64,000 bases of DNA from contig JAFQRA010000024.1 of the NCBI GenBank assembly GCA_017410325.1, positions 35,375 to 99,374 of the forward strand, written 5' to 3'. The first letter of the stretch is position 1. Each line of letters opens with the position of its first letter. Below are positions 1 to 64,000 of the stretch, piece by piece. A program made the position numbers and the translations under genes. The DNA is from Clostridia bacterium (GTDB taxonomy: Bacteria > Bacillota > Clostridia > Oscillospirales > Acutalibacteraceae). The notes beneath the pieces are model-generated. The model was not told the DNA's origin. It saw only the letters and a program-made list of their open reading frames with translations, and searched no databases.

Positions 1-294
1 GACAAAGACTTGAGTTGCCTGGATTTCAAAGGGCTGCTTTGCTTCGGGAGTTGCAACGAGCGTGCCCTTGACTATGATGGCCGAACCTACATTGAGCTTG
101 GAAACCTGCTCAAAGTTTTCCATATTGTCGTGGAAAACGACCTGCAGAGGCTCAAAAAAAGTACCGTCGCTTACAACGATAAAGCCGAATGCCTTTGAAG
201 CACGGACACTGCGCACCCAGCCGCAGACTTCAAGTTCTTTGTCGTAAAACTGTTCTCTTTTTTCAAACAGCTCACGGATAGTAATAATGTTCAT
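1..294 (-). CDS. asnS: Asparaginyl-tRNA synthetase, N-terminal part (gene runs off left edge)
   Basis: Only the first 98 codons are present; the gene reads leftward out of the window. The start MNIITIRELFEKREQF is followed by the OB-fold anticodon-binding domain of class IIb aminoacyl-tRNA synthetases, with VCGWVRSVRASKAFGFIVVS and a beta-strand pattern ending in GTLVATPEAKQPFEIQA. Asn- and Asp-type synthetases share this fold. The W-V-R-S-V-R and 'FIVVSDGT' wording fits AsnS better than AspS. It charges tRNA-Asn in the cytoplasm. It lies 21 bases downstream of proC on the same strand and may be co-transcribed with it. The catalytic domain is not visible, so AsnS versus another class IIb enzyme rests on this domain alone. 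Confidence 0.8.
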   Translation of the reverse strand, partial: MNIITIRELFEKREQFYDKELEVCGWVRSVRASKAFGFIVVSDGTFFEPLQVVFHDNMENFEQVSKLNVGSAIIVKGTLVATPEAKQPFEIQATQVFV

Positions 295-315
295 TGGAAA
301 TATGCTACCTTTCAG

Positions 316-1122
316 TTATTTTTTCTCTCTCATTTTACAGTCTTTATTATATGCAGCTTCTACCGCCGCATTAACCACATTTTCAAAGCCGTTTGCCTGC
401 AAAGCGGCAACGCCTTCGATTGTGGTACCGCCCGGTGAGCAGACCTTGTCAACCAAGTCGTAGGGATGCTCGTTGGCGGAAAGTATTTTTTCCGCACTGC
501 CCTTAACTGCCTGTGCGGCAACCATAAGTGCGGTTTTTTTGTTCATACCTAGCTTTACCGCCGCACGGGCAAGCTGGTCGATGTACATATAGCTGAACGC
601 AGGGGAACAGCCGCCGATAACACCGAAAACGGGGAAAAGCTCCTCCCCTATTTCAAATGCCGAACCGAAGCTTTCGCAAAAGCCGATAAGGCTCTGCTTT
701 TCCTCTGCCGTGACGTTTTCGGGGCAGCAGACTGCCGTTGCAGAGCCGCCGACAGAAGCATTGATATTGGGCATAATTCTTGCAAGCCTTGCATCAAAGC
801 CTAAAAGCGAGCGGACATACGACAAATCCGTACCCGCCGCAACGGAAACAATAAAGGGATTCTTCTTGCCGAAAGCCTCTGCATTTGATGTGAGAAGCGC
901 AGGAAAATCCTTGGGCTTGACGGCGAGAATTACCGTATCGCTGTTTTCAATAAGCTCTGTTACGCTTGCGCACCTGTTTACGCCGAAACAGGCAATGTTT
1001 TCAAGGCTCGGCTCAAAAACATCGTAGGCGTAAAACTCGTTCTCTTTAAAAAAGCTTGTTTTGGAAGCACCGGCAACCAAGGCGGTTGCAAGATTGCCGG
1101 CACCGATAAAACCGAATTTCAT
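316..1122 (-). CDS. proC: Pyrroline-5-carboxylate reductase
   Basis: 268 residues, the usual family length. It reduces 1-pyrroline-5-carboxylate to proline with NAD(P)H, the last step of proline synthesis. The N-terminus has the dinucleotide-binding motif GFIGAGNLATALVAG (about residues 4-18). AVKP then appears near residue 67 and the RIMPN block near 115. The C-terminal signature CSPGGTTIEGVAALQ (about residues 228-242) covers the substrate-binding dimer helix. It sits 17 bases downstream of mscL and could share its promoter. All key motifs are intact. Confidence 0.95.
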   Translation of the reverse strand: MKFGFIGAGNLATALVAGASKTSFFKENEFYAYDVFEPSLENIACFGVNRCASVTELIENSDTVILAVKPKDFPALLTSNAEAFGKKNPFIVSVAAGTDLSYVRSLLGFDARLARIMPNINASVGGSATAVCCPENVTAEEKQSLIGFCESFGSAFEIGEELFPVFGVIGGCSPAFSYMYIDQLARAAVKLGMNKKTALMVAAQAVKGSAEKILSANEHPYDLVDKVCSPGGTTIEGVAALQANGFENVVNAAVEAAYNKDCKMREKK

Positions 1123-1139
1123 TTTAAATCACCGAAGAA

Positions 1140-1607
1140 TTATTCTACATCGGAAGTACAGTTGGGGCACTTTGTAGCCTCGATATCGATTTCGCTCTTG
1201 CAGTAGGGGCACTTCTTTGTTGTGGGTGCCGCGGGAGCTTCTTCAGCCTTCTTTTCTGTCTTTGCGCGGAGAGTGTTGATACCCTTTACAAGGCAGAAGA
1301 TAACCAAAGCCATAATGATGAAGTTGAAGATTGCGCCGATGAAGTTACCGTAGTTGAGAGTTGCGGCACCGGCCTCCTGAGCGGCGGCAAGTGTTTCGTA
1401 CTCGTTACCGTCGAGAGAAACGAAAAGATTTGAGAAATCGAGACCGCCTGTGATAAGGCCGATAACGGGCATAACAACGTCGTCAACAAGACTCTTGATA
1501 ATAGCCTGGAAAGCGGCGCCGATGATAACGCCGACTGCAAGGTCAACAACGTTGCCTCTCATAATAAATGTTTTGAATTCCGACATAAAACCGTTTGTTT
1601 TTTTCAT
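1140..1607 (-). CDS. mscL: Large-conductance mechanosensitive channel with C-terminal zinc ribbon
   Basis: 155 residues. MscL forms a homopentameric membrane pore that opens under lateral tension and releases solutes on osmotic downshock. The N-terminal helix and TM1 ([20 protein letters not shown], residues 11-30) are textbook, including the pore-lining [16 protein letters not shown] segment, and TM2 lies around residues 85-107. After a charged, Ala/Pro-rich linker the cytoplasmic end carries CPYC...CPNC (about residues 133-150), a rubredoxin-like zinc ribbon absent from the E. coli protein but seen in some Firmicutes homologues. A consensus promoter lies just upstream. Confidence 0.95.
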
Positions 1608-1639
1608 AATGACACATCCTAAACAAATAATTTTCTGCT

Positions 1640-1668
1640 ATTATAACATACAGAAAAATACATTTCAA
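1640..1668 (-). promoter_or_regulatory. Sigma-A-type promoter of mscL
   Basis: On the minus strand TTGAAA (1668-1663) is followed by a 17-base spacer and TATAAT (1645-1640), 33 bases before the mscL start. Both hexamers are close to consensus and the spacing is ideal. Confidence 0.75.
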
Positions 1669-1675
1669 GTTTGAA

Positions 1676-1704
1676 TTGACTATTTAAGATAAATATGTTA
1701 AAAA
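1676..1704 (+). promoter_or_regulatory. Possible promoter of the aldolase/kinase/dehydrogenase operon
   Basis: TTGACT (1676-1681), a 17-base spacer and a poor TAAAAA (1699-1704) lie 35 bases before the aldolase start, back to back with the mscL promoter. The -35 box is good and the -10 box weak, which would suit an activated or regulated promoter. No operator repeat is obvious. Confidence 0.4.
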
Positions 1705-1738
1705 TAAAGTAATATAAATTTCGGGAAGTAATGGTTTT

Positions 1739-2590
1739 ATGCTGTACAATATGAAAACTCTGCTTGAAAAAGCAAGAGAAGGCCGCTGGGCTGTCGGCAG
1801 CTTCAGCGTTGCGAATATGGAAATGGTGCTCGGCGTACTTAAAGCCGCCGAGGAAACGCGAAGCCCCGTGATTTTGCAGATTGCCCAGGTAAGGCTCAAG
1901 CAGTCGCCGCTTGAAATAATCGGGCCGCTTATGGTTGCCGCCGCAAAAAACGCAAGTGTTCCCGTTGCGGTGCATTTTGACCACGGACTCACCTTAGAAA
2001 AAATAAAGCAGGCGCTTGAAATAGGCTTTACGAGCGTTATGTTTGACGGGTCTCACCTGCCGCTTGAGCAAAATATTGCCAAAACAAAGCAAACCGTTGA
2101 GCTTGCAAAAGAATACGGTGCGACGGTTGAGGCGGAAATCGGCTGTGTAGGCGGAAGCGAGGACGGCAGCAAGGATATTGCAATAAACTGTACCTCCCCT
2201 GCTCAGGCTGTTGAATTCGTTGAAAAAACAAAGGTTGACGCACTTGCAATTGCAATAGGCAACGCTCACGGCAACTACAAGGAAACGCCGCGTCTGAGGT
2301 TTGATATACTTGAAGAAATCAAATCGAGCGTTGACGTTCCGCTTGTTCTTCACGGCGGTACGGGAATACTGCCCGAGGAATTCGTAAGGTGCCGTGAAAA
2401 CGGAATAAAGAAAATAAACATTGCAACCGCTACCTTTGACAGCGTTCAGCAAAGCGTAAGGCGCGCCTATGAAGAAGGAAATATCAGCGGCTATTACGAT
2501 TTGCAGGCCGCCGAGGTTGAAGGCGCATACCGAAACGCAATCAAACACATTGAAATTTTTGACTGTGCGGGAAAAGCACATCTTATATAA
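1739..2590 (+). CDS. Class II fructose-bisphosphate aldolase family protein (IolJ-like)
   Basis: 283 residues, full length for the class II (zinc-dependent) aldolase family. Zinc ligands and active-site blocks are visible: VHFDHG (about residues 79-84), the EAEIG glutamate block near 131, GNAHG near 178 and LHGGTGI near 207, then the phosphate-binding NIATAT. The family includes FbaA, the tagatose enzymes GatY/KbaY and IolJ, which splits 6-phospho-5-dehydro-2-deoxygluconate into malonate semialdehyde and dihydroxyacetone phosphate. An IolC-like kinase follows after 15 bases, so an IolJ role is likely, but sequence alone does not exclude glycolytic or tagatose substrates. The start follows a GGGAAG ribosome site. 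Confidence 0.85.
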   Translation: MLYNMKTLLEKAREGRWAVGSFSVANMEMVLGVLKAAEETRSPVILQIAQVRLKQSPLEIIGPLMVAAAKNASVPVAVHFDHGLTLEKIKQALEIGFTSVMFDGSHLPLEQNIAKTKQTVELAKEYGATVEAEIGCVGGSEDGSKDIAINCTSPAQAVEFVEKTKVDALAIAIGNAHGNYKETPRLRFDILEEIKSSVDVPLVLHGGTGILPEEFVRCRENGIKKINIATATFDSVQQSVRRAYEEGNISGYYDLQAAEVEGAYRNAIKHIEIFDCAGKAHLI

Positions 2591-2605
2591 AAAGGAGAAA
2601 CACCT

Positions 2606-3625
2606 ATGAGCTACTTTAATTTTGACAGCACCAGACCCTTTGACGTAATTCCGCTTGGCAGAGTTGCCATTGACTTCAACCCCACCGACATGAACAAGCC
2701 GCTTTCCGAAAGCAGTAACTTCAACAAGTATGTCGGCGGTTCACCCGCAAACATTGCCGTAGGCCTTGCAAGGCTCGGCGCAAAGTGCGGCTTTTTTGCA
2801 AGAGTTTCCGACGACCAGTTCGGTGACTACGTAACAAACTATTTCAGAAACGACGGCATTGACGTTTCACACATCGTCCGCTGCACTAACGGCGAAAACC
2901 TCGGCCTTACCTTTACGGAAATCAAAAGTCCCACAGAATCAAGCATTCTGATGTACCGCTACGGCGTTGCAGACCTTATGCTCAGTGTTGAGGACATTGA
3001 CGAGGAATACATAAAGCAGGCAAAAATGCTTGTTATTTCGGGCACCTCGCTTTGCGCTTCGCCCAGCAGAGAGGCCGCACTCAAGGCTATGTTCCTTGCC
3101 AAAAAGAACGGCACGATTGTTGTATTTGATATTGACTACCGCAGCTACACGTGGAAAAACAAGGACGAAATTTCCATTTACTACAATCTCGTTGCACAGA
3201 ACGCGGACATCATCCTCGGCTCACGCGAGGAATTCGACCTGACGGAAGCCATTACGGGCGGCGGCAACGATGACCTTGCCTCTGCAAAGCTTTGGCACGG
3301 CTACGGCGCAAAGCTCATTATCATCAAGCACGGCAAGGAGGGCTCATACGCCTACGCCTGTGACGGTAAAAATTACAAGGTAAACATCTTCCCCGTCAAG
3401 ATGCTCAAGGGCTTCGGCGGCGGCGACGGATACGCTTCCGCCTTCCTCTATTCACTTCTCAACGGCAAATCGCTTAAGGATGCGCTTGAGTTTGCAACGG
3501 CATCGGCATCAATGCTCGTTTCCGCACACAGCTGTTCCGAGGCTATGCCTAAAGCGGAAGCAATTGAAAAATTCATCGCTGAACAAAAAGCTAACGGCTG
3601 CGGCGAAATTGTAACTGAAATCTGA
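2606..3625 (+). CDS. iolC: PfkB-family sugar kinase, probable 5-dehydro-2-deoxygluconokinase
   Basis: 339 residues. PfkB kinases phosphorylate sugars with ATP. IolC makes 5-dehydro-2-deoxygluconate 6-phosphate, the substrate of IolJ. The N-terminal GGSPANIAVGLARLG (about residues 45-59) is the first PfkB signature and GFGGGDGYASAFLY (about 271-284) is the second, with the catalytic Asp in GGGDGYA. Here the usual GAGD anion hole reads GGGD. FDIDYRSYTW (about 175-184) matches the 'DLDYR..LW' strand typical of IolC and KdgK-like members. It starts 15 bases after the aldolase behind AAAGGAGAAA. IolC is favoured by the neighbouring aldolase and dehydrogenase; another 2-keto-deoxy sugar acid kinase is the alternative. 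Confidence 0.75.
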   Translation: MSYFNFDSTRPFDVIPLGRVAIDFNPTDMNKPLSESSNFNKYVGGSPANIAVGLARLGAKCGFFARVSDDQFGDYVTNYFRNDGIDVSHIVRCTNGENLGLTFTEIKSPTESSILMYRYGVADLMLSVEDIDEEYIKQAKMLVISGTSLCASPSREAALKAMFLAKKNGTIVVFDIDYRSYTWKNKDEISIYYNLVAQNADIILGSREEFDLTEAITGGGNDDLASAKLWHGYGAKLIIIKHGKEGSYAYACDGKNYKVNIFPVKMLKGFGGGDGYASAFLYSLLNGKSLKDALEFATASASMLVSAHSCSEAMPKAEAIEKFIAEQKANGCGEIVTEI

Positions 3626-3644
3626 AATTTAAGGAGATAATATT

Positions 3645-4628
3645 ATGCTCAGAGTAGCAATGCTTTCAAAATGGCACGTACACGCAGAAGGTTATGCAAG
3701 AAATGTCCTTGCAACAGGCAAAGCAGAAATTACCGCTGTATGGGACGAGGATAGCGTCAGAGGCGCTGAATGGGCAGGCAGGCTCGGCGCAGATTTTGAA
3801 GCCGACCTTGACACGCTTCTTGCCCGTGAGGATGTTGACGCAGTTATCTGCGACACACCCACAACCATGCACGAGGAAGTACTTATAAAGGCTGCTAAGG
3901 CAGGCAAGCACATATTCACCGAAAAGGCACTTGCAACAACCGTTGAGGGCTGCAAAAAAATTGCCGCCGCAATTGAAGAAGCAGGCGTTACCTTCACAAT
4001 CTCCTACCCTCAGCTTTACAACAGCGTTATGAAGCTGGCAAAGGAATATATCGACTCGGGCAAGCTCGGAAAGGTTACGACAATCCGTATCCGCAACGCA
4101 CACAGCGGTGTAAGCAACGGCTGGCTTCCCAAATACTGGTTTGATGAAGCTGCTGCAGGCGGCGGCGCAATGATGGACCTTGGCTGTCACCCGATGTATC
4201 AGCTTGCTGCTCTTTGCGGTAAGCCCAAGAGAATCAGCTCACTTTTCAACGCACCACTCGGCAGTGAGGTTGACGAAAACGCCGTATCGATTATTGAGTT
4301 TGAAAACGGCGTAATCGGTATTTCCGAAACGGGCTTTGACTCCTACTACGCACCGCACAGGCTTGAGGTTTACGGCACGGACGGCTCACTGTTTGAGGAA
4401 AGCGGAAAAATTACCGTAAAGACAAAGGAAACAGCCGAAATCAGCAACGAGCCTATCGTACCCAAGACAGAAAACGCCGACGCAGAGCCTCTCAACAAGT
4501 TTATTGATGCCTGCATTGACGGCACGGGCACACCCGAAGGCTTAGGCCTCGACCTTGCAATTGCGCTGACGGAGCTGCTTGAAAACGCATATATTTCAGA
4601 CAAAAACAACGTAACCGTTACTCTTTAA
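3645..4628 (+). CDS. Gfo/Idh/MocA-family NAD(P)-dependent dehydrogenase
   Basis: 327 residues. Members oxidise or reduce sugars and cyclitols such as myo- and scyllo-inositol. The Rossmann half ends in FTEKALA (the EKP-type catalytic-lysine motif, about residue 93), and the C-terminal half has GGGAMMDLGCHPMYQL (about residues 167-182) with the Asp/His active-site pair. The first strand reads AMLSKWHVHAEGYA instead of the normal GxGxxG loop, a variant found in one subgroup of this family. It follows the kinase by 19 bases behind AAGGAG. Context suggests an inositol dehydrogenase; iolB, iolD and iolE are not in the window, so the substrate is open. Confidence 0.8.
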   Translation: MLRVAMLSKWHVHAEGYARNVLATGKAEITAVWDEDSVRGAEWAGRLGADFEADLDTLLAREDVDAVICDTPTTMHEEVLIKAAKAGKHIFTEKALATTVEGCKKIAAAIEEAGVTFTISYPQLYNSVMKLAKEYIDSGKLGKVTTIRIRNAHSGVSNGWLPKYWFDEAAAGGGAMMDLGCHPMYQLAALCGKPKRISSLFNAPLGSEVDENAVSIIEFENGVIGISETGFDSYYAPHRLEVYGTDGSLFEESGKITVKTKETAEISNEPIVPKTENADAEPLNKFIDACIDGTGTPEGLGLDLAIALTELLENAYISDKNNVTVTL

Positions 4629-4637
4629 AAATTTTCA

Positions 4638-4675
4638 GCCCTGTACTCAAAACAGCGAGTACAGGGCAGTTTTTA
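4638..4675 (+). terminator. Rho-independent terminator of the aldolase operon
   Basis: A perfect 11-bp stem (GCCCTGTACTC at 4638-4648 with its complement at 4657-4667), an 8-base loop, then AGTTTTTA. It lies between convergent genes and its T-tract overlaps the stop codon of the minus-strand neighbour. Confidence 0.9.
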
Positions 4676-5917
4676 TAATGCCTCCTGGGCTATGGCAAGC
4701 ATAAGCTTTATTCTGTTTTCCTGGTTTACCTTGGTTGCACCGGGGTCGTAGTCAACGGGGACTATGTTGGACTGCGGATAAAGCTCCTTGAGCTTTCTTA
4801 TCATACCCTTGCCGACGATGTGGTTTGGCAGACAGCCGAAGGGCTGTGCACACACGATATTGCCGTAGCCGCTCTCTATCAGCTCCATCATTTCAGCCGT
4901 AAGCAGCCAGCCCTCGCCCATTTTACAGCCCGCACCGATTATTGCGGTGCATTTTTCTTTTATGTGGGCGTAGGGTGCAGGCACGCAGAAATCGCCGTAG
5001 GCACCTGCGGCGGTGTTGAGCATTGTTTCGATTTTCTGCAAATACCACATAGCAACCGTCATTGCGATTTTCTTGAGCTTTTTACCGCCGTAAAGCTTGA
5101 TATCCTCAAGGCGGTTATCCGTTTTGAAAAGGAAGAAGCCGAGTAAGCCCGGCACCATAACCTCGCAATTCTGCGATTTTATGAAATCCTCAAGATTGTT
5201 GTTGGCAAGCGGCGAATATTTAACGTAAATTTCGCCCACGACACCAACCTTGACCTTCGGCACTTTTTCTACCCTTATATCGGCAAAGCTCTTTGTAATT
5301 TCGGGCAGTATGCGTTTCATTTCACGCATGGAGTAGCCCTTTTTCTGCTTGAACATTGCGCTGATATCGGCAATCCATTTGTCAACAAGTCCGTTCGTTT
5401 CACCCTTGTTCACTTCATACGGCTCAACCTGATTTTTGAGCAGCATAATAAGGTCGCCGTAAATGAGCGCGGAAAGAGCCTTGAGCGCCATTGAGGGCTT
5501 TAATTTGAAGCCGCTGTTTTTCTCCAGACCTGAAAGGTTTAGAGAAATTACGGGCACCTGCCCGTAGCCTGCTTTACGCAGGGCTTTGCGAAGCAGATGA
5601 ATGTAGTTTGATGCTCGGCAGCCGCCGCCCGACTGGGTAATCAGCAAAGCGGTTTTGTTCACATCATATTTGCCGCTGTTGAGTGCATCAATAAGCTGAC
5701 CGATTACAAGCAAGGCAGGATAGCAGGTATCGTTATGGACATATTTTAGTCCCTCATCAACGACCGCTCTGCCGTCGTTTTTAAGAAGCTCAACCTTGTA
5801 GCCGTATTCACGAAGGACATTCATCAGTATCGAAAAATGAATATCCGCCATATTCGGTGCGAGGATTGTGTAATCCTGCATATCTTTTGTAAATTCAACT
5901 CTGTTTTCAGGATTCAT
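4673..5917 (-). CDS. HgdB/COG3581-like 2-hydroxyacyl-CoA dehydratase-related protein
   Basis: 414 residues. It resembles the C-terminal third of the large activase-dehydratase proteins of anaerobes (2-hydroxyglutaryl-CoA dehydratase D-component-like). Conserved-looking blocks are HNDTCYPALLVIGQ (about residue 61 on), LLITQSGGGCRASNY (about 91-105) and VCAQPFGCLPNHIVGKG (about 358-374), rich in cysteines able to bind a 4Fe-4S cluster. It starts 14 bases after the 966-residue activase gene, so the two are co-expressed and probably form a complex. In many Firmicutes both are one polypeptide of about 1400 residues; here it is split. The physiological substrate of this widespread subfamily is unknown to me. 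Confidence 0.75.
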   Translation of the reverse strand: MNPENRVEFTKDMQDYTILAPNMADIHFSILMNVLREYGYKVELLKNDGRAVVDEGLKYVHNDTCYPALLVIGQLIDALNSGKYDVNKTALLITQSGGGCRASNYIHLLRKALRKAGYGQVPVISLNLSGLEKNSGFKLKPSMALKALSALIYGDLIMLLKNQVEPYEVNKGETNGLVDKWIADISAMFKQKKGYSMREMKRILPEITKSFADIRVEKVPKVKVGVVGEIYVKYSPLANNNLEDFIKSQNCEVMVPGLLGFFLFKTDNRLEDIKLYGGKKLKKIAMTVAMWYLQKIETMLNTAAGAYGDFCVPAPYAHIKEKCTAIIGAGCKMGEGWLLTAEMMELIESGYGNIVCAQPFGCLPNHIVGKGMIRKLKELYPQSNIVPVDYDPGATKVNQENRIKLMLAIAQEAL

Positions 5918-5931
5918 AACAATTCCCCTCC

Positions 5932-8832
5932 TTATCTTCCCGTTGCGGCAAACAGACTTCTGAGCCTGATTTTTACCGCACCGGTGTTTGAAATTTCGTC
6001 TATTTTAATCTGTGTATATATGCGTCCTCTGCTTTCAAGGATTGAACGCATTTCGTCGGTTGTAATTGCATCTACACCGCAGCCAAAGGAAACAAGCTGG
6101 ACAATGTTGATATCGTTATCCTGCTTGTCCGCAACATATTTGGCAGCGGCATAAAGGCGTGAATGATATGTCCACTGGTCGAGGACATCCGTCGGGAATT
6201 TTGACACGAGAGGACTTACCGCATCCTCGGTGACTACTGCTGCACCGCATTCGCAGATGAGCTTATCTATGCCGTGGTTTATTTCTTCGTCAAGGTGATA
6301 GGGTCTGCCGCAAAGGATAATAACGGGAATGTTCTCCTTCTTTGCCTTCTTCATAAAGTCAAGACCTTCTATATGCACCTTGTTCATATAGAGGTGATAT
6401 TCTTCATAAGCCTTGTCGGCGGCTTTCTTAACCGCGTCAAGCCCAACGTTTTCAAATTTGTCGCAGATAATTTTATGTATCTTGCCGACAAAATCCTTGG
6501 GTCTGTGTAAGCCCACATAATCGCTGACAAAGTTGATTTCTTTAAGAGCGGTTACGTTTGAACGGAGTACTTCGGGATAATAGGCAACAACGGGACAGTT
6601 ATAGTTGTTGTCACCTAATTTCTCATCGATATTATAAGACATACAGGGGTAGAAAATATCCCTGACACCCTTATTCAGAAGCGACTCAACGTGGCCGTGA
6701 AGCAGCTTTGCGGGATAGCAGACAGTATCGGACGGAATTGTATGCTGACCCGAAACGTAGAGCTCTCTTGAAGATTTATCTGAAAGCGTGATACCGAAGC
6801 CGAGCTCGGTAAAGAAGGTATGCCAGAAAGGCAGAAGCTCGAACATATTAAGCCCCATAAGCAGGCCTATTGTTCTGCGGCTGCCCTTTGTGTCGGAATA
6901 CTTTTCAAGAAGCTTGCGCTTATAATCATAAATATTGTATTCGCAGGTTTTGACAGTGCTTTTAACGGGCTTACTGCACTTGTTGCCGCCGATGAATTTT
7001 CTCGTACCGTTGAAGGTATTCACGGTCAGTCGGCAGTTGTTGCTGCAGCCGCCGCAGGCAACGGTTTTGACGGTATGCTCAAAGCTTTCAAGCTCCTGCG
7101 TAGTGATGAACGTGCTTTTATCCGCCGCGTTTTCCATCGACCACAAAGCCGCACCGTACGCACCCATAAGGCCTGCAATGTCGGGGCGGATAACGTTTCT
7201 GCCGATTTCCTGCTCAAAGGCACGCAGAACGGCATCGTTAAGGAAGGTGCCGCCCTGAACGACTATGTTTTTGCCGAGCTCATCGGCGTTGGCTGCTCTT
7301 ATAACCTTATAAAGAGCATTCTTGACAACGCTTATTGAAAGACCCGCGGAAATGTTCTGAATTGAAGCGCCGTCCTTCTGTGCCTGCTTGACGGAGGAAT
7401 TCATAAAGACGGTACAGCGTGAGCCGAGGTCAACGGGCCTGTCCGCAAAAAGGCCGAGCTTTGAAAACTCCTCGGAGGTATAGCCCCAGGCGCTTGCAAA
7501 GGTCTGCAAAAAAGAGCCGCAGCCCGACGAACAGGCTTCGTTAAGAAAAATGTTGTCAATTGCGTTGTTGCGTATTTTGAAGCACTTTATATCCTGACCG
7601 CCGATGTCAATAATAAAATCGACCTCGGGCTTGAATTTCTTTGCAGCAGTGAAATGGGCAACGGTTTCGACTATGCCGTAATCGACCGCAAAGGCGTTTT
7701 TGATAAGCTCTTCGCCGTAGCCCGTAACCGCAGACGAAACGACCTTTGCATCGGGATAAAGCGAATAAAACTCGCCGATAAATTCACGAACAAGCCGAAC
7801 GGGCTCACCGGAATTTGGCATATAACGGCTGAATACGAGCTCGCCGTTTTTATTGATAACAGCCGCCTTCACGGTGGTTGAACCCGCGTCAATGCCTATG
7901 TAAACGTTTTTATCTTCTCTGAGATTTACGTTCTTAACGGAATCTCTGCCGTGTCTTTCAAGGAAATCATCATACTCTTTTTCGTTCAGGAACAAGGGCT
8001 TGGCCGAAGGGTACTCACCGCTGACCCTGCCTGCACCGATATTCTCAATAAGCTTCTTTACGTTTACGGGCTTGCTCTTTGCGCTGAAAGCCGCACCCAT
8101 AGCGACAAAATAAAGTCCGTTTTCGGGACAGACACCCTTTACATTTAGGGTGTTGTCAAAGGCTTTGCGAAGCTCGGGTAAAAAGCTGAGCGGTCCGCCG
8201 AGATACACAACGTTGCCCTCAATTCTTCTGCCCTGTGCAAGGCCCGAAACGGTCTGGTTGACAACGGCGTAGAATATGCTTGCCGCAACATCGCTTTTCT
8301 TTGCGCCCTGATTGAGAAGCGGCTGAATATCCGATTTTGCAAAAACGCCGCAACGGGAAGCGATTGAGTATATCTTTTCGCTTCTACCTGCAATTTCGTT
8401 CATATCAAGCGGCGACATTTCAAGAAGCGAAGCCATCTGGTCAATAAACGCACCCGTACCGCCTGCACACGAGCCGTTCATACGAACTTCCGTACCGTTG
8501 GTAAGGAAGAGGATTTTTGCATCCTCGCCGCCAAGCTCGATAACGGCATCCGTTTGGCCGAGAAGCTTTGAAACGGCAACCTTTGTTGCGTAAACCTCCT
8601 GAACAAATTCGAGGTTATACATTTGCGCAAAGCCCATACCGGCTGAGCCTGCAACGGAAAGCACCGATTCTGAAAAATCGGGGTGCTTTTCAATAATTTC
8701 GCCGAGCATTTTTGAAATCAGCTCAGCAATTTTTGAATAGTGGCGTTCATATGCCTTGTAAACAATATTGTTGTTATCGTCAAGCGCAACACACTTTAAG
8801 GTGGTTGAGCCGACATCCATACCGATTTTCAT
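5932..8832 (-). CDS. Acyl-CoA dehydratase activase with two BcrAD/BadFG ATPase domains plus DUF2229
   Basis: 966 residues. Activases of this family (HgdC, BcrA/D) use ATP to push an electron from a 4Fe-4S cluster into a dehydratase or reductase. There are two tandem ASKHA ATPase domains. The first has MDVGSTTLK (about residue 5), GGEDAK, CAGGTGAFI and SRCGVFAKSD; the second has IDAGSTTVK (about 314), GGQDIK, CSSGCGSFL and SRCTVFMNSS. The C/SRC cysteines are the cluster ligands. The C-terminal third (from about residue 650, NMFELLPFWHTFF, PSDTVCYPAKLLHGH) is the DUF2229-type domain with further cysteines. It is followed after 14 bases by the COG3581-like partner. The fold assignment is secure; the reaction activated is not known. 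Confidence 0.8.
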   Translation of the reverse strand: MKIGMDVGSTTLKCVALDDNNNIVYKAYERHYSKIAELISKMLGEIIEKHPDFSESVLSVAGSAGMGFAQMYNLEFVQEVYATKVAVSKLLGQTDAVIELGGEDAKILFLTNGTEVRMNGSCAGGTGAFIDQMASLLEMSPLDMNEIAGRSEKIYSIASRCGVFAKSDIQPLLNQGAKKSDVAASIFYAVVNQTVSGLAQGRRIEGNVVYLGGPLSFLPELRKAFDNTLNVKGVCPENGLYFVAMGAAFSAKSKPVNVKKLIENIGAGRVSGEYPSAKPLFLNEKEYDDFLERHGRDSVKNVNLREDKNVYIGIDAGSTTVKAAVINKNGELVFSRYMPNSGEPVRLVREFIGEFYSLYPDAKVVSSAVTGYGEELIKNAFAVDYGIVETVAHFTAAKKFKPEVDFIIDIGGQDIKCFKIRNNAIDNIFLNEACSSGCGSFLQTFASAWGYTSEEFSKLGLFADRPVDLGSRCTVFMNSSVKQAQKDGASIQNISAGLSISVVKNALYKVIRAANADELGKNIVVQGGTFLNDAVLRAFEQEIGRNVIRPDIAGLMGAYGAALWSMENAADKSTFITTQELESFEHTVKTVACGGCSNNCRLTVNTFNGTRKFIGGNKCSKPVKSTVKTCEYNIYDYKRKLLEKYSDTKGSRRTIGLLMGLNMFELLPFWHTFFTELGFGITLSDKSSRELYVSGQHTIPSDTVCYPAKLLHGHVESLLNKGVRDIFYPCMSYNIDEKLGDNNYNCPVVAYYPEVLRSNVTALKEINFVSDYVGLHRPKDFVGKIHKIICDKFENVGLDAVKKAADKAYEEYHLYMNKVHIEGLDFMKKAKKENIPVIILCGRPYHLDEEINHGIDKLICECGAAVVTEDAVSPLVSKFPTDVLDQWTYHSRLYAAAKYVADKQDNDINIVQLVSFGCGVDAITTDEMRSILESRGRIYTQIKIDEISNTGAVKIRLRSLFAATGR

Positions 8833-8853
8833 CTTTCCCTTTTACTCCTGATA

Positions 8854-9480
8854 TTAACTGACCTTTAAATTCTTTTTATCTGTTCCCTCGAGCATAAGTC
8901 TTTCAACCTCGCGGTAAAGCCTTTCGTTGGCCTGTTCCGCAGTCATATCGCCTACCTTAAAGGGCTTACCGTAGCGGATTGTAAGGTTTTTGCTGCGGAA
9001 TTTATAATCGCCCGTAATGCCGAAGGGCACGAGATAAGCATTCGTTTTCTTGGCAAGGGATACCGCACCCGGCTTGAATTCAAGCAGAAACGCATCCGTT
9101 CTGTTTCGTGTGCCCTCGGGGAAAATGCCTATTGCGCCGTCCTTGCGCAGCACCTTCATTGCGGATTTTACGCTTCGGATATCGGTATTCTGTCTGTCAA
9201 CGGGAATGCAGCCCATAGCACGGAAGAACCAGGCGAATTTGCCGTCAAAGTATTCCTTTTTTGCCATATAGTGAATCATTCTTTTGGTGTTGGCAATAGT
9301 AAGGCACTGGTCAAGAATGTGCTTGTGGTTGCCCGCAATAACGATTGCGCCGTCGGCAGGTATGTTCTCCTTGCCGAAGGTTTTGGGATTAAAATAGAGC
9401 TTAAAGAACTGATTGAACACAGGCATAAACAGCTTGTATCCGAGCTCTCTGTCCTCAGGATTCTTGATTTCTTTTTTCAT
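8854..9480 (-). CDS. plsC: 1-acyl-sn-glycerol-3-phosphate acyltransferase (PlsC family)
   Basis: 208 residues. PlsC-type enzymes acylate lysophosphatidate to phosphatidate at the inner membrane face. The HX4D catalytic motif appears as NHKHILD (about residues 52-58) and the glycerophosphate site as FPEGTRN (about 119-125). It overlaps the upstream paralogue by four bases (ATGA), so the two are translationally coupled. One may act on lysophosphatidate and the other on a different acceptor; sequence does not tell which. Confidence 0.85.
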   Translation of the reverse strand: MKKEIKNPEDRELGYKLFMPVFNQFFKLYFNPKTFGKENIPADGAIVIAGNHKHILDQCLTIANTKRMIHYMAKKEYFDGKFAWFFRAMGCIPVDRQNTDIRSVKSAMKVLRKDGAIGIFPEGTRNRTDAFLLEFKPGAVSLAKKTNAYLVPFGITGDYKFRSKNLTIRYGKPFKVGDMTAEQANERLYREVERLMLEGTDKKNLKVS

Positions 9481-10067
9481 TTCTTTACTCCGTACTCCTT
9501 TTCCAATTCGTTTCTTACTGTTTCATAAAGCGCTTTGTTTGCCGCTTTAAGGCTTCCTCTTTCAACCTTCATAACGGGCATAAACTTGATTTTTACGCTT
9601 TTTTTGAAATACTTGTATTTGCCGCTTATGACAAAGGGGACGATATCGCAGTCCGTGTCGGAAGCGATTTTGACCGCACCGCCCTTGAAGGGCATCATAA
9701 TATCGTCGGTTTTGTTTGTTGTTCCCTCGGGGAAAATTGCAACGAGCTTGCCGTCGTTCAGATATTCCTCTGCGGTAACAACAGCCTGCTTCCCGTTGGT
9801 GCTTCGGTCAACGGGAATTATTCCCAGGCCGGGGAATATGTGCTTGCCGATACCGTTCATAAGCTCTGCCTTTGCCATAAAATGCACACAGCGCTTGGTG
9901 GACACGGCAACGGTGAAGCAGTCAAAGACCGATGTGTGATTTCCCGCAAGGATTATCTTCCCTTCGGCGGGTATGTTCTCTTTGCCTTCCACGGTGGGTC
10001 TGAACACAAGCGTAAACAGAGCCTTGAGAGGCGGCTTTACGATTTTGTAGAGTAAGGGTTCTTTCAT
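9477..10067 (-). CDS. 1-acyl-sn-glycerol-3-phosphate acyltransferase (PlsC family), second copy
   Basis: 196 residues, paralogous to the downstream gene. HX4D is present as NHTSVFD (about residues 42-48) and the second motif as FPEGTTNK (about 115-122). The central 'RCVHFMAKAEL' and 'GIIPVDR' blocks match the family. The start has a good AAGGAGAAATTT leader. It is the first gene of a two-gene unit ending at 8854; the activase pair that follows 21 bases later may belong to the same transcript. Confidence 0.85.
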   Translation of the reverse strand: MKEPLLYKIVKPPLKALFTLVFRPTVEGKENIPAEGKIILAGNHTSVFDCFTVAVSTKRCVHFMAKAELMNGIGKHIFPGLGIIPVDRSTNGKQAVVTAEEYLNDGKLVAIFPEGTTNKTDDIMMPFKGGAVKIASDTDCDIVPFVISGKYKYFKKSVKIKFMPVMKVERGSLKAANKALYETVRNELEKEYGVKK

Positions 10068-10121
10068 AAATTTCTCCTTCTTTTATTTATTATTTTTTCC
10101 TTATTATGAAATAATTCCCAT

Positions 10122-10149
10122 AAAAAACGGACAGGTTATATCCTGTCCG
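10122..10149 (-). terminator. Rho-independent terminator of the sigma-factor unit
   Basis: On the minus strand an 8-bp stem CGGACAGG/CCTGTCCG (10149-10142 and 10135-10128) with a 6-base loop is followed by TTTTTT. The stop codon of the small upstream gene lies inside the loop. Confidence 0.85.
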
Positions 10150-10312
10150 AAGTTTTCTCTTTTATTACCGCTGTTACGGTGAACTTTCTGCTTTTGGTTT
10201 TCTGCAGCGTTACATACCTTGCGCAGTTTCTTGCTATTCTCTGTTTCATACCCTCGCTGATATTAACCTGATTCATAACACGGCTGTATTCCCTGATTTT
10301 ATTTACTTTCAT
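10136..10312 (-). CDS. 58-residue basic protein, possible remnant of an anti-sigma factor
   Basis: Starts three bases after the stop of the ECF sigma factor gene. The product begins MKVNKIREYSRVMNQVNISE and is rich in Lys/Arg. Genes in this position usually encode a membrane anti-sigma factor whose cytosolic N-terminus contains a similar '..MKQRI.....' helix, but here the frame stops after 58 codons with no membrane segment, and the stop lies within the terminator hairpin. It may be a truncated anti-sigma factor or a short sigma-binding protein. I found no family match by eye. Confidence 0.5.
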   Translation of the reverse strand: MKVNKIREYSRVMNQVNISEGMKQRIARNCARYVTLQKTKSRKFTVTAVIKEKTSDRI

Positions 10313-10315
10313 AAT

Positions 10316-10849
10316 TCAACCATTCCTTTCAAGTTCATTTTTCAGCAGCTGCCTTGCGTACTGAAGGCGCTTACGCACGGCAACGGGGCTGAGACCAAGA
10401 ATATTTGCAATTTCATTGGACTTGTAGCCTTCTATATAATACAAATCCAGTATTATTTTGTATTTTGAAGGAAGATGCATTATCGTTTCAAACAAGTCTC
10501 TGTCATCGGGACTGATGCCTATTCCTTCAAGCTCGGCAAGATTGGCAGACTGGTGTGTTTTTCGAAAGCGCACCATATTCTTGCTGATGTTGGTTGCAAC
10601 CTTAATCAGCCACGCCTTTTCGTGCTCGGAATCCTTGAACAGCGGAGCCTTTGTCATATAGCGGATAAAGGTTTCCTGCAAGGCGTCCTCGGTATCGGCT
10701 TCGTTGAGCAAAATGGAATAACAGATACGGAAAAGCGTTTTGCTGTATTTCTCAACAGCATATTCAACGAAACGTAATTCTTCGTTATAGCGCGATTTAA
10801 TTCCCGTTTCTCTCACCCCTTTACCGTAAAAAGGCAATAATATACCCAT
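10316..10849 (-). CDS. ECF-type RNA polymerase sigma factor
   Basis: 177 residues as given. Region 2 (YSKTLFRICYSILLNEADTE, DALQETFIRY) and region 4 (LPSKYKIILDLYYIEGYKSN, with EIANILGLSPVAVRKRLQYAR) are both typical sigma-70 family; region 3 is absent, so this is an extracytoplasmic-function type. The ATG at 10849 lies only 6 bases after a TATAAT (10860-10855 on the minus strand), too close for a transcript from it to include this start. A strong AAAGGGGTGAG lies inside the first codons and is followed after about ten bases by ATT, so initiation at ATT near 10801 is possible. The partner is the 58-residue gene downstream. Confidence 0.88.
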   Translation of the reverse strand: MGILLPFYGKGVRETGIKSRYNEELRFVEYAVEKYSKTLFRICYSILLNEADTEDALQETFIRYMTKAPLFKDSEHEKAWLIKVATNISKNMVRFRKTHQSANLAELEGIGISPDDRDLFETIMHLPSKYKIILDLYYIEGYKSNEIANILGLSPVAVRKRLQYARQLLKNELERNG

Positions 10850-10899
10850 TTATATTATACACACATAAGCAATTCGTTTTGTGACAAAAATAAAAAAAA

Positions 10900-10948
10900 T
10901 TTTTTAAAAAAATTTAAGAGCCTCTCCCGCTTGGTGTTCGGGAGAGGC
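10900..10948 (-). terminator. Rho-independent terminator of the ClpE-like gene
   Basis: On the minus strand a 10-bp stem GCCTCTCCCG/CGGGAGAGGC (10948-10939 and 10929-10920) with a 9-base loop precedes TCTTAAATTTTTTT. It ends the clpE transcript before the sigma gene. Confidence 0.9.
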
Positions 10949-10955
10949 TTTACGC

Positions 10956-13265
10956 TTAAAATGCGGATATTACGATTTCGCCGTTTTCGGCTGAAAGAGC
11001 AACCGTTTTAAGCGGTGAGTCAGCGTTTTCAACGATGAGGTTAGCAATTTTATCCTCAACGCTTCTGCGGATTGCGTTGCGCAAATCGCGGGCACCTCTC
11101 GTGCCGTTTTCGCATTTTCCTGCAAGCACGGCAGGAACATCGTCCGACCACGAAAAGCTGATGCCCTTATTCTGCAGAGGCTCGACAAGCTCGTCCAGCA
11201 TAAGCACGGCTATCTGCTCGTAGTTTTCCTGCGTCAGGTCGTTGAACACGGCAATTTCGTCAACTCGGCCTATAAACTCAGGGCGCAGGAATTCACGAAG
11301 AGCCTTCATTGCCCTGTCGGTGCTTGCCTCAGCCTTGCTTTTTGCAAAGCCGAGCGCATCTCCCTTGCGGTCGCTGCCTGCGTTGGAGGTCATAATGATA
11401 ACCGTGTTTTCAAAGCTGACAGTTCGCCCTTGTGCATCGGTAATTTTTCCTTCATCAAGAATCTGGAGAAGGATATTCATTACATCGGGATGTGCCTTTT
11501 CAATTTCATCAAAAAGTATAACAGAATAAGGCTTTCTGCGAACCTTTTCGGTGAGCTGACCTGCCTCATCATATCCGACATAGCCGGGCGGTGAGCCGAT
11601 AATTCTCGACACGCTGTGCTTTTCCATAAACTCGGACATGTCAAGACGGATAAGCGTTTCGGGTGTATCGAAAAGCTCCTGCGAAAGTAGCTTTACGAGC
11701 TCCGTTTTACCTACACCTGTGGGACCTACAAAGATAAACGATGACGGTCTGCGCCTCGGGCTTATCTGCACCCTGCCGCGCTTGATTGCGGCGGCAACAA
11801 CCTTTACGGCCTCGTCCTGACCTATAAGCTTTTCCTTGAGCTTATTTTCAAGGTCGGCAAGCCGGCGAAGGTCGCTTTCGATAACCTTCTGCGCGGGAAT
11901 ACCCGTCCAGAGCTGGATAACCTTTGCAAGGTCATCCTCGGTCACGTTATTGTCCTTTGCAAGCTCGGCAAGATTAATTATTTCGTTTTCGCAAGCCATA
12001 ATCTCTGCCTTAACCTTAGACACGGCCTCGTAGTCGATTTCCTTTTCCTCGGAAAGCTTCTGATGCTCAACCTTAAGCATTCCAAGACGCTTTTCCGCCA
12101 TTTCGTGCATTGAGATATACTTGTTTCTCAGGTTTGCGCAGGTGCACGCCTCGTCAAGAAGGTCGATAGCCTTATCGGGCAGGAAGCGGTCGTTTATATA
12201 GCGCTCGGAAAGCACTACTGCGCTGTAAACAAGCGAATCGTTGATTCTTACTCTGTGGTAATTCTCGTAATAGTCCTTGATTCCCACGAGAACCTTATAG
12301 GTATCCTCAACGGAAGGCTCTTCAACCTTGACGGGCTGAAGGCGGCGTTCAAGCGCCGCGTCCTTTTCGATATACTTACGGTACTCGGTAAAGGTTGTTG
12401 CACCTATAATCTGGATTTCTCCGCGGGACAGTGCAGGCTTGAGAATGTTTGCGGCATTCATCGAGCCTTCCGCATCACCCGTACCGACGAGGTTGTGCAC
12501 CTCGTCAATAAAGAGGATTATATTGCCCTCTGCCTTTACTTCATCAACAAGGCCCTTTATTCTGCTTTCAAACTGACCCCTGAACTGTGTGCCCGCAACG
12601 AGGGCTGTAAGGTCCAGCAGGTGTATTTCCTTATCTGCAAGCTTTGCAGGCACGTCGCCGTTTGCTATTTTGAGGGCAAGACCCTCGGCAATGGCTGTTT
12701 TACCTACACCGGGCTCGCCGATAAGGCAGGGATTGTTCTTTGAACGGCGGCAAAGAATCTGGATAGCACGGTAAATCTCGTTGTCTCTGCCTATGATTCG
12801 GTCAATTTTGCCGTCCCTCGCCTTTCGGGTAAGGTCGGTACAGTACAGAGAGAGATACTTACGCTTTTTCTCATCGGGCTTTTTCTTCTTTTTACCGAAG
12901 ATACTCGGCTTACCGTCGGGCACCTCCTCCGCAACGATTTCGCCCTCTTCACCGTCCTCAACATTGGGGGCCTCGGAGGAATTCATTGCGGCAAAGTTCT
13001 GCAAAAACGGGAAGGTGGGTGCACCGCCCGCTTCAAAAGCACCTTCGTCAAGCCCCTGGAAAGCGGCATCCATCTGCTCTGTTACCGCATCGACATCGTC
13101 TTCCGTTATCCCCATATTTTCCATCATCTGCTTGATGGGGCCGAGATTCATTTCCATTGCGCATTTGAGACAGTAGCCGGAAGGATTGGACTGCCCGTTT
13201 TCAACGCGCTGAATGAAAATAACCGCCGGACGCTGCTTGCACTTACTGCACATCATTCTTTTCAT
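10956..13265 (-). CDS. clpE: ClpE/ClpC-type AAA+ unfoldase with N-terminal zinc finger
   Basis: 769 residues. Clp/Hsp100 ATPases unfold proteins for degradation by ClpP. The N-terminus has CSKC (residues 6-9) and CLKC (about 28-31), the zinc finger that marks ClpE, instead of the double Clp_N repeat of ClpC. Two AAA+ modules follow: Walker [10 protein letters not shown] (about 188) with FIDEVHNL, and GPTGVGKTE (about 505) with [12 protein letters not shown]. The middle coiled-coil helix lies around residues 395-440. KGDALGF near residue 632 is a candidate ClpP-binding LGF loop. No clpP is in the window. ClpE genes are often under CtsR, but I did not find an unambiguous CtsR box upstream. Confidence 0.9.
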
Positions 13266-13295
13266 CTTTTAAAACTTACTCCTATGATATAATAC

Positions 13296-13928
13296 TTATT
13301 TCTTGAGATACTTTTCTTTTACCTGTCTTACAACATCGGGAATGTACGACACGAAGGCAACGATTGTAAGCACCGCAGAAATTGATACGAGCACGATGCA
13401 AACGATATTGGGCAGTGTAAAAGCACTTGCAAAAACACCGACCTCGGGTCCGAAGAGGAAGAGAGCAACCATAACACCGTAGAAAACAAAGGTTGCAACC
13501 TTGCCGTAGATTTCAGCGGCTGACGGTACCATTCCGAGGATTATCATAATAACGGCAAAAACAGTCATAACTGCTTCCTTGACAAGGAAGATAAGGAAAA
13601 CGTAGCTGAAAGCGTGCATAACCTTATCCGTTGAAGCGTTGAATTCAAGGAAAAGAAGGATTGCAAGAGTAATCTGCGTGAGCTTATCGGCAAGAGGGTC
13701 AAGCATTTTGCCCAGCTCGCTTATCTGGTTGAACTTACGTGCAATTTTACCGTCAACAAAGTCGGTAAGACCTGAAACGACTATAACAATAAGTGCCCAC
13801 ACGAGTTCGCCCTTATGGAAAAGAACACCGAATACGGGAATAAGAAGAATTCTGAAAAATGAAATAAAGTTCGGTATTGTTTTCCAGCCTGTAAGATAAC
13901 GTTTGATACTGTCCATAGTTTTGTACAC
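13296..13928 (-). CDS. pgsA: CDP-diacylglycerol-glycerol-3-phosphate 3-phosphatidyltransferase
   Basis: 210 residues, a multi-pass membrane enzyme. It makes phosphatidylglycerol phosphate from CDP-diacylglycerol and glycerol 3-phosphate. The CDP-alcohol phosphotransferase signature D..DG..AR........G...D...D is complete in TDFVDGKIARKFNQ and GKMLDPLADKL (about residues 55-82). Several hydrophobic segments follow. It is 30 bases upstream of clpE. CDP-alcohol transferases for other head groups share the motif, but PgsA is the usual single copy in this gene neighbourhood. Confidence 0.88.
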   Translation of the reverse strand: MYKTMDSIKRYLTGWKTIPNFISFFRILLIPVFGVLFHKGELVWALIVIVVSGLTDFVDGKIARKFNQISELGKMLDPLADKLTQITLAILLFLEFNASTDKVMHAFSYVFLIFLVKEAVMTVFAVIMIILGMVPSAAEIYGKVATFVFYGVMVALFLFGPEVGVFASAFTLPNIVCIVLVSISAVLTIVAFVSYIPDVVRQVKEKYLKK

Positions 13929-13947
13929 TCCTTAAATATATATAAGA

Positions 13948-14694
13948 TTATTTTACTATACTGTTTATATCGGATTTAATTGCGTCAAGGTCGGGTTCAC
14001 CCAGCTCACTTATCCAAGAACAGATGCGTGAATTTTCAACCGAAGCACTCAGCATTTCATTGTTCCTGAAAAGCCCTGAACAGGCATTGATAAACAAGCA
14101 GATAACCAGTACCAATATCACTCCTTTCACGGTGCCCAAAGCCGCACCCAGCCACTTGTTGGCACGGCGGAACAGCTTTGGCGCAGGCAGTTTATCTATC
14201 AAACCAATGATAAGCCCCAATACAAAGCGCACGGCTATGAAAATCAGGACATAGCATATCATTTTCAGTAATACAAGAGCGGCAGGACGGATGATATCCG
14301 CCGATACTTTTTCTGCCGTATCGGAAGCAGAAAGCTCAAGAGAGGATATGTTTTCGGTAAGAGCATTTATGTCGATGCCCATTTCTTCAAGCTGCGTTGT
14401 AAGCACTCCGGGTATTACTTCAAGAACCGAAGTAACCGCCCGTGCAACGGAGCTGCTGTTAATTCCGTCTTCAAGTGCCTGTTCGATTTCCGCTTCAATC
14501 TGTGCCGAAAAGATATTGTCGTAGCTCCATTCGGCAAGCGGCTGTGAAAAGGTCACGGAAGCAAATATCGCAGCAAACACGCAAACCAGCGACAGCACGC
14601 AGCGGAAAAAGCCTTTACGTGCAGAGTCGAGAATATTTGTGATTAATAAAATCAGCAGTATTGCATCAACACTGTATTTTATAAAAATTTCCAT
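13948..14694 (-). CDS. CvpA-family membrane protein
   Basis: 248 residues. The N-terminal segment (VDAILLILLITNILDSARKG) and three further hydrophobic stretches fit the CvpA/colicin V production family, whose precise role in envelope biology is unsettled. Between TM2 and TM3 lies a polar loop of roughly 90 residues (about residues 45-135). It directly abuts the DUF5711-like gene (no gap), so the two are likely co-translated. Confidence 0.75.
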   Translation of the reverse strand: MEIFIKYSVDAILLILLITNILDSARKGFFRCVLSLVCVFAAIFASVTFSQPLAEWSYDNIFSAQIEAEIEQALEDGINSSSVARAVTSVLEVIPGVLTTQLEEMGIDINALTENISSLELSASDTAEKVSADIIRPAALVLLKMICYVLIFIAVRFVLGLIIGLIDKLPAPKLFRRANKWLGAALGTVKGVILVLVICLFINACSGLFRNNEMLSASVENSRICSWISELGEPDLDAIKSDINSIVK

Positions 14695-15987
14695 TTATTC
14701 TCCCTTCTGAGCCAATTTAGTTTTGACGTCGCAGCGCAGCAAATCGCCATAGCAGAGAGTATAGCAGTATTTACCGCTTACGGCAATTCTCTGCGCACTC
14801 ATTTCAAGCTGTGTTTTGCCCACGAGCTTACCCGAGGAATTGTAAGAATAAAGAACGTTGTCCGAATCCACAAGGCAGACGGTTTTGCCGTCGTAGCTTA
14901 TACATTCAACGTCACAGCCGAGCTCAACGGTGAATTTCTCCTCACCCTTGCTGTCAAACAAGGCAACCACGCCCGAGCCGATACTGCCGTATCTGGTGAG
15001 AACGATTGAGAAATTGCCGTTTTCAAAGGGAGTAAAGGAAGCAATCGTATTGCCGCCGAAGCTGACTTCACGCTTTTCTTCGCCGTCCTCAACAATAAAA
15101 TACGAGGCTTCGCCCACGGCAATAACGGTATTTTTACTGCTGAAAAATACGTTGCTGAGGTTTGTACCGTCAAGCCTGTGCTCATTTACAACGCTTTGCT
15201 CTTTTATGTCGATAATGTAGATTTTGGAATAGAGTGCGGCATTTTCCGCACCGAGGCCGATACAGGCAAGCTGTTTGCCGTCGGAAGAAAGCGAAACGTC
15301 AATTATATATTCCGCAACGCACTTAAAGGTAAACTCCTGCTTATAATCAGAGCCGTAAACCTTTACCGCGCTTGAGGAATCCTCTGCGGCGCAGGCAAAG
15401 GCAAAGTTACCCTTTTTACCCATTACGGCGCAGTAGATTTCCGCATTCAGCTCATCTTCGTGAAGAATATCGCTGCTGTCCGCAATGAAATATCTGCCCG
15501 TTGTGCGGTCGGTAAGCAGCATTCTGCCCGAGCACACGCTCATAACGGGCTTGGAGTATGAATGAGTGTAATCCGCAAGCTTCTTTGCGGTTGAATTGAG
15601 CATCATAACGTTATCATCACGAAGCACGGCAACGCAGTCACCCATTGACTGCATATCCTTTACCTTACCCGAGCCGACTTCTACCGGATATCCGTCGCCG
15701 GGCTTGAGGTTGGATATGCTCTGCGAGATATAATCTGCCGCCTTCGAAAAGGTAACGTTGCCCAAAGACCTCGCCGCAACGAAAAGCAGTGAGAGAACAA
15801 CAACCACGGCAAGAAAAATCTTTGCCGCAAAAACAAGCTTCTTCACGGTCTGCTTATTCTTCTGTTTTTTAAGCTCCTGCTGTCTTTTCTGCTCGGCACG
15901 CTGTTGCCTGCGTTCGAGCATACGCTCCTGCATTATGCGCTCGTCTTCTTCGGTAAATTTTCTGTTATTATTGTTGTTATCCGTCAT
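14695..15987 (-). CDS. DUF5711-like membrane-anchored beta-propeller protein
   Basis: 430 residues. The N-terminus is a highly charged, Gln/Arg/Lys-rich helix (about residues 12-48), followed by one membrane segment (KLVFAAKIFLAVVVVLSLLF, about 50-69). The remaining 360 residues are a run of short beta-strand repeats with the periodicity of a WD-like propeller, presumably outside the membrane. This arrangement is common next to truA and cvpA in Oscillospiraceae. Function unknown; a scaffold or envelope-sensing role would be a guess. It overlaps truA by four bases. Confidence 0.65.
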   Translation of the reverse strand: MTDNNNNNRKFTEEDERIMQERMLERRQQRAEQKRQQELKKQKNKQTVKKLVFAAKIFLAVVVVLSLLFVAARSLGNVTFSKAADYISQSISNLKPGDGYPVEVGSGKVKDMQSMGDCVAVLRDDNVMMLNSTAKKLADYTHSYSKPVMSVCSGRMLLTDRTTGRYFIADSSDILHEDELNAEIYCAVMGKKGNFAFACAAEDSSSAVKVYGSDYKQEFTFKCVAEYIIDVSLSSDGKQLACIGLGAENAALYSKIYIIDIKEQSVVNEHRLDGTNLSNVFFSSKNTVIAVGEASYFIVEDGEEKREVSFGGNTIASFTPFENGNFSIVLTRYGSIGSGVVALFDSKGEEKFTVELGCDVECISYDGKTVCLVDSDNVLYSYNSSGKLVGKTQLEMSAQRIAVSGKYCYTLCYGDLLRCDVKTKLAQKGE

Positions 15988-16733
15988 AATTCTTCTCCTG
16001 AATAATATACACGGTTTAGGTAAAGTCCCTGAGGCGGTGCGGTTATACCTGCGTTTTTCCGCTCAAGGGAAGCGATTATTTCGGGAATCGTATCGGGCTT
16101 TATTCTGCCCAGCGTAATATCGGTAAGCGTACCGACCATAATGCGCACCATATTGTAAAGAAATCCGTCTGCGCTGACTGACATTATAACATTTTCGCCG
16201 TCACGTGTCACTCGGAAAGATTTTACCGTACGCACGGTGGACTGAACACTGCTGCCCGAGGCACAGAAGGCTTTAAAATCATGTGTGCCGACAAAGCCTT
16301 GTGCCTGTTCATTTAAAAACTCGGCATCAATGTGTTTTTTGAAATCCCAGCTTCTGCCGAGCAGAAACGGGTCACGGATATGAGAATTGTGAATGATATA
16401 TATGTACTCCTTGCCGCGGCAATCGTATCTTGCGTGAAAATCATAATCCACATCACGGCACGACAAAACGGCAATATCGTCGGGAAGATGAGCGTTTAAG
16501 CCTCTTACCGCCACGTCACAGGGCAAAGCCGAGCCTGTTCTTATATTACAGCAGTACATATTGGCGTGAACACCCGCATCCGTTCGGCTGCAGCCGACAA
16601 CGCTTTCGCGCACACCGAACAGCTTTTCAACCGCATCCTGCAAAGTCTCCTGCACACTCGGTGCATTTGCCTGCACCTGCCAGCCGCTGTAGGCGGTGCC
16701 GAGATATTTGATTGTAAGAAGTATATTCCTCAT
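15984..16733 (-). CDS. truA: tRNA pseudouridine(38-40) synthase
   Basis: 249 residues, normal for TruA, which converts uridines 38-40 of the anticodon arm to pseudouridine. The catalytic Asp sits in GCSRTDAGVHA (about residues 47-57). The opening LTIKYLGTAYSGWQ is characteristic, as is FLYNMVRIMVGTL (about 190-202). All core motifs are intact. It overlaps the downstream DUF5711-like gene by an ATGA and begins 26 bases after ecfT. Confidence 0.95.
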   Translation of the reverse strand: MRNILLTIKYLGTAYSGWQVQANAPSVQETLQDAVEKLFGVRESVVGCSRTDAGVHANMYCCNIRTGSALPCDVAVRGLNAHLPDDIAVLSCRDVDYDFHARYDCRGKEYIYIIHNSHIRDPFLLGRSWDFKKHIDAEFLNEQAQGFVGTHDFKAFCASGSSVQSTVRTVKSFRVTRDGENVIMSVSADGFLYNMVRIMVGTLTDITLGRIKPDTIPEIIASLERKNAGITAPPQGLYLNRVYYSGEEL

Positions 16734-16759
16734 ACCGACACCTTATAAACGAATTGAAA

Positions 16760-17575
16760 TTAAATCAAATGGGCAAAGAAACGGTTGAGCAGGATAACAC
16801 CTGCAAGCAGTATTACCGCACCGAAAACAAAGCCCAGATCAAGCAGCGATAATTTCATCTGCTTCATACGCGTGCGGTTGTTGCCGCCCGTATAGCAGCG
16901 GCACTCCATTGCAAAGGCAAGCTCATACGCCCTGCGGAACGAAGAGACAAAAAGCGGAACGAGAATAGGCACGAGTGCCTTTGCGCGGTCAATAATATTG
17001 CCGCTTTCAAGGTCTGCTCCCCTCGCCTTCTGTGCGTTCATAATCTTGTCAATCTCTTCAATAAGCGTGGGAATAAAGCGGAGAGCCAGAGTCATCATCA
17101 TTGCAAGGGTATGCACCTGAATGTGAAACACCTTAAGCGGTGACAGAAGCCTTTCGATAGCATCGGTGAGCATCGTAGGTGTCGTGGTATATGTCATAAG
17201 CGAGCTGCCCGTAATCAGGCAGGAAATGCGCACGGTCATAAAGATTGCGGTATAGACACCCTTGTCCGTAATTTTTGCAAAGCCGAGGTCAAGAAGGGTT
17301 TTGCCGCCCGTGGCGTAGAAAAGATTGAGAAGCGCCGTAATAAAGACTATCAGCAATATTGCCTTAAGGCTTTTTAACAGCATTTTAACCGGCACACCTG
17401 AAATACAGATGCCGCCAAAGAGGAATGCCGCCATAAGACCGAGCGACCAGAAGTTTTTGCAAAGGAAGATTACGACGATAAACAGAAGTGTCAGCACTAT
17501 TTTTACCCTGGGATCCATTTTGTGAAGCAGGGATTTACCGGGATAATACTGACCGATAGTGATATCTCTGACCAT
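16760..17575 (-). CDS. ecfT: Energy-coupling factor transporter, transmembrane subunit EcfT
   Basis: 271 residues with about six membrane segments. EcfT connects the two EcfA ATPases to exchangeable substrate-binding S-components that bring in vitamins and metals. The coupling-helix motifs ('KARGAD' near residue 184 and 'ECRCYTGG' near 227, matching the A-R-G pairs of the family) are visible, and the start is IGQYYPGKSLLHKMDPRVKI. Its ATG shares one base with the ecfA2 stop codon (TGATG). No S-component gene is in the window, which is typical of a shared group II ECF module. Confidence 0.92.
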   Translation of the reverse strand: MVRDITIGQYYPGKSLLHKMDPRVKIVLTLLFIVVIFLCKNFWSLGLMAAFLFGGICISGVPVKMLLKSLKAILLIVFITALLNLFYATGGKTLLDLGFAKITDKGVYTAIFMTVRISCLITGSSLMTYTTTPTMLTDAIERLLSPLKVFHIQVHTLAMMMTLALRFIPTLIEEIDKIMNAQKARGADLESGNIIDRAKALVPILVPLFVSSFRRAYELAFAMECRCYTGGNNRTRMKQMKLSLLDLGFVFGAVILLAGVILLNRFFAHLI

Positions 17576-18435
17576 CAGCAGTTACCCCCTTTCGAAAGGG
17601 ATAACAGTCTGCGGCAGCCTTCCGCAACCGTATATACATCCGTTTCGACATCAAGCCCTTTTTCACGCAGACCGATAAAAATTCTCGTAATCTGCGGAAC
17701 GTTCAGACCGATTTTCTCAAGCTCATCAGCTTTTGAAAAAACGTTGGGAACGGTATCGTACATTGCGACCTCGCCCTTGTTCATAACAAGGATTTTCGTG
17801 GCTACGCTTGCAACGTCCTCCATACTGTGGGAGACAAGCAGAACCGTACTGCCCGTTTTCTTTTTGTAATCCTTAATCATTGCGAGTATCTCCTGCCTGC
17901 CTTTAGGGTCAAGACCTGCCGTGGGCTCGTCAAGGATAAGGATTTTCGGGTTCATTGCCATAACACCCGCAATTGCGGCACGTCGCTTTTCACCGCCCGA
18001 CAAATCGAAGGGTGATTTGTTGATAAGCTCAGGCTTCAGCCCGACGTATCGGGCCGCACGAAGAACGCTTTCCTTTATCTGTGCCTCATTCATACCCATA
18101 TTTTTAGGGCCGAAGGCAATATCCTTGTAAACCGTTTCTTCAAAAAGCTGATATTCGGGATACTGGAAGCAAAGACCGACCTTGAAGCGCACGGAACGGA
18201 TTTTTTTCTTATCTGCCCAGATGTTCTCACCGTCAATTTCAACACTGCCCTCGTTGGGCTTTAAAAGGCCGTTGAGATGCTGGATGAGCGTGCTCTTTCC
18301 CGAGCCTGTGTGACCGATAATGCCGACAAGCTCGCCTGCTTCAATATCCAGATTTATATTCTTTATCGCACTCACACTCAGCGGTGTACCCTCGCTGTAT
18401 GTATGAGTAACGTTTTTAAGCGAAATAATCGGCAT
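17575..18435 (-). CDS. ecfA2: Energy-coupling factor transporter ATPase EcfA2
   Basis: 286 residues. ABC ATPase with Walker A GHTGSGKST (about residues 40-48), Q-loop CFQYPEYQLF, signature LSGGEKRR and Walker B ILILDEPTAGLD. 'FQYPE' and a C-terminal extension ending in VFSKADELEKIGLNVPQ are typical of EcfA2. It powers vitamin or ion uptake with EcfA1 and EcfT. It lies three bases after ecfA1. Confidence 0.93.
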   Translation of the reverse strand: MPIISLKNVTHTYSEGTPLSVSAIKNINLDIEAGELVGIIGHTGSGKSTLIQHLNGLLKPNEGSVEIDGENIWADKKKIRSVRFKVGLCFQYPEYQLFEETVYKDIAFGPKNMGMNEAQIKESVLRAARYVGLKPELINKSPFDLSGGEKRRAAIAGVMAMNPKILILDEPTAGLDPKGRQEILAMIKDYKKKTGSTVLLVSHSMEDVASVATKILVMNKGEVAMYDTVPNVFSKADELEKIGLNVPQITRIFIGLREKGLDVETDVYTVAEGCRRLLSLSKGGNC

Positions 18436-18438
18436 CGT

Positions 18439-19290
18439 TTACTCCTTCAAAAGTTTCATAACTGCTTGGATACATTCTTCTTCGTTGAGTATATCCGTTC
18501 TTATATCAACGCCCTGTGCTTTCAGAGCTTTTGCAAGCTGTGTTGCCTGAGGCACGTCAAGACCGACGGCAATAAGCTCATCCGCCTTTGAGAAAACCTC
18601 ACGCGGCGTACCGTCCGCATAAACCTCGCCGTTATCAATAACCACTACTCTGTCCGCCTGAACAGCCTCGTCCATAAAGTGGGTTACCAGCACGACGGTA
18701 ATGCCTCTTTCTTTATTAAGGCGTTTTATCGTGGCAAGGACTTCTTTTCTGCCGTTGGGGTCAAGCATTGCAGTAGGCTCGTCAAGCACTATGCACCTTG
18801 TCTGCATAGCAATGACACCTGCAATTGCAACACGCTGCTTCTGACCGCCGGAAAGCTTATACGGCTCGCTGTTGCGGAAATCATACATATTGACAGCCTT
18901 TAAAGCATCGTCAACACGCCTACGGATTTCCTTAGGCTCAACCCCGAGATTTTCGGGGCCGAAGGCAACGTCATCCTCAACAATCGTGGCGACAATCTGA
19001 TTGTCGGGATTCTGAAACACCATACCTACGGTGCGGCGTATTTCGTCCGTATTGTTTTCATCCGCCGTATCAAGACCGTTTACGGTAACCTTGCCGCTTT
19101 CGGGTATGTTTATGGCGTTTGTAAGCTTTGCAAAGGTGGATTTACCCGAGCCGTTATGACCCAGCACCGCAACAAAGCTCCCCTCCTCTATACCGAGGCT
19201 GATATTTTTTACGGCAAGAGGAAGCTGCTGCCCCTCTTCGTCCGCCTCGTAACGGAAGCTTACGTTTTCAAACTCAATTATCTTTCCCAT
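18439..19290 (-). CDS. ecfA1: Energy-coupling factor transporter ATPase EcfA1
   Basis: 283 residues from the ATG at 19290 (MGKIIEFENVSFRY). A longer upstream reading is possible but would cover the end of the methyltransferase gene and has no homologous content. Walker A is GHNGSGKST, Q-loop VFQNPDNQIV, signature LSGGQKQRV and Walker B CIVLDEPTAMLD. 'FQNPDNQ' identifies EcfA1. The ribosome site GGGAAAGTAAAAGA precedes the chosen start. First gene of the ecfA1-A2-T module. Confidence 0.93.
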   Translation of the reverse strand: MGKIIEFENVSFRYEADEEGQQLPLAVKNISLGIEEGSFVAVLGHNGSGKSTFAKLTNAINIPESGKVTVNGLDTADENNTDEIRRTVGMVFQNPDNQIVATIVEDDVAFGPENLGVEPKEIRRRVDDALKAVNMYDFRNSEPYKLSGGQKQRVAIAGVIAMQTRCIVLDEPTAMLDPNGRKEVLATIKRLNKERGITVVLVTHFMDEAVQADRVVVIDNGEVYADGTPREVFSKADELIAVGLDVPQATQLAKALKAQGVDIRTDILNEEECIQAVMKLLKE

Positions 19291-19294
19291 TCTT

Positions 19295-20167
19295 TTACTT
19301 TCCCTGTTTTCTCCATATTGCCGTAGCACCGCACGGTAAAGGCATACCCGATTGGGTTGCGGTAAGACCGAGCTCCGAGCCCGAAACAAAGCCGCCGTGC
19401 TTTGGCACAACCGTTGAGCCGAGTATGTATTCCATAACAGACGGTGAAAGACCGGTTGTGTATGAATTTATGAGTATAGCTTCGGCTTCGTCGGACAAAA
19501 GCTGCTCGCAAAGCTCAACAAAGCCGTAAACCTCGTCTTCTAATTTCCAGACCTCGCCGCCGGGGCCTCTGCCGTATGACGGCGGGTCCATAATAATGAT
19601 ATCGTATTTGTTTCCTCTTCTGATTTCACGCTGAACAAACTTTATACAGTCGTCAACAAGCCACCTTACGGGTGCATCGGCAACGCCGCTTGAAACAGCG
19701 TTTTCCTTTGCCCACTGCACCATACCCTTTGAAGCATCCACGTGAGTGACGTGAGCACCGCTCTTGAGTGCGGCAACGGTTGCGCCGCCCGTATAGGCAA
19801 AGAGGTTGAGCACCTTCAGCGGTCTGTCGGCAGACTCAATCATTTCACGCACCAAATCCCAGTTAGCCGCCTGCTCGGGAAAAAGACCCGTGTGCTTGAA
19901 GCCCATTGTTTTGATGTTGAATTTCAGGTCGCCGTAGGCAATTTCCCACCTGTCGGGAAGCTTGCCGAGCAGCTCCCAATGGCCGCCGCCCGACTGCGAA
20001 CGGTTATACCTGGCGTTTGCCTTTCTCCACAGCGGGTGTCGTCTGCCCGTTTTCCAGATAACCTGCGGGTCGGGACGGATAAGGATAATATCTCCCCAAC
20101 GCTCCAGACGCTCGCCGTTGGTACAGTCGAGCAATTCATATTCCTTCCATTTGTCCGATACTCTCAT
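19295..20167 (-). CDS. Class I SAM-dependent rRNA methyltransferase (RlmI/RlmK-like)
   Basis: 290 residues. The SAM-binding loop is NLFAYTGGATVAALKSGA (about residues 120-137), with the acidic end of the next strand at THVDAS, and the catalytic-type motif DPPSYGRG lies near residue 193. These place it in the COG1092 family, which methylates cytosine C5 or guanine N2 in 23S rRNA. The usual N-terminal PUA domain is missing or reduced: the protein begins with a short beta-rich segment. Its target base cannot be assigned. It sits 27 bases after glmM. Confidence 0.8.
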   Translation of the reverse strand: MRVSDKWKEYELLDCTNGERLERWGDIILIRPDPQVIWKTGRRHPLWRKANARYNRSQSGGGHWELLGKLPDRWEIAYGDLKFNIKTMGFKHTGLFPEQAANWDLVREMIESADRPLKVLNLFAYTGGATVAALKSGAHVTHVDASKGMVQWAKENAVSSGVADAPVRWLVDDCIKFVQREIRRGNKYDIIIMDPPSYGRGPGGEVWKLEDEVYGFVELCEQLLSDEAEAILINSYTTGLSPSVMEYILGSTVVPKHGGFVSGSELGLTATQSGMPLPCGATAIWRKQGK

Positions 20168-20193
20168 TTTAAAATTCCTCTTAGCTTTTGTAT

Positions 20194-21543
20194 CTATATC
20201 AGTCTGTTTCTGACTACACTTGCAATTTCGTCTGCAATGCGTTTTATTTGTGTTTCGTTTTTGCCCTCAACCATTACTCTTATTAACGGCTCCGTGCCCG
20301 AAACACGCACTATAATTCTGCCGTTTGCACCCAGCTCTTTTTCGGCACTCTCTACGGCCTTTCGGATTTCCTTATCGTTGGCATATCTTGCTTTTCCCAT
20401 TTGGGAAACGCGTACATTCAACATAACCTGCGGATAAATTTCAATTTCACTTGCAAGCTCGCTGAGTGTTTTGCCGCTGTCACGCAGTATCTGCAAAAGC
20501 TGGATAGCGGTAAGCTGACCGTCACCCGTTGAGGCATAGTCAAGAAAAATCACGTGGCCCGACTGCTCGCCGCCGATTGAATAACCGCCCTCAAGCATTC
20601 TTTCAAGAACATATCTGTCACCCACCGAGGTGAGCTCAACCGAAATTCCGTGGCTTTTGCAAAAATCGTGAAAGCCCATATTGCTCATCACGGTGACAAC
20701 GGCGGTATTCTTTTTCAGCCTGCCTTGGTTTTTAAGATACGAAGCGCAGATTGCAACGATTTTGTCGCCGTCAACCACCCTGCCGTTTTCGTCAACCGCC
20801 ATAAGCCTGTCTGCATCGCCGTCAAAGGCGAAGCCCACCTGACAGCCGTTATCGGCAACAAATTTCTGCAGGGGCTCAAGGTGTGTTGAACCGCAGTCGC
20901 GGTTGATGTTGACACCGTTGGGCACGGCGGAAAGTATTTCAAAATCCGCACCGAGCTCGGTAAAAAGCTCAGGCGCTGTAAGAGAGGCGGAGCCGTTGGC
21001 ACAGTCCAGAGCGATTTTCAGCCCCGAAAAGCCGCCGTTAACGGTTGAAAGCAGATGCTCGATATAATCAAACCTCGGCATATCCGCGTGGCGTATTCTG
21101 CCCACACCGCCGCCGGTTTTAACGTCCGGCACCACGGTACCGTCGAGAATAATCTCTTCTATTTTTTCTTCCAGCTCGTCGGGCAGCTTATATCCGTCCG
21201 ACTTAAAAATTTTAATTCCGTTGTATTCACAGGGGTTGTGGGAAGCAGATATCATAATACCCGCATCATATCCGTATTTTTGAACGAGAAAAGCCACGGC
21301 AGGCGTGGGAAGCACACCCAGCACAAGAACATCCGCACCCACAGAGCAAAGCCCTGCGGAAATTGCCGAGCAAAGCATTTCGGAAGAAATTCTTGTGTCT
21401 GCGCCGATTAAAACCCTGGGGCGCTTGCATTTTCCGTCCGACAGCACCATTGCCGCCGCCCTGCCAATCTGCATAGCCAGCTCACACGTCAGCTCACTGT
21501 TGGCTACACCTCTTGCACCGTCCGTACCGAATAATCTTCCCAG
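20194..21543 (-). CDS. glmM: Phosphoglucosamine mutase, apparent CTG start
   Basis: 449 residues when read from CTG at 21543. GlmM converts glucosamine 6-phosphate to glucosamine 1-phosphate for peptidoglycan precursors. The active-site serine is in ISASHNP (about residue 100) and the metal loop is FDGDADRL. The family normally begins MGRLFGTDGxRGxAN and is 445-450 residues long. Here the matching start reads CTG-GGA-AGA and is preceded in frame by a TGA stop 9 bases earlier; the first ATG (21474) would remove 23 residues including the conserved GTDG loop. A GAGAGGA ribosome site lies about 10 bases before the CTG, so a CTG start is the best reading. Confidence 0.85.
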   Translation of the reverse strand: MGRLFGTDGARGVANSELTCELAMQIGRAAAMVLSDGKCKRPRVLIGADTRISSEMLCSAISAGLCSVGADVLVLGVLPTPAVAFLVQKYGYDAGIMISASHNPCEYNGIKIFKSDGYKLPDELEEKIEEIILDGTVVPDVKTGGGVGRIRHADMPRFDYIEHLLSTVNGGFSGLKIALDCANGSASLTAPELFTELGADFEILSAVPNGVNINRDCGSTHLEPLQKFVADNGCQVGFAFDGDADRLMAVDENGRVVDGDKIVAICASYLKNQGRLKKNTAVVTVMSNMGFHDFCKSHGISVELTSVGDRYVLERMLEGGYSIGGEQSGHVIFLDYASTGDGQLTAIQLLQILRDSGKTLSELASEIEIYPQVMLNVRVSQMGKARYANDKEIRKAVESAEKELGANGRIIVRVSGTEPLIRVMVEGKNETQIKRIADEIASVVRNRLI

Positions 21544-21558
21544 TGTAAATCATTCCTC

Positions 21559-22596
21559 TCAGAACAGCCGCTGTTGACCCTCCATAGGAATACCTAAATG
21601 AGCATAGCCCGCAGGAGTAACAACTCTGCCTCTCGGTGTACGGCTGAGGAAACCGATTTGCATAAGATAGGGCTCGTAAACGTCTTCAATCGTTATTGCT
21701 TCCTCGCCGATAGCGGCTGCTATCGTTTCCAGACCGACGGGGCCGCCCTTGTAAAACTTGATAATTGACGAGAGAAGAAGCCTATCAATATTGTCAAGAC
21801 CGAGTTCATCAATTTCAAGGCGGTTTAGTGCAAGACGGGCACTTTCAAGGTCGATTACGCCTTTACCGAAAACCTCGGCAAAGTCACGCGCACGCTTGAG
21901 CAGCCTGTTTGCTATTCGGGGAGTACCTCGTGAACGCGAGGCAATTTCCAGAGCGCCGTCGTCATCTGCTTCGATATTGAGTATACCCGCCGAGCGTTTT
22001 ATTATGCCCGCAAGCTCTTCGGGAGTGTAAAGCTCCAGACGGAAAAGCACGCCGAAGCGGTCACGCAGAGGAGCGCTCAGCTGGCCTGCCCTTGTTGTTG
22101 CACCGATAAGGGTAAAACGCTTAAGGTCAAGCCTTATCGACCTTGCCGAAGGGCCTTTGCCGATTATGATATCGAGAGCATTGTCCTCCATTGCGGGGTA
22201 CAGCACTTCCTCTACCGCACGGGAAAGGCGGTGGATTTCATCGACAAAAAGCACATCGCCGTCGTTAAGGTTGGTAAGCAGAGCCGCAAGGTCGCCCGGT
22301 TTTTCGATTGCGGGGCCCGAGGTAACTCTGAAATTAACGCCCATTTCGTTTGCAATAATTCCCGCAAGAGTGGTTTTGCCCAGGCCCGGAGGGCCGTAAA
22401 GCAGAACGTGGTCAAGCGGTTCATTTCGGTTTTTAGCCGCCTCAATATATATACGCAGGTTTTCCTTTACCTTTTCCTGTCCTACGTAATCATCAAGGCA
22501 CTGAGGTCTTAAAGAAAGCTCGATATTGTTATCCTCAGGGGTATATCCGGAGGCAACTATACGGCTTTCAAAATCCATTTCTTCATTGTCAAACAT
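21559..22596 (-). CDS. ruvB: Holliday junction branch migration helicase RuvB
   Basis: 345 residues. AAA+ motor that drives Holliday junction branch migration with RuvA. Walker [12 protein letters not shown] (about residues 66-76), Walker [13 protein letters not shown], sensor 1 [10 protein letters not shown] and the arginine finger in LRDRFG are all present, then the winged helix ending [17 protein letters not shown]. It lies 13 bases after ruvA and 15 bases before the glmM CTG. Confidence 0.97.
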
Positions 22597-22609
22597 CAGT
22601 TCTCACCTC

Positions 22610-23215
22610 TTAAAATCCGCCCGACAGGGAAAGAAGGGCTTTTTTGATAAGCTCGTCAACAGGTAAGCCCGGGTCAAGCCTGCCTACGGCAACGCTTGCC
22701 TCGGTACGGGAGAAGCCGAGTGACATAAGCGCATCGACCGCTTCGTTGCCCGACTCCTGCGAAACGGCGACCTTGACTTCGGCAAATTCCACCGCAGCCG
22801 CACCCGTTGCAAAGGGAGCAAGTTTATCTTTGATTTCGGTTATTATTCTTTGTGCGATTTTCGGACCGACACCCTGTGCGGCAGTAATCGCCTTGACATC
22901 GCCCGAAGCAACAGCCAACGCCAGCTTATCGGGAGTGAGCTGTGAAAGAATGGCAAGACCCGCTTTCGGGCCGACACCCGACACACCGATTAATATTTTG
23001 AAGCAGTCAAGCTCGTCCGTATCGGCAAAGCCGAATAAATCGAGCGCATCCTCACGCACCGCCAAATATGTATAAAGCGTTACCGTTTCGCCCGTTGAAG
23101 CGATTTTACGCAGGGTATTGAAGCTGGTGTAACAGCGGAAGGCAACACCGCCGCAGGAAAGCGCAACGCTTGATTCGTCTGTATGTACAACTGTACCGGT
23201 AAGTGAATAAAACAT
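22610..23215 (-). CDS. ruvA: Holliday junction branch migration protein RuvA
   Basis: 201 residues. Tetrameric junction-binding partner of RuvB. It has an N-terminal OB fold (FYSLTGTVVHTDESSVAL), tandem helix-hairpin-helix motifs (LIGVSGVGPKAGLAIL and ITAAQGVGPKIAQRII, about 75-120) and a C-terminal domain III (VDALMSLGFSRTEASVAVG) that contacts RuvB. It starts three bases after the ruvC stop. Confidence 0.97.
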   Translation of the reverse strand: MFYSLTGTVVHTDESSVALSCGGVAFRCYTSFNTLRKIASTGETVTLYTYLAVREDALDLFGFADTDELDCFKILIGVSGVGPKAGLAILSQLTPDKLALAVASGDVKAITAAQGVGPKIAQRIITEIKDKLAPFATGAAAVEFAEVKVAVSQESGNEAVDALMSLGFSRTEASVAVGRLDPGLPVDELIKKALLSLSGGF

Positions 23216-23218
23216 ATT

Positions 23219-23722
23219 TTATCCTCCGATTTTATTCATTCTGCCCAAAAGTGAGCCTGCGCTGTGAGCGTGGCAGATTGCAAGGGCAAGGGCATCGGCA
23301 GTATCGTCGGGCTTTGGGACAGCCTTAAGGTTAAGCATAAGCCGTGTCATTTCCTGCACCTGCTTTTTTTCTGCCCTGCCGTAGCCGACAACACTCTGCT
23401 TAACCTGCAGCGGAGTGTATTCGGCAATATCCAGTCCGCCCTGTGCGGCGGCAAGGACGATTACGCCTCTTGCCTGCGCAACATCAATGGCGGTTGTCGT
23501 GTTTGTGTTAAAAAAGAGCTTTTCGATTGACATAGCATCGGGGGAATACTTTTCTATCAGGCAGGAAAGACCGTTGTAAATTGTTTGCAGGCGCAGGTCA
23601 AACGGTGTATGTGCCGCAGTTGTAACCGCACCGTAATCCACAACCTTGAAACGGTTGGCTTCATAATCCACAATACCGTAGCCGACTATTGCATAGCCGG
23701 GGTCAATTCCCAAAATCCTCAT
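23219..23722 (-). CDS. ruvC: Crossover junction endodeoxyribonuclease RuvC
   Basis: 167 residues. Resolves Holliday junctions. The acidic catalytic residues are visible: Asp in GIDPGYA (residue 6), Glu in SIEKLFF (about 67) and the pair in [13 protein letters not shown] (about 139-151). It is the first gene of ruvC-ruvA-ruvB; the 66-base gap upstream separates it from the penicillin-binding protein gene. Confidence 0.97.
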
Positions 23723-23788
23723 TACGTACTATCCCCTATCTTCATATCAATGCATTATAGCACAATAATTATAATAAAGCAAATACTT

Positions 23789-25414
23789 TTAATAATTATT
23801 TAAAAGATTATTTACTGTTTTCGAAAACACGGGAGCACAGTCCGAAGAGCCCGAGTCACCGTCCTCACACATTACAACAAGCACATATTCGGGTTTTTCG
23901 TAAGGATAAAAGCCTGCAAACCACGTGACGACCCTCTCCTCGCCGCCGATAAATTCGCCCGTCTGCGCCGTTGCCGTTTTACCGCCGACACGGCAGTTTT
24001 CCGCCTGCGCCGCAGTACCCGTGCCCTCACGCACGGCAAGTTCCAGAAAAGAGCTGATTGTATCGGCCGTTGATTCCGAAAACACTTTTACGGGCGAAGG
24101 CGAAGCGTATTCGTCGATAATATTCATATTTTCATCGCAAAGACCCTTGACAAGATACGGCTTTTTGTATTCACCGTCGTTGGCAATTACAGAATAAAGG
24201 CAGGCTATCTGAATTACGTTTGCGGTAAGACTGCCCTGACCAAAGGAAAAATTAGCTCTTGCACCCGCCTGCTCAAGCTCAGCGGCTTCAGGCAGATTTC
24301 CGCTGTAGGTACACATATCCTCAGCCAGCTCTATACTGCTGCCGAAGCCGAGATTTTTTGCCGCTTCAAGCACCCGGCCGATATCAAGCTGTTCAATGAG
24401 ATTGATAAAATAGCAGTTGCACGAATAAGCCAGAGCGGACGCCATATTGACCGTACCGTGGTTTTTCATACACTTAAAGGTTTTACCGCCGCATACCGTA
24501 TAGCCTTTACATTCAAACTCTGCCAGCGGGTCTGTGCCGCTTTCAAGTGCGGTTGCGGCAATTAGCGGCTTGAAAACCGAACCGACAGGATACGAACCGA
24601 ACACCCTGTTGAAAAGAGGAAGGTCTTCATCTGTAAGGCAGGCGGAAATATTGTTTCTGTCATAGTCCGGCCTGCTTACGGCCGCCACGATTTCACCGCT
24701 TTTTATATCCAGCATAACCGCCGCGCCTTTTTTCAGGCGGCACTCATCCGCCGCAGCTTCCAGCGCTGACTGGATTTTTTTATCAATTGTCAAAACGACA
24801 CCGCCGCTGCTGTTGTAGTTGCTGTTGACCATCTCAAAATCCGTGCCCTGAAGACCCGCTCCGTTTGCATCGGCAAAATAGCGCACGTCAAGCCGACCGC
24901 TCTGAGCAGAGAGATAATAATCAAAGCTCCTTTCAATTCCGCTGACACCTTTGGTTTCTCCGTCCGAAAGATAGCCGATAATGTGCGAAGCTTTTTGGCT
25001 TGAACTATACCGATTGTATATCGGTAACGTCATAATATCGTCACTTTCAACCGAATTGCCGATTTTGAGAATAACGGGATTGAGCTGTGATATTTCTCTG
25101 CTTATTGCCGAAAATTCATTTTCATCAAGAACGCTTCTCAAAGCATTAAGCGCAGAGAGAGCAGGCTTGACAACGGACACGGCAACCGTACTTTCGCAGG
25201 TAAGGCGCCGCAGCCGTCTGTCGTATATAACGCCTCTGCTGTGAGCCACTGTCAAGCTTTTTGCGCTTGAGTTTTCCGCCGCCGGGCTGTACTCGCCGCC
25301 AACGAGCAGAATGCGCACGGGAAGCAGCCCGAGAACCAGAAGCAAACTGAAATACACCACGAGGGGTCTTGGAAAAAGCACACCGTAATTTTTCTTCAAG
25401 GTACAATCCTTCAA
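23789..25414 (-). CDS. Class B penicillin-binding protein (PBP2/FtsI-type transpeptidase)
   Basis: 541 residues. An N-terminal anchor (LVVYFSLLLVLGLLPVRILL, about 18-37) precedes a pedestal with GVSGIERSFDYYLS and ADANGAGLQG. The transpeptidase domain then has SxxK as SVFK (in YPVGSVFKP, about 276-284), SxN as SCN (in LAYSCNCYF) and the third motif as GGKTATAQTG (about 477), i.e. KTA where KTG is usual. It cross-links peptidoglycan outside the membrane. It is shorter than vegetative PBP2 and has no PASTA domains. A sporulation or division role cannot be told from sequence. Confidence 0.85.
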   Translation of the reverse strand: MKDCTLKKNYGVLFPRPLVVYFSLLLVLGLLPVRILLVGGEYSPAAENSSAKSLTVAHSRGVIYDRRLRRLTCESTVAVSVVKPALSALNALRSVLDENEFSAISREISQLNPVILKIGNSVESDDIMTLPIYNRYSSSQKASHIIGYLSDGETKGVSGIERSFDYYLSAQSGRLDVRYFADANGAGLQGTDFEMVNSNYNSSGGVVLTIDKKIQSALEAAADECRLKKGAAVMLDIKSGEIVAAVSRPDYDRNNISACLTDEDLPLFNRVFGSYPVGSVFKPLIAATALESGTDPLAEFECKGYTVCGGKTFKCMKNHGTVNMASALAYSCNCYFINLIEQLDIGRVLEAAKNLGFGSSIELAEDMCTYSGNLPEAAELEQAGARANFSFGQGSLTANVIQIACLYSVIANDGEYKKPYLVKGLCDENMNIIDEYASPSPVKVFSESTADTISSFLELAVREGTGTAAQAENCRVGGKTATAQTGEFIGGEERVVTWFAGFYPYEKPEYVLVVMCEDGDSGSSDCAPVFSKTVNNLLNNY

Positions 25415-25448
25415 TCCGATAATTTGCTTTTATTATCTGCCGCAGGCG

Positions 25449-25478
25449 CAAAAAAATACCGACGGCTTTCACCGTCGG
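25449..25478 (-). terminator. Rho-independent terminator of tyrS
   Basis: On the minus strand a 7-bp stem CCGACGG/CCGTCGG (25478-25472 and 25465-25459) with a 6-base loop precedes TATTTTTTT. It separates tyrS from the penicillin-binding protein gene. Confidence 0.88.
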
Positions 25479-25498
25479 CATTAAACAGTTTGTATAAT

Positions 25499-26725
25499 TT
25501 ATTTTGTGATTTTGTGGAAAACCTTCTTGCCCTTCTTAACGATTACAAAGCCACCGTCATTGAGCTGAGCCTCATCAACAAAGGTATCAATTGAGGTTAC
25601 TTTTTCATCATCGAGCGAAACGCCGCCCTGCTCAATGAGTCTGCGTGCTTCGCCCCTTGACTTTGCGATTGCTGTTTTAACAAGAATGTCAATGATGCCT
25701 ACCTTGCCGTCTGTAAAATCTTCTGTGGCAAGGGCTGTTGTGGGCATATTATCGGTATTTGCACCGCCTGCGAAGAGTGCACGTGCTGCCTCCTGTGCCT
25801 TGACTGCCTCTTCTTCGCCGTGAACGAGCTTCGTAAGCTCAAAGCCGAGGATTTCCTTAGCCTTGTTGAGCTGGCTGCCCTCCCATTTATCCATTTCATC
25901 GATTTCTTCAAGAGGAAGGAATGTAAGCATACGGATGCATTTGAGAACATCGGCATCGCTTACGTTACGCCAGTACTGATAGAACTCGTACGGAGTAGTC
26001 TTTTCGGGGTCAAGCCATACTGCACCCGAAGCGGTTTTACCCATCTTCTTGCCCTCGGAATTGAGAAGCAGAGTAATAGTCATTGCATAGGCATCCTTAC
26101 CGAGCTTTTTGCGGATAAGCTCCGTACCGCCGAGCATATTTGACCACTGGTCGTCGCCGCCGAACTGCATATTACAGCCGTATTCCTTATAGAGGTGGTA
26201 GAAGTCATAGCTCTGCATAATCATATAGTTGAACTCAAGGAAGCTTAAGCCCTTTTCCATTCTCTGCTTGTAGCATTCTGCACGGAGCATATTGTTGACA
26301 GAGAAGCAATGGCCGACCTCGCGAAGCACATCAACATAATTAAGGTCAAGAAGCCAGTCGGCATTGTTAATCATCATAGCCTTGCCTTCACCGAATTCGA
26401 TAAAGCGGCTCATCTGCTTCTTGAAGCACTCAACATTGTGCTGGATTGTTTCCTTGGTAAGCACCTGGCGAAGGTCGCTTCTGCCCGAAGGGTCGCCAAT
26501 CATACCTGTGCCTCCGCCGAGAAGGGCAATCGGCTTGTTTCCTGCCATCTGAAGGCGTTTCATAAGGCAGAGTGCCATAAAATGACCTACGTGAAGGCTG
26601 TCAGCCGTGGGGTCAAAACCGATATAGAAAACAGCCTTACCGTTATCGATAAGCTCTCTGATTTCCTTTTCATCCGTTACCTGGGCAATAAGACCTCTGG
26701 CAACGAGCTCGTCATAAATCTTCAT
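25499..26725 (-). CDS. tyrS: Tyrosyl-tRNA synthetase
   Basis: 408 residues. Class Ic synthetase charging tRNA-Tyr. The HIGH motif is HVGH (in DSLHVGHFMALC, about residues 43-54) and KMSKS is KMGKT (about 231). The C-terminal S4 RNA-binding domain is recognisable (KSRGEARRLIEQGGVSLDDE, about 354-373). It follows recN by 45 bases with no room for a T-box leader, unlike many clostridial tyrS genes. Confidence 0.96.
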   Translation of the reverse strand: MKIYDELVARGLIAQVTDEKEIRELIDNGKAVFYIGFDPTADSLHVGHFMALCLMKRLQMAGNKPIALLGGGTGMIGDPSGRSDLRQVLTKETIQHNVECFKKQMSRFIEFGEGKAMMINNADWLLDLNYVDVLREVGHCFSVNNMLRAECYKQRMEKGLSFLEFNYMIMQSYDFYHLYKEYGCNMQFGGDDQWSNMLGGTELIRKKLGKDAYAMTITLLLNSEGKKMGKTASGAVWLDPEKTTPYEFYQYWRNVSDADVLKCIRMLTFLPLEEIDEMDKWEGSQLNKAKEILGFELTKLVHGEEEAVKAQEAARALFAGGANTDNMPTTALATEDFTDGKVGIIDILVKTAIAKSRGEARRLIEQGGVSLDDEKVTSIDTFVDEAQLNDGGFVIVKKGKKVFHKITK

Positions 26726-26770
26726 TTTAAAATTCCTCCGAATTACAATTATTGTGATAATATAATAAAA

Positions 26771-28435
26771 TTAAATTTTTGTCAACATTTCTTCAGCCAT
26801 ATCAAGCTGTGCCTGCGTAATATCTTCGCCGCCGATGATACGGGCAAGCTCACGCTTCCTGCCGTCAAAGTCAAGCGGAGTTACGCTGGTATATGTTTTG
26901 CCGCCGTGAGAAGCCTTGCTTATTTCGAAATGGTGGTCAGCCTGTGCGGCAATCTGTGCAAGGTGGGTTACGCAGATAACCTGTCTGCCGTGTGAAACCG
27001 CAGAGAGCTTTTTGCCGAGCTTTGAGGCTGCTCTGCCGCTGACACCTGCATCAATTTCGTCAAAAATAAGGGTTTCCGTACCGTCCTTATCGGAAAGAAC
27101 GTTTTTTATTGCAAGCATAATTCGGGACAGCTCACCGCCCGAGGCAATTTTCGCCATGGCTTTAGGCGCTTCGCCGAGGTTGGGAGAAATGAGAAACTCC
27201 ACTTCGTCCGCACCGTTTTCATTCAGCTCGCACGGTTTTATATCTACGGCAAAAACAACGTTTGGCATATCAAGGAAAACGAGCTCTTCCCTGACCTTTT
27301 CCGAAAAATCAACACCCGTTGCTTTTCTTATCCGGGTGAGTTTTTCAGCAAGCAAAGCAACGTATTCGTATTGCTTCTTTTCTTCGGCTTCAAGCTGAGC
27401 AAGTCTTTCATCGGAAAGCTCTATATCCTGCCTTTCCTTACGGCATTTTTCGCAGAAGCTGAGCATTTCCTCTTCCGTTTCGCCGTATTTGCGGCTTAAG
27501 CGGTTGAGGTAATCGAGCCTGTCTTCAACAGCCTGAGCGTACTGCGGGTCGTATTCAAGCTCATCCATAACACCCGACAGCCTGTCCTGCACGTCTTCTA
27601 TAAGATAGCTTATTTCCCTTAGCTTTTCGGCGTTTTCATCGAGAGCTGAATAATACTGAGAAACCGAGTCAAGCTGACGGGCAGACATTTTAATCTGTTC
27701 AAGCGCACCCGACATTTCGTCGGCACCGTTTAACAGCGCATAGGCTTCATTTACGCTGTCGATAATTCTTTCGCTGTTACGGTGAAGCGTACGTATGCCT
27801 TTAAGCTCCTCCATTTCGCCGACCGTAAGGCTTGCGTTTTCAATTTCATCTATCTGATATGTGAGCAGTTCGATTTTGCGTGCCTTTGCCGCATCATCCG
27901 TCTGCAAAGAGGCAATCTCTCTTTTAAGCTGAGAAAGCTTATTGAAAGCCAGCGCATACTCTTCGAGCAGGCTTTCGTTCCCCGCAAGCTTATCGACAAA
28001 GCTGCAATGGGTTTCGGGGTTGAGTAATTGCTGACTGTCGTGCTGACCGTGGATATTTATAAGCTCTCTGCCGAGCGTTTTGAGCATACCGACGGTTACG
28101 GGCATTCCGTTTATACGGCAGACATTTTTACCGTCAACACTGATTGAACGGCTGATGAGCAGACTGCCGTCGGCTTCGCACTCTATTCCCAATTCATTCA
28201 GCACGGCCGATACACCCTTGCTTTGAGTTTTAAAAACGGCAGTAACATTTGCTTTATTGCAGCCTGTACGCACGAGCTCTCTGGAGGTTCTTTCGCCGAG
28301 AACAGCGTTTATCGAGTCAATAACGATAGATTTACCTGCACCCGTTTCGCCCGTCATTATATTAAGGCCCTTTTCAAAAAAGATATCGGCGCTTTCAATT
28401 ATTGCAACGTTTTCAATTTTAAGGTTCTGGAGCAT
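26771..28435 (-). CDS. recN: DNA repair protein RecN
   Basis: 554 residues. SMC-like ATPase acting in double-strand break repair. Walker A GETGAGKSIVIDS lies at about residues 30-42, the ABC-like signature IASGGELSRIMLAIKNVL at about 440 and Walker B LIFDEIDAGVSG at about 468, with two long coiled-coil stretches between (about 165-380). It follows argR in the usual clostridial order. Confidence 0.96.
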   Translation of the reverse strand: MLQNLKIENVAIIESADIFFEKGLNIMTGETGAGKSIVIDSINAVLGERTSRELVRTGCNKANVTAVFKTQSKGVSAVLNELGIECEADGSLLISRSISVDGKNVCRINGMPVTVGMLKTLGRELINIHGQHDSQQLLNPETHCSFVDKLAGNESLLEEYALAFNKLSQLKREIASLQTDDAAKARKIELLTYQIDEIENASLTVGEMEELKGIRTLHRNSERIIDSVNEAYALLNGADEMSGALEQIKMSARQLDSVSQYYSALDENAEKLREISYLIEDVQDRLSGVMDELEYDPQYAQAVEDRLDYLNRLSRKYGETEEEMLSFCEKCRKERQDIELSDERLAQLEAEEKKQYEYVALLAEKLTRIRKATGVDFSEKVREELVFLDMPNVVFAVDIKPCELNENGADEVEFLISPNLGEAPKAMAKIASGGELSRIMLAIKNVLSDKDGTETLIFDEIDAGVSGRAASKLGKKLSAVSHGRQVICVTHLAQIAAQADHHFEISKASHGGKTYTSVTPLDFDGRKRELARIIGGEDITQAQLDMAEEMLTKI

Positions 28436-28462
28436 ATCTCCCCACCTCTTGATGCTTAAGAA

Positions 28463-28915
28463 TTATTTTGAAATCATGTGTCTGAGATTAACGGTAAGCT
28501 CGTGTGCAAGAGCCTCGTTACGGCAGAGCACAAATATGGTATCGTCACCTGCAAGAGTACCGACAACGCCGCTGAGCTCCATAGTATCCATTGCCGCACA
28601 GACGGCCTGAGCCATACCTGCATAGCATTTTATTACCACGGTGTTCATTGCAAAATCCACCCATAAAACCGAAGGTGCAATTATGTTGTGGAAGGTTCTG
28701 CCCGATTCGCCCGAAGCACTCTTGGGCACGGAATAACGGTATTTACCGTTTTTGCCCATTGATTTGACGAGGCCAAGCTCTTTGATATCACGCGATACGG
28801 TGGCTTGCGTAACATCAAGCCCGTCTTCACGCAGAGCAAGAAGCAATTCCTCCTGAGTGGCAATATCCTTGTTTTCAATCGCCTTGATAATCAGTTCGTG
28901 TCTTCTTTTTTTCAT
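28463..28915 (-). CDS. argR: Arginine repressor ArgR/AhrC
   Basis: 150 residues. Hexameric, arginine-responsive DNA-binding protein. The N-terminal winged helix is RHELIIKAIENKDIATQEEL, then VTQATVSRDIKELGL. The C-terminal oligomerisation and arginine-binding domain has AGMAQAVCAAMD and the GTLAGDDTIFVLC block. Located between nadK and recN, the conserved position in Firmicutes. Confidence 0.96.
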   Translation of the reverse strand: MKKRRHELIIKAIENKDIATQEELLLALREDGLDVTQATVSRDIKELGLVKSMGKNGKYRYSVPKSASGESGRTFHNIIAPSVLWVDFAMNTVVIKCYAGMAQAVCAAMDTMELSGVVGTLAGDDTIFVLCRNEALAHELTVNLRHMISK

Positions 28916-28929
28916 AGCCTTGTCCTCCT

Positions 28930-29784
28930 TTAATTTATCAGCTTACTTACCAGTATTTCGGTAAAGCTGTCGGTTTTTATTCGGATAAATTCTGCCGCAG
29001 TTTCCGCCTTCTGCACAACGCACGAGCAGCCCTTTTCAATCTGTATGGGCTCTTCACCGTCACACAGCACGCAAAGCTCCGTTTCATCATCCTTGGTTGC
29101 ATACACTCTCATTCTCTCGTCTTCGCGGAATATAATCGAATGGCTGAAAAGAGAGTGCGTGCAAATCGGGGTAAGTATGATGCTTTCTATCGTCGGGTCA
29201 ACAACCGGTCCTCCTGCGGAAAGCGAATAAGCCGTTGAGCCCGTGGGGGTAGCAAATATCACACCGTCGCCCCAATAATTATTTACAAGTCTGCCGTTGC
29301 TTTCAACAGTCAGCTCAATAATCGTTCTGTTGGTTTTTCTTGAAAAAACGGCATCGTTTATACAGTTGTGCTTTTTAATGCACAGCCCGTCCTTATCAAA
29401 GATAAGAACCTCCAGCATCATTCGCTGGTCGGTTTTGTATTCACCCGTGAAAAGCTTGCCGAGTAAATCCAGCTCGTGCCTTTCAAGGCCTGCCATAAAG
29501 GCAAGACGGCCTGCATTGATGCCGAGAATTGGCTTTGAATATTTTGCCGCAATTTTACCTATGCGAAGGATTGTGCCGTCACCGCCGATTGCCACAATCA
29601 CGTCCGCCTGACGGATTGCATCCTCCGTATCGCCAAAAAGCAGAGTGCTGTCGGAGGAAAAATCCTCCTCGCAATAATCCGCAAGCACGATTTCACAACC
29701 GTGTTTTTTCAGCTCTTCCACAACCCGGCGGGTTGTTTTGAGTGCGTATTCACGCGTTAAATTAGGTATGACTGCTATCTTCAT
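28930..29784 (-). CDS. nadK: NAD kinase
   Basis: 284 residues from ATG 29784 (MKIAVIPN), chosen because AGGTGA lies 7 bases ahead; GTG at 29793 is a less likely alternative. It phosphorylates NAD to NADP. The signature GGDGTILR (about 72-79) and the NE/D-type loop GINAGRLAFMAG are visible, with TPTGSTAYSLSAGGP near residue 178. It follows tlyA closely. Confidence 0.95.
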   Translation of the reverse strand: MKIAVIPNLTREYALKTTRRVVEELKKHGCEIVLADYCEEDFSSDSTLLFGDTEDAIRQADVIVAIGGDGTILRIGKIAAKYSKPILGINAGRLAFMAGLERHELDLLGKLFTGEYKTDQRMMLEVLIFDKDGLCIKKHNCINDAVFSRKTNRTIIELTVESNGRLVNNYWGDGVIFATPTGSTAYSLSAGGPVVDPTIESIILTPICTHSLFSHSIIFREDERMRVYATKDDETELCVLCDGEEPIQIEKGCSCVVQKAETAAEFIRIKTDSFTEILVSKLIN

Positions 29785-29802
29785 AACCATCACCTATGTT
29801 CA

Positions 29803-30606
29803 TTATTTATCAAGCTCGTTATGTGATGCTTCAACTGTCAGTTCGGGAGAAATTATTTCATCCTCACAGTCTGATTTTGCAATATAAAGAAGATACTCAA
29901 TATTGCCCTCAGGACCCTTTACGGGCGAAAACTCAAGCCCCTTGACAGCAAAGCCGTTTTCTTTCGCATAGCCTATGCAGTTGTTTATAACCTCAAGGTG
30001 CACCGCTTTGTCGCGCACGACACCTTTTTTGCCTATTTTCTCCTTGCCCGCCTCAAACTGCGGCTTGACAAGGCAGACAGCCTCGCCGCCGTCCTTAAGC
30101 AGAGAATAAAGCACGGGCAGGATGAGTTTGAGTGAAATAAAAGACACGTCAACACTTGAAAAGTCAATTTCATCGGGAATCTGTTCACGGGTTACGTAGC
30201 GGAAATTGGTACGCTCAAGGTTGACTACCCTTTCGTCACTGCGCAGCTTCCACGCAAGCTGGCCGTAGCCGACGTCAACCGCGTAGACCTTGACGGCACC
30301 GTTCATCAGCATACAGTCGGTAAAGCCGCCCGTAGAAGCACCGACATCCATACATATTTTGTTTTCAAGAGCAATCGGGAATGATTTCATTGCCTTGTCA
30401 AGCTTATATCCGCCGCGGCTGACAAAGGGCATTTTTTCGCCCCTTACCTCAATACTGTCATCAGGCTTGACATTAGCGCCGGCTTTGAGTTCCTTCTGAC
30501 CGTTGAGATAAACCTGACCTGCCATAATAAGTGCCTTTGCCTTTTCACGGCTTTCGGCAAGACCCATATCAAAAATTGCTACGTCGAGCCTTTTTTTATC
30601 AGCCAA
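29803..30606 (-). CDS. tlyA: TlyA-family rRNA 2'-O-methyltransferase
   Basis: 267 residues from TTG at 30606, whose codons overlap the dxs stop. GGGAGG lies 7 bases ahead of that TTG. The first ATG in frame further upstream would sit deep within dxs. TlyA methylates cytidines in 16S/23S rRNA and was once called haemolysin A. An N-terminal S4 domain (KKRLDVAIFDMGLAESREKA) precedes a FtsJ-like SAM domain (CMDVGASTGGFTDCMLMNGA, about 87-106) with the K-D-K-E-type residues in CLVKPQFEAG. Confidence 0.9.
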   Translation of the reverse strand: MADKKRLDVAIFDMGLAESREKAKALIMAGQVYLNGQKELKAGANVKPDDSIEVRGEKMPFVSRGGYKLDKAMKSFPIALENKICMDVGASTGGFTDCMLMNGAVKVYAVDVGYGQLAWKLRSDERVVNLERTNFRYVTREQIPDEIDFSSVDVSFISLKLILPVLYSLLKDGGEAVCLVKPQFEAGKEKIGKKGVVRDKAVHLEVINNCIGYAKENGFAVKGLEFSPVKGPEGNIEYLLYIAKSDCEDEIISPELTVEASHNELDK

Positions 30607-32464
30607 CAAAAGCACCTCCCACCGTTTTTTCCATTGAGTCGGCATCAAGAGAGTTGTTGCGGATAGTTGCTTCAACACTGCCGTGTTCGACAAAGCAGTA
30701 ATCAACCGCGGTCAGCTTATACTCGCCTTTGTAGCCTGCTTCAAGAAGCCTTAACGCAAGCTTTTCGCCGACACCGCCGTTTTGTATGCCCTCCTCAAAA
30801 AAGAAAACGTTGCTGTCGTTTTTGAGTATTTCAATTATGCAGGGGTCAAGCGGCTTAATCTGATTGAGCTTTACAACTCGCACCGATTTGCCCTCGGAGC
30901 GCAGATTATTGCAGGCGATACAGGCGTTGCCGAAAATTCTGCCGTAGGTAACAATCGTGACCTTTGCATCCTCATCGCCGTAAATATCGTAAACATCGTA
31001 AGTGGGCTTGAAATCGGCAGGCAGTACACATTCGGCACCTCTGGGGTAGCGGATGGCAACAACGTTGCTGTCCTTATATACCGCACGGTACATATCGTGC
31101 CTTAATTCTTCGTACGTTGCAGGGGCGTAAATTGTAAAGTTCGATATTGTGTTCATAAAAGCAACGTCGAATATGCCCTGGTGGGTTTCGCCGTCTTCGC
31201 CGACGAAGCCTGCACGGTCAACCGCTATAATCATTTTCCGCTTCTGCAAGGCGGCATCGTGAATAAGCTGGTCGTAACAGCGTTGTAAAAACGTTGAATA
31301 AACAACGAAAAACGGAATCATTTCGCCCTTTGCAAGACCGCTGGCAAAAACAACGGCGTGCTCTTCGGCTATGCCGACATCAAAAAAGCGTTCGTTATAG
31401 GTGTTGCAGAATTCGCTCAAGCCCGTACCGAGCGACATGGCGGCGGTAATGGCGCAGATTCGCTCGTCCCTGCTTGCAAGCTCGCAGAGATATTTGCCGA
31501 ATTCATCCGAAAAATTCGCACCCTTTGAAACGGTTTCGCCCGTGTCGGTATCAAACTGTGAAATTCCGTGAAATACGCTGGGGTTCTTTTCGGCAAGCTC
31601 GTAGCCCTTGCCCTTGGTGGTATGAACGTGAAGCAGCACGGGACCGCCGATATTTTTACATTCTTCAAGCACTTCGCACAGCTTCTTAATGTTATGGCCG
31701 TCAACAGGGCCCATATATCTGAAGCCAAGGTCCTCAAACATATTGCTGTTATAGACCTTGTCCTTGATTTTCGTTTTAAGCTTATAAACCTTCGCGGAAA
31801 GTGTTTCACCAATAAGAGGAATGTGATTGAGCGCTCTTTCCACACCTGCTTTAAGGCGGAAATAGCCCTTGGTGGTGCGGATGTTGGTAAGGTACTTTGA
31901 AACCGCACCGACATTCTGTGAAATGGACATCTCGTTGTCGTTGAGGATAATAATAAGGCGTGCATCCTTGTTTCTACCCGCATTGTTAATAGCTTCGTAG
32001 GCAAGGCCGCCCGTAAACGCACCGTCACCTATAACGGCAACGGTATAGTTATCGGAATGCTTTATAACCTCGGAAACGCTTATGCCGTATGCGGCGGAAA
32101 TTGACGTGCTGCTGTGACCCGAGCAAAACGGGTCGTGCTCGCTTTCCTTAGGTCTGGGGAAGCCCGAAATACCGCCCTGGGTACGCAGGGTTGAAAACCT
32201 GTCATATCTGCCCGTGAGGAGCTTGTGGGTATAAACCTGATGGCCGACATCGAAAACGAACTTGTCCCTGGGCGAATCAAAGCATTTGTGCATTGCAATA
32301 GTCAGCTCAACAACGCCGAGATTGGACGCCAAATGACCGCCGTTGTTGGCAACGGTGGTTATCAGCGTTTCTCTTATTTCCCGGGAAAGGCTGTCCAGCT
32401 CTTCAAAACTGAAGCCCTTTATATCCGCGGGAGATTTTATGTTTCTGAGCATTGAGTCGTTCAT
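30599..32464 (-). CDS. dxs: 1-deoxy-D-xylulose-5-phosphate synthase
   Basis: 621 residues. Thiamine-diphosphate enzyme making DXP from pyruvate and glyceraldehyde 3-phosphate, the entry to the MEP isoprenoid route. The TPP motif is GDGAFTGGLAYEAINNAG (about 147-164), the transketolase glutamate lies in FDVGIAEEHAV (about 358-368) and the HGxSS-type FCSGHSSTSISAA block is present. It is followed by the overlapping tlyA and preceded by ispA. Confidence 0.97.
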   Translation of the reverse strand: MNDSMLRNIKSPADIKGFSFEELDSLSREIRETLITTVANNGGHLASNLGVVELTIAMHKCFDSPRDKFVFDVGHQVYTHKLLTGRYDRFSTLRTQGGISGFPRPKESEHDPFCSGHSSTSISAAYGISVSEVIKHSDNYTVAVIGDGAFTGGLAYEAINNAGRNKDARLIIILNDNEMSISQNVGAVSKYLTNIRTTKGYFRLKAGVERALNHIPLIGETLSAKVYKLKTKIKDKVYNSNMFEDLGFRYMGPVDGHNIKKLCEVLEECKNIGGPVLLHVHTTKGKGYELAEKNPSVFHGISQFDTDTGETVSKGANFSDEFGKYLCELASRDERICAITAAMSLGTGLSEFCNTYNERFFDVGIAEEHAVVFASGLAKGEMIPFFVVYSTFLQRCYDQLIHDAALQKRKMIIAVDRAGFVGEDGETHQGIFDVAFMNTISNFTIYAPATYEELRHDMYRAVYKDSNVVAIRYPRGAECVLPADFKPTYDVYDIYGDEDAKVTIVTYGRIFGNACIACNNLRSEGKSVRVVKLNQIKPLDPCIIEILKNDSNVFFFEEGIQNGGVGEKLALRLLEAGYKGEYKLTAVDYCFVEHGSVEATIRNNSLDADSMEKTVGGAFVG

Positions 32465-32482
32465 TAAAATTAACTCCGTAAT

Positions 32483-33361
32483 TTATTTGTTGCGTCTGGA
32501 AAGCCTTACGGCATAATCGGCAAGGAAGCTTGAATCATCACCGAAAATTTTCAGCGCATCCACAGCCTCGACAGTCAGCTCATCAACAAGCTGCACCGAT
32601 TTCTCCATTCCGAGCAAGGCAGGATATGTGGATTTTTCGTTTTCCTCGTCACTGCCGACGGGCTTTCCGAGCTCTTCGGAGGTTGAGGTTATATCAAGCA
32701 AATCGTCAACAATCTGAAAAGCAAGGCCTATGCTGTCGGCATACTTTCGGGCAGCCTCCTGCATTTGCCTGCCTGCTCCCGCGGCAATACAGCCGAGTGC
32801 ACAGGCACAGCGTATAAGCCTGCCTGTTTTGAGAGCATCGGTCTTGCGAAGCTGGTCAAGAGTAATTTTTTGTCCCTCGTGTGCCAGATCCATTGTCTGG
32901 CCGCCTATCATACCGAGGTGGCCTGCACAGTCCGCAAGCACCTTTACTGCTTCAATCTTCTTTTCGGCAGACAAAACAGCTTTTGACAAAACAGAAAAGG
33001 CAAGGGTCAGCAAGCCGTCACCCGCAAGCAAGGCAGTTGCCTCACCGTACTGCTTGTGGCAGGAGGGCATACCACGGCGGAAATCGTCATCATCCATACA
33101 GGGTAAATCATCGTGAATGAGGGAATATGTGTGTATCATTTCTACGGCACAGGCAAAGGGCAGAGCCGCCTGAACATCGCCGCCACAGACACGGCAGAAT
33201 TCGAGCACGAGCATAGGGCGCACACGCTTACCGCCGTTTTTAAGGCTGTAAAGCATAGCAACGGATACCTCGTCCTCCTCACCGCCCGTAAGCTCAACAA
33301 AGCCGTAAAGAGCACTGTTTATGAGTTCGACATATTCTTTTTCGCTGTAGGCTTTATTCAA
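32483..33361 (-). CDS. ispA: Polyprenyl (farnesyl) diphosphate synthase
   Basis: 292 residues. Head-to-tail condensation of isoprenyl diphosphates. The first aspartate-rich motif is HDDLPCMDDDDFRRG (about 88-102) and the second is VDDLLDIT (about 216-223). Residues around the first motif (MIHTYSLIHDDLPCMDDDD) are those of bacterial farnesyl/geranyl synthases. It overlaps xseB by eight bases. Confidence 0.95.
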   Translation of the reverse strand: MNKAYSEKEYVELINSALYGFVELTGGEEDEVSVAMLYSLKNGGKRVRPMLVLEFCRVCGGDVQAALPFACAVEMIHTYSLIHDDLPCMDDDDFRRGMPSCHKQYGEATALLAGDGLLTLAFSVLSKAVLSAEKKIEAVKVLADCAGHLGMIGGQTMDLAHEGQKITLDQLRKTDALKTGRLIRCACALGCIAAGAGRQMQEAARKYADSIGLAFQIVDDLLDITSTSEELGKPVGSDEENEKSTYPALLGMEKSVQLVDELTVEAVDALKIFGDDSSFLADYAVRLSRRNK

Positions 33362-33563
33362 CGAAATCAGCCTCCGTTCCGTCTGAGGTAAGGCGGACTA
33401 TTTTCTGTTCTGCGCTGTCAAGGCACTCCTTGCAGTAAACAGCAAGCTTGTTAGCCTCTTCAAAAAGCGCCATTGATTTTTCAAGCGGAATACTGCCCGT
33501 TTCAAGTTGGGTAACTATTTTTTCAAGCTTTTCCAAAGCCTTTTCGTATGTCAATTTTTCCAT
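33354..33563 (-). CDS. xseB: Exodeoxyribonuclease VII small subunit
   Basis: 69 residues from ATG 33563 (MEKLTYEKALEKLEKIV), preceded by GGAGAG at 6 bases; an in-frame start at 33599 would add 12 unconserved residues. The small helical subunit binds XseA and tunes its single-strand nuclease. The pattern 'LEKIVTQLETGSIPLEKSM' and 'FEEANKLAVYCKECLDSAEQ' is standard. It overlaps both xseA (14 bases) and ispA (8 bases). Confidence 0.93.
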   Translation of the reverse strand: MEKLTYEKALEKLEKIVTQLETGSIPLEKSMALFEEANKLAVYCKECLDSAEQKIVRLTSDGTEADFVE

Positions 33564-33576
33564 AGCAAACTCTCCA

Positions 33577-34788
33577 TCATATAAACAGCTTTTTTTCAAG
33601 CGGTTTACATTCTATTTCACCGTCGGCAAAGCGGACGGAAATATTCTTTGTCATATCGGTTTTTGCTGCGCTGTCGGTAATTTTACCGCCCGAATAAACA
33701 GCGGCATAGCCACGGGACAGCACTTTCAGAGGACTTAAAGCATCGAGCTTTGCGCAAGCCTCGGCAAAGCGTGAAGCCGATGAAGTGAAGTTTGACTTTT
33801 CTGCAAAGAGCAGGCGGTTGAGAAGACTGTCAAGCGTCTGCCTGCCTATCTCAACGGTTTCGAGCGGATTTTTAAGCACACGGCTTTGCGAAAGTGTGTT
33901 TACTCTCACCTTCTGCTCGGCTAAATTCTGCCTTATAAGGCTTGAAGCGTGAAGCATAAGGCCGCTGACGTAAGAGCTTTGCTCAACCCAATCCGGCACG
34001 GCAAGCTCAGCCGCCGCAGACGGAGTGGGGGCACGCAAATCGGCAACGAAATCGCAGATTGTAAAATCCGTTTCGTGACCGACAGCGGAAATGACGGGAA
34101 TACTGCTTCGGCTGACGGCAAGAGCGACCTGCTCTTCATTGAAAGCCCAAAGGTCTTCTATCGAGCCACCTCCCCTGCCGACAATAAGCACATCGGCGGC
34201 ATTGAAGCGGTTGAACAAATCAATTGCCGCGGCAATCTGCGGTGCGGCGCTGACACCCTGCACCTGAACGGGACAGAAGACAACCTTTGCAAGCGGAAAA
34301 CGCCTGCCGAGAACATTGAGTATATCTCTGACCGCCGCACCCGTAGGCGAAGTGATAACACCCACCCTTTCGGGTATTTCCGGTATGGGCTTCTTGCGCG
34401 AAGCATCAAAAAGGCCCTGTGCTTCAAGCTTTGCCTTGAGCTGTTCAAAAGCGAGATTGAGCGCACCTGCACCGTCGGGCTGCATATCGTCAACGTAAAG
34501 CTGATACTGCCCGTCTCTTTCGAAAACGGAAACCCTGCCTCGAAGAATCACGCGCATACCGTTTTCGGGCACAAATTTAATACGCTGTGCACTGCTGCGG
34601 AACATAACCGCTTTAATGGCGGAGCTTTCGTCCTTCAGCGTGAAATAATAGTGGCCCGTGCGGTAGTGGTTGGTAAAATTCGATATCTCACCAACGACAA
34701 AAATGTAATTGAGATTTGGGTCGCCGTCGATTATCGACTTGATATACGTGTTTATCTGACCGACCGTCAGAACGGGAATATTGTTCAT
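33577..34788 (-). CDS. xseA: Exodeoxyribonuclease VII large subunit
   Basis: 403 residues. An N-terminal OB fold (LTVGQINTYIKSIIDGDPNL, VVGEISNFT) precedes the catalytic domain with RVGVITSPTGAAVRDIL (about 141-157), GRGGGSIEDLWAFNE (about 205-219) and PVISAVGHETDFTICDFVADLRAPTPSAAA split around 232-262. The C-terminal helices wrap around XseB. It begins one base after the Kae1-like gene ends. Confidence 0.96.
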   Translation of the reverse strand: MNNIPVLTVGQINTYIKSIIDGDPNLNYIFVVGEISNFTNHYRTGHYYFTLKDESSAIKAVMFRSSAQRIKFVPENGMRVILRGRVSVFERDGQYQLYVDDMQPDGAGALNLAFEQLKAKLEAQGLFDASRKKPIPEIPERVGVITSPTGAAVRDILNVLGRRFPLAKVVFCPVQVQGVSAAPQIAAAIDLFNRFNAADVLIVGRGGGSIEDLWAFNEEQVALAVSRSSIPVISAVGHETDFTICDFVADLRAPTPSAAAELAVPDWVEQSSYVSGLMLHASSLIRQNLAEQKVRVNTLSQSRVLKNPLETVEIGRQTLDSLLNRLLFAEKSNFTSSASRFAEACAKLDALSPLKVLSRGYAAVYSGGKITDSAAKTDMTKNISVRFADGEIECKPLEKKLFI

Positions 34789-34789
34789 T

Positions 34790-35722
34790 TCAGTTCCTCA
34801 TTGATGTGAGAATGGCCGTACCAGCGGCATTGTCGCACGAAAATTCGGGTGCGGCAAAAAAAGCGCCGTATTTTTCGCCCAGCCGCTTGCTGATTATACT
34901 GTTGCTCATTACGCCGCCCGAAAAAACAAGCGGCAGTTTTCCGTATTCTTCAAGCAGTGCCTTTGCCATACCGTCAAGCGAAGCGCAGATATATTCAATA
35001 CAGAAACGAGCGATTTTCGCCTTGCCTTCACCCTCGTCAAGCATTTTTTTGCACTTGTTTTCAACACCCGAAAGTGAGCAGTCACAACCGCGAAGCACCG
35101 GCTTCACCTTGATTTTTTCTTCGCAAAGGCAAGCAAGCCTGTCCAGCTCCTTACCCGCAGGGAAGCTGAGCCCCAGCATAACGCCCACACGGTCGACAGC
35201 CTGTCCCGCTTTTAAATCGAGAGAAGAGGCTATGAGCTTTGTTTTGCAGATATTTTCGCCGTCCGGCTCAACGAGAAGTGCCTGCGTTGTACCGCCGGAA
35301 ACGTGAAATGCTATGAATTTTTCACCCAGCAAATCGAGCCTGTCTGCCGAAAAGAGTGCGGCGGCAATGTGCCCCTGCTGATGTGTAAAGCGCAAAACGG
35401 GCAGATTGTTGGCCGAGGCAAAAGCGGCAGCGGCGCTGATACCCGCCAGAAAGCAGGGCATATATGAGCCTTCGTCACCGCAGGGTCTGTCCGAAACGCC
35501 GACAGCGGCAACGGCCGACAAATCGCAATCGGCTTTAAGCTGTTCAAAAAGCTCCGGCAGCTGTACGGTATGATAAAACACGGCATCCGCCTGCCTTAGC
35601 CCCAACTGTCCTTTGGCAACGAGCAGGAGCTTTTTGCGCTGAATAACCTCGCCTTTTTCCGAGTCGAAAAAGCTGAGTGAGGTTGTATAGTTGCTTGTAT
35701 CAACACCGAGATAGCAAGGCAT
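34790..35722 (-). CDS. Kae1/TsaD-like (M22 family) protein, paralogue of the t6A enzyme
   Basis: 310 residues. ASKHA-fold protein of the TsaD/Kae1 family. It keeps the HxxxH metal pair (HQQGH, about residues 114-118) and a C-terminal CDNAAGTAIL that parallels the TsaD 'DNAAMI' motif, plus FHVSGGTTQALL and FSGGVMSNS. It is about 30 residues shorter than true TsaD, and the gene position, between xseA and nusB, is that of a second, clostridial M22 paralogue rather than tsaD. It may work on another substrate or be a regulatory pseudoenzyme. Function unknown. Its ATG overlaps the nusB stop by one base. Confidence 0.75.
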   Translation of the reverse strand: MPCYLGVDTSNYTTSLSFFDSEKGEVIQRKKLLLVAKGQLGLRQADAVFYHTVQLPELFEQLKADCDLSAVAAVGVSDRPCGDEGSYMPCFLAGISAAAAFASANNLPVLRFTHQQGHIAAALFSADRLDLLGEKFIAFHVSGGTTQALLVEPDGENICKTKLIASSLDLKAGQAVDRVGVMLGLSFPAGKELDRLACLCEEKIKVKPVLRGCDCSLSGVENKCKKMLDEGEGKAKIARFCIEYICASLDGMAKALLEEYGKLPLVFSGGVMSNSIISKRLGEKYGAFFAAPEFSCDNAAGTAILTSMRN

Positions 35723-36117
35723 TACAGCGACCTCGCAACCGTACCGAGAAGACCGTTGATAAACGAGGCATCCTCAGGATTAGCGTATTTTTTAGCAAGC
35801 TCAACCGCCTCGTTAATTGATACACCGGCAGGAACATCCTCAAAATAGAGAATTTCCGCAAGTGCAAGGCGGATAATTGCAAGCGGAACCTTTGCAATTC
35901 TGTTAATCTTCCAGCCTTTTGAGTTACTGCTGATATGTTCATCTATCTCCTGCTGCATTTCGCAGGTCTTATGCACAAGGCTTTCAAGAAACTCATCGTC
36001 ATCAATCAGCTCCAGTTCCTTTGCAAGGTCAAGAATTTCGTCAATTCCTGCCTCGCTGTTAAAGGATTTTTCGAAGATAAGTATAAATGCCTGTTCTCTT
36101 GCTTCACGTCTTGTCAT
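35722..36117 (-). CDS. nusB: Transcription antitermination factor NusB
   Basis: 131 residues. All-helical RNA-binding protein that with NusE (S10) recognises boxA in rRNA operons. MTRREAREQAFILIFEK at the start and a C-terminal half with LALAEILYFEDVPAGVSINE, then AVELAKKYANPEDASFINGL, are diagnostic. A GGAGGACAAGCC leader precedes the ATG. Confidence 0.96.
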   Translation of the reverse strand: MTRREAREQAFILIFEKSFNSEAGIDEILDLAKELELIDDDEFLESLVHKTCEMQQEIDEHISSNSKGWKINRIAKVPLAIIRLALAEILYFEDVPAGVSINEAVELAKKYANPEDASFINGLLGTVARSL

Positions 36118-36138
36118 GGCTTGTCCTCCGATAAATTA

Positions 36139-36176
36139 ATAAAACACCCTCTGCGTCAACAGAACGTGCAGAGGGT
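36139..36176 (-). terminator. Rho-independent terminator between the Asp23 gene and nusB
   Basis: On the minus strand a 9-bp stem ACCCTCTGC/GCAGAGGGT (36176-36168 and 36154-36146) with a 13-base loop is followed by GTTTTATTAA. It would reduce read-through from the Asp23 gene into nusB. Confidence 0.75.
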
Positions 36177-36186
36177 AAAAAATCCG

Positions 36187-36567
36187 TCAATCGTTTTTCT
36201 CTTGATTAGGTGCATCTGAAATTTCCACGCCTGCAATAACCACATTAACTTTTGAAACAACCGTTGAGGTCATTTCCTGAACCGCATTTTTTACCGCCTT
36301 CTGTACCTCGGCGGCAACAGCGGGGATTTTCGCATCCTCGTTTACGGTTATATTGACTGTGATTGAATAGACATTGTCTGCCTTGCTTACTTCGACGGTT
36401 TTCTGTGTTTTTTCAAACAGACCTGCAAAGCTCGTCGTATCTGCGGGACGGGGAACGGGTTTACCGACACCGGGCACATCCTTAATTGCAGCAAGTGCAA
36501 TTGAAGCGATTACTTCATCTGATATCACAAGCCCCTGAACCGGGCCGGAATTTGAATTATTATTCAT
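36187..36567 (-). CDS. Asp23/Gls24 family envelope stress protein
   Basis: 126 residues from ATG 36567, behind AAGGAGG; an in-frame TTG at 36573 is too close to the ribosome site. Asp23-family proteins are abundant cytoplasmic proteins, membrane-tethered in some species. VISDEVIASIALAAIKDVPG and the IPAVAAEVQKAVKNAVQEMT block are typical, as is the position beside nusB in clostridia. Role: envelope homeostasis by family; not further specified. Confidence 0.88.
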   Translation of the reverse strand: MNNNSNSGPVQGLVISDEVIASIALAAIKDVPGVGKPVPRPADTTSFAGLFEKTQKTVEVSKADNVYSITVNITVNEDAKIPAVAAEVQKAVKNAVQEMTSTVVSKVNVVIAGVEISDAPNQEKND

Positions 36568-36600
36568 TAACAAACGTCCTCCTTATCGGACTTTTTATAT

Positions 36601-36628
36601 ATTATAGCATATTTTTATTAATATACAA
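36601..36628 (-). promoter_or_regulatory. Sigma-A-type promoter of the Asp23 gene
   Basis: TTGTAT (36628-36623), 16-base spacer and TATAAT (36606-36601) on the minus strand, 33 bases ahead of the start codon and immediately after the spoIIIAH stop. Confidence 0.65.
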
Positions 36629-37168
36629 CTACTTTGCTTCGAAAATCGTAATATTTTCGGAATTTATTTTTGCGTGCTTGATCACAATTTCTTTTATCTG
36701 AAGAATTGCGTTCGGATCAAGGCTGCCCTTTTCGCATACAATCTGCGCCGCAGACTCCGAAAGCGTGGTTATTGACCCGAAGCCGCACTTGGCATTAATC
36801 AGCGCGTCAATATCCGCTTCAAGCTTAATGCTCTGCGTAAGCTCGGCAAGCTTTTTGGCGGCAGTATCGACAGCGGACTGAGAAGCCGACGAATCGTTGA
36901 TTACTGCCTTGAGCTTATCAAACGCCTCATCGTGCGCTTTATTCCGCTCGGAACGCACTTTGGTAAGCGTATCCGTCTGCACGGCGGTTTCTGTTTCACC
37001 GCCCGCATTGACATACTGTGCGTCACCCACGACGGAATAGCTCTGCCCTTCACCCTGCACCTGCTCTGTCTGCGGCTTGGTAAAATACCAGTTGACAAAC
37101 ACCGCCGACCCGAGTGCAAGGACAAGCGCTGACATTATTATCTGCCTTTTTCTGATTATGATGTTCAT
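36629..37168 (-). CDS. spoIIIAH: Stage III sporulation protein SpoIIIAH-like
   Basis: 179 residues. In B. subtilis the mother-cell protein SpoIIIAH meets forespore SpoIIQ to form the channel across the intermembrane space. A short cytosolic start is followed by a membrane segment (MSALVLALGSAVFVNWYF, about 13-30) and a YscJ/FliF-like domain (about 100-175, KCGFGSITTLSESAAQIVCE). Last gene of the spoIIIA operon. SpoIIQ is not in the window. Confidence 0.9.
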   Translation of the reverse strand: MNIIIRKRQIIMSALVLALGSAVFVNWYFTKPQTEQVQGEGQSYSVVGDAQYVNAGGETETAVQTDTLTKVRSERNKAHDEAFDKLKAVINDSSASQSAVDTAAKKLAELTQSIKLEADIDALINAKCGFGSITTLSESAAQIVCEKGSLDPNAILQIKEIVIKHAKINSENITIFEAK

Positions 37169-37191
37169 TGAATTTCTCTCCTTCGGTTATG

Positions 37192-37725
37192 TCATTGTAT
37201 TTTTGATACACTTATGCGGTTTGAGCCGAGGTCAAGCAACGCCGACAGCATTTGGCTGACCTGCTCACACACATAAGGGTCATTGCCTCCCTCACACAAA
37301 ACGGCAACACCTCTCACTCTCGGGGTAACTGTTTTGAGAACAAGGCCGTCCTCGTGCTGTGACGAATCAATGATTATGTATTCGCTTTTTTCATCGCTTG
37401 AAGCTTCGTCCTTTGAGTAGCTTCCGTCACGGGCATAAACGGTTTCGTAGTCACATTCGAGCGTCACCATAACTCTTGACCTGCCGGCACCGTAAAGCGA
37501 AGACACGGTTTCCTCAAGCCTTTGCTCAAGCTTTGCGGTATATTCACTCTCACTGAAGTCCGACTGCGGCTGTGCTGCTGCTTCTTCCGAAACGGTTTCT
37601 TCCCCGACAGAAGATATTACAATCAGTATAATTCCGAGCAAGGCAACCGTTACGATTATTAACTTTTTTCTGTCATTTTTCAGCAACGCAGTTATGCGTT
37701 CAATTTCCCTGGCAGCTTTTCTCAT
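37192..37725 (-). CDS. spoIIIAG: Stage III sporulation protein SpoIIIAG
   Basis: 177 residues. Ring-forming component of the mother-cell/forespore channel. One membrane helix (KLIIVTVALLGIILIVISSV, about 20-39) is followed by an acidic linker and a YscJ-like ring-building fold (YTAKLEQRLEETVSSLYGAG, KTVTPRVRGVAVLCEGGNDP). It overlaps spoIIIAF by four bases. Confidence 0.92.
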   Translation of the reverse strand: MRKAAREIERITALLKNDRKKLIIVTVALLGIILIVISSVGEETVSEEAAAQPQSDFSESEYTAKLEQRLEETVSSLYGAGRSRVMVTLECDYETVYARDGSYSKDEASSDEKSEYIIIDSSQHEDGLVLKTVTPRVRGVAVLCEGGNDPYVCEQVSQMLSALLDLGSNRISVSKIQ

Positions 37726-38195
37726 TCTCTCTCCCTTATTTCCGGCGCCATACCGAAATTCTCTAATGAATATTCCGCTATCTTTCTCATTGTTTCTTCA
37801 TTGCCGTCCGATATATAAACGGTTATCGAATCAAGATATATTTCCTTATCGGAATTAATCACCACATCCGCCTCAACGGCTTCGCACACGGCACCCACGC
37901 TTTCAACATAGGCTGACAGCAGAGACTTTATCTGTCCCTCCAGGCTGGTTTTTGCCTGCTCTTCTATTTGCTCTTGCAGCTCGTGTGCTTCCATGAAATC
38001 CTCCACGCCCTGCGTATACTCAGCAGACAGGGGTTCAAAATCCGCAAACGGCGAAACAAAGGCAAACAGAACAAATACGGAGGTTATAAATTTTACGGGC
38101 TTTTCACTTCCGCCCTCGGGTACAAGCAGCTCAACAACTGCCGCAACAGCCGATGAAACGACAACGCAAACCGCCCAGCTTTTAAGGTTTTCCAT
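37722..38195 (-). CDS. spoIIIAF: Stage III sporulation protein SpoIIIAF
   Basis: 157 residues from ATG 38195, five bases after the spoIIIAE stop; TTG 38216 is an alternative that would overlap spoIIIAE. Two membrane helices at the N-terminus (SWAVCVVVSSAVAAVVELLV and ITSVFVLFAFVSPF) precede a ring-building-motif domain in the cytosol/intermembrane face. Part of the channel needed for sigma-G activity in the forespore. Confidence 0.9.
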   Translation of the reverse strand: MENLKSWAVCVVVSSAVAAVVELLVPEGGSEKPVKFITSVFVLFAFVSPFADFEPLSAEYTQGVEDFMEAHELQEQIEEQAKTSLEGQIKSLLSAYVESVGAVCEAVEADVVINSDKEIYLDSITVYISDGNEETMRKIAEYSLENFGMAPEIRERE

Positions 38196-38199
38196 AAGT

Positions 38200-39336
38200 T
38201 CAGGCACTTCCCCCAATCACGAGCACCAGTCCGACGGAAAGCAAAAAAACAAGCATTTCCAACACCACGGTAACGCAAAGCAAAACCGCCGCTGACGATA
38301 CCGAACGAAACAAGGAGCTGAGGCCGTTCTGCGAAAACACGTCCCCCAAAAGCGCCAGCATATTGAGTGTCAGCACCCACATAATACATTCCGCTATCAC
38401 GGGCAGATTTATGACCGCAACTACGGCAAGGGCAAACACACCGACCGTGTTTTTCACAAGCGAAAGCGTGCCGACAATCGACAGATAAGCATCGCTTACC
38501 GCGCCGCCCACGACGGGTATCATATTCCCTATAAGGAAGCGTATTCCTCTTACCGCAACGGTATCGGCAGAGGCGGCAAGCATACCTTTGAGAGAGAGCA
38601 TAGTAACAAAAACCGTGGCTGAAAGGCTCATAACAAAAACGACCGTTTTCTTTGCAAACTCCAGAATTTTTGATATATCTGCCGACTGTGAAACGCACGA
38701 GATTATACTCAGCGACATAATTACCTGAATTACGGGTCTGATAACAGTGCTGCCGAGTGACGAAACAACCTGCGCCGCCGCAAAGGACAAGGAATTGTAC
38801 GTCAGGGCAAGCGAAGGCTTTCCCCCTGCCGTTATTATTGCGGCAAGCACCGGAATAAGCGCAGTTACAAAATTACTGCTCAAAGCAATTGCGCTGACGG
38901 CACGGGTAATGCACGAAGAAAGCGGAATAACAACGGAAAGCGCCGTCATGATGCCTGCCGTAAAGCCCGGCACTTTTGATATCTTTATGCCGTCCGGCAG
39001 GAATTGCGAAACCGCGGCAAGCGCAACCACGCACATTGCCGCGACGCCCAGGGATTCAAACGGCAGTCTGTATTCGCTTCGGATAATCTGCCAGAACAAA
39101 TCGGTTACCGACCGCAAAGACGGCGAGAACACACTGTCAAAGTCGATTTCGTCAAGCCCGAGTGTTTCAAGAAGCTCAAGCTCATCCCTTGTCAGCACAT
39201 CGAACAGCTCATTTGCTCCGCTGGCTTCAAGCTGTTCATCATAAAGCTCGTTGTTCTCCGCGCACTGCGCCCTTGGCGAAAAGCAGAAAAGCATTAATAA
39301 AAGTGCCAGAATTACGGCTGTTTTTTTGAATTTCAT
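38200..39336 (-). CDS. spoIIIAE: Stage III sporulation protein SpoIIIAE
   Basis: 378 residues from ATG 39336, in an ATGA overlap with spoIIIAD; a reading from 39486 would run over spoIIIAD. A signal-like N-terminus (MKFKKTAVILALLLMLFCFS) and about eight membrane segments follow. It is the large polytopic membrane component of the spoIIIA complex. The LITGLGKPS-type block reads IITAGGKPSLALTY here. Confidence 0.92.
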   Translation of the reverse strand: MKFKKTAVILALLLMLFCFSPRAQCAENNELYDEQLEASGANELFDVLTRDELELLETLGLDEIDFDSVFSPSLRSVTDLFWQIIRSEYRLPFESLGVAAMCVVALAAVSQFLPDGIKISKVPGFTAGIMTALSVVIPLSSCITRAVSAIALSSNFVTALIPVLAAIITAGGKPSLALTYNSLSFAAAQVVSSLGSTVIRPVIQVIMSLSIISCVSQSADISKILEFAKKTVVFVMSLSATVFVTMLSLKGMLAASADTVAVRGIRFLIGNMIPVVGGAVSDAYLSIVGTLSLVKNTVGVFALAVVAVINLPVIAECIMWVLTLNMLALLGDVFSQNGLSSLFRSVSSAAVLLCVTVVLEMLVFLLSVGLVLVIGGSA

Positions 39337-39722
39337 CCTTCTATAAGCTCCGTTGCAAGCTGCACAAGCGCCTTCAGCATAGGCAGGGAGAGAAGCATTA
39401 TACTCAGCCTGCACGCCATATCGGCACAGGCGGCGACAGCCCTGTTTCCCGTGTCGGCGCAGATATCGCATACCACCCTGCCGCAAAGGGCAATCACCAA
39501 AGCTTTAAGCAGTATATTAATATACTCACTGTTTATTTTTGCAAATGAAACCAAATCCTTGGTCTGTGCAAAAACCTCGGCAACCGCATCTGCGGTAAGC
39601 AGAACTATTGCCCCCACGGCACAAAGCTGAAGCAAAAGCGAAAATTCCGGTCTGTGCTGTGAAACTACGACAACGCTTATGCAGGCGGCAAGTGCAACAA
39701 GCAGAATTTTAAGTATGTCCAT
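39333..39722 (-). CDS. spoIIIAD: Stage III sporulation protein SpoIIIAD
   Basis: 129 residues with about four membrane helices. Small membrane component of the feeding-tube apparatus. MDILKILLVALAACISVVVV at the start and INSEYINILLKALVIALCGR in the middle are characteristic. Three bases separate it from spoIIIAC. Confidence 0.92.
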   Translation of the reverse strand: MDILKILLVALAACISVVVVSQHRPEFSLLLQLCAVGAIVLLTADAVAEVFAQTKDLVSFAKINSEYINILLKALVIALCGRVVCDICADTGNRAVAACADMACRLSIMLLSLPMLKALVQLATELIEG

Positions 39723-39725
39723 CTG

Positions 39726-39920
39726 TTAAAAATCCATAAGTTTTTTTAAGGTATCTATCAAATCCGCAAGATGCGGCAAAAGCATCATCACCACCGCCAG
39801 AACACCCGACAGTGTTGTGAGCATTGCATATTCCTCTCTGCCCGATTTTGAAAGCACCTGATGTACGACGGCAACCCCTATACCTATTGCCGCAATTTTA
39901 AAAACCATCAACACATCCAC
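39726..39920 (-). CDS. spoIIIAC: Stage III sporulation protein SpoIIIAC
   Basis: 64 residues, two membrane helices, highly conserved in spore formers (MDVLMVFKIAAIGIGVAVVH, then VLSKSGREEYAMLTTL). Three bases separate it from the preceding spoIIIAB stop. Confidence 0.93.
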   Translation of the reverse strand: MDVLMVFKIAAIGIGVAVVHQVLSKSGREEYAMLTTLSGVLAVVMMLLPHLADLIDTLKKLMDF

Positions 39921-39923
39921 GGC

Positions 39924-40433
39924 TTATCCTCCCGACAGAAAAACGAACAGCAGCACTCCCACCGCCGCACCCGCAACACGGCACAGCTTTACCTGCTCAG
40001 TACATTTTTTTCTCAGCTGTGCTTCATTGAATTCAAAGCGGCTTTTGTAAAACTCACACAGCTCAACCTGGTCTTTCGCATCGGTTTTACCCAGGCGTGC
40101 GCCGAAGCTTTTGAGCAGATTTTTATTTTGAGCATCAAGGCAGGCGGATGTTTTTTCCAAACTGCCGCCCCAGACAGTGCCAAAGCCCTCTGACAAATCG
40201 GAATTGTTTATTGTTTCAAGAAACCCGAGGAGATTGAAGCTGCCGCTTTTACAGGCACGCTGAACAATAACCGGCAGACTTTCGCCGGAATGGCTTATTG
40301 CCGAAGCAAAAAACGCCGTGAGCGCCGTACACTGCGCAAGCGTTTCACATTTCAGTTTAACCCGTGCTCCCGCATAAAACCCTGCCAGTACCGATGCCGC
40401 AGTCAGAAAAGCCGCTCCTAAAAGTCTTGTCAA
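39924..40433 (-). CDS. spoIIIAB: Stage III sporulation protein SpoIIIAB
   Basis: 169 residues: an N-terminal membrane helix (LLGAAFLTAASVLAGFYAGA), a helical central region with FLETINNSDLSEGFGTVW, and a C-terminal membrane helix (VAGAAVGVLLFVFLSGG). The start matches family alignments by eye, yet its first 77 bases lie inside the 3' end of spoIIIAA in another frame. Confidence 0.9.
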   Translation of the reverse strand: MTRLLGAAFLTAASVLAGFYAGARVKLKCETLAQCTALTAFFASAISHSGESLPVIVQRACKSGSFNLLGFLETINNSDLSEGFGTVWGGSLEKTSACLDAQNKNLLKSFGARLGKTDAKDQVELCEFYKSRFEFNEAQLRKKCTEQVKLCRVAGAAVGVLLFVFLSGG

Positions 40434-41388
40434 TCAATTCACCTGCCGTTATGTATTCGCGTACCGTTGACGGTGCTTCCGCCCCGCCGAGGAAGACTAC
40501 GCCGCTGAAAGCACCTGTCAGAATCAGGCGTATCGCCTGCGGCCTGGAAAGAAAGTCGCCCTTTGACGAAGCGTGTATGCTCAGTATAAACCGTACGCCG
40601 CTGTTAAGCCCCTGTTCTACTGCTTTGACCTCCTCCATACTGCCGATTTCATCAATAATTATATTTTCGGGTGACATTGAACGCAGAGCAATAAGCACCG
40701 CTTCGCTTTTGGGATAGCCCGAAAGCACATCACAGGTAACCCCTATATCGTTACCGGGCACACCGTTGACACAGGCGGCAATTTCCTCGCGTTCATCAAT
40801 TATCACGGTTCTTGCGTAACCGCCCTCCTCCCCGCCCAGAAGCCTTGCAAGGTCACGCAGAACGGTTGTTTTTCCGCTTGACGGAGGCCCTGCAATAATA
40901 AGGCCGCCTTTTGAGTTCAAGCGTATGTTTTCAAAAACCGCATCGGCTATGCCCTTGAATTCCCGTGAAATTCTGATATTTACCGAGGACACGTCACGCA
41001 CGCCCGTTACAACCCCTCTGTCACACACAGCCGTGCCGCCCAGGCCGACTCTGTGGCCGCCGTTAACGGTAACATAGCCTGCGCAGATACCGCTGCGATG
41101 CGTATGCACGGAATGGCCGCAGACGATAGCGAAGCACTCCTCAATATCGGTTATTGATGCTTTTACCGCAGAGTCCGAACAGATAAAGCTGCTTCTGCCC
41201 GAATCGAGCACAAACACAACACCGAACAAGCCGCAAACCGTTACGGGGCGGCCGCACCGCAGACGGATTTCCTGCGCCTGTGTTTTGATGCTTTCGGGCA
41301 AACTGAGCAATAAAGAACGTATTCTTTTACCTGTGCAGGCCGCCGCAGAGTCAAAGCGTTTTACACTCTCCTGATTCATTTTAAACAC
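40357..41388 (-). CDS. spoIIIAA: Stage III sporulation protein SpoIIIAA (secretion-type ATPase)
   Basis: 343 residues. AAA/GspE-type ATPase thought to power the spoIIIA channel. Walker A is IIAGPPSSGKTTVLRDL (about 154-170) and Walker B NIIIDEIGSMEEV (about 235-247). The C-terminus (GELIDKTFRSGFSDCGIGTG and on) is longer than the B. subtilis protein (about 307 residues) and extends 77 bases into spoIIIAB. First gene of the operon, start after AAAGGAGTGTTTAAA. Confidence 0.93.
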   Translation of the reverse strand: MFKMNQESVKRFDSAAACTGKRIRSLLLSLPESIKTQAQEIRLRCGRPVTVCGLFGVVFVLDSGRSSFICSDSAVKASITDIEECFAIVCGHSVHTHRSGICAGYVTVNGGHRVGLGGTAVCDRGVVTGVRDVSSVNIRISREFKGIADAVFENIRLNSKGGLIIAGPPSSGKTTVLRDLARLLGGEEGGYARTVIIDEREEIAACVNGVPGNDIGVTCDVLSGYPKSEAVLIALRSMSPENIIIDEIGSMEEVKAVEQGLNSGVRFILSIHASSKGDFLSRPQAIRLILTGAFSGVVFLGGAEAPSTVREYITAGELIDKTFRSGFSDCGIGTGRVLCGSTG

Positions 41389-41403
41389 TCCTTTAGTTTG
41401 TTA

Positions 41404-41430
41404 TCACATATTTATGTGACCTTGTCCTAA
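41404..41430 (-). promoter_or_regulatory. Palindrome and SpoIIID-like site upstream of spoIIIAA
   Basis: TCACATA (41404-41410) and its inverted copy TATGTGA (41413-41419) are separated by two bases. Next to it, on the minus strand, lies TTAGGACAAG (41430-41421), which resembles the SpoIIID recognition core. The pair is 15-40 bases before spoIIIAA, where a sigma-E promoter is expected. I could not place sigma-E boxes with confidence. Confidence 0.35.
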
Positions 41431-41488
41431 TTTATAACCGATGAATAATAACTGCCGTTATGAATTATCCTAAACACAACAAAATCTG

Positions 41489-41517
41489 TTGAAAAAGCCT
41501 CCATAATATGGTAATAT
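41489..41517 (+). promoter_or_regulatory. Sigma-A-type promoter of the YfhO-family gene
   Basis: TTGAAA (41489-41494), 17-base spacer, TAATAT (41512-41517), 34 bases before the GTG start of the 961-residue gene. Confidence 0.6.
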
Positions 41518-41550
41518 AAATATAAATATGGAAAAATAAGGAGTGTTAAA

Positions 41551-44436
41551 GTGAAAAAGAACAGACTGATGCAGGCTGCCGCCCGCAACAAGTATTCTCT
41601 GCTTGCCTTCGGCGCCTCGGCTTTTGTAATGGTTATTGTGTATTACTGCTTCAATGTAATACCCTTTGGCGATTACACCGTACTGCGTATGGACCTTTAC
41701 CACCAGTACGGCCCGCTTTTTGCAGAGCTTTACGACAGAATAACGGAAGGAAAGAGCCTGATTTATTCGTGGACATCGGGTCTCGGCTCAAGCTTCCTTG
41801 GCAACTTCAGCAACTATCTTGCCAGCCCGACGGCAATTTTTATGTTGCTTTTAGGACATAAGAATATGCCCGAAGCAATCGCGCTTATGGTGCTTTTCAA
41901 GGCCGCATTCGCAAGCGCATTCTTCTCCTATTATTTGAGGAAAAGCACGGGCAAGAACGATTTTTCAATTTCCGCCTTCGGTGTGCTTTATTCCTTCTGC
42001 GGCTTCTTCCTCGCATATTACTGGAACGTAATGTGGATTGATGCCATGGCGGTATTTCCTCTAGTAATGTACGGCATTGAACAGATTATTAAAAACGGTA
42101 AATTCAGAACATATATGTTTTCGCTTGCTTTCGTTATGATAAGCAACTACTATATGGCATATATCGTCTGTATTTTCTCTGTGATTTATTTCCTTGCCTT
42201 CTATCTCGGCCGCTATTCCTTTACGGAAAAGTTCACCGTAACGAAATATTACAGCGAGGAAGGCAAAAAAATAAAAGCTCCGAAAAAGACCTCGGCGCTT
42301 TATAATCTCAACAATTCCCGCTTTTTCAGCGCAGGCATACGCTTTGCAGGTGCATCGGTTGCGGCGGCCGGCATAGCGGCTTTTCTGCTTATTCCGCTCG
42401 TATTTATTCTGCAGAGCTCTTCGGCAACCTCGGGCACCTTCCCCGAAGAAACAAAGACATATTTCAAGATATTCGACTTTATTGCCAACCATTTGAGCTC
42501 CGTCAACCCCACAATACGCAGCAGCGGTGAGGACGTACTGCCCAACGTTTACTGCGGTGTGCTTGCGGCAATGTTGGCTCCCCTCTTCCTCTACTCAAAG
42601 TCCTACACGATGAGAGAGAAGATTTCCTACGTAGTGCTTCTTGCGCTGCTGTTTGTCAGCTTCAACCTCAATATGCTCAACTACATCTGGCACGGCTTCC
42701 ATTTCCCCAACGACCTGCCGTACAGACTTTCCTATGTATATTCCTTTGTACTGCTTACAATGGCGTACAAGGCACTTATCAAGATAAAAGAATTTCCGCC
42801 GAAAATGCTTCTCACCGTCGGCATTTCGGCAATGGCGTTTATCATAATCACAGAAAAGCTCGGATCAAAGAACGTTACCGAAGACACGGTTATTATTTCG
42901 CTCATCTTCGTTGCATTCTACACGCTTGTAATGCTGATGATGCAAAGCGGCAAATACCAGACAAGCGCAATTGCCCTGCTCGTTTTCTGCTGTGTTGTTT
43001 CCGAGGCGGCTATAGGCAACACCTCGCACTACGTAATGCAGCAGCAAAAGCATTATTACACCGATGATTACGATGAATTCAAAACGCTTCAGGCTCAGCT
43101 TGACGAGCGTGAGGACAACGGCTTCTACAGAATGGAGCTTACTGACCTGCGCACCAGAATGGATCCCAGCTGGTACGGCTACAACGGTATTTCAATCTTC
43201 TCCTCAATGGCATACGAAAAAACGTCAAACCTCGTTCACTACCTAGGTATGGACGGCAACTTTATCAACAGCTACACCTACAACGGCTTCCAGACACCCG
43301 TTTTCAATATGATGGCCTCACTCAAATATGTTGTTGACAACACGACAACGACACCCGAACAGAGCGAGGAATTCTTCGTAAAGGTTGCGGAAAGCGGCAA
43401 ATTCACGGCATACGAAAACCAATTCAATCTGCCCATTGGCTACTGTGTCGGCAGTGAAATTTTAGGCTGGGACTACTCCAACTCCAACCCGTTCACCGTA
43501 CAGAACGACTATTTTGAGCGTGCGACGGGTATTCCCGAGGTATTCACGCAGCTGCCCGTTGACTATTTCGACTATAACAACATTTCGGATTTCACATCTG
43601 GCTACGATGACGGCGAGCTCACCTTCTTCCGTGAAGCTTACGACGTTGATGCAAGCTTTACCGCCAATTACACCCTGACGGAAAGCGCAGAGTACTATAT
43701 CTATATCAACTCATCCAACGTTGAAAGCGTTACAATGTACTACGGCGACACCGAGTATGAGCACAACTTCGGCTCGGAGCATATAGTCAGCCTCGGAAAA
43801 ATTGAGGCAGGCTCGGAGCTGAGCGTAAACGTTCCTATTGATAACGGCAACTCCGGTTATATAGACATTTACCTTTGCAAGCTCGATATGAACAAATTCA
43901 CAAAGGGATATGAAATGCTTGAAGCTGAACAGCTTGAGGTTGAAACCTTTGAGGAAACGCTTATCAAGGGTACGGTAACGGCAAACAGCAACTCAGTGTT
44001 CTACACCTCCATCCCCTACGATGAAAGCTGGCAGATTTACGTTGACGGCGAAAGAGTAAGCACCGAGGAAATGCAGGAATGCAAAATCGGTGAGGGCTTC
44101 ATCGGCTTCTATATAAGCGAAGGCACGCACGATATCGAGCTTAAATACGAAGCAAGGGGCTTTAAAGCGGGTGTTTGCATATCCGCAGTGACAATTTTTG
44201 CCCTTCTTGTCGTATTCGTTATTTTCCGCCGCAAAAAGGCTGTTTCAGCACTTCTCAGCGGATATTCCGAAAGCTGTGAGCTTAAAGAATACACCGTTGA
44301 TTTTGAGGGAAATATAAGCGAAAAAGCCAACGAAGAAGCAACACAGGCTTCTTCAGAGGAGGCTCCCGAAGAAACCACCGAAGAGATTGCCGAAAAAGAG
44401 GCAGATGAAACCCCGTCGGAAGAAACAGAGGAATAA
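41551..44436 (+). CDS. YfhO-family polytopic membrane protein (GT-C-like)
   Basis: 961 residues starting at GTG behind AAGGAG. About 12 membrane helices occupy residues 15-515, beginning LLAFGASAFVMVIVYYCFNV. They are followed by a large soluble extracytoplasmic domain (about 530-870), a last membrane helix (AGVCISAVTIFALLVVFVIF) and a very acidic Glu/Thr tail (NEEATQASSEEAPEE and on). The R-M-D-L-Y-HQYGPLFAELYD segment after TM1 is the conserved YfhO motif. YfhO proteins are linked to glycosylation of lipoteichoic acid and related cell-wall polymers and have a GT-C-like architecture. Specificity unknown; the acidic tail is an unusual extra. Confidence 0.85.
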   Translation: MKKNRLMQAAARNKYSLLAFGASAFVMVIVYYCFNVIPFGDYTVLRMDLYHQYGPLFAELYDRITEGKSLIYSWTSGLGSSFLGNFSNYLASPTAIFMLLLGHKNMPEAIALMVLFKAAFASAFFSYYLRKSTGKNDFSISAFGVLYSFCGFFLAYYWNVMWIDAMAVFPLVMYGIEQIIKNGKFRTYMFSLAFVMISNYYMAYIVCIFSVIYFLAFYLGRYSFTEKFTVTKYYSEEGKKIKAPKKTSALYNLNNSRFFSAGIRFAGASVAAAGIAAFLLIPLVFILQSSSATSGTFPEETKTYFKIFDFIANHLSSVNPTIRSSGEDVLPNVYCGVLAAMLAPLFLYSKSYTMREKISYVVLLALLFVSFNLNMLNYIWHGFHFPNDLPYRLSYVYSFVLLTMAYKALIKIKEFPPKMLLTVGISAMAFIIITEKLGSKNVTEDTVIISLIFVAFYTLVMLMMQSGKYQTSAIALLVFCCVVSEAAIGNTSHYVMQQQKHYYTDDYDEFKTLQAQLDEREDNGFYRMELTDLRTRMDPSWYGYNGISIFSSMAYEKTSNLVHYLGMDGNFINSYTYNGFQTPVFNMMASLKYVVDNTTTTPEQSEEFFVKVAESGKFTAYENQFNLPIGYCVGSEILGWDYSNSNPFTVQNDYFERATGIPEVFTQLPVDYFDYNNISDFTSGYDDGELTFFREAYDVDASFTANYTLTESAEYYIYINSSNVESVTMYYGDTEYEHNFGSEHIVSLGKIEAGSELSVNVPIDNGNSGYIDIYLCKLDMNKFTKGYEMLEAEQLEVETFEETLIKGTVTANSNSVFYTSIPYDESWQIYVDGERVSTEEMQECKIGEGFIGFYISEGTHDIELKYEARGFKAGVCISAVTIFALLVVFVIFRRKKAVSALLSGYSESCELKEYTVDFEGNISEKANEEATQASSEEAPEETTEEIAEKEADETPSEETEE

Positions 44437-44461
44437 AAAAGCGGTACGGTGCAAATTTTTC

Positions 44462-44490
44462 TTGACAAGTTCAGCTCGGGGTAATATAAT
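44462..44490 (+). promoter_or_regulatory. Consensus sigma-A promoter of the trpB T-box unit
   Basis: TTGACA (44462-44467), exactly 17 bases, TATAAT (44485-44490). A perfect consensus, as expected where control is exerted later by transcription attenuation. Confidence 0.9.
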
Positions 44491-44496
44491 AATATA

Positions 44497-44790
44497 AATT
44501 GAACAGTTAAACCGATGAAGCGGAGATAACGGCGAAAAACGCCTTTACAGAGAGCCCGGGCAGCTGAAATCCGGGTAAGAAACAGTTCGTCAAATGGACC
44601 GCTGAGGGTGCAGTCAAATGTACTTTTTGTACAGAGTATTCTGCAACGTGAGGACATACGTTAGTTGTCGGGAGTATGACGGTACTCTTGAAAAGTGCAC
44701 GCTTCAAAGCGTGAATCAAGGTGGCACCACGGATAATCAGTTTATTCGTCCTTGGCAGAAAACGACATCTGCCAAGGACTTATTTTTTAC
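44497..44790 (+). promoter_or_regulatory. T-box riboswitch, tRNA-Trp type
   Basis: Stem I base AGCGG (44519-44523) pairs with CCGCT (44599-44603). The specifier loop contains AAATGGA, so the codon is UGG (44595-44597) with the expected purine after it. The T-box AAGGTGGCACCACGG lies at 44718-44732. The terminator is an 11-bp stem (44749-44759 with 44768-44778) followed by a T-run. Uncharged tRNA-Trp would stabilise the antiterminator and turn on trpB. A 10-codon reading frame with one Trp codon lies between terminator and trpB. Confidence 0.93.
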
Positions 44791-44882
44791 GGAAGTGATT
44801 TTATGAAGCTTTTTACGAAACGATGGCGTAGCTGAAAATTCAAATTCAACTCAACCGCTTTATATTTTAAGGAGAAATAAAA

Positions 44883-46103
44883 ATGAAATTAAACAACGTA
44901 GATTTTGAAACCTATTTCAATAATTACCCGGACGAAAACGGCTACTTCGGCAAATACGGCGGAGTATACGTGGACGACAAATTAAAGGCCGCTATGGCTG
45001 AAATTACGCAAGCTTACTATTCAATCTGCCAGTCCAGAAAATTCATTGCAGAGCTTCGCAGAATCCGCAAGGAATTCCAGGGCAGACCCACGCCCGTAAC
45101 CCACCTTGAAAGGCTTTCGGACGCACTCGGCGGCAAGGTACAGCTTTACGCAAAGCGTGAAGACCTCAACCACTCCGGCGCACACAAGCTCAACCACTGT
45201 ATGGGCGAGGCGCTTCTTGCAAAATATATGGGCAAGAAGAAGGTCATTGCCGAAACGGGCGCAGGACAGCACGGCGTTGCACTTGCAACAGCGGCGGCTT
45301 ATTTCGGCCTTGAGTGCGACATTTATATGGGCAGTGTCGATATCAAAAAGCAGGCACCCAACGTTGCAAGAATGAAGATTCTCGGCGCTAACGTTGTTGA
45401 GGTAACGCACGGCTTACAGACACTTAAAGAGGCTGTTGACGCCGCATTTGACGCATACAGCAAGGAATACAACGATGCAATCTACTGCATCGGCTCAGTC
45501 CTCGGCCCTCACCCCTTCCCGATGATGGTAAGAGATTTCCAGAGCGTGGTCGGCATTGAGGCAAGAGAGCAGTTTATTGAAATGACAGGCCACCTGCCCA
45601 ACGCAATCGTTGCCTGTGTCGGCGGCGGCAGCAACGCAGCAGGCCTTTTCGCAGGCTTCCTCAACGACAGCGTTGACATTTACGGCATTGAGCCCCTTGG
45701 CAGAGGCCCCAAGCTCGGCGACCACGCCGCAAGCCTTAAATACGGCACGGAAGGCATTATGCACGGCTTCAACTCGATTATGCTCAAGGACGAAAACGGT
45801 GAACCCGCACCCGTTTACTCAGTTGCAAGCGGCCTTGATTACCCCTCCTCGGGCCCCGAGCACGCCTTTCTCCAGGAAATCGGCAGAGTCAAGTACGACG
45901 TTATCGATGACGAGGAAACGATTGACGCCTTCTTCAAGCTTTCCCGTCTTGAAGGTATCATTCCCGCAATTGAAAGCGCACACGCCGTTGCCTACGGTAT
46001 GAAGCTTGCACAGAGAATGGAGCACGGCTCCGTGCTCATCAACCTCTCCGGCAGAGGCGACAAGGATATGGACTACGTAATTGAAAATTACGGAATAAGA
46101 TAA
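44883..46103 (+). CDS. trpB: Tryptophan synthase beta chain (solo trpB)
   Basis: 406 residues, TrpB1-type. PLP enzyme joining indole and serine. The PLP lysine is in HSGAHKLNH (about residues 98-106; usually HKINN), the catalytic glutamate in AETGAGQHG (about 121-129) and the phosphate-binding loop is GGGSNAAG (about 244-251). No trpA or other trp genes are nearby, so it either works with a distant TrpA or salvages indole. Trp-specific T-box control supports an anabolic role. AAGGAGAAATAAAA precedes the ATG. Confidence 0.95.
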
Positions 46104-46117
46104 GATTATGATGTGAA

Positions 46118-46152
46118 AACACCCTGAGATACGGCTTGTATCTCAGGGTGTT
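46118..46152 (+). terminator. Terminator after trpB, probably bidirectional
   Basis: A perfect 15-bp stem (AACACCCTGAGATAC at 46118-46132 and its complement at 46138-46152) with a 5-base loop lies between convergent genes. The T-tract is weak on the plus side and short (TTTT) on the minus side. Confidence 0.8.
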
Positions 46153-46157
46153 GTTAA

Positions 46158-47018
46158 TTATTCTTTAATCAATATCAAAACTTTATTCTCATAATCAGTT
46201 TTCAGTTCTTCAACGGCATATTCTGCCCAAGAAGGAAAGGCTGTCCTCTGACAGGCGTGATAAAGCGTAACCAGCACGGATGCAACGCCATCAACTATGA
46301 TTTCACTTTTATCAAAATCTCCGTAAGCTTCAGCAAACGCCTTTTGAGCTTTTTGAGAAAGGGATGAACACACGTTGCGTATGTCTGAATACACATACCC
46401 TTTGCCAAGCAAATTGTAATCGAACATAAAAGCCGACGACTTATCTTTTGCAACAATTAAGTTTGTGTAGTAAAAATCGTTGTAGGTAAGCACTCGGGGC
46501 AAGGATTTTATTCTTGATACAATAATATCAAAATTATCCTCAACAAGTTTCCAAACTGGCAGGCTTTGTGTGCCTGTTTTTTCTTTGATAATTTCGATAT
46601 TATCTCTTGTTATAAAATCCGTTTCATCATAACTATGTTTTCCAGTAAAATCCATGCTGTTTGTATGTAATAGTTTAAACCATTCGGCAATTCTTCGAGC
46701 GATAACCACATCATTCAAATCGTCTTTTGTGCCAAGCCTTAATGTATCACTTTGGGAAATATCTTCCATAAAAATGGCCGAATCGGTAAACCCGATTACA
46801 TTAACGGTTGGAATATTTAACGAGTTGAGGAGTTTATAATTATTTATTTCTCGTTTGTATTCTTCATTTTGGAAACACTTGATTATATATGACTTTTCAT
46901 TGCTACGAACCCTCGCAACAATAACGCCGTCTTTGTTTTGTATTATGTCAATTGTACTGTACGGAATATTAAGTTTTTGAAGTTCCTGTTTGATTTTGGG
47001 TTTGGTTAACAAGTCCAT
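46158..47018 (-). CDS. APH-like phosphotransferase / kinase-fold protein
   Basis: 286 residues with the aminoglycoside-phosphotransferase/choline-kinase fold. The N-lobe lysine is in SYIIKCF (about 43-49), the catalytic loop reads YNDFYYTNL (about 193-201, matching HGDxxxxN with Y for H) and the metal Asp is in FMFDYNLLGKG. Substrate unknown: small-molecule kinase, sugar or antibiotic kinase are all possible. Composition is A+T-richer than the surrounding genes, and it is in the accessory islet with a GNAT and a P-loop kinase. Confidence 0.7.
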   Translation of the reverse strand: MDLLTKPKIKQELQKLNIPYSTIDIIQNKDGVIVARVRSNEKSYIIKCFQNEEYKREINNYKLLNSLNIPTVNVIGFTDSAIFMEDISQSDTLRLGTKDDLNDVVIARRIAEWFKLLHTNSMDFTGKHSYDETDFITRDNIEIIKEKTGTQSLPVWKLVEDNFDIIVSRIKSLPRVLTYNDFYYTNLIVAKDKSSAFMFDYNLLGKGYVYSDIRNVCSSLSQKAQKAFAEAYGDFDKSEIIVDGVASVLVTLYHACQRTAFPSWAEYAVEELKTDYENKVLILIKE

Positions 47019-47053
47019 TTAACAGATTCACCCTTACTATACGGTTACTTTAA

Positions 47054-47128
47054 GTAGGGGCGATTTCCAATCGCCCGACATGGGGTTGATATGTCGGTAA
47101 ATTTCGGGCGAATACAATTCTCCCCTAC
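47054..47128. repeat. Palindromic intergenic repeat, unit 1
   Basis: About 75 bases bounded by GTAGGGG (47054-47060) and CCCCTAC (47122-47128). It contains a hairpin GGGCGATT/AATCGCCC (47058-47065 and 47069-47076) and a second pair CGCCCGA/TCGGGCG (47072-47078 and 47104-47110). Same design as unit 2. This looks like a mobile palindromic repeat (REP or MITE-like). Confidence 0.75.
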
Positions 47129-47160
47129 CGAGTTGAGGTATTCTTTGACAAACCGGAATT

Positions 47161-47230
47161 TGTAGGGGCGGATATCATCCGCCCGTGTTGATATTGCTCG
47201 GTTTTCTGGCGGCTGATAGCCGCCCCTACA
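47161..47230. repeat. Palindromic intergenic repeat, unit 2
   Basis: 70 bases with 11-base terminal inverted repeats TGTAGGGGCGG (47161-47171) and CCGCCCCTACA (47220-47230), and inner hairpin GGGCGGAT/ATCCGCCC. It is 32 bases from unit 1. The rest of the 257-base gap (47019-47275) holds nothing else I can identify. Confidence 0.8.
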
Positions 47231-47275
47231 AAGAAAGTTTTTGCTTTAATCAAACTTAACGTCAGAGGAAGGCTA

Positions 47276-47617
47276 TTAAAGTTTATTCAACTTTATGACA
47301 TATTCAGCTTTATTTGATTGCTTTAAATCTTGTGTTTCTCTGCCGTAGACAAACACTTTTACACCGTTGCTTAATTTGATATACAAATCAACATCGTCAC
47401 AGGGCGGTATTGCGCCATCGTTCACACCGTTAAAGCAAGCTGTAACAACACAAACACCTGACAAATTAACACCGATATACTTTTCAAGAATTGTAGGCAA
47501 CAGGCGTTCATCACCAGAAACACTACGCAGATACGGATAAAAAAGCTCTATAACCTTTCGGTGCTCATTGTCCTTAACCTTTATATTGCGATAGGTTATA
47601 AATTCATCGAGTGTCAT
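47276..47617 (-). CDS. Hypothetical protein, 113 residues
   Basis: Starts at ATG 47617 in an ATGA overlap with the upstream kinase gene, so the two are coupled. MTLDEFITYRNIKVKDNEHR opens a mixed alpha/beta protein with CVVTACFNGVNDGAIPPCDD in the middle and VDLYIKLSNGVKVFVYGRET near the end. No family recognised and no membrane segment. A partner of the kinase is the most that context says. Confidence 0.6.
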   Translation of the reverse strand: MTLDEFITYRNIKVKDNEHRKVIELFYPYLRSVSGDERLLPTILEKYIGVNLSGVCVVTACFNGVNDGAIPPCDDVDLYIKLSNGVKVFVYGRETQDLKQSNKAEYVIKLNKL

Positions 47618-48102
47618 TTTTCTTCTCCGCAATAAACCATATCAATTTCTTTTTCGCTTGGTGATTCAAAAATTGAAGCAAATTTCAAAGCGAGGTTATC
47701 GTCAACGTAGTATGCGCTTGTTTCGTTTTGGAGCACAGCGCTGTTCCGCTTATTAAGGCGGTATTTCCACACTTCGTCGCTGATATCAACGTAATGAAGC
47801 TCGTATTCGATATTACGGGACTTGTAAAATTCTTTTACAGCCGTGCGTTCTGCTTTTGTCCAGAAGCCCCAATCAAGAACAACATTAATATTTTTCCTGA
47901 TAAGTTCCAATGATTTATTTAACAGAAATTTCTCTGTTCTTTCTACGTATTCATCGTGTTTGTCACCCGTGTGCTGACCGAAAAGAGCAAGGGTTATTTC
48001 ATCGACAGAAAGCAATACGGCATTGTTTTCATTACATAGTTTATTGGCATAAGTAGTTTTACCGCAACAGATTTTACCGCAGATTAAATATACTTTTGGC
48101 AT
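47614..48102 (-). CDS. P-loop kinase-like ATP-binding protein
   Basis: 162 residues. Walker A ICGKICCGKTTYA lies at residues 7-19, then DEITLALFGQHTGDKHDEYV (lid/substrate region) and VVLDWGFWTKAERTAVKEF. This is the AAA_33/zeta-toxin-like small-molecule kinase pattern, as in chloramphenicol or polynucleotide phosphotransferases. Substrate unknown. It lies 11 bases after the GNAT gene and overlaps the hypothetical gene downstream. Confidence 0.75.
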   Translation of the reverse strand: MPKVYLICGKICCGKTTYANKLCNENNAVLLSVDEITLALFGQHTGDKHDEYVERTEKFLLNKSLELIRKNINVVLDWGFWTKAERTAVKEFYKSRNIEYELHYVDISDEVWKYRLNKRNSAVLQNETSAYYVDDNLALKFASIFESPSEKEIDMVYCGEEK

Positions 48103-48113
48103 AAGCTTCTCCT

Positions 48114-48593
48114 TTATACATTCAGCTCCATAAACCCAACCGTAAACGGCAAGTGTTCAAATTTTCTTGTTGAAATGTGGTTAAATCCGAGTTTTAAGTA
48201 CCAATCTTTAAGCTTTACATTTTCTTCAATTATACCGATTGATATTTTATTTCCGCCGTAGCTTTTTACCGTTGCAACAGCAAACTCAACCATTTTTTGG
48301 CCGCACCCCAAATGGCGGTAATCGGGTAAAACTGCAAGGTTGTTCATTTCCCATTCGTTATCATTGCACTTCGCAAGGGAAAAATACCCGACAGGTATTT
48401 CATCTTGATAAAACAAAAACATAGCTCTGTTACCGTCAAACTGTTTTTCAAGTTTATCAATTGTCATAAAAGCGGTATGGGAAGGGCAATTGTTTTCGGT
48501 CAAGGCGAATTCTTCCGCAACAGTAAAAAAGCTTTTGCGGATTATATCAAGGCAGATATTTAATTGGTCTTTGTTCTCCACTTGAATAATCAT
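48114..48593 (-). CDS. GNAT-family N-acetyltransferase
   Basis: 159 residues. The acetyl-CoA loop region is LAVLPDYRHLGCGQKMVEFA (about residues 86-105; Q/R-x-x-G-x-G/A), followed by ISIGIIEENVKLKDWYLKLG (about 118-137), the motif-B helix of this superfamily. Acceptor unknown. First gene of the three-gene islet unit with two candidate promoters. Confidence 0.8.
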   Translation of the reverse strand: MIIQVENKDQLNICLDIIRKSFFTVAEEFALTENNCPSHTAFMTIDKLEKQFDGNRAMFLFYQDEIPVGYFSLAKCNDNEWEMNNLAVLPDYRHLGCGQKMVEFAVATVKSYGGNKISIGIIEENVKLKDWYLKLGFNHISTRKFEHLPFTVGFMELNV

Positions 48594-48615
48594 AATTACC
48601 CCGGTCTATAGATAA

Positions 48616-48677
48616 ATTATCCCTTATGTTTCCTGATTGTCAAAACGATTATATCATATAAGAAAAGTGAAAAACAA
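48616..48677 (-). promoter_or_regulatory. Two candidate promoters of the GNAT-kinase unit
   Basis: Minus strand: TTGTTT (48677-48672), 18 bases, TATAAT (48653-48648); and further in, TTGACA (48643-48638), 16 bases, GATAAT (48621-48616). The second places its start about 15 bases before the GNAT ATG. Confidence 0.55.
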
Positions 48678-48694
48678 GATGCTTTTTGATTAGC

Positions 48695-48733
48695 CAAAAA
48701 TAAAACTGACCTCGCAATTAACGAAGTCAGTTT
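48695..48733 (-). terminator. Rho-independent terminator of the BCAA operon (after ilvE)
   Basis: Minus strand: AAACTGACTTCG (48733-48722), a 7-base loop and CGAGGTCAGTTT (48714-48703), all paired with one G-U, then TATTTTTG. It closes the operon that begins with the T-box at 55.7 kb. Confidence 0.85.
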
Positions 48734-48757
48734 ATGATTAATTATTTATACGGTTAA

Positions 48758-49834
48758 TCAGTTAACCTTGACAATCCAGCCGAGCTTATCTTCCTTCTTG
48801 CCCCACTGAATACCGGTGAGCTCGTCATAAAGGAACTGAGCAACGGGACCGATTTTGGACTCGTTGATAATGAGATGCTCGTCACCGTCGATATATTCGC
48901 CAACGGGAGAAATAACGGCCGCTGTACCTGTACCGAAGGACTCGGTAAGCTTGCCTGCCTTGTAAGCCTCTTTAACTTCATCAACGGAAAGCTTTCTTTC
49001 TTCAACCTTGTAGCCGTTTGCCTTAAGAACCTCAATGCAGGAAGCTCTTGTAACACCGGGAAGAATGTTGCCGTCCTCGAGAGTGGGAGTGATAACAACG
49101 CCGTCAATTACAAAGAAAACGTTCATTGCGCCGACTTCGTCGATATACTTTCTTTCAACACCGTCAAGCCAGAGAACCTGAGCGTAGCCCATTTTGTCTG
49201 CCTTCTCCTGGCCGATAAGGGATGCGGCGTAGTTACCGCCTGCCTTAGCCATACCCGTACCACCCTTTACGCAGCGGACGTATTCTCTTTCAATGTAAAT
49301 CTTTACCGGGTCCATACCGTTAGCGTAGTATGAGCCGACAGGTGAAAGGATAATACAGAAAATATAGCTGTGAGAAGCGTGAACACCGAGGAAAGCGTCT
49401 GTTGCGATAATGAACGGACGGATATAAAGAGAAGTACCGTCGCTGTGGGGAACCCAGTCCTTATCAACGTCAACAACAGCCTTGATTGCTTCAAGAGCAA
49501 GGTCGGGGTCAATACGGGGAACGCAAAGGCGGTCACAGGTATTGTTCATTCTTTCAATGTTCTTCTGGGGACGGAAAAGCTGAATGCTGCCGTCAGCAAC
49601 CCTGTATGCCTTAAGGCCCTCAAAAAGCTCCTGTGCGTAGTGGAAAACCATTGAAGACGGGTCAAGAGAAAGCGGGCCGTAGGGAACAATTCTGCCGTCG
49701 TGCCAGCCCTGACCCTCGTCGTAATTCATTACGAACATGTGGTCTGTAAAGATTTTGCCGAAGCCGAGCTTGCTTTCGTCTGCCGGCTTTGCCTTTGGAG
49801 CGGTTGTTCTTTCTATTTTAAAATCGTAGCTCAT
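48758..49834 (-). CDS. ilvE: Branched-chain amino acid aminotransferase
   Basis: 358 residues from ATG 49834 (MSYDFKIERTT), with AAAGAGG nine bases ahead; ATG 49864 would add ten unconserved residues overlapping the upstream gene. Fold-type IV PLP enzyme transaminating 2-oxoisovalerate, 2-oxo-3-methylvalerate and 2-oxoisocaproate. The PLP lysine is in AKAGGNYAASL (about 196-206). GVERKYIDEVGAMNVFFV and LPGVTRASCIEVL are class signatures of the large (BCAT2-like) bacterial form. Last gene of the T-box operon, 27 bases after the oxidoreductase gamma gene, so the product of the oxidoreductase becomes its substrate. Confidence 0.95.
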   Translation of the reverse strand: MSYDFKIERTTAPKAKPADESKLGFGKIFTDHMFVMNYDEGQGWHDGRIVPYGPLSLDPSSMVFHYAQELFEGLKAYRVADGSIQLFRPQKNIERMNNTCDRLCVPRIDPDLALEAIKAVVDVDKDWVPHSDGTSLYIRPFIIATDAFLGVHASHSYIFCIILSPVGSYYANGMDPVKIYIEREYVRCVKGGTGMAKAGGNYAASLIGQEKADKMGYAQVLWLDGVERKYIDEVGAMNVFFVIDGVVITPTLEDGNILPGVTRASCIEVLKANGYKVEERKLSVDEVKEAYKAGKLTESFGTGTAAVISPVGEYIDGDEHLIINESKIGPVAQFLYDELTGIQWGKKEDKLGWIVKVN

Positions 49835-49860
49835 TGAAAAATACCTCTTTTCAATTAATC

Positions 49861-50391
49861 TCAATAATCATAGCCGAGCTTAAGTGCTGTTTTGTTAACC
49901 TCAAGAAGATCCTGATGGCGGGCAGAAACAACCTTTGCCAAGGGTGCGTCAATACCGTCAAAGCCGAGTGACGGAACTTCCTTGAGAAGCTTGCCGGTTA
50001 TAATCATATTTGCAAGTGTACTGATACCTTTTTCGTTTGCAATTTCCGTTGCGGGAATGTAGTAGACATCAACATCCGTTCTTTCAACCTTACGGGAAAT
50101 AAGTGTTGAATCAACAAAAATCTTACCGCCGGAAACGACCTCGTTTTCGTATCTGTCGAGCGAGGGAAGGTTCATTGCAACAAGAACATCGGGATTGCTG
50201 ACGATGGGAGAACCGATGGGCTCATCGCTTACGATAACGCTGCAGTTTGCTGTACCGCCGCGCATTTCGGGGCCGTAGGACGGAAGCCAGGAAACCTGCT
50301 TGTTTTCAAGAAGACCCTTGTATGCAACAAACTTACCTGCAAAAAGGATACCCTGACCGCCGAAGCCGGCAAAAAGAATATTACAGCTCAT
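49861..50391 (-). CDS. 2-oxoacid:ferredoxin oxidoreductase, gamma subunit
   Basis: 176 residues from ATG 50391 ([20 protein letters not shown]) behind GAGGAGGCAAAATAAT. The gamma domain joins the alpha/beta core. [20 protein letters not shown] and [19 protein letters not shown] are family signatures. Longer readings from 50475 overlap the beta gene and have no conserved content. Together with the next three genes it forms a four-subunit VOR/KOR-type enzyme that interconverts 2-oxoacids and acyl-CoA plus CO2 using ferredoxin. Confidence 0.93.
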
Positions 50392-50392
50392 A

Positions 50393-51151
50393 TTATTTTG
50401 CCTCCTCTTCTGCATAGATATCTTTATAAACACCGAGAGGATAGTAAGGAAGCATATTCTGCTCAAGCCACTCAAGCGCCTTGACCGGTGTCATACCCCA
50501 GTTTGTGGGGCAGGTTGAAACAACCTCAATAAGTGAGAAGCCCTTGCCCTCAAGCTGGTTCTGGAAAGCCTTTTTGATAGCCTTCTTTGCCTTTTTGATG
50601 TTTGCGGGGCTGTTAACTGCAACTCTTTCAAGATATGCCGCACCGTCCACCTGTGAAAGCAGTTCACAGACCTTGACGGGGTAACCGACAGTTTCAACGT
50701 CTCTGCCGTAGGGAGAGGTCTGGGTTACCTGACCGGGAAGAGTTGTGGGAGCCATCTGGCCGCCCGTCATACCGTAAATGGCGTTGTTGACGAAAATAAC
50801 GGTAATATTTTCTCTTCTTGCTGCTGCGTGAACTGTTTCTGCAGTACCGATAGCGGCAAGGTCACCGTCGCCCTGGTATGTAAATACAATGTTGTTTTCA
50901 GGGTCTGCACGCTTTACACCCGTTGCAACTGCCGGTGCTCTGCCGTGAGGCGCCTGAACAAAATCTACGTCAAAATAATCGTATGCCATAACTGAACAGC
51001 CAACGGGTGCTACGCCGATTGTTCTGCCCTGAATACCCAGCTCATCAATTGCCTCAGCAACAAGACGGTGAATAATACCGTGTGTGCAACCGGGGCAATA
51101 GTGAAGAGTTGCATCAGTTAATGACTTGGGTTTTTCAAATACAACAGCCAT
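50393..51151 (-). CDS. 2-oxoacid:ferredoxin oxidoreductase, beta (TPP-binding) subunit
   Basis: 252 residues. Thiamine-diphosphate motif [19 protein letters not shown] lies at about 97-115 with [14 protein letters not shown] after it. [13 protein letters not shown] (about 18-30) and [11 protein letters not shown] carry the cluster/TPP-contact cysteines of this subunit. It shares one base with the alpha stop codon (TAATG). Confidence 0.94.
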
Positions 51152-52215
51152 TATTTGTCGCCTCCTTCATTGACACTTTCAATCTTTGCAAGAACCTCTT
51201 CGGGAGAAGGAATCATACCGCCTACACGGTTGCAAAGATATACGGGCTTCTTACATTCAACAGCGAGCTGAACGTCTTCCATCATCTGGCCCATATTCAT
51301 TTCTACGGAAATAAACGCCTTGCACTTGTCGGCCGCCGCTCTGAGAACCTTGTTGGGGAACGGCCAGAGTGTGATCGGACGAATCATACCGACCTTGATG
51401 CCCTTTGCTCTTGCTTCTACAATAGCGTTCTTGGCAACGCGGGCAGTAATACCGAAAGAAACTACGCAGATTTCCGCATCGTCCATAAGGTACTCTTCGT
51501 AAAGAACTTCGTTCTCTTCTATTTCCTTATAGCGCTCGTAACGCTCGAAGTTTGTCTTTTCGAGCTCTTCGGGCTTGAGGTAAAGAGAGTTGACGATGTT
51601 GTGCTTTCTCTCACCCTTTGTGCCTGTAAGCGCCCAGGGCTTGTCAAACGTTTTTGCGTTGGGCTCAGGAAGCTCAACGGGCTCCATCATCTGACCCATT
51701 GTACCGTCTGCAAGAATCATAGCAGGCATTCTGTACTTGTCGGCAAGGTCAAACGCCGTTGAAGTAAGGGAAGCCATTTCCTGAACGGAAGACGGTGCAA
51801 GAACAATTTTCTTGAAGTCACCGTGGCTGCCGCCCTTGACTGCCTGGAAATAGTCGGACTGCGAAGGCTGAATACCGCCAAGACCGGGGCCGCCGCGCTG
51901 AACGTTAACTATAAGAGCAGGAAGATCCGAGCCTGCAAGATAGGAAATGCCCTCACTCTTGAGAGAAACTCCGGGGCTTGATGAAGACGTCATAACACGC
52001 TTGCCCGTTGCGGCAACGCCAAGCACCATATTTACGGCAGCAATTTCACTTTCTGCCTGAAGGAATACGCCGCCGATTTTCGGCATACGCTTTGCCATAT
52101 AAGCGGCGATTTCTGTCTGAGGAGTGATAGGATAACCGAAGTAGTGCATACAGCCGGCTCTGATAGCGGCCTCGGCAATAGCCTCGTTACCTTTCATTAA
52201 TACTTTCTCACCCAT
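51151..52215 (-). CDS. vorB: 2-oxoacid:ferredoxin oxidoreductase, alpha subunit (VorB-like)
   Basis: 354 residues. Pyrimidine-binding and transketolase-C domains. [21 protein letters not shown], then [20 protein letters not shown], and [20 protein letters not shown] are wording typical of the 3-methyl-2-oxobutanoate (2-oxoisovalerate) subfamily. The 2-oxoglutarate KOR group is close, so the preference for branched 2-oxoacids rests on context: ilvE downstream and acyl-CoA synthetases upstream. Confidence 0.9.
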
Positions 52216-52226
52216 TTATTTTCACC

Positions 52227-52433
52227 TTACCTTTCAACCGTGATTGCACAGTCAGGGCACATTGTTGCACAGAAAGCACAACCAATGCACTGACTCTCAT
52301 CAATACAATGAGCAGGATGATGCCCTTTTGCGTTAAGCTTTGCAGAGTCAAGCTCCACTATTTTTTTAGGGCAAACCGTTACGCAAAGGCCGCAGCCCTT
52401 GCACACATTTTCTGCGAATGTTACTTTTGCCAT
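52227..52433 (-). CDS. 2-oxoacid:ferredoxin oxidoreductase, delta (2x 4Fe-4S ferredoxin) subunit
   Basis: 68 residues. Two CxxCxxCxxxCP clusters: CKGCGLCVTVCP (residues 11-22) and CIGCAFCATMCP (about 49-60). It passes electrons between the TPP subunit and free ferredoxin. It starts behind GGAGGCAGAAAA and lies 11 bases before the alpha gene. Confidence 0.95.
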   Translation of the reverse strand: MAKVTFAENVCKGCGLCVTVCPKKIVELDSAKLNAKGHHPAHCIDESQCIGCAFCATMCPDCAITVER

Positions 52434-52461
52434 TTTTCTGCCTCCATTCAGGAAAAATCTA

Positions 52462-53133
52462 TTATACTATCTTTTTTTGTAAAGTCAGCGGAAACAGATC
52501 GGGAATCCTTCCGTTGAGATTATTAACTAAATTGGCCGTTACCGTTGTCATTTTTACGGGAAGCCCCGAAATTTCGCTTAACCTCTCCGCCTCCTTAACA
52601 GAAGCCAAAACATCTTCAGGTGTTGTGATTTCGCCAAGGTTAGAGTTGTTGACAATTGCGGTAAAGCTGATTTTGCACGCCGCTTCTATCTCGCGCATAA
52701 TTTCAAGAGCATCCTGAGCCGCGGGAGTAAGAGGTCTGTACTTATTGAAAACGAAAAGCATTTCATAATCGTTTTCGTTTTTAATGAAGTCGGCATAGCG
52801 GCCCAAAGCATAAGCGCCACGGTCATCACCGCCGATATCCATTATAGCACTTTCTCCCTGTTTGTCAAAAATCGAGTAAACCTCCTGCGGCAATGCAGGC
52901 AAATCAACGTTTGAGGAAGCGAAGGCTGAGGATATAAGGCGTATGCCGGCACTGTTAAGCTCATCAATGCTGTCTCTGGTGCGGAAATAGGGGTTAACGA
53001 TATCGAGGTCTGCAACGACAACGTCTTTGCCGAGATTTTTAAGATAGAAAGCGTAATTGACCGCTATGTTCGTTTTGCCTGAGCCGTAATGGCCCGCGAA
53101 CAACGTAATTCTCTTGCTTTGCACCTTAATCAC
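52462..53133 (-). CDS. SIMIBI-class P-loop ATPase inside the oxidoreductase operon
   Basis: 223 residues. Deviant Walker A AGHYGSGKTNIAVN (about 13-26), VVADLDIVNPYFRTRD (Walker A'-like region, about 38-53) and a Walker B strand AIMDIGGDDRGAYALGRYAD (about 94-113), then VFNKYRPLTPAAQD. It resembles ParA/CobQ/NifH-like ATPases but is not ParA itself. Gene position between an acyl-CoA synthetase and the ferredoxin subunit suggests a maturation, cluster-insertion or electron-gating role, all inferred. Confidence 0.7.
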   Translation of the reverse strand: MIKVQSKRITLFAGHYGSGKTNIAVNYAFYLKNLGKDVVVADLDIVNPYFRTRDSIDELNSAGIRLISSAFASSNVDLPALPQEVYSIFDKQGESAIMDIGGDDRGAYALGRYADFIKNENDYEMLFVFNKYRPLTPAAQDALEIMREIEAACKISFTAIVNNSNLGEITTPEDVLASVKEAERLSEISGLPVKMTTVTANLVNNLNGRIPDLFPLTLQKKIV

Positions 53134-53142
53134 CTCTGCATA

Positions 53143-55434
53143 TTATAATTTGTTTCTCATTATCTTGCCGCTTGTTGTTTTCGGAAGCTCATCTCTGAAT
53201 ACAACGATTCGCGGATATTTGTAAGGAGCTGTTTTCTCCTTGACGTACTGTTGGATTTCCTTTTTGAGTTCGTCAGTCGGCTCCGTGCCCTTGACAAGCA
53301 CGATGCTTGCCTTGACAACCTGACCGCGTACCTCATCGGGGGCGGCGGAAACACCGCACTCAAGAACATAAGGAAGTTCCATAATAACGCTTTCAATTTC
53401 AAACGGGCCGATACGGTAGCCTGAGGACTTGATAACGTCGTCAACACGGCCGACATACCAATAGAAGCCGTCTTCATCGCGCCAGGCAACGTCGCCCGTA
53501 TGATAGTAGCCGTCGTGCCAGACTTCTTTTGTCTTGGCTTCGTCTTTATAGTAGCCGGTAAACAGACCGCAGGGAGCACCGTTTTCAACATTGACAACGA
53601 TTTCGCCGTTTTCACCGACAGGAACTTCGTTGCCGTCGTTATCAACGAGCCTGACGTCATAAATCGGAGCAGGCTTACCCATTGAGCCGATTTTATGGTC
53701 GGCACCCGTCATATTACCGATAATCATTGTGCTTTCGGTCTGACCGAAGCCCTCCAGAATCTGGAGGCCGGTTGCTTTTTCAAATTGACGGTAAACCTCG
53801 GGGTTGAGTGCCTCGCCTGCCGTCGTCATATGCTTGACGGACGAGAAATCGTATTTTGAAATGTCCTGCTTTATCATCATTCTGAGCATCGTGGGCGGTG
53901 CACAGAAGGTTGTGATATGATGCTTTGCAAACATCGGCAAGATATCTGCCGCATCAAATCTGTCGAAATCGTAAACAAAGGTTGCCGCCTCACAAAGCCA
54001 CTGGCCGTAAAGCTTGCCCCACATTGACTTGGCCCAGCCTGTATCGGAAATTGTGAAGTGCAGACCTTCGGGGTCAACATTGTGCCAGTACTTTGCGGTA
54101 TGGAAATGGCCCAGTGCATATTTGTAATTGTGAGCCGCAATTTTGGGGTAACCCGTTGTGCCCGATGTGAAGAACATCAGCATAAGGTCGTCTCCGCCCG
54201 GAGCATTCTCGCCCCTCTCGAAGTGAGTGCTGTAGAGAACTCTCTCTTCATCGAAGTTTCTCCAGCCTTCTCTTTCGCCGTTGACAATAATCTTGTGTTC
54301 AAGCGAAGGACAGGTTTTTGCGGCCAGCTCTACCTGATGAGCGGTATCGCCGTCGGCAGTACAAAGAATGGCTTTGACCCCTGCCGCCCGGAAGCGGTAC
54401 TCAAAATCGTGCTCCTGAAGCTGATTCGGCGCGGGAATTGCAACGGCACCGAGCTTATTAAGACCGATCATTGCATACCAATACTGGTAGTGACGCTTGA
54501 GCACGAGCATAACTCTGTCGCCCTTTTTGATACCAAGGGATTTGAAATAGTTGGCTGCCTGGGCAGAGCCTTTTTTCATATCCTTAAAGGTAATGCGCCT
54601 TTCCGTTTTGTCGCGTGAGATGTGGAGCATTGCAAGCTTTTCGGGCTCTTTGTCCGCAAGCTCATCCACAAGGTCAAAGGCAAAATTGAAATTTTCGGTG
54701 TTTTTAAATTTAATCGAAGTAGGTGTTCCGTTTTCGTTTACGGCAACGTCAACGTACTTCTTGTAAATACGTTCTTTGGTGTCCTTAACGGCTGCCGGCT
54801 TTGTATCCTTAACGGTTTTTGCGGGCTGAAGCTCGGGAATAGGCTCGCCCGAGGGGTTGAGAACGATAGCGTAGAAGGTACAGTCCTTACCGTCAACGGC
54901 AATCATACCGTGAGGTGTCAGCGAATCGTAATAAATACTGTCGCCCGGGCCGAGAATTTCGGAGTGCTCGCCAACCTGAACCTTAAGCTTGCCCTCAATA
55001 ACGATGTCGAGCTCCTGACCGTCGTGTGACGTAAGCTCAATGTCCTTATTCTGGTTTTCTTCGCTGTATGTAGCTTCAACGAAAAGAGGCTCGGCAATTT
55101 TGTTTTTGAATTTAGCGGCAAGGTTAAAATAAGTCATACCGTGCGCTTTTTCAATTTTCTGACCCTTGCCCGCTTTTGTGAAAACATAGTTTGTAAGCTT
55201 AGGCGTGCTGCCCTCGATGATGCTTGAAACGTCAACGTTGAACGCTAACGCACAGCGGTAGATGAAAGCAAAGTTAAGGTCGCTTTCACCGTTTTCGCAA
55301 GCAATGTATTCGCTTTCGGAAACGCCTGTTTTTTCCGCCATCTGAGCGGCGGTATAGCCCTCAATTTCACGAAGCTCTCTGATTCTGGCGGCCATTTCCT
55401 TGATTTTGAAATCAAGACCCGTCATTTTCTCCAT
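53143..55434 (-). CDS. XRE-cupin-acyl-CoA synthetase fusion 1 (branched-chain acid activation, inferred)
   Basis: 763 residues from ATG 55434 behind GGAGGAT; a reading from 55524 would extend into the T-box terminator. Domains: XRE helix-turn-helix (about 15-75, RIRELREIEGYTAAQMAEKT), cupin (about 125-200, THDGQELD to TPHGMIAVDG) and medium-chain-type acyl-AMP ligase (about 225-763) with FFTSGTTGYPKIA, EGFGQTES, GRVDDVIKSSGYRIGPFEIE and the catalytic lysine in TSGKIMRNKL at the very end. A DNA-binding sensor is thus fused to a CoA ligase. It heads the oxidoreductase-ilvE operon behind a T-box and is a close paralogue of the gene at 55793-58078. Substrates are inferred to be branched short-chain acids. 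Confidence 0.85.
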   Translation of the reverse strand: MEKMTGLDFKIKEMAARIRELREIEGYTAAQMAEKTGVSESEYIACENGESDLNFAFIYRCALAFNVDVSSIIEGSTPKLTNYVFTKAGKGQKIEKAHGMTYFNLAAKFKNKIAEPLFVEATYSEENQNKDIELTSHDGQELDIVIEGKLKVQVGEHSEILGPGDSIYYDSLTPHGMIAVDGKDCTFYAIVLNPSGEPIPELQPAKTVKDTKPAAVKDTKERIYKKYVDVAVNENGTPTSIKFKNTENFNFAFDLVDELADKEPEKLAMLHISRDKTERRITFKDMKKGSAQAANYFKSLGIKKGDRVMLVLKRHYQYWYAMIGLNKLGAVAIPAPNQLQEHDFEYRFRAAGVKAILCTADGDTAHQVELAAKTCPSLEHKIIVNGEREGWRNFDEERVLYSTHFERGENAPGGDDLMLMFFTSGTTGYPKIAAHNYKYALGHFHTAKYWHNVDPEGLHFTISDTGWAKSMWGKLYGQWLCEAATFVYDFDRFDAADILPMFAKHHITTFCAPPTMLRMMIKQDISKYDFSSVKHMTTAGEALNPEVYRQFEKATGLQILEGFGQTESTMIIGNMTGADHKIGSMGKPAPIYDVRLVDNDGNEVPVGENGEIVVNVENGAPCGLFTGYYKDEAKTKEVWHDGYYHTGDVAWRDEDGFYWYVGRVDDVIKSSGYRIGPFEIESVIMELPYVLECGVSAAPDEVRGQVVKASIVLVKGTEPTDELKKEIQQYVKEKTAPYKYPRIVVFRDELPKTTSGKIMRNKL

Positions 55435-55469
55435 TGGTTTATCCTCCTGTTTTGTGGGAGCAAACATAA

Positions 55470-55740
55470 AAACCCGTCCCAAAGATAATCTTTGAGACGA
55501 GTTAATGCCAACCCGCGGTACCACTCAAATTGCAGTAAAAACTGCCGCTCTCAAGGTCTGCCAACCTCTATGCATTTACGCAGCAATCACGGAGAGGTTC
55601 TACTAAGCAAAACGCCTTTCTTCCTCCCGGCTCGGAAACTACAAACACCGGAAACCTTGCTATGACTTGCACCGACCGTCATCTCTCTGAAAGCTCGGTA
55701 TACCGTGCCCTTTTCTTCAACGCCTTTAATATTCAACTCA
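55470..55740 (-). promoter_or_regulatory. T-box riboswitch 1, candidate Val specifier
   Basis: Minus strand. Stem I has AGAGAGATGACGGTCGGTGC and 5' GAAG before the specifier side. The codon slot before the closing TTTCC helix reads GTA plus G (55642-55640 for GTA). The T-box GTGGTACCGCGG lies at 55524-55513. The terminator (about 11 bp with one G-U, 55499-55475) is followed by GGTTTTTATG. The amino acid call is tentative. Confidence 0.88.
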
Positions 55741-55744
55741 CTCA

Positions 55745-55773
55745 AAGATACCACAATTATATTGAAAAGTCAA
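55745..55773 (-). promoter_or_regulatory. Promoter of T-box operon 1
   Basis: TTGACT (55773-55768), 17 bases, TATCTT (55750-55745) on the minus strand. It lies 20 bases after the stop of the upstream synthetase gene, with no terminator between them. Confidence 0.65.
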
Positions 55774-55792
55774 TAGTGATTTTGTATATAAA

Positions 55793-58078
55793 TCAAAGCT
55801 TGTTTCGCATTATTTTTCCGCTGATTGTCTTCGGAAGCTCATCTCTGAAAACAACGATTCTCGGATATTTATAAGGAGCAGTGTTTTTCTTGACGTATTC
55901 CTGAATTTCTTTTTTGAGCTCCTCTGTCGGCTCAGTACCCTTGGTAAGAACAACGCTTGCCTTGACAACCTGGCCACGAACCTCATCGGGAGCAGCGGAA
56001 ACGCCGCATTCGAGAACATAAGGAAGCTCCATAATAACGTTTTCTATTTCAAACGGGCCGATGCGGTAGCCGGAGGATTTGATAACGTCGTCAACGCGGC
56101 CGACATACCACAGGTAACCGTCCTCGTCTCTCCAGGCAGTATCGCCCGTATGATAAAGACCGTCGTGCATAGCCTCCGTAGTTTTTTCCTCATCCACTTC
56201 GGCGCCCTTATAGTAGCCGAGGTAGAGTCCGCACGGATTCTTATCGCCCAGTCTTACAACGATTTCGCCAGTTTCACCGTCTGCAACGGAGTTGCCGTCA
56301 GGGTCAACAACATCAATATCATAAAGCGGTGTAGGCTTACCCATAGCACCGATTTTGATTTTCGTGCCGTTGAGGTTTGCAATGGAAAGAGTTGTTTCCG
56401 TCTGACCGAAGCCCTCGTGAATTCTCAGACCCGTTGTCTTTTCAAACTGCTTGAAAACCTCAGGGTTAAGAGCTTCGCCGGCAGTTGTTGCGTGCTTTAT
56501 CGAGGACAGATCATACTGTGAAATATCCTGCTTGATAAGCATTCTGTACATTGTGGGCGGTGCGCAGAAGGTTGTGATGTTGTACTTTGCAAACATCGGA
56601 AGAATCTTTGAGGCATCAAAACGCTCAAAATCATACACGAATACGCAGCCCTCGCAAAGCCACTGACCGTAGAGCTTACCCCACAGCGCCTTGCCCCAGC
56701 CTGTTTCCGAAATCGTGAAGTGAACGCCGTCACGCTGTACGCAGTGCCAGTATTTAGCCGTAATAAAATGGCCCAGAGGATACTTATGGCTGTGAGCCGC
56801 AATTTTCGGATAACCCGTCGTGCCCGAGGTAAAGAGCATAATCATCGGGTCATCGCCGCAGGCAGAGTCAGCCTCACGGACAAATCTCCTGCTGAAAAGG
56901 CCGAATTCCTCGTCAAAATTATGCCAGCCCTCTTTTGAGCCGTTGGCAACGATTTTCGTTTTAAGAGTAGGACAGTTTTTCTGTGCCTCGTCGATATAAT
57001 CGGTTGCCTTTCCGTCTGCCGTAACGACAACGGCACTTACACCTGCCGCATTGAAGCGGTATTCATAATCGTGAACAACAAGCTGATTCGTTGCGGGAAT
57101 TGCAATTGCGCCGAGCTTATGAAGAGCGAGAATAGCAAACCAGAACTGATAATTGCGCTTAAGCACAAGAAGAACTCTGTCACCCTTCTTGATACCGAGA
57201 GATTTGAAATAGTTCGCCGCCTGCGAGGAATACTCTTTCATCTCTTTAAAGGTAAACTTACGCTCCGTCATATCCTCCGCGATATGAATCATTGCAAGCT
57301 TCTCGGGATAGTTTCTGCCGATATTGTCAACAACGTCAAACGCAAAGTTGAACTTATCCTCATTATGGAACTTAATGCCGTTGCAGACGCCGTTTTCGTC
57401 AACCGTAGTCGTAATGAATTTATCGCAGATGAGCTTCTCCTCTGCCGTGGATTTGCCGGTGTTTACGGTGCTCATATGGGTGTCGGCAAGCTGCTCGTCT
57501 TCAGCCATAACCACGGCAAGGAAAAGACAGTCCTCACCGTCAACAGCTATCATACCGTGAGGAATTGAGCTCTTGTAGAATATGCTGTCGCCCTCGTGAA
57601 GGATTTCCACGTGGTCACCGACCTGAACCTTAAGAGAGCCCTTGACAACAAAGTCAAACTCCTGGCCGGAGTGAGTTGTAACCTCAATCGGTTTTGTCTG
57701 CAGCTCGCTTGAATATTCGTACTTTACCCAGTACGGATTGGCAAGCTTATTCTTGAATTTGGGAGCAAGGTTCTGAATAAGAATGCCTTCTTCGTTGGCG
57801 GTTACCTGACCCTGACCGTGTCTGGTAAGGTTATATGTTGTGAGCTTTGCGCTCTGACCTTCGAGAAGGTCGGTAAGCTCAACGCCGAAAGCCAATGCAC
57901 ACTTATGAACAAACGAGAACGGCATATCCTCCATACCGTTTTCGTACGCAAGATACTCTTCAAGGCTTACGCCTGTTTTTTCCGCCATATCAACATCGGA
58001 CAGATTGTAGATGTCGCGCAGCTCCTTAATTCGCTCAGCCACCTCTGCTAATTTGTTTTCATAAGAATTGTCAAGCAT
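55793..58078 (-). CDS. XRE-cupin-acyl-CoA synthetase fusion 2
   Basis: 761 residues with the same architecture as the downstream paralogue. XRE domain about 15-75 (ERIKELRDIYNLSDVDMAEK), cupin about 125-205 (THSGQEFDFVVKGSLKVQVG, IPHGMIAVDGEDCLF) and acyl-AMP ligase with FTSGTTGYPKIAAHSHKYPL, HEGFGQTETTLSIANLNGT, RVDDVIKSSGYRIGPFEIEN and terminal ISGKIMRNKL. It has its own T-box leader. The two copies look like a tandem duplication, probably with different acid preferences. Confidence 0.85.
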   Translation of the reverse strand: MLDNSYENKLAEVAERIKELRDIYNLSDVDMAEKTGVSLEEYLAYENGMEDMPFSFVHKCALAFGVELTDLLEGQSAKLTTYNLTRHGQGQVTANEEGILIQNLAPKFKNKLANPYWVKYEYSSELQTKPIEVTTHSGQEFDFVVKGSLKVQVGDHVEILHEGDSIFYKSSIPHGMIAVDGEDCLFLAVVMAEDEQLADTHMSTVNTGKSTAEEKLICDKFITTTVDENGVCNGIKFHNEDKFNFAFDVVDNIGRNYPEKLAMIHIAEDMTERKFTFKEMKEYSSQAANYFKSLGIKKGDRVLLVLKRNYQFWFAILALHKLGAIAIPATNQLVVHDYEYRFNAAGVSAVVVTADGKATDYIDEAQKNCPTLKTKIVANGSKEGWHNFDEEFGLFSRRFVREADSACGDDPMIMLFTSGTTGYPKIAAHSHKYPLGHFITAKYWHCVQRDGVHFTISETGWGKALWGKLYGQWLCEGCVFVYDFERFDASKILPMFAKYNITTFCAPPTMYRMLIKQDISQYDLSSIKHATTAGEALNPEVFKQFEKTTGLRIHEGFGQTETTLSIANLNGTKIKIGAMGKPTPLYDIDVVDPDGNSVADGETGEIVVRLGDKNPCGLYLGYYKGAEVDEEKTTEAMHDGLYHTGDTAWRDEDGYLWYVGRVDDVIKSSGYRIGPFEIENVIMELPYVLECGVSAAPDEVRGQVVKASVVLTKGTEPTEELKKEIQEYVKKNTAPYKYPRIVVFRDELPKTISGKIMRNKL

Positions 58079-58116
58079 AATCTCTCACCCTTTCAGGAAA
58101 TAATTATAAAACGCAA

Positions 58117-58400
58117 ATAAAAAAGCCCCAAAAAGAAACTTTTACGTTTCTCTTTGAGACGAATTATAAAATCCGCGGTACCACTCAAATTGCAAGAAAA
58201 ACTTGCCTCTCAGGGTCAAACAACCCTTTTGCACTAACGCAGCATACTCGAAAGAAGCCTACTGGAAAATCGTTCGGTTCTTCAACTCGGAAGGGATGGG
58301 TTTTGAAACAAGGTACTGTTGGCTCGCAGCAACCGCCAACTCTCTGAAAGACCGTAGCTTCAACCGTCTTCGTCACAGTTTTTATTTGCGATATTATATT
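58117..58400 (-). promoter_or_regulatory. T-box riboswitch 2, candidate Ile specifier
   Basis: Minus strand. Stem I AGAGAGTTGGCGGTTGCTGC; specifier slot ATC (58297-58295) before CCTTCC, pairing 5' GAAG. The base after the codon would be C, not the usual purine, so the call is uncertain. T-box GTGGTACCGCGG at 58184-58173. Terminator 15 bp with wobbles (58160-58146 with 58139-58125) followed by TTTTTTATTT. Confidence 0.88.
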
Positions 58401-58406
58401 GGGTAA

Positions 58407-58435
58407 ATATTATCACAATGAAAAATGCATGTCAA
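58407..58435 (-). promoter_or_regulatory. Promoter of T-box unit 2
   Basis: TTGACA (58435-58430), 17 bases, TAATAT (58412-58407) on the minus strand, divergent from the promoter of T-box 3. Confidence 0.8.
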
Positions 58436-58502
58436 TAGTTTTTTCAAAAAAATTGTTTTCGGAAAATTCAGGCACAAGCCGCAAACAAAATCAAAAAAAA
58501 TG

Positions 58503-58531
58503 TTGACAAAAGCGTATATTAATGATATTAT
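58503..58531 (+). promoter_or_regulatory. Promoter of T-box unit 3
   Basis: TTGACA (58503-58508), 17 bases, TATTAT (58526-58531). The 67 bases between the two divergent -35 boxes (58436-58502) are A+T-rich, with runs of A, but I see no clear operator. Confidence 0.8.
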
Positions 58532-58537
58532 TCCATT

Positions 58538-58815
58538 AATATTGTTAAATGCTACGAAGGAATTACGGTTTTTGGTACGGCAGTCCAGAGAGTTGACGGT
58601 TGGTGCAAGTCAATCTGTTACAAAAATTCGGTCTCGTTCCGGAGCAGAGCTCCCCAACCGCCTGCGCGTGTAAGGAGCTACGGATGCCCCGTTATCATGG
58701 CTACAGACTTTATAGAGTCTTAATGGAGTGACTGCTTTTGCAGTAACCGGGGTGGTACCGCGGATTTTAAATTCGTCCCTGAGGTCACAGCTTGTTGACC
58801 TCAGGTTTTTTTATT
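58538..58815 (+). promoter_or_regulatory. T-box riboswitch 3, candidate Leu specifier
   Basis: Stem I AGAGAGTTGACGGTTGGTGC, outer helix GGAA/TTCC; specifier slot CTC (58633-58635) followed by G. T-box GGGGTGGTACCGCGG at 58749-58763. Terminator: perfect 10-bp stem (58778-58787 with 58796-58805), then TTTTTTT. A shift of one or two bases would give UCU (Ser) or GUC (Val); Leu is favoured by the LeuA-like gene downstream. Confidence 0.88.
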
Positions 58816-58868
58816 TTCCTAAAACAATTATTACATCAAATAATCTTTTATACGAAAGGATGAGCAAA

Positions 58869-60272
58869 ATGAGAAACATCATTATTGCAGACCGCACCGT
58901 TGTCCTTAAAGCGCAGTCCAAGGACACGTCTCTCAGCTTCAAGGAAAAGGTTGAAATCGCAAGACTGCTTGAAAGCGCAAAGGTTCAGGTTGTAGAATTC
59001 CCCGTAATTGAAAACGTTAAAATTGACACTCTCCTACTTAAAACAATCTGTGCTTTTCTGAAAAACAGCACAATGAGCGTATGCACGGGCATGACCGAGG
59101 AAGGCGTTGTCAACGCATGGAACGCAATTTCTTCCGCCTCCAAGCCCCGTCTTTCCGTTGCGCTTCCCCTTTCCCCCGTTCAGATGGAATACGTTTGCCA
59201 CAAAAAGGCACCGAAAATGCTTGAACTTATCACTTCACTTGTTACCAAGGCCGCTTCGCTTTGCAGTGATGTTGAATTTGTTGCGCTTGATGCAACAAGA
59301 GCTGAAAAGGATTTCCTTTACGATGCAATAAACGCCGCTGTCAGCGCAGGTGCAAAAACCGTTACAATCTGCGACGATGAAGCCGCCATGCTGCCCGACA
59401 CCTTTGTTGATTTCATCAAGGAAACGAAAGAAAGCGTTCCCGCATTACAGAACGTAAAGCTCGGCGTTATGTGCGACAACAAGAACGGTTGCTCGGCAGC
59501 CGCTTCAATGATGGCTCTTGCCGCAGGTGCAGATGAAATCAAAGCAGCCAGCGGCAGCAATATGGGAATTGCACCGCTTCTCACCGTATCCAACATCGTC
59601 AGAAACAGCGGCGACAAGCTTGGCATCAGCGCTGACCTCAATTACACGGAATTTTCACGTATTATTTCCCAGGTTTCAAATATTACGCACGGCAAGCCCA
59701 CAGCAGACGACACTGCCGTTACCGTTCCCTACTCGGAATTCAGCCTTACGGAAAACGATGATGCTCAGACCGTTGCAGACGCTGTCAAGAAGCTGGGCTA
59801 CGACCTTTCCGAGGAGGACCACGCAAAGGTTTACGAGGCATTCAGAGCTCTTGCTAAAAAGAAGCCCGTTTCAAACAAAGAGCTTGATGCCATTGTTGCC
59901 ACGAGTGCACTTCAGGTAACTCCTGCCTATAAGCTTATCAACTATGTTATCAACTCAGGCAACATTATAAATTCATCCGCTCAGATTACACTTGAAAAGG
60001 ATGAGCAGGAGAAAAACGCCATTGCCATCGGCGACGGCCCCATCGATGCCGCCTTCAACGCCATTGAGCAGATTTTAGGCCACCACTACGAGCTTGACGA
60101 TTTCCAGATTCAGTCCGTTACGCAAGGCAGAGAGGCTGTCGGCTCCGCAATCGTAAGGCTTCGCTCAAACGGCAAGCTTTATGCAGGCAAGGGCATTTCG
60201 ACAGACATTATCGGCGCGAGCATAAAAGCATATATCAACGCTATCAACAAGATTATTTTTGAGGAGAACTGA
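58869..60272 (+). CDS. LeuA-like protein with degenerate active site and intact leucine-regulatory domain
   Basis: 467 residues from ATG 58869 (AAAGG nine bases ahead). The TIM-barrel half aligns by eye with 2-isopropylmalate synthase: IADRTVVLKAQSKDTSLSF replaces the usual DTTLRDGEQ start, and LGVMCDNKNGCSAAASMMAL (about 197-216) replaces the VHCHNDLGLAVANSLAA metal site. The R-D pair and both metal-binding histidines are gone. VEFVALDATR is still recognisable. The C-terminal domain (about 345-467, YKLINYVINSGNIINSSAQI, LRSNGKLYAGKGISTDIIGA) is the LeuA allosteric domain. It is probably not a functional synthase; a leucine sensor or partner of the next gene is inferred. Confidence 0.75.
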   Translation: MRNIIIADRTVVLKAQSKDTSLSFKEKVEIARLLESAKVQVVEFPVIENVKIDTLLLKTICAFLKNSTMSVCTGMTEEGVVNAWNAISSASKPRLSVALPLSPVQMEYVCHKKAPKMLELITSLVTKAASLCSDVEFVALDATRAEKDFLYDAINAAVSAGAKTVTICDDEAAMLPDTFVDFIKETKESVPALQNVKLGVMCDNKNGCSAAASMMALAAGADEIKAASGSNMGIAPLLTVSNIVRNSGDKLGISADLNYTEFSRIISQVSNITHGKPTADDTAVTVPYSEFSLTENDDAQTVADAVKKLGYDLSEEDHAKVYEAFRALAKKKPVSNKELDAIVATSALQVTPAYKLINYVINSGNIINSSAQITLEKDEQEKNAIAIGDGPIDAAFNAIEQILGHHYELDDFQIQSVTQGREAVGSAIVRLRSNGKLYAGKGISTDIIGASIKAYINAINKIIFEEN

Positions 60273-60277
60273 TAACT

Positions 60278-62806
60278 ATGAAGCTTTCTTTTTCAACCAA
60301 GGGTTGGCACGGATATTCATGGGATGAGTTCTGCCATATAGCAGAAAAGCAAGGCTTCAACGGTATTGAGCTCCATAATATCAACAACTCTTCCTTCAGC
60401 GAGAAAAACGGCGCATTCTATTCAACCTCCGCTCAGGCAACGGTACGCAATATGTACGAGAAGAATCTGAGAATTCCTTGTATTGACACGCTTGCAAACC
60501 CTGCCTGTGTCGAGGACAGAGAGGCCTTCACAAAGGAGCTTGACAAGTGCCTTGAGATTGCCTGTGCGCTTCATATCCCCTGCGTACGCATCAAAGCAAC
60601 CGACACGGGTGCTGACTACGACACACAGAAAAACGAGGTTATAAGCGTTCTTTCCGCAATAATCCCCAAGGCCGAGAAGCTGGGTGTTACAATCATCGTT
60701 GAAACGGCAGGCATTTTTGCAGACTCGGCAAAGCTGCTTGAAGTGCTTAACACCTTCGCCTGTGACAGTCTTGCCGCACTGTGGGACGTTTATTCAACAT
60801 ACTTTATAGCCAAGGAAGAGCCCGAAATCACAATCAAGAACCTGGGCGCATACGTAAAGCACGTTCACGTTAAGGATGCTGTTTGCGAAAACGGCACGCC
60901 CGAATACTGCCTCATCGGCGAAGGCGAGCTTCCCATTGACGAGGTTGTACTTTCTCTTACATCCGTCAACTACAACGGCTACGCCTCAATTGAATGGGAC
61001 CCCAAATGGATGCCCGAGCTTGATGATATGGAAATCATCTTCTCACACTACGTCAGCTTTATGGCACGTTTCGGCAACACCTCAAGAGGCAAGAAAAATC
61101 TCTTCTGGAACAAGGCGCACACGGGCAACTACGTCTGGAAAAAGGAAACTCTTATCGAAAAGACCTTTTCGCAGGTGCTCGACAAAATGGTTGAGGAATT
61201 CCCCGACCAGTACGCTTTCAAATACACAACGCTTGATTATACAAGAACGTATTCTCAGTTCCGTGACGACGTTGATGAATGCTGCAGAGCCTTTCTTGCG
61301 CTCGGCGTAAAGCCGGGAAGCCACATCGCCGTATGGGCAACCAACGTTCCCCAGTGGTATATCGCTTTCTGGGCGGCAACAAAAATCGGTGCCGTGCTCG
61401 TTACGGTAAACACCGCATACAAAATTGCGGAAGCAGAATATCTTCTCAAGCAGTCCGACACACATACTCTTATTCTGATTGACGGCTGGAGAGATTCAAA
61501 CTACAGCGAAATAATCGGCCAGCTCTGCCCCGAGCTTGAAAACACCGTACCCGGTGAGCCCCTCCATTCAAAGAGGCTTCCTTTCCTGCGGAACGTTATC
61601 ACGGTCGGCTTCAAGAAAAAGGGCTGTCTTACCTGGGACGAGGCTATTGCAAGAGCCTCCGAGGTACCCGTTGAAGAGGTTTACAGAATTGCAGCCAATG
61701 TTGACGTAAACGACGTATGCAATATGCAGTACACCTCGGGCACGACAGGCTTCCCCAAGGGCGTTATGCTCACCCACTACAACATTGTAAACAACGGCAA
61801 AAACATCGGCGACAGAATGGACCTTTCCACCGCTGACAGAATGATGATTCAGGTGCCTATGTTCCACTGTTTCGGAATGGTGCTTGCCATGACCGCAACA
61901 ATGACACACGGCGGCACGATATTCCCGCTCCCCTATTTCTCACCCAAGCCGTCGCTTGCCTGCATCAACAACGAAAGAATTACCGCATTCCACGGCGTTC
62001 CAACAATGTTCATTGCTCTGCTTGAGCACCCGGATTTCCCGAAAACGGACTTCTCATATATGAGAACGGGCATTATGGCAGGCAGCCCCTGCCCCATCTC
62101 CGTTATGCAGGACGTTGTTAACAAAATGAATATGAAGGAAATCACCATTGTTTACGGACAGACCGAGGCTTCACCCGGCTGTACAATGAGCTCAACGGAC
62201 GACCCGTTGGAGGTCAGAGTTGCAACAGTCGGCCGTGCGCTGCCCGAAATTGAGTGCAAGATTGTCAACCCCGAAACCGGTGAAGACTGCCCTGACGAGG
62301 TTACGGGCGAATTTGTTGCACGCGGCTACAACATTATGAAGGGCTACTACAAGATGCCCAAGGCAACAGCCTCCACAATCGATAAGGACGGCTGGCTGCA
62401 CACGGGCGACCTTGCCTGCAGAACTCCGGACGGCAACTACCGAATCACGGGCAGACTTAAGGATATGATTATCCGCGGCGGTGAAAACATTTACCCGAAG
62501 GAAATCGAAGAATTCATTTACACTCACCCGAAGGTAAACGACGTTCAGGTTATCGGCGTACCCGATGAGCAGTACGGTGAAGAAATCTGCGCCTGCGTTA
62601 TCCTTAAGGAGGGCGAGGAAATGACAATAGAAGAAATGAAGCAATACATTATGGACAATATGGCCCGCCATAAGGTTCCAAAATACATTGACTTTGTTGA
62701 CGCCTTCCCGATGAATGCCGCAGGTAAAATCCTCAAGTACAAAATGCGTGAAAACGCTATTGAAAAATACGGCCTTCAGAAAGCAAACAGCGTAGAAACA
62801 GCATAA
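60278..62806 (+). CDS. TIM-barrel (xylose isomerase-like) / acyl-CoA synthetase fusion
   Basis: 842 residues. Residues 1-265 form a xylose isomerase/IolE-like barrel with the metal residues kept in order: Glu in IIVETAGIF, Asp in LWDVYS, His in KHVHVKD and Glu in SIEWDP. Residues about 285-842 are an acyl-AMP ligase: QYTSGTTGFPKGVMLTHYN, YGQTEASPGC, GRLKDMIIRGGENIYPKEIE and the terminal lysine motif AAGKILKYKM. The ligase differs from the two XRE-cupin synthetases (closer to fatty acyl-CoA synthetases). The start follows the LeuA-like stop by six bases. The role of the barrel is unknown. Confidence 0.85.
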   Translation: MKLSFSTKGWHGYSWDEFCHIAEKQGFNGIELHNINNSSFSEKNGAFYSTSAQATVRNMYEKNLRIPCIDTLANPACVEDREAFTKELDKCLEIACALHIPCVRIKATDTGADYDTQKNEVISVLSAIIPKAEKLGVTIIVETAGIFADSAKLLEVLNTFACDSLAALWDVYSTYFIAKEEPEITIKNLGAYVKHVHVKDAVCENGTPEYCLIGEGELPIDEVVLSLTSVNYNGYASIEWDPKWMPELDDMEIIFSHYVSFMARFGNTSRGKKNLFWNKAHTGNYVWKKETLIEKTFSQVLDKMVEEFPDQYAFKYTTLDYTRTYSQFRDDVDECCRAFLALGVKPGSHIAVWATNVPQWYIAFWAATKIGAVLVTVNTAYKIAEAEYLLKQSDTHTLILIDGWRDSNYSEIIGQLCPELENTVPGEPLHSKRLPFLRNVITVGFKKKGCLTWDEAIARASEVPVEEVYRIAANVDVNDVCNMQYTSGTTGFPKGVMLTHYNIVNNGKNIGDRMDLSTADRMMIQVPMFHCFGMVLAMTATMTHGGTIFPLPYFSPKPSLACINNERITAFHGVPTMFIALLEHPDFPKTDFSYMRTGIMAGSPCPISVMQDVVNKMNMKEITIVYGQTEASPGCTMSSTDDPLEVRVATVGRALPEIECKIVNPETGEDCPDEVTGEFVARGYNIMKGYYKMPKATASTIDKDGWLHTGDLACRTPDGNYRITGRLKDMIIRGGENIYPKEIEEFIYTHPKVNDVQVIGVPDEQYGEEICACVILKEGEEMTIEEMKQYIMDNMARHKVPKYIDFVDAFPMNAAGKILKYKMRENAIEKYGLQKANSVETA

Positions 62807-62817
62807 GATAAAACAGG

Positions 62818-62850
62818 AAAAGCAACCACCCGTTTGTGGTTGCTTTTTTA
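62818..62850 (+). terminator. Rho-independent terminator of T-box unit 3
   Basis: A 12-bp stem AAAAGCAACCAC/GTGGTTGCTTTT (62818-62829 and 62836-62847) with a 6-base loop and a T-run. Its 3' end abuts the stop of the convergent XRE gene. Confidence 0.9.
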
Positions 62851-62853
62851 TGT

Positions 62854-63618
62854 CTATCTCTTTTTATATACAACAAGCTCGGGGTTTTCACCGTTTGCTT
62901 CATAGGTACAGACAAGCAGAAAATCCATATTCGCCGCAATACCGAAGCACCTGTCACCGCCGAATTCACATTCAAGCTGATTGCCGAGATACGTGGCGTT
63001 GTCATCGAGAAATTTTACGGTTTTTCCGTTGGGCAGGCGGTATCCAAGATTGATATATCCGCCTACAAGTGCGTTGAGCTTTTCAACCTTCGGCATACCC
63101 TCAATATGCAAATCATTGAATTCCTTGATAAGCTGTTCTTTGAACTCGTTGAACTTATCCGCACCGTCAAGATTTTTATATTGCTTCCAGTAATTCAGCT
63201 TCGGCAGCATATCTTTCATATAAGCACGAGCCTGTTCCGAAGAAAACTCTTCGTTTGCCATATTCTGCACGCAGACCTCAATTAAATCATCCATATTATG
63301 ATACATATATTCGCCGTCAGCATAGCACCATTTACAGTATTCTTCGTTAAAAAAGCCGTCTGTTTCCTTGCTGATATTACAGTCTTCAAGCGGCATACCG
63401 CAGCATTGGCAAACGAGTTTTTGCGGAGAGCCTAAAAGAGTATTGATTGAAACATCAAACAGCTTTGATAAAAGCTTCAGAGTTTCCGTGTTAGGGGTTG
63501 TTTCACCGTTCTCCCAACGGCTGACCGCCTGACGGGTAACAAACACTTTCTCTGCCAGCTCATCCTGTGACATGCCGTTTTTTGTTCTGAGTTCAAGAAT
63601 AATATCTTTTGTTTCCAT
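62854..63618 (-). CDS. XRE-family regulator with zinc ribbon
   Basis: 254 residues. HTH_3 domain at residues 1-62 (LRTKNGMSQDELAEKVFVTR, AVSRWENGETTPNTETLKLL), then a zinc ribbon CQCCGMPL...CKWC (about 70-98) of the 'putative zinc ribbon' type. The C-terminal 110 residues (VGGYINLGYRLPNGKTVKFL, AANMDFLLVCTYEANGENPE) form an unrecognised domain. Likely a small stand-alone regulator. GAGGTGAT precedes the start. Confidence 0.8.
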   Translation of the reverse strand: METKDIILELRTKNGMSQDELAEKVFVTRQAVSRWENGETTPNTETLKLLSKLFDVSINTLLGSPQKLVCQCCGMPLEDCNISKETDGFFNEEYCKWCYADGEYMYHNMDDLIEVCVQNMANEEFSSEQARAYMKDMLPKLNYWKQYKNLDGADKFNEFKEQLIKEFNDLHIEGMPKVEKLNALVGGYINLGYRLPNGKTVKFLDDNATYLGNQLECEFGGDRCFGIAANMDFLLVCTYEANGENPELVVYKKR

Positions 63619-63659
63619 AATTTTATCACCTCAGTATTATTCTAACGCCGAATGGTTTT

Positions 63660-63684
63660 ATTAACAAGCAACTTGCTGTTGCTT
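63660..63684 (-). terminator. Weak hairpin after the DUF5131 gene
   Basis: Minus strand: AAGCAAC/GTTGCTT 7-bp stem (63684-63678 and 63672-63666) with a 5-base loop, then GTTAATAAAA. It may be a weak terminator; the T-tract is poor. Confidence 0.4.
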
Positions 63685-63703
63685 TTGCTTGATTAACATG
63701 AAT

Positions 63704-64000
63704 TTATCTGTGAGCCTTAAAATCTATTCCTGCTTTTCTCGCTTGACTGCACAGGTCTTTTGTCTGCAATTTGTATTCCTTACCGTCTTTGATAAAATGA
63801 GTTCCGCATTGTCTGAACTCAAAGGATACGTTTTTACGAACACACTGTTCTCTGATATCAAGTGCCCAATCATAATCAAACACCCGTGCACAATAATCCG
63901 ACTCTCCGCCGACAACTACAAGTTCAATATTATCAAGATGCGGTTCGATATGTATTTTTTCAAGCAACGGTTGTGCAGTAATACATTTGTGCTTTATCGG
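63704..64000 (-). CDS. DUF5131 family protein, C-terminal part (runs off right edge)
   Basis: 99 codons are visible and the frame stays open to the window edge (PIKHKCITAQPLLEKIHIEP). VVVGGESDYCARVFDYDWAL and the CVRKNVSFEFRQCGTHFI block match the C-terminus of DUF5131 (phage Gp37/Gp68-like) proteins, which have radical-SAM-like N-terminal halves. Function unknown. The N-terminal cysteine motif lies outside the window. TTG at 63967 is not the true start. Confidence 0.8.
   Translation of the reverse strand, partial: PIKHKCITAQPLLEKIHIEPHLDNIELVVVGGESDYCARVFDYDWALDIREQCVRKNVSFEFRQCGTHFIKDGKEYKLQTKDLCSQARKAGIDFKAHR

Follow-up and report, generated by a model that had tools for sequence, protein, structure and literature searches.

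The DNA analysed here (the window) is a stretch of 64,000 nt from a Clostridia bacterium of the Acutalibacteraceae (assembly GCA_017410325.1, contig JAFQRA010000024.1). On its minus strand, from 55773 down to 48703, lie in this order a promoter-like site, a T-box leader, the acyl-CoA ligase gene ACS1, a gene for a P-loop protein, the genes of a four-subunit ferredoxin oxidoreductase (VOR), ilvE and a terminator. The first-pass annotation had described these as one operon on a single strand, and all its parts were located. It had also given the intervals between the genes as gaps of 11-30 bases or overlaps. An overlap was found (1 nt between the alpha and beta genes), but the range did not hold, as the coordinates give gaps of 1 to 28 nt: 9 nt between ACS1 and the P-loop gene, 28 nt between the latter and the ferredoxin-like subunit, 11 nt from there to alpha, 1 nt between beta and gamma, and 26 nt between gamma and the ATG of ilvE (49834). 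Adjoining this operon, ACS2 lies upstream on the same strand behind an Ile T-box of its own, and a divergent operon lies behind a Leu T-box.

The promoter-like site (TTGACT-17-TATCTT, 55745..55773, minus strand) is a consensus match only, at 9/12 positions, and such matches are frequent in the region (29 found versus a shuffled mean of 11.5). At the other end of the operon a hairpin scan revealed a terminator-like hairpin after ilvE (48703..48733, minus strand).

Ligases, oxidoreductase and a LeuA-like protein

ACS1 (53143..55434, minus strand) encodes a protein of 763 aa in which a helix-turn-helix (HTH) domain (PF12844) and a cupin domain (PF07883) precede an AMP-forming acyl-CoA ligase (PF00501, PF13193). 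The product of ACS2 (55793..58078, minus strand; 761 aa) has the same layout by Pfam and is 64% identical to ACS1, and both ligases show good conservation of the HTH and cupin domains. The closest NCBIfam model of the two ligases was MbcS, which they matched with 443.7 and 435.3 bits, the cut-off being 850; they are related to MbcS and are not filed as MbcS. The best PDB match of ACS1 was 3etc, the Methanosarcina ligase MacsMa, with 625.6 bits, the next match scoring 352. ACS1 and ACS2 differ from MacsMa and MbcS by the HTH and cupin domains in front and by scores under the MbcS cut-off. The tryptophan aligned to Trp259 of MacsMa, a critical residue of the acyl pocket there, placed by counting from the YHTGD motif (W472 and W466), was present in 79/79 ACS1 and 42/42 ACS2 sequences, whereas the placement in ACS1 and ACS2 of the glycine that replaces Trp416 of Acs is uncertain. 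The 3ETC ligase prefers 2-methylbutyrate, according to passages of PMC10455477, and for MbcS a part of PMC10026030 describes a selectivity for 2-methylbutyrate and isobutyrate, isovalerate being used poorly.

The P-loop gene (52462..53133, minus strand) encodes a CbiA/ParA-like protein (Pfam CbiA, 28.6 bits). A CbiA match was found in 19/19 homologues scanned, and a PDB sequence search returned no relative. In many related loci this gene adjoins the VOR genes. The alpha subunit of VOR (51151..52215) scored 558.8 bits with the NCBIfam model NF005507 (VorB), over the cut-off of 399; its solved relatives are all distant. The other three subunits, likewise on the minus strand, were recognized by domain or by weaker matches, and all three remained under every NCBIfam cut-off: beta, the TPP subunit (50393..51151), by PF02775, gamma (49861..50391) by PF01558, and delta (52227..52433), a ferredoxin-like subunit of 68 aa, by its sequence and by 50.2 bits with the OGOR delta model, whose cut-off is 125. 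The best matches of beta and delta were models for 2-oxoglutarate enzymes, both under cut-off. The last gene, ilvE (48758..49834, minus strand), encodes a branched-chain aminotransferase that exceeded the cut-offs of both NF009897 (495.7 bits) and TIGR01123 (415.2 bits).

In the divergent operon, on the plus strand, the first gene (58866..60272) encodes a LeuA-like protein. Catalysis by 2-isopropylmalate synthase (LeuA) depends on an Arg-Asp motif and on the metal ligands of an HxH motif. The window protein shares with LeuA the domain layout, HMGL-like followed by LeuA_dimer (Pfam PF08502, 115.8 bits), and differs from it by the loss of these residues: alignment to solved isopropylmalate synthases showed the absence of the catalytic Arg-Asp and of both metal-binding histidines. 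Among 20 LeuA-like copies the Arg was seen in 1/20 and the Asp in 3/20, never both together, and the HxH histidines in 0/20 at either position. The residues found instead vary widely between the copies. Conservation was 0.79 in the leucine-binding domain versus 0.61 in the barrel. The LeuA-like protein is thus a probable pseudoenzyme, as judged from these alignments, and it may sense leucine.

The LeuA-like gene was followed by a gene for a TIM-barrel ligase in 20/21 loci, the window and related loci together; in the remaining one, L028, the stretch ends inside the LeuA-like gene. In the window this gene (60278..62806, plus strand) encodes a fusion of 842 aa of a TIM barrel (PF01261) and an AMP-forming ligase (PF00501, PF13193) that scored 697.9 bits with PRK12583, whose cut-off is 832. 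The TIM barrel in front of the ligase is xylose-isomerase-like.

T-box leaders and their specifier codons

The leader of the ACS1-VOR-ilvE operon (55490..55729, minus strand) scored 81.7 bits with the Rfam T-box model RF00230 (E 3.6e-18 in a search of 601 bases) and was also matched by a stem-I model. This score lies below the gathering score of 93, and the leader is therefore unlisted in a default whole-window Rfam scan. The leader of ACS2 (58152..58385, minus strand) and that of the LeuA-like gene (58545..58783, plus strand) exceeded the gathering score with 104.2 and 104.6 bits, and both were matched by the stem-I model as well. A chance T-box in front of ACS1 was ruled out by the E value and by conservation in relatives. 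The hairpin scan placed a terminator-like hairpin after each of the three leaders, at 55503-55471 for Val, where it reaches 55471, at 58160-58125 for Ile and at 58778-58805 for Leu.

In the Rfam alignment GUA occupies the specifier position of the first leader, which should therefore read tRNA-Val. The stem-I model gave AUC (Ile) for the leader of ACS2 and CUC (Leu) for that of the LeuA-like gene. The first-pass annotation had considered that the T-box might bind an unrelated tRNA such as Phe or Trp; with GUA at the specifier position, control of the operon by either was ruled out. The Trp T-box of the window (44506-44756, found with Rfam, specifier UGG) belongs to trpB (44883-46103), in front of which it lies, and provides an internal control for the specifier readings. 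The three leaders for Val, Ile and Leu share the sequence UGGU at the bulge that receives the tRNA end, and the Trp leader has UGGC there; both presumably agree with the discriminator bases of these tRNAs.

The stem-I covariance model was built from 21 leaders, the Val leader of the window among them, and was applied to the window and to the best 80 of 239 relatives. Specifier codons were read within the final 14 ungapped letters of every model match, and genes whose query match starts after residue 15 are left out of the counts, which concern related sequences and not independent events. In this set the leaders of ACS1 were 71/71 Val (64 GUA and 7 GUC; 71 leaders for 79 genes), those of ACS2 41/41 Ile, all AUC (41 leaders for 42 genes, the other gene being at a contig edge), and those of the LeuA-like gene 20/20 Leu (19 CUC and 1 CUG; 20 leaders for 21 genes). 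Eight ACS1 genes had no leader: seven lie directly behind ACS2, and in L055 the contig begins within the leader. After removal of the training sequences 64 ACS1, 34 ACS2 and 13 LeuA-like leaders remained, with zero exceptions. Among the 139 matches of the model, seven lay elsewhere than in front of the three genes: CUC in L007 at a contig end, one CCG, three UGG, among them the window's own leader of trpB, and two weak matches.

In an extra sample of 19 stretches from 18 hand-chosen genomes, the clusters obeyed the same specifier rule where a leader was found. A third subgroup of solitary HTH-cupin ligases (L091-L102, 60-62% identical) had an AUC (Ile) T-box in 12/12 cases. For L103, an Ile-type cluster, no leader was found.

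The survey of gene order in relatives, which the first-pass annotation had suggested, revealed conservation of both the order and the specifiers. In the host, VOR and ilvE are on the same transcript as ACS1, the Val transcript. In L037, L040, L044, L066, L077 and L108 the VOR genes follow ACS2 and a leaderless ACS1 behind an Ile leader. The presence of VOR behind a Val leader in some loci and behind an Ile leader in others implies that the shared enzymes are placed under either control. In L103, L104 and L105 an Ile-type ligase is directly followed by the P-loop and VOR genes, and ACS1 is absent; the genomes of these loci retain ilvC, ilvD and leuC. Among the best 80 of 239 relatives, 30 loci carry ACS1 without VOR or the P-loop gene on the sequenced stretch, several of these stretches being short. 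Loci of this kind include L027, L029, L034, L062, L068, L074 and L082, and most of them are behind a Val T-box.

Classical ilv and leu genes in the host and its relatives

The host genome (2.67 Mb in 39 contigs, 96% complete) was searched with profiles for the classical genes of branched-chain amino acid (BCAA) synthesis, and no match over cut-off was obtained for ilvC, ilvD, leuC, leuB or ilvB. In control genomes ilvC, ilvD and ilvB were over cut-off in 14/14 each, but leuC and leuB in 9/14 each, so that these two are weaker tests than ilvC and ilvD. The first-pass annotation had raised the possibility that these genes are missing from the host. For ilvC, ilvD, leuB and leuC, all under cut-off, this was borne out; for ilvB it is less clear, as the host has an acetolactate-synthase-like TPP enzyme that reached 343 bits against the ilvB cut-off of 538. 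The weak matches in the host were considered as remnants of a classical pathway, and this was rejected for all but the acetolactate-synthase-like protein, which may be one: aconitase and IolD exceeded cut-offs of their own, and the others were an isocitrate-dehydrogenase-type protein encoded beside aconitase and a dipicolinate-synthase-like protein, these being under their own cut-offs.

The distribution of ilvD was determined in 197 genomes of the order, 72 of the negatives being taken as such from the overall tally. Two sets were defined among the matches listed: 25 genomes with an ACS1-type ligase (at least 69% identity over at least 600 residues), and 21 genomes, picked by hand, with both ACS1 and ACS2. 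The latter include G105, where the pair is on two contigs, G192, where one copy is partial, and G054, whose ACS1 is 64-65% identical. Among the matches listed, and with kinship uncorrected, ilvD was found in 3/25 genomes with an ACS1-type ligase versus 97/172 without (Fisher p 2.5e-5), and in 2/21 genomes with the pair versus 98/176 without (p 4.3e-5). Within the host family, again among the matches listed, ilvD was absent from 3/3 genomes with the ligase pair and present in 14/14 without it.

The two pair genomes that have ilvD (G082 and G154) are also the only two of the 21 with ilvC, so that 19/21 lack both among the matches listed. The clostridial leuC was over cut-off in one of these two, and thus in 1/21 pair genomes, and the match in the other was partial and below cut-off; the model for it was positive in 1/14 controls and in 4/24 of the genomes checked (the 21 pair genomes and three Ile-type genomes). 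LeuA-like matches of 42-100% were present in 21/21 pair genomes. The three Ile-type genomes have VOR next to an Ile-type ligase and lack an ACS1-type match among the matches listed; 3/3 retain ilvC, ilvD and leuC. In two of them no LeuA-like match was found and in the third only matches of 28-34%. This pattern is expected if the modules replace branches of the classical pathway. Counting against such a replacement, G082 and G154 carry the ligase pair together with ilvC and ilvD over cut-off. Against the loss of the pathway from the host count the 96% completeness of its genome, in 39 contigs, and the presence of the acetolactate-synthase-like protein.

A proposed route from branched acids to amino acids

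It is very likely that the cluster is an anabolic system of three branches that takes the place of the classical ilv/leu pathway and is wired to the tRNA of each amino acid. The gene content, the T-boxes, the specifiers with their conservation, and the classical genes tested being under cut-off are read directly from the DNA. The first-pass annotation had taken the operon as a single anabolic route to valine, isoleucine and leucine. The anabolic part of this claim is largely supported by the Val specifier, the conserved order and the classical genes under cut-off. The operon itself corresponds to the Val branch together with the shared VOR and IlvE, and Ile and Leu appear to have separate ligases, each under a T-box of its own, just beyond 48695..55773.

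We infer the substrates of the ligases, the reductive direction of VOR and the induction by starvation. Shortage of one amino acid would leave its tRNA (Val, Ile or Leu) uncharged, and the matching T-box would antiterminate. The cognate ligase would then be made: ACS1, proposed to be an isobutyrate ligase, for Val; ACS2, proposed as a 2-methylbutyrate ligase, for Ile; and the TIM-barrel ligase, proposed to act on isovalerate, for Leu. The last of these substrates is the least direct of the three assignments. The MbcS-type family is poor on isovalerate, which fits the presence of another type of ligase under the Leu T-box. The shared VOR would combine the acyl-CoA with CO2 and reduced ferredoxin to give the 2-oxoacid, and the shared IlvE would aminate the 2-oxoacids to Val, Ile and Leu. 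Since the specifier codons name the product of each ligase, they directly predict substrates for three enzymes as yet uncharacterised. A puzzle in this scheme is how a shortage of Ile or Leu alone would raise VOR, which lies behind the Val leader. Also counting against the three-branch model are the 30 ACS1 loci that have no nearby VOR, and the scores under threshold of beta, gamma and delta, of the ligases and of the Val T-box.

The same genes could be read as catabolic, IlvE and VOR oxidizing BCAA to acyl-CoAs and the ligases salvaging the acids. Oxidation is the usual role given to VOR, and gene content alone leaves the direction free. Yet Val, Ile and Leu T-boxes would turn such genes on while the cell is starved of the amino acids being burnt, and most genomes with the system lack the classical ilv genes. 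The ligases are moreover AMP-forming. Enzymes of this type use ATP to activate acids, a cost that fits acid activation rather than energy-yielding catabolism. Catabolism is thus improbable. It was also considered that the main function of the ligases is to provide membrane lipid synthesis with branched acyl-CoA primers, the link with amino acids being secondary. Their closest NCBIfam model is MbcS, which has such a role in fatty acid priming in Staphylococcus (PMC10026030, in part), and the 30 ACS1 loci without nearby VOR or P-loop gene leave room for an added role. As a main function this has little probability, with ACS1 on the transcript of VOR and ilvE and the ligases under amino-acid-specific leaders. 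That the substrate of the oxidoreductase is a different 2-oxoacid, for example 2-oxoglutarate, and that the enzyme is in the operon for some other reason, as the best matches of beta and delta (both under cut-off) might suggest, is most improbable in view of an alpha subunit over the VorB cut-off, the transcript shared with IlvE and ACS1, and the Val specifier.

In the three-branch anabolic system the LeuA-like protein could have a place as well. The HTH-cupin part in front of the Val and Ile ligases might be their sensor, and the decayed LeuA might be the leucine-responsive regulatory partner of the TIM-barrel ligase, a suggestion that we make tentatively and that is rather less than probable. 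If it is true, control of synthesis by tRNA would be combined with control of activity by the end-product, the latter by a decayed enzyme of the pathway that was replaced.

The use of branched acids as BCAA precursors in the rumen is old knowledge, as stated in sections of PMC7356843, which cite Allison 1966, Allison and Peel 1971, and Robinson and Allison for branched-acid carboxylation in rumen anaerobes. The chemistry proposed here is that same route, from isovalerate, isobutyrate and 2-methylbutyrate to Leu, Val and Ile; in those sections no genes are named, whereas here a gene cluster with three ligases and cognate T-boxes is proposed. In Methanobrevibacter ruminantium reductive carboxylation of 2-methylbutyrate to isoleucine was likewise inferred from the genome, but this is an archaeon, the route as described there concerns Ile only and, unlike in the window, a T-box is absent (PMC2812497, in part). 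T-boxes of the same leader class and with the same cognate amino acids are described on BCAA genes and transporters of Firmicutes in parts of PMC2494555, in the main text of which the terms ferredoxin, isovalerate, acyl-CoA and AMP-dependent have no occurrence. In the literature searched, which covered few subscription papers and in which the pseudoenzyme was never the sole target, no description was found of the cluster itself, of T-box control of such ligases by their cognate tRNA, or of a LeuA-like pseudoenzyme, nor of any gene cluster behind the branched-acid requirement of rumen bacteria. What appears new is the cluster with its tRNA wiring; the chemistry is known from rumen work.

Fibre-degrading rumen bacteria require branched volatile acids. 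Isoacids serve as feed additives for ruminants, as mentioned in a part of PMC12272956. The host, a gut bacterium seemingly without the textbook BCAA genes, apparently uses branched fatty acids that other microbes excrete to make its BCAA. If this is true, the cluster would be a genomic marker of gut bacteria reliant on protein fermenters for their branched acids.
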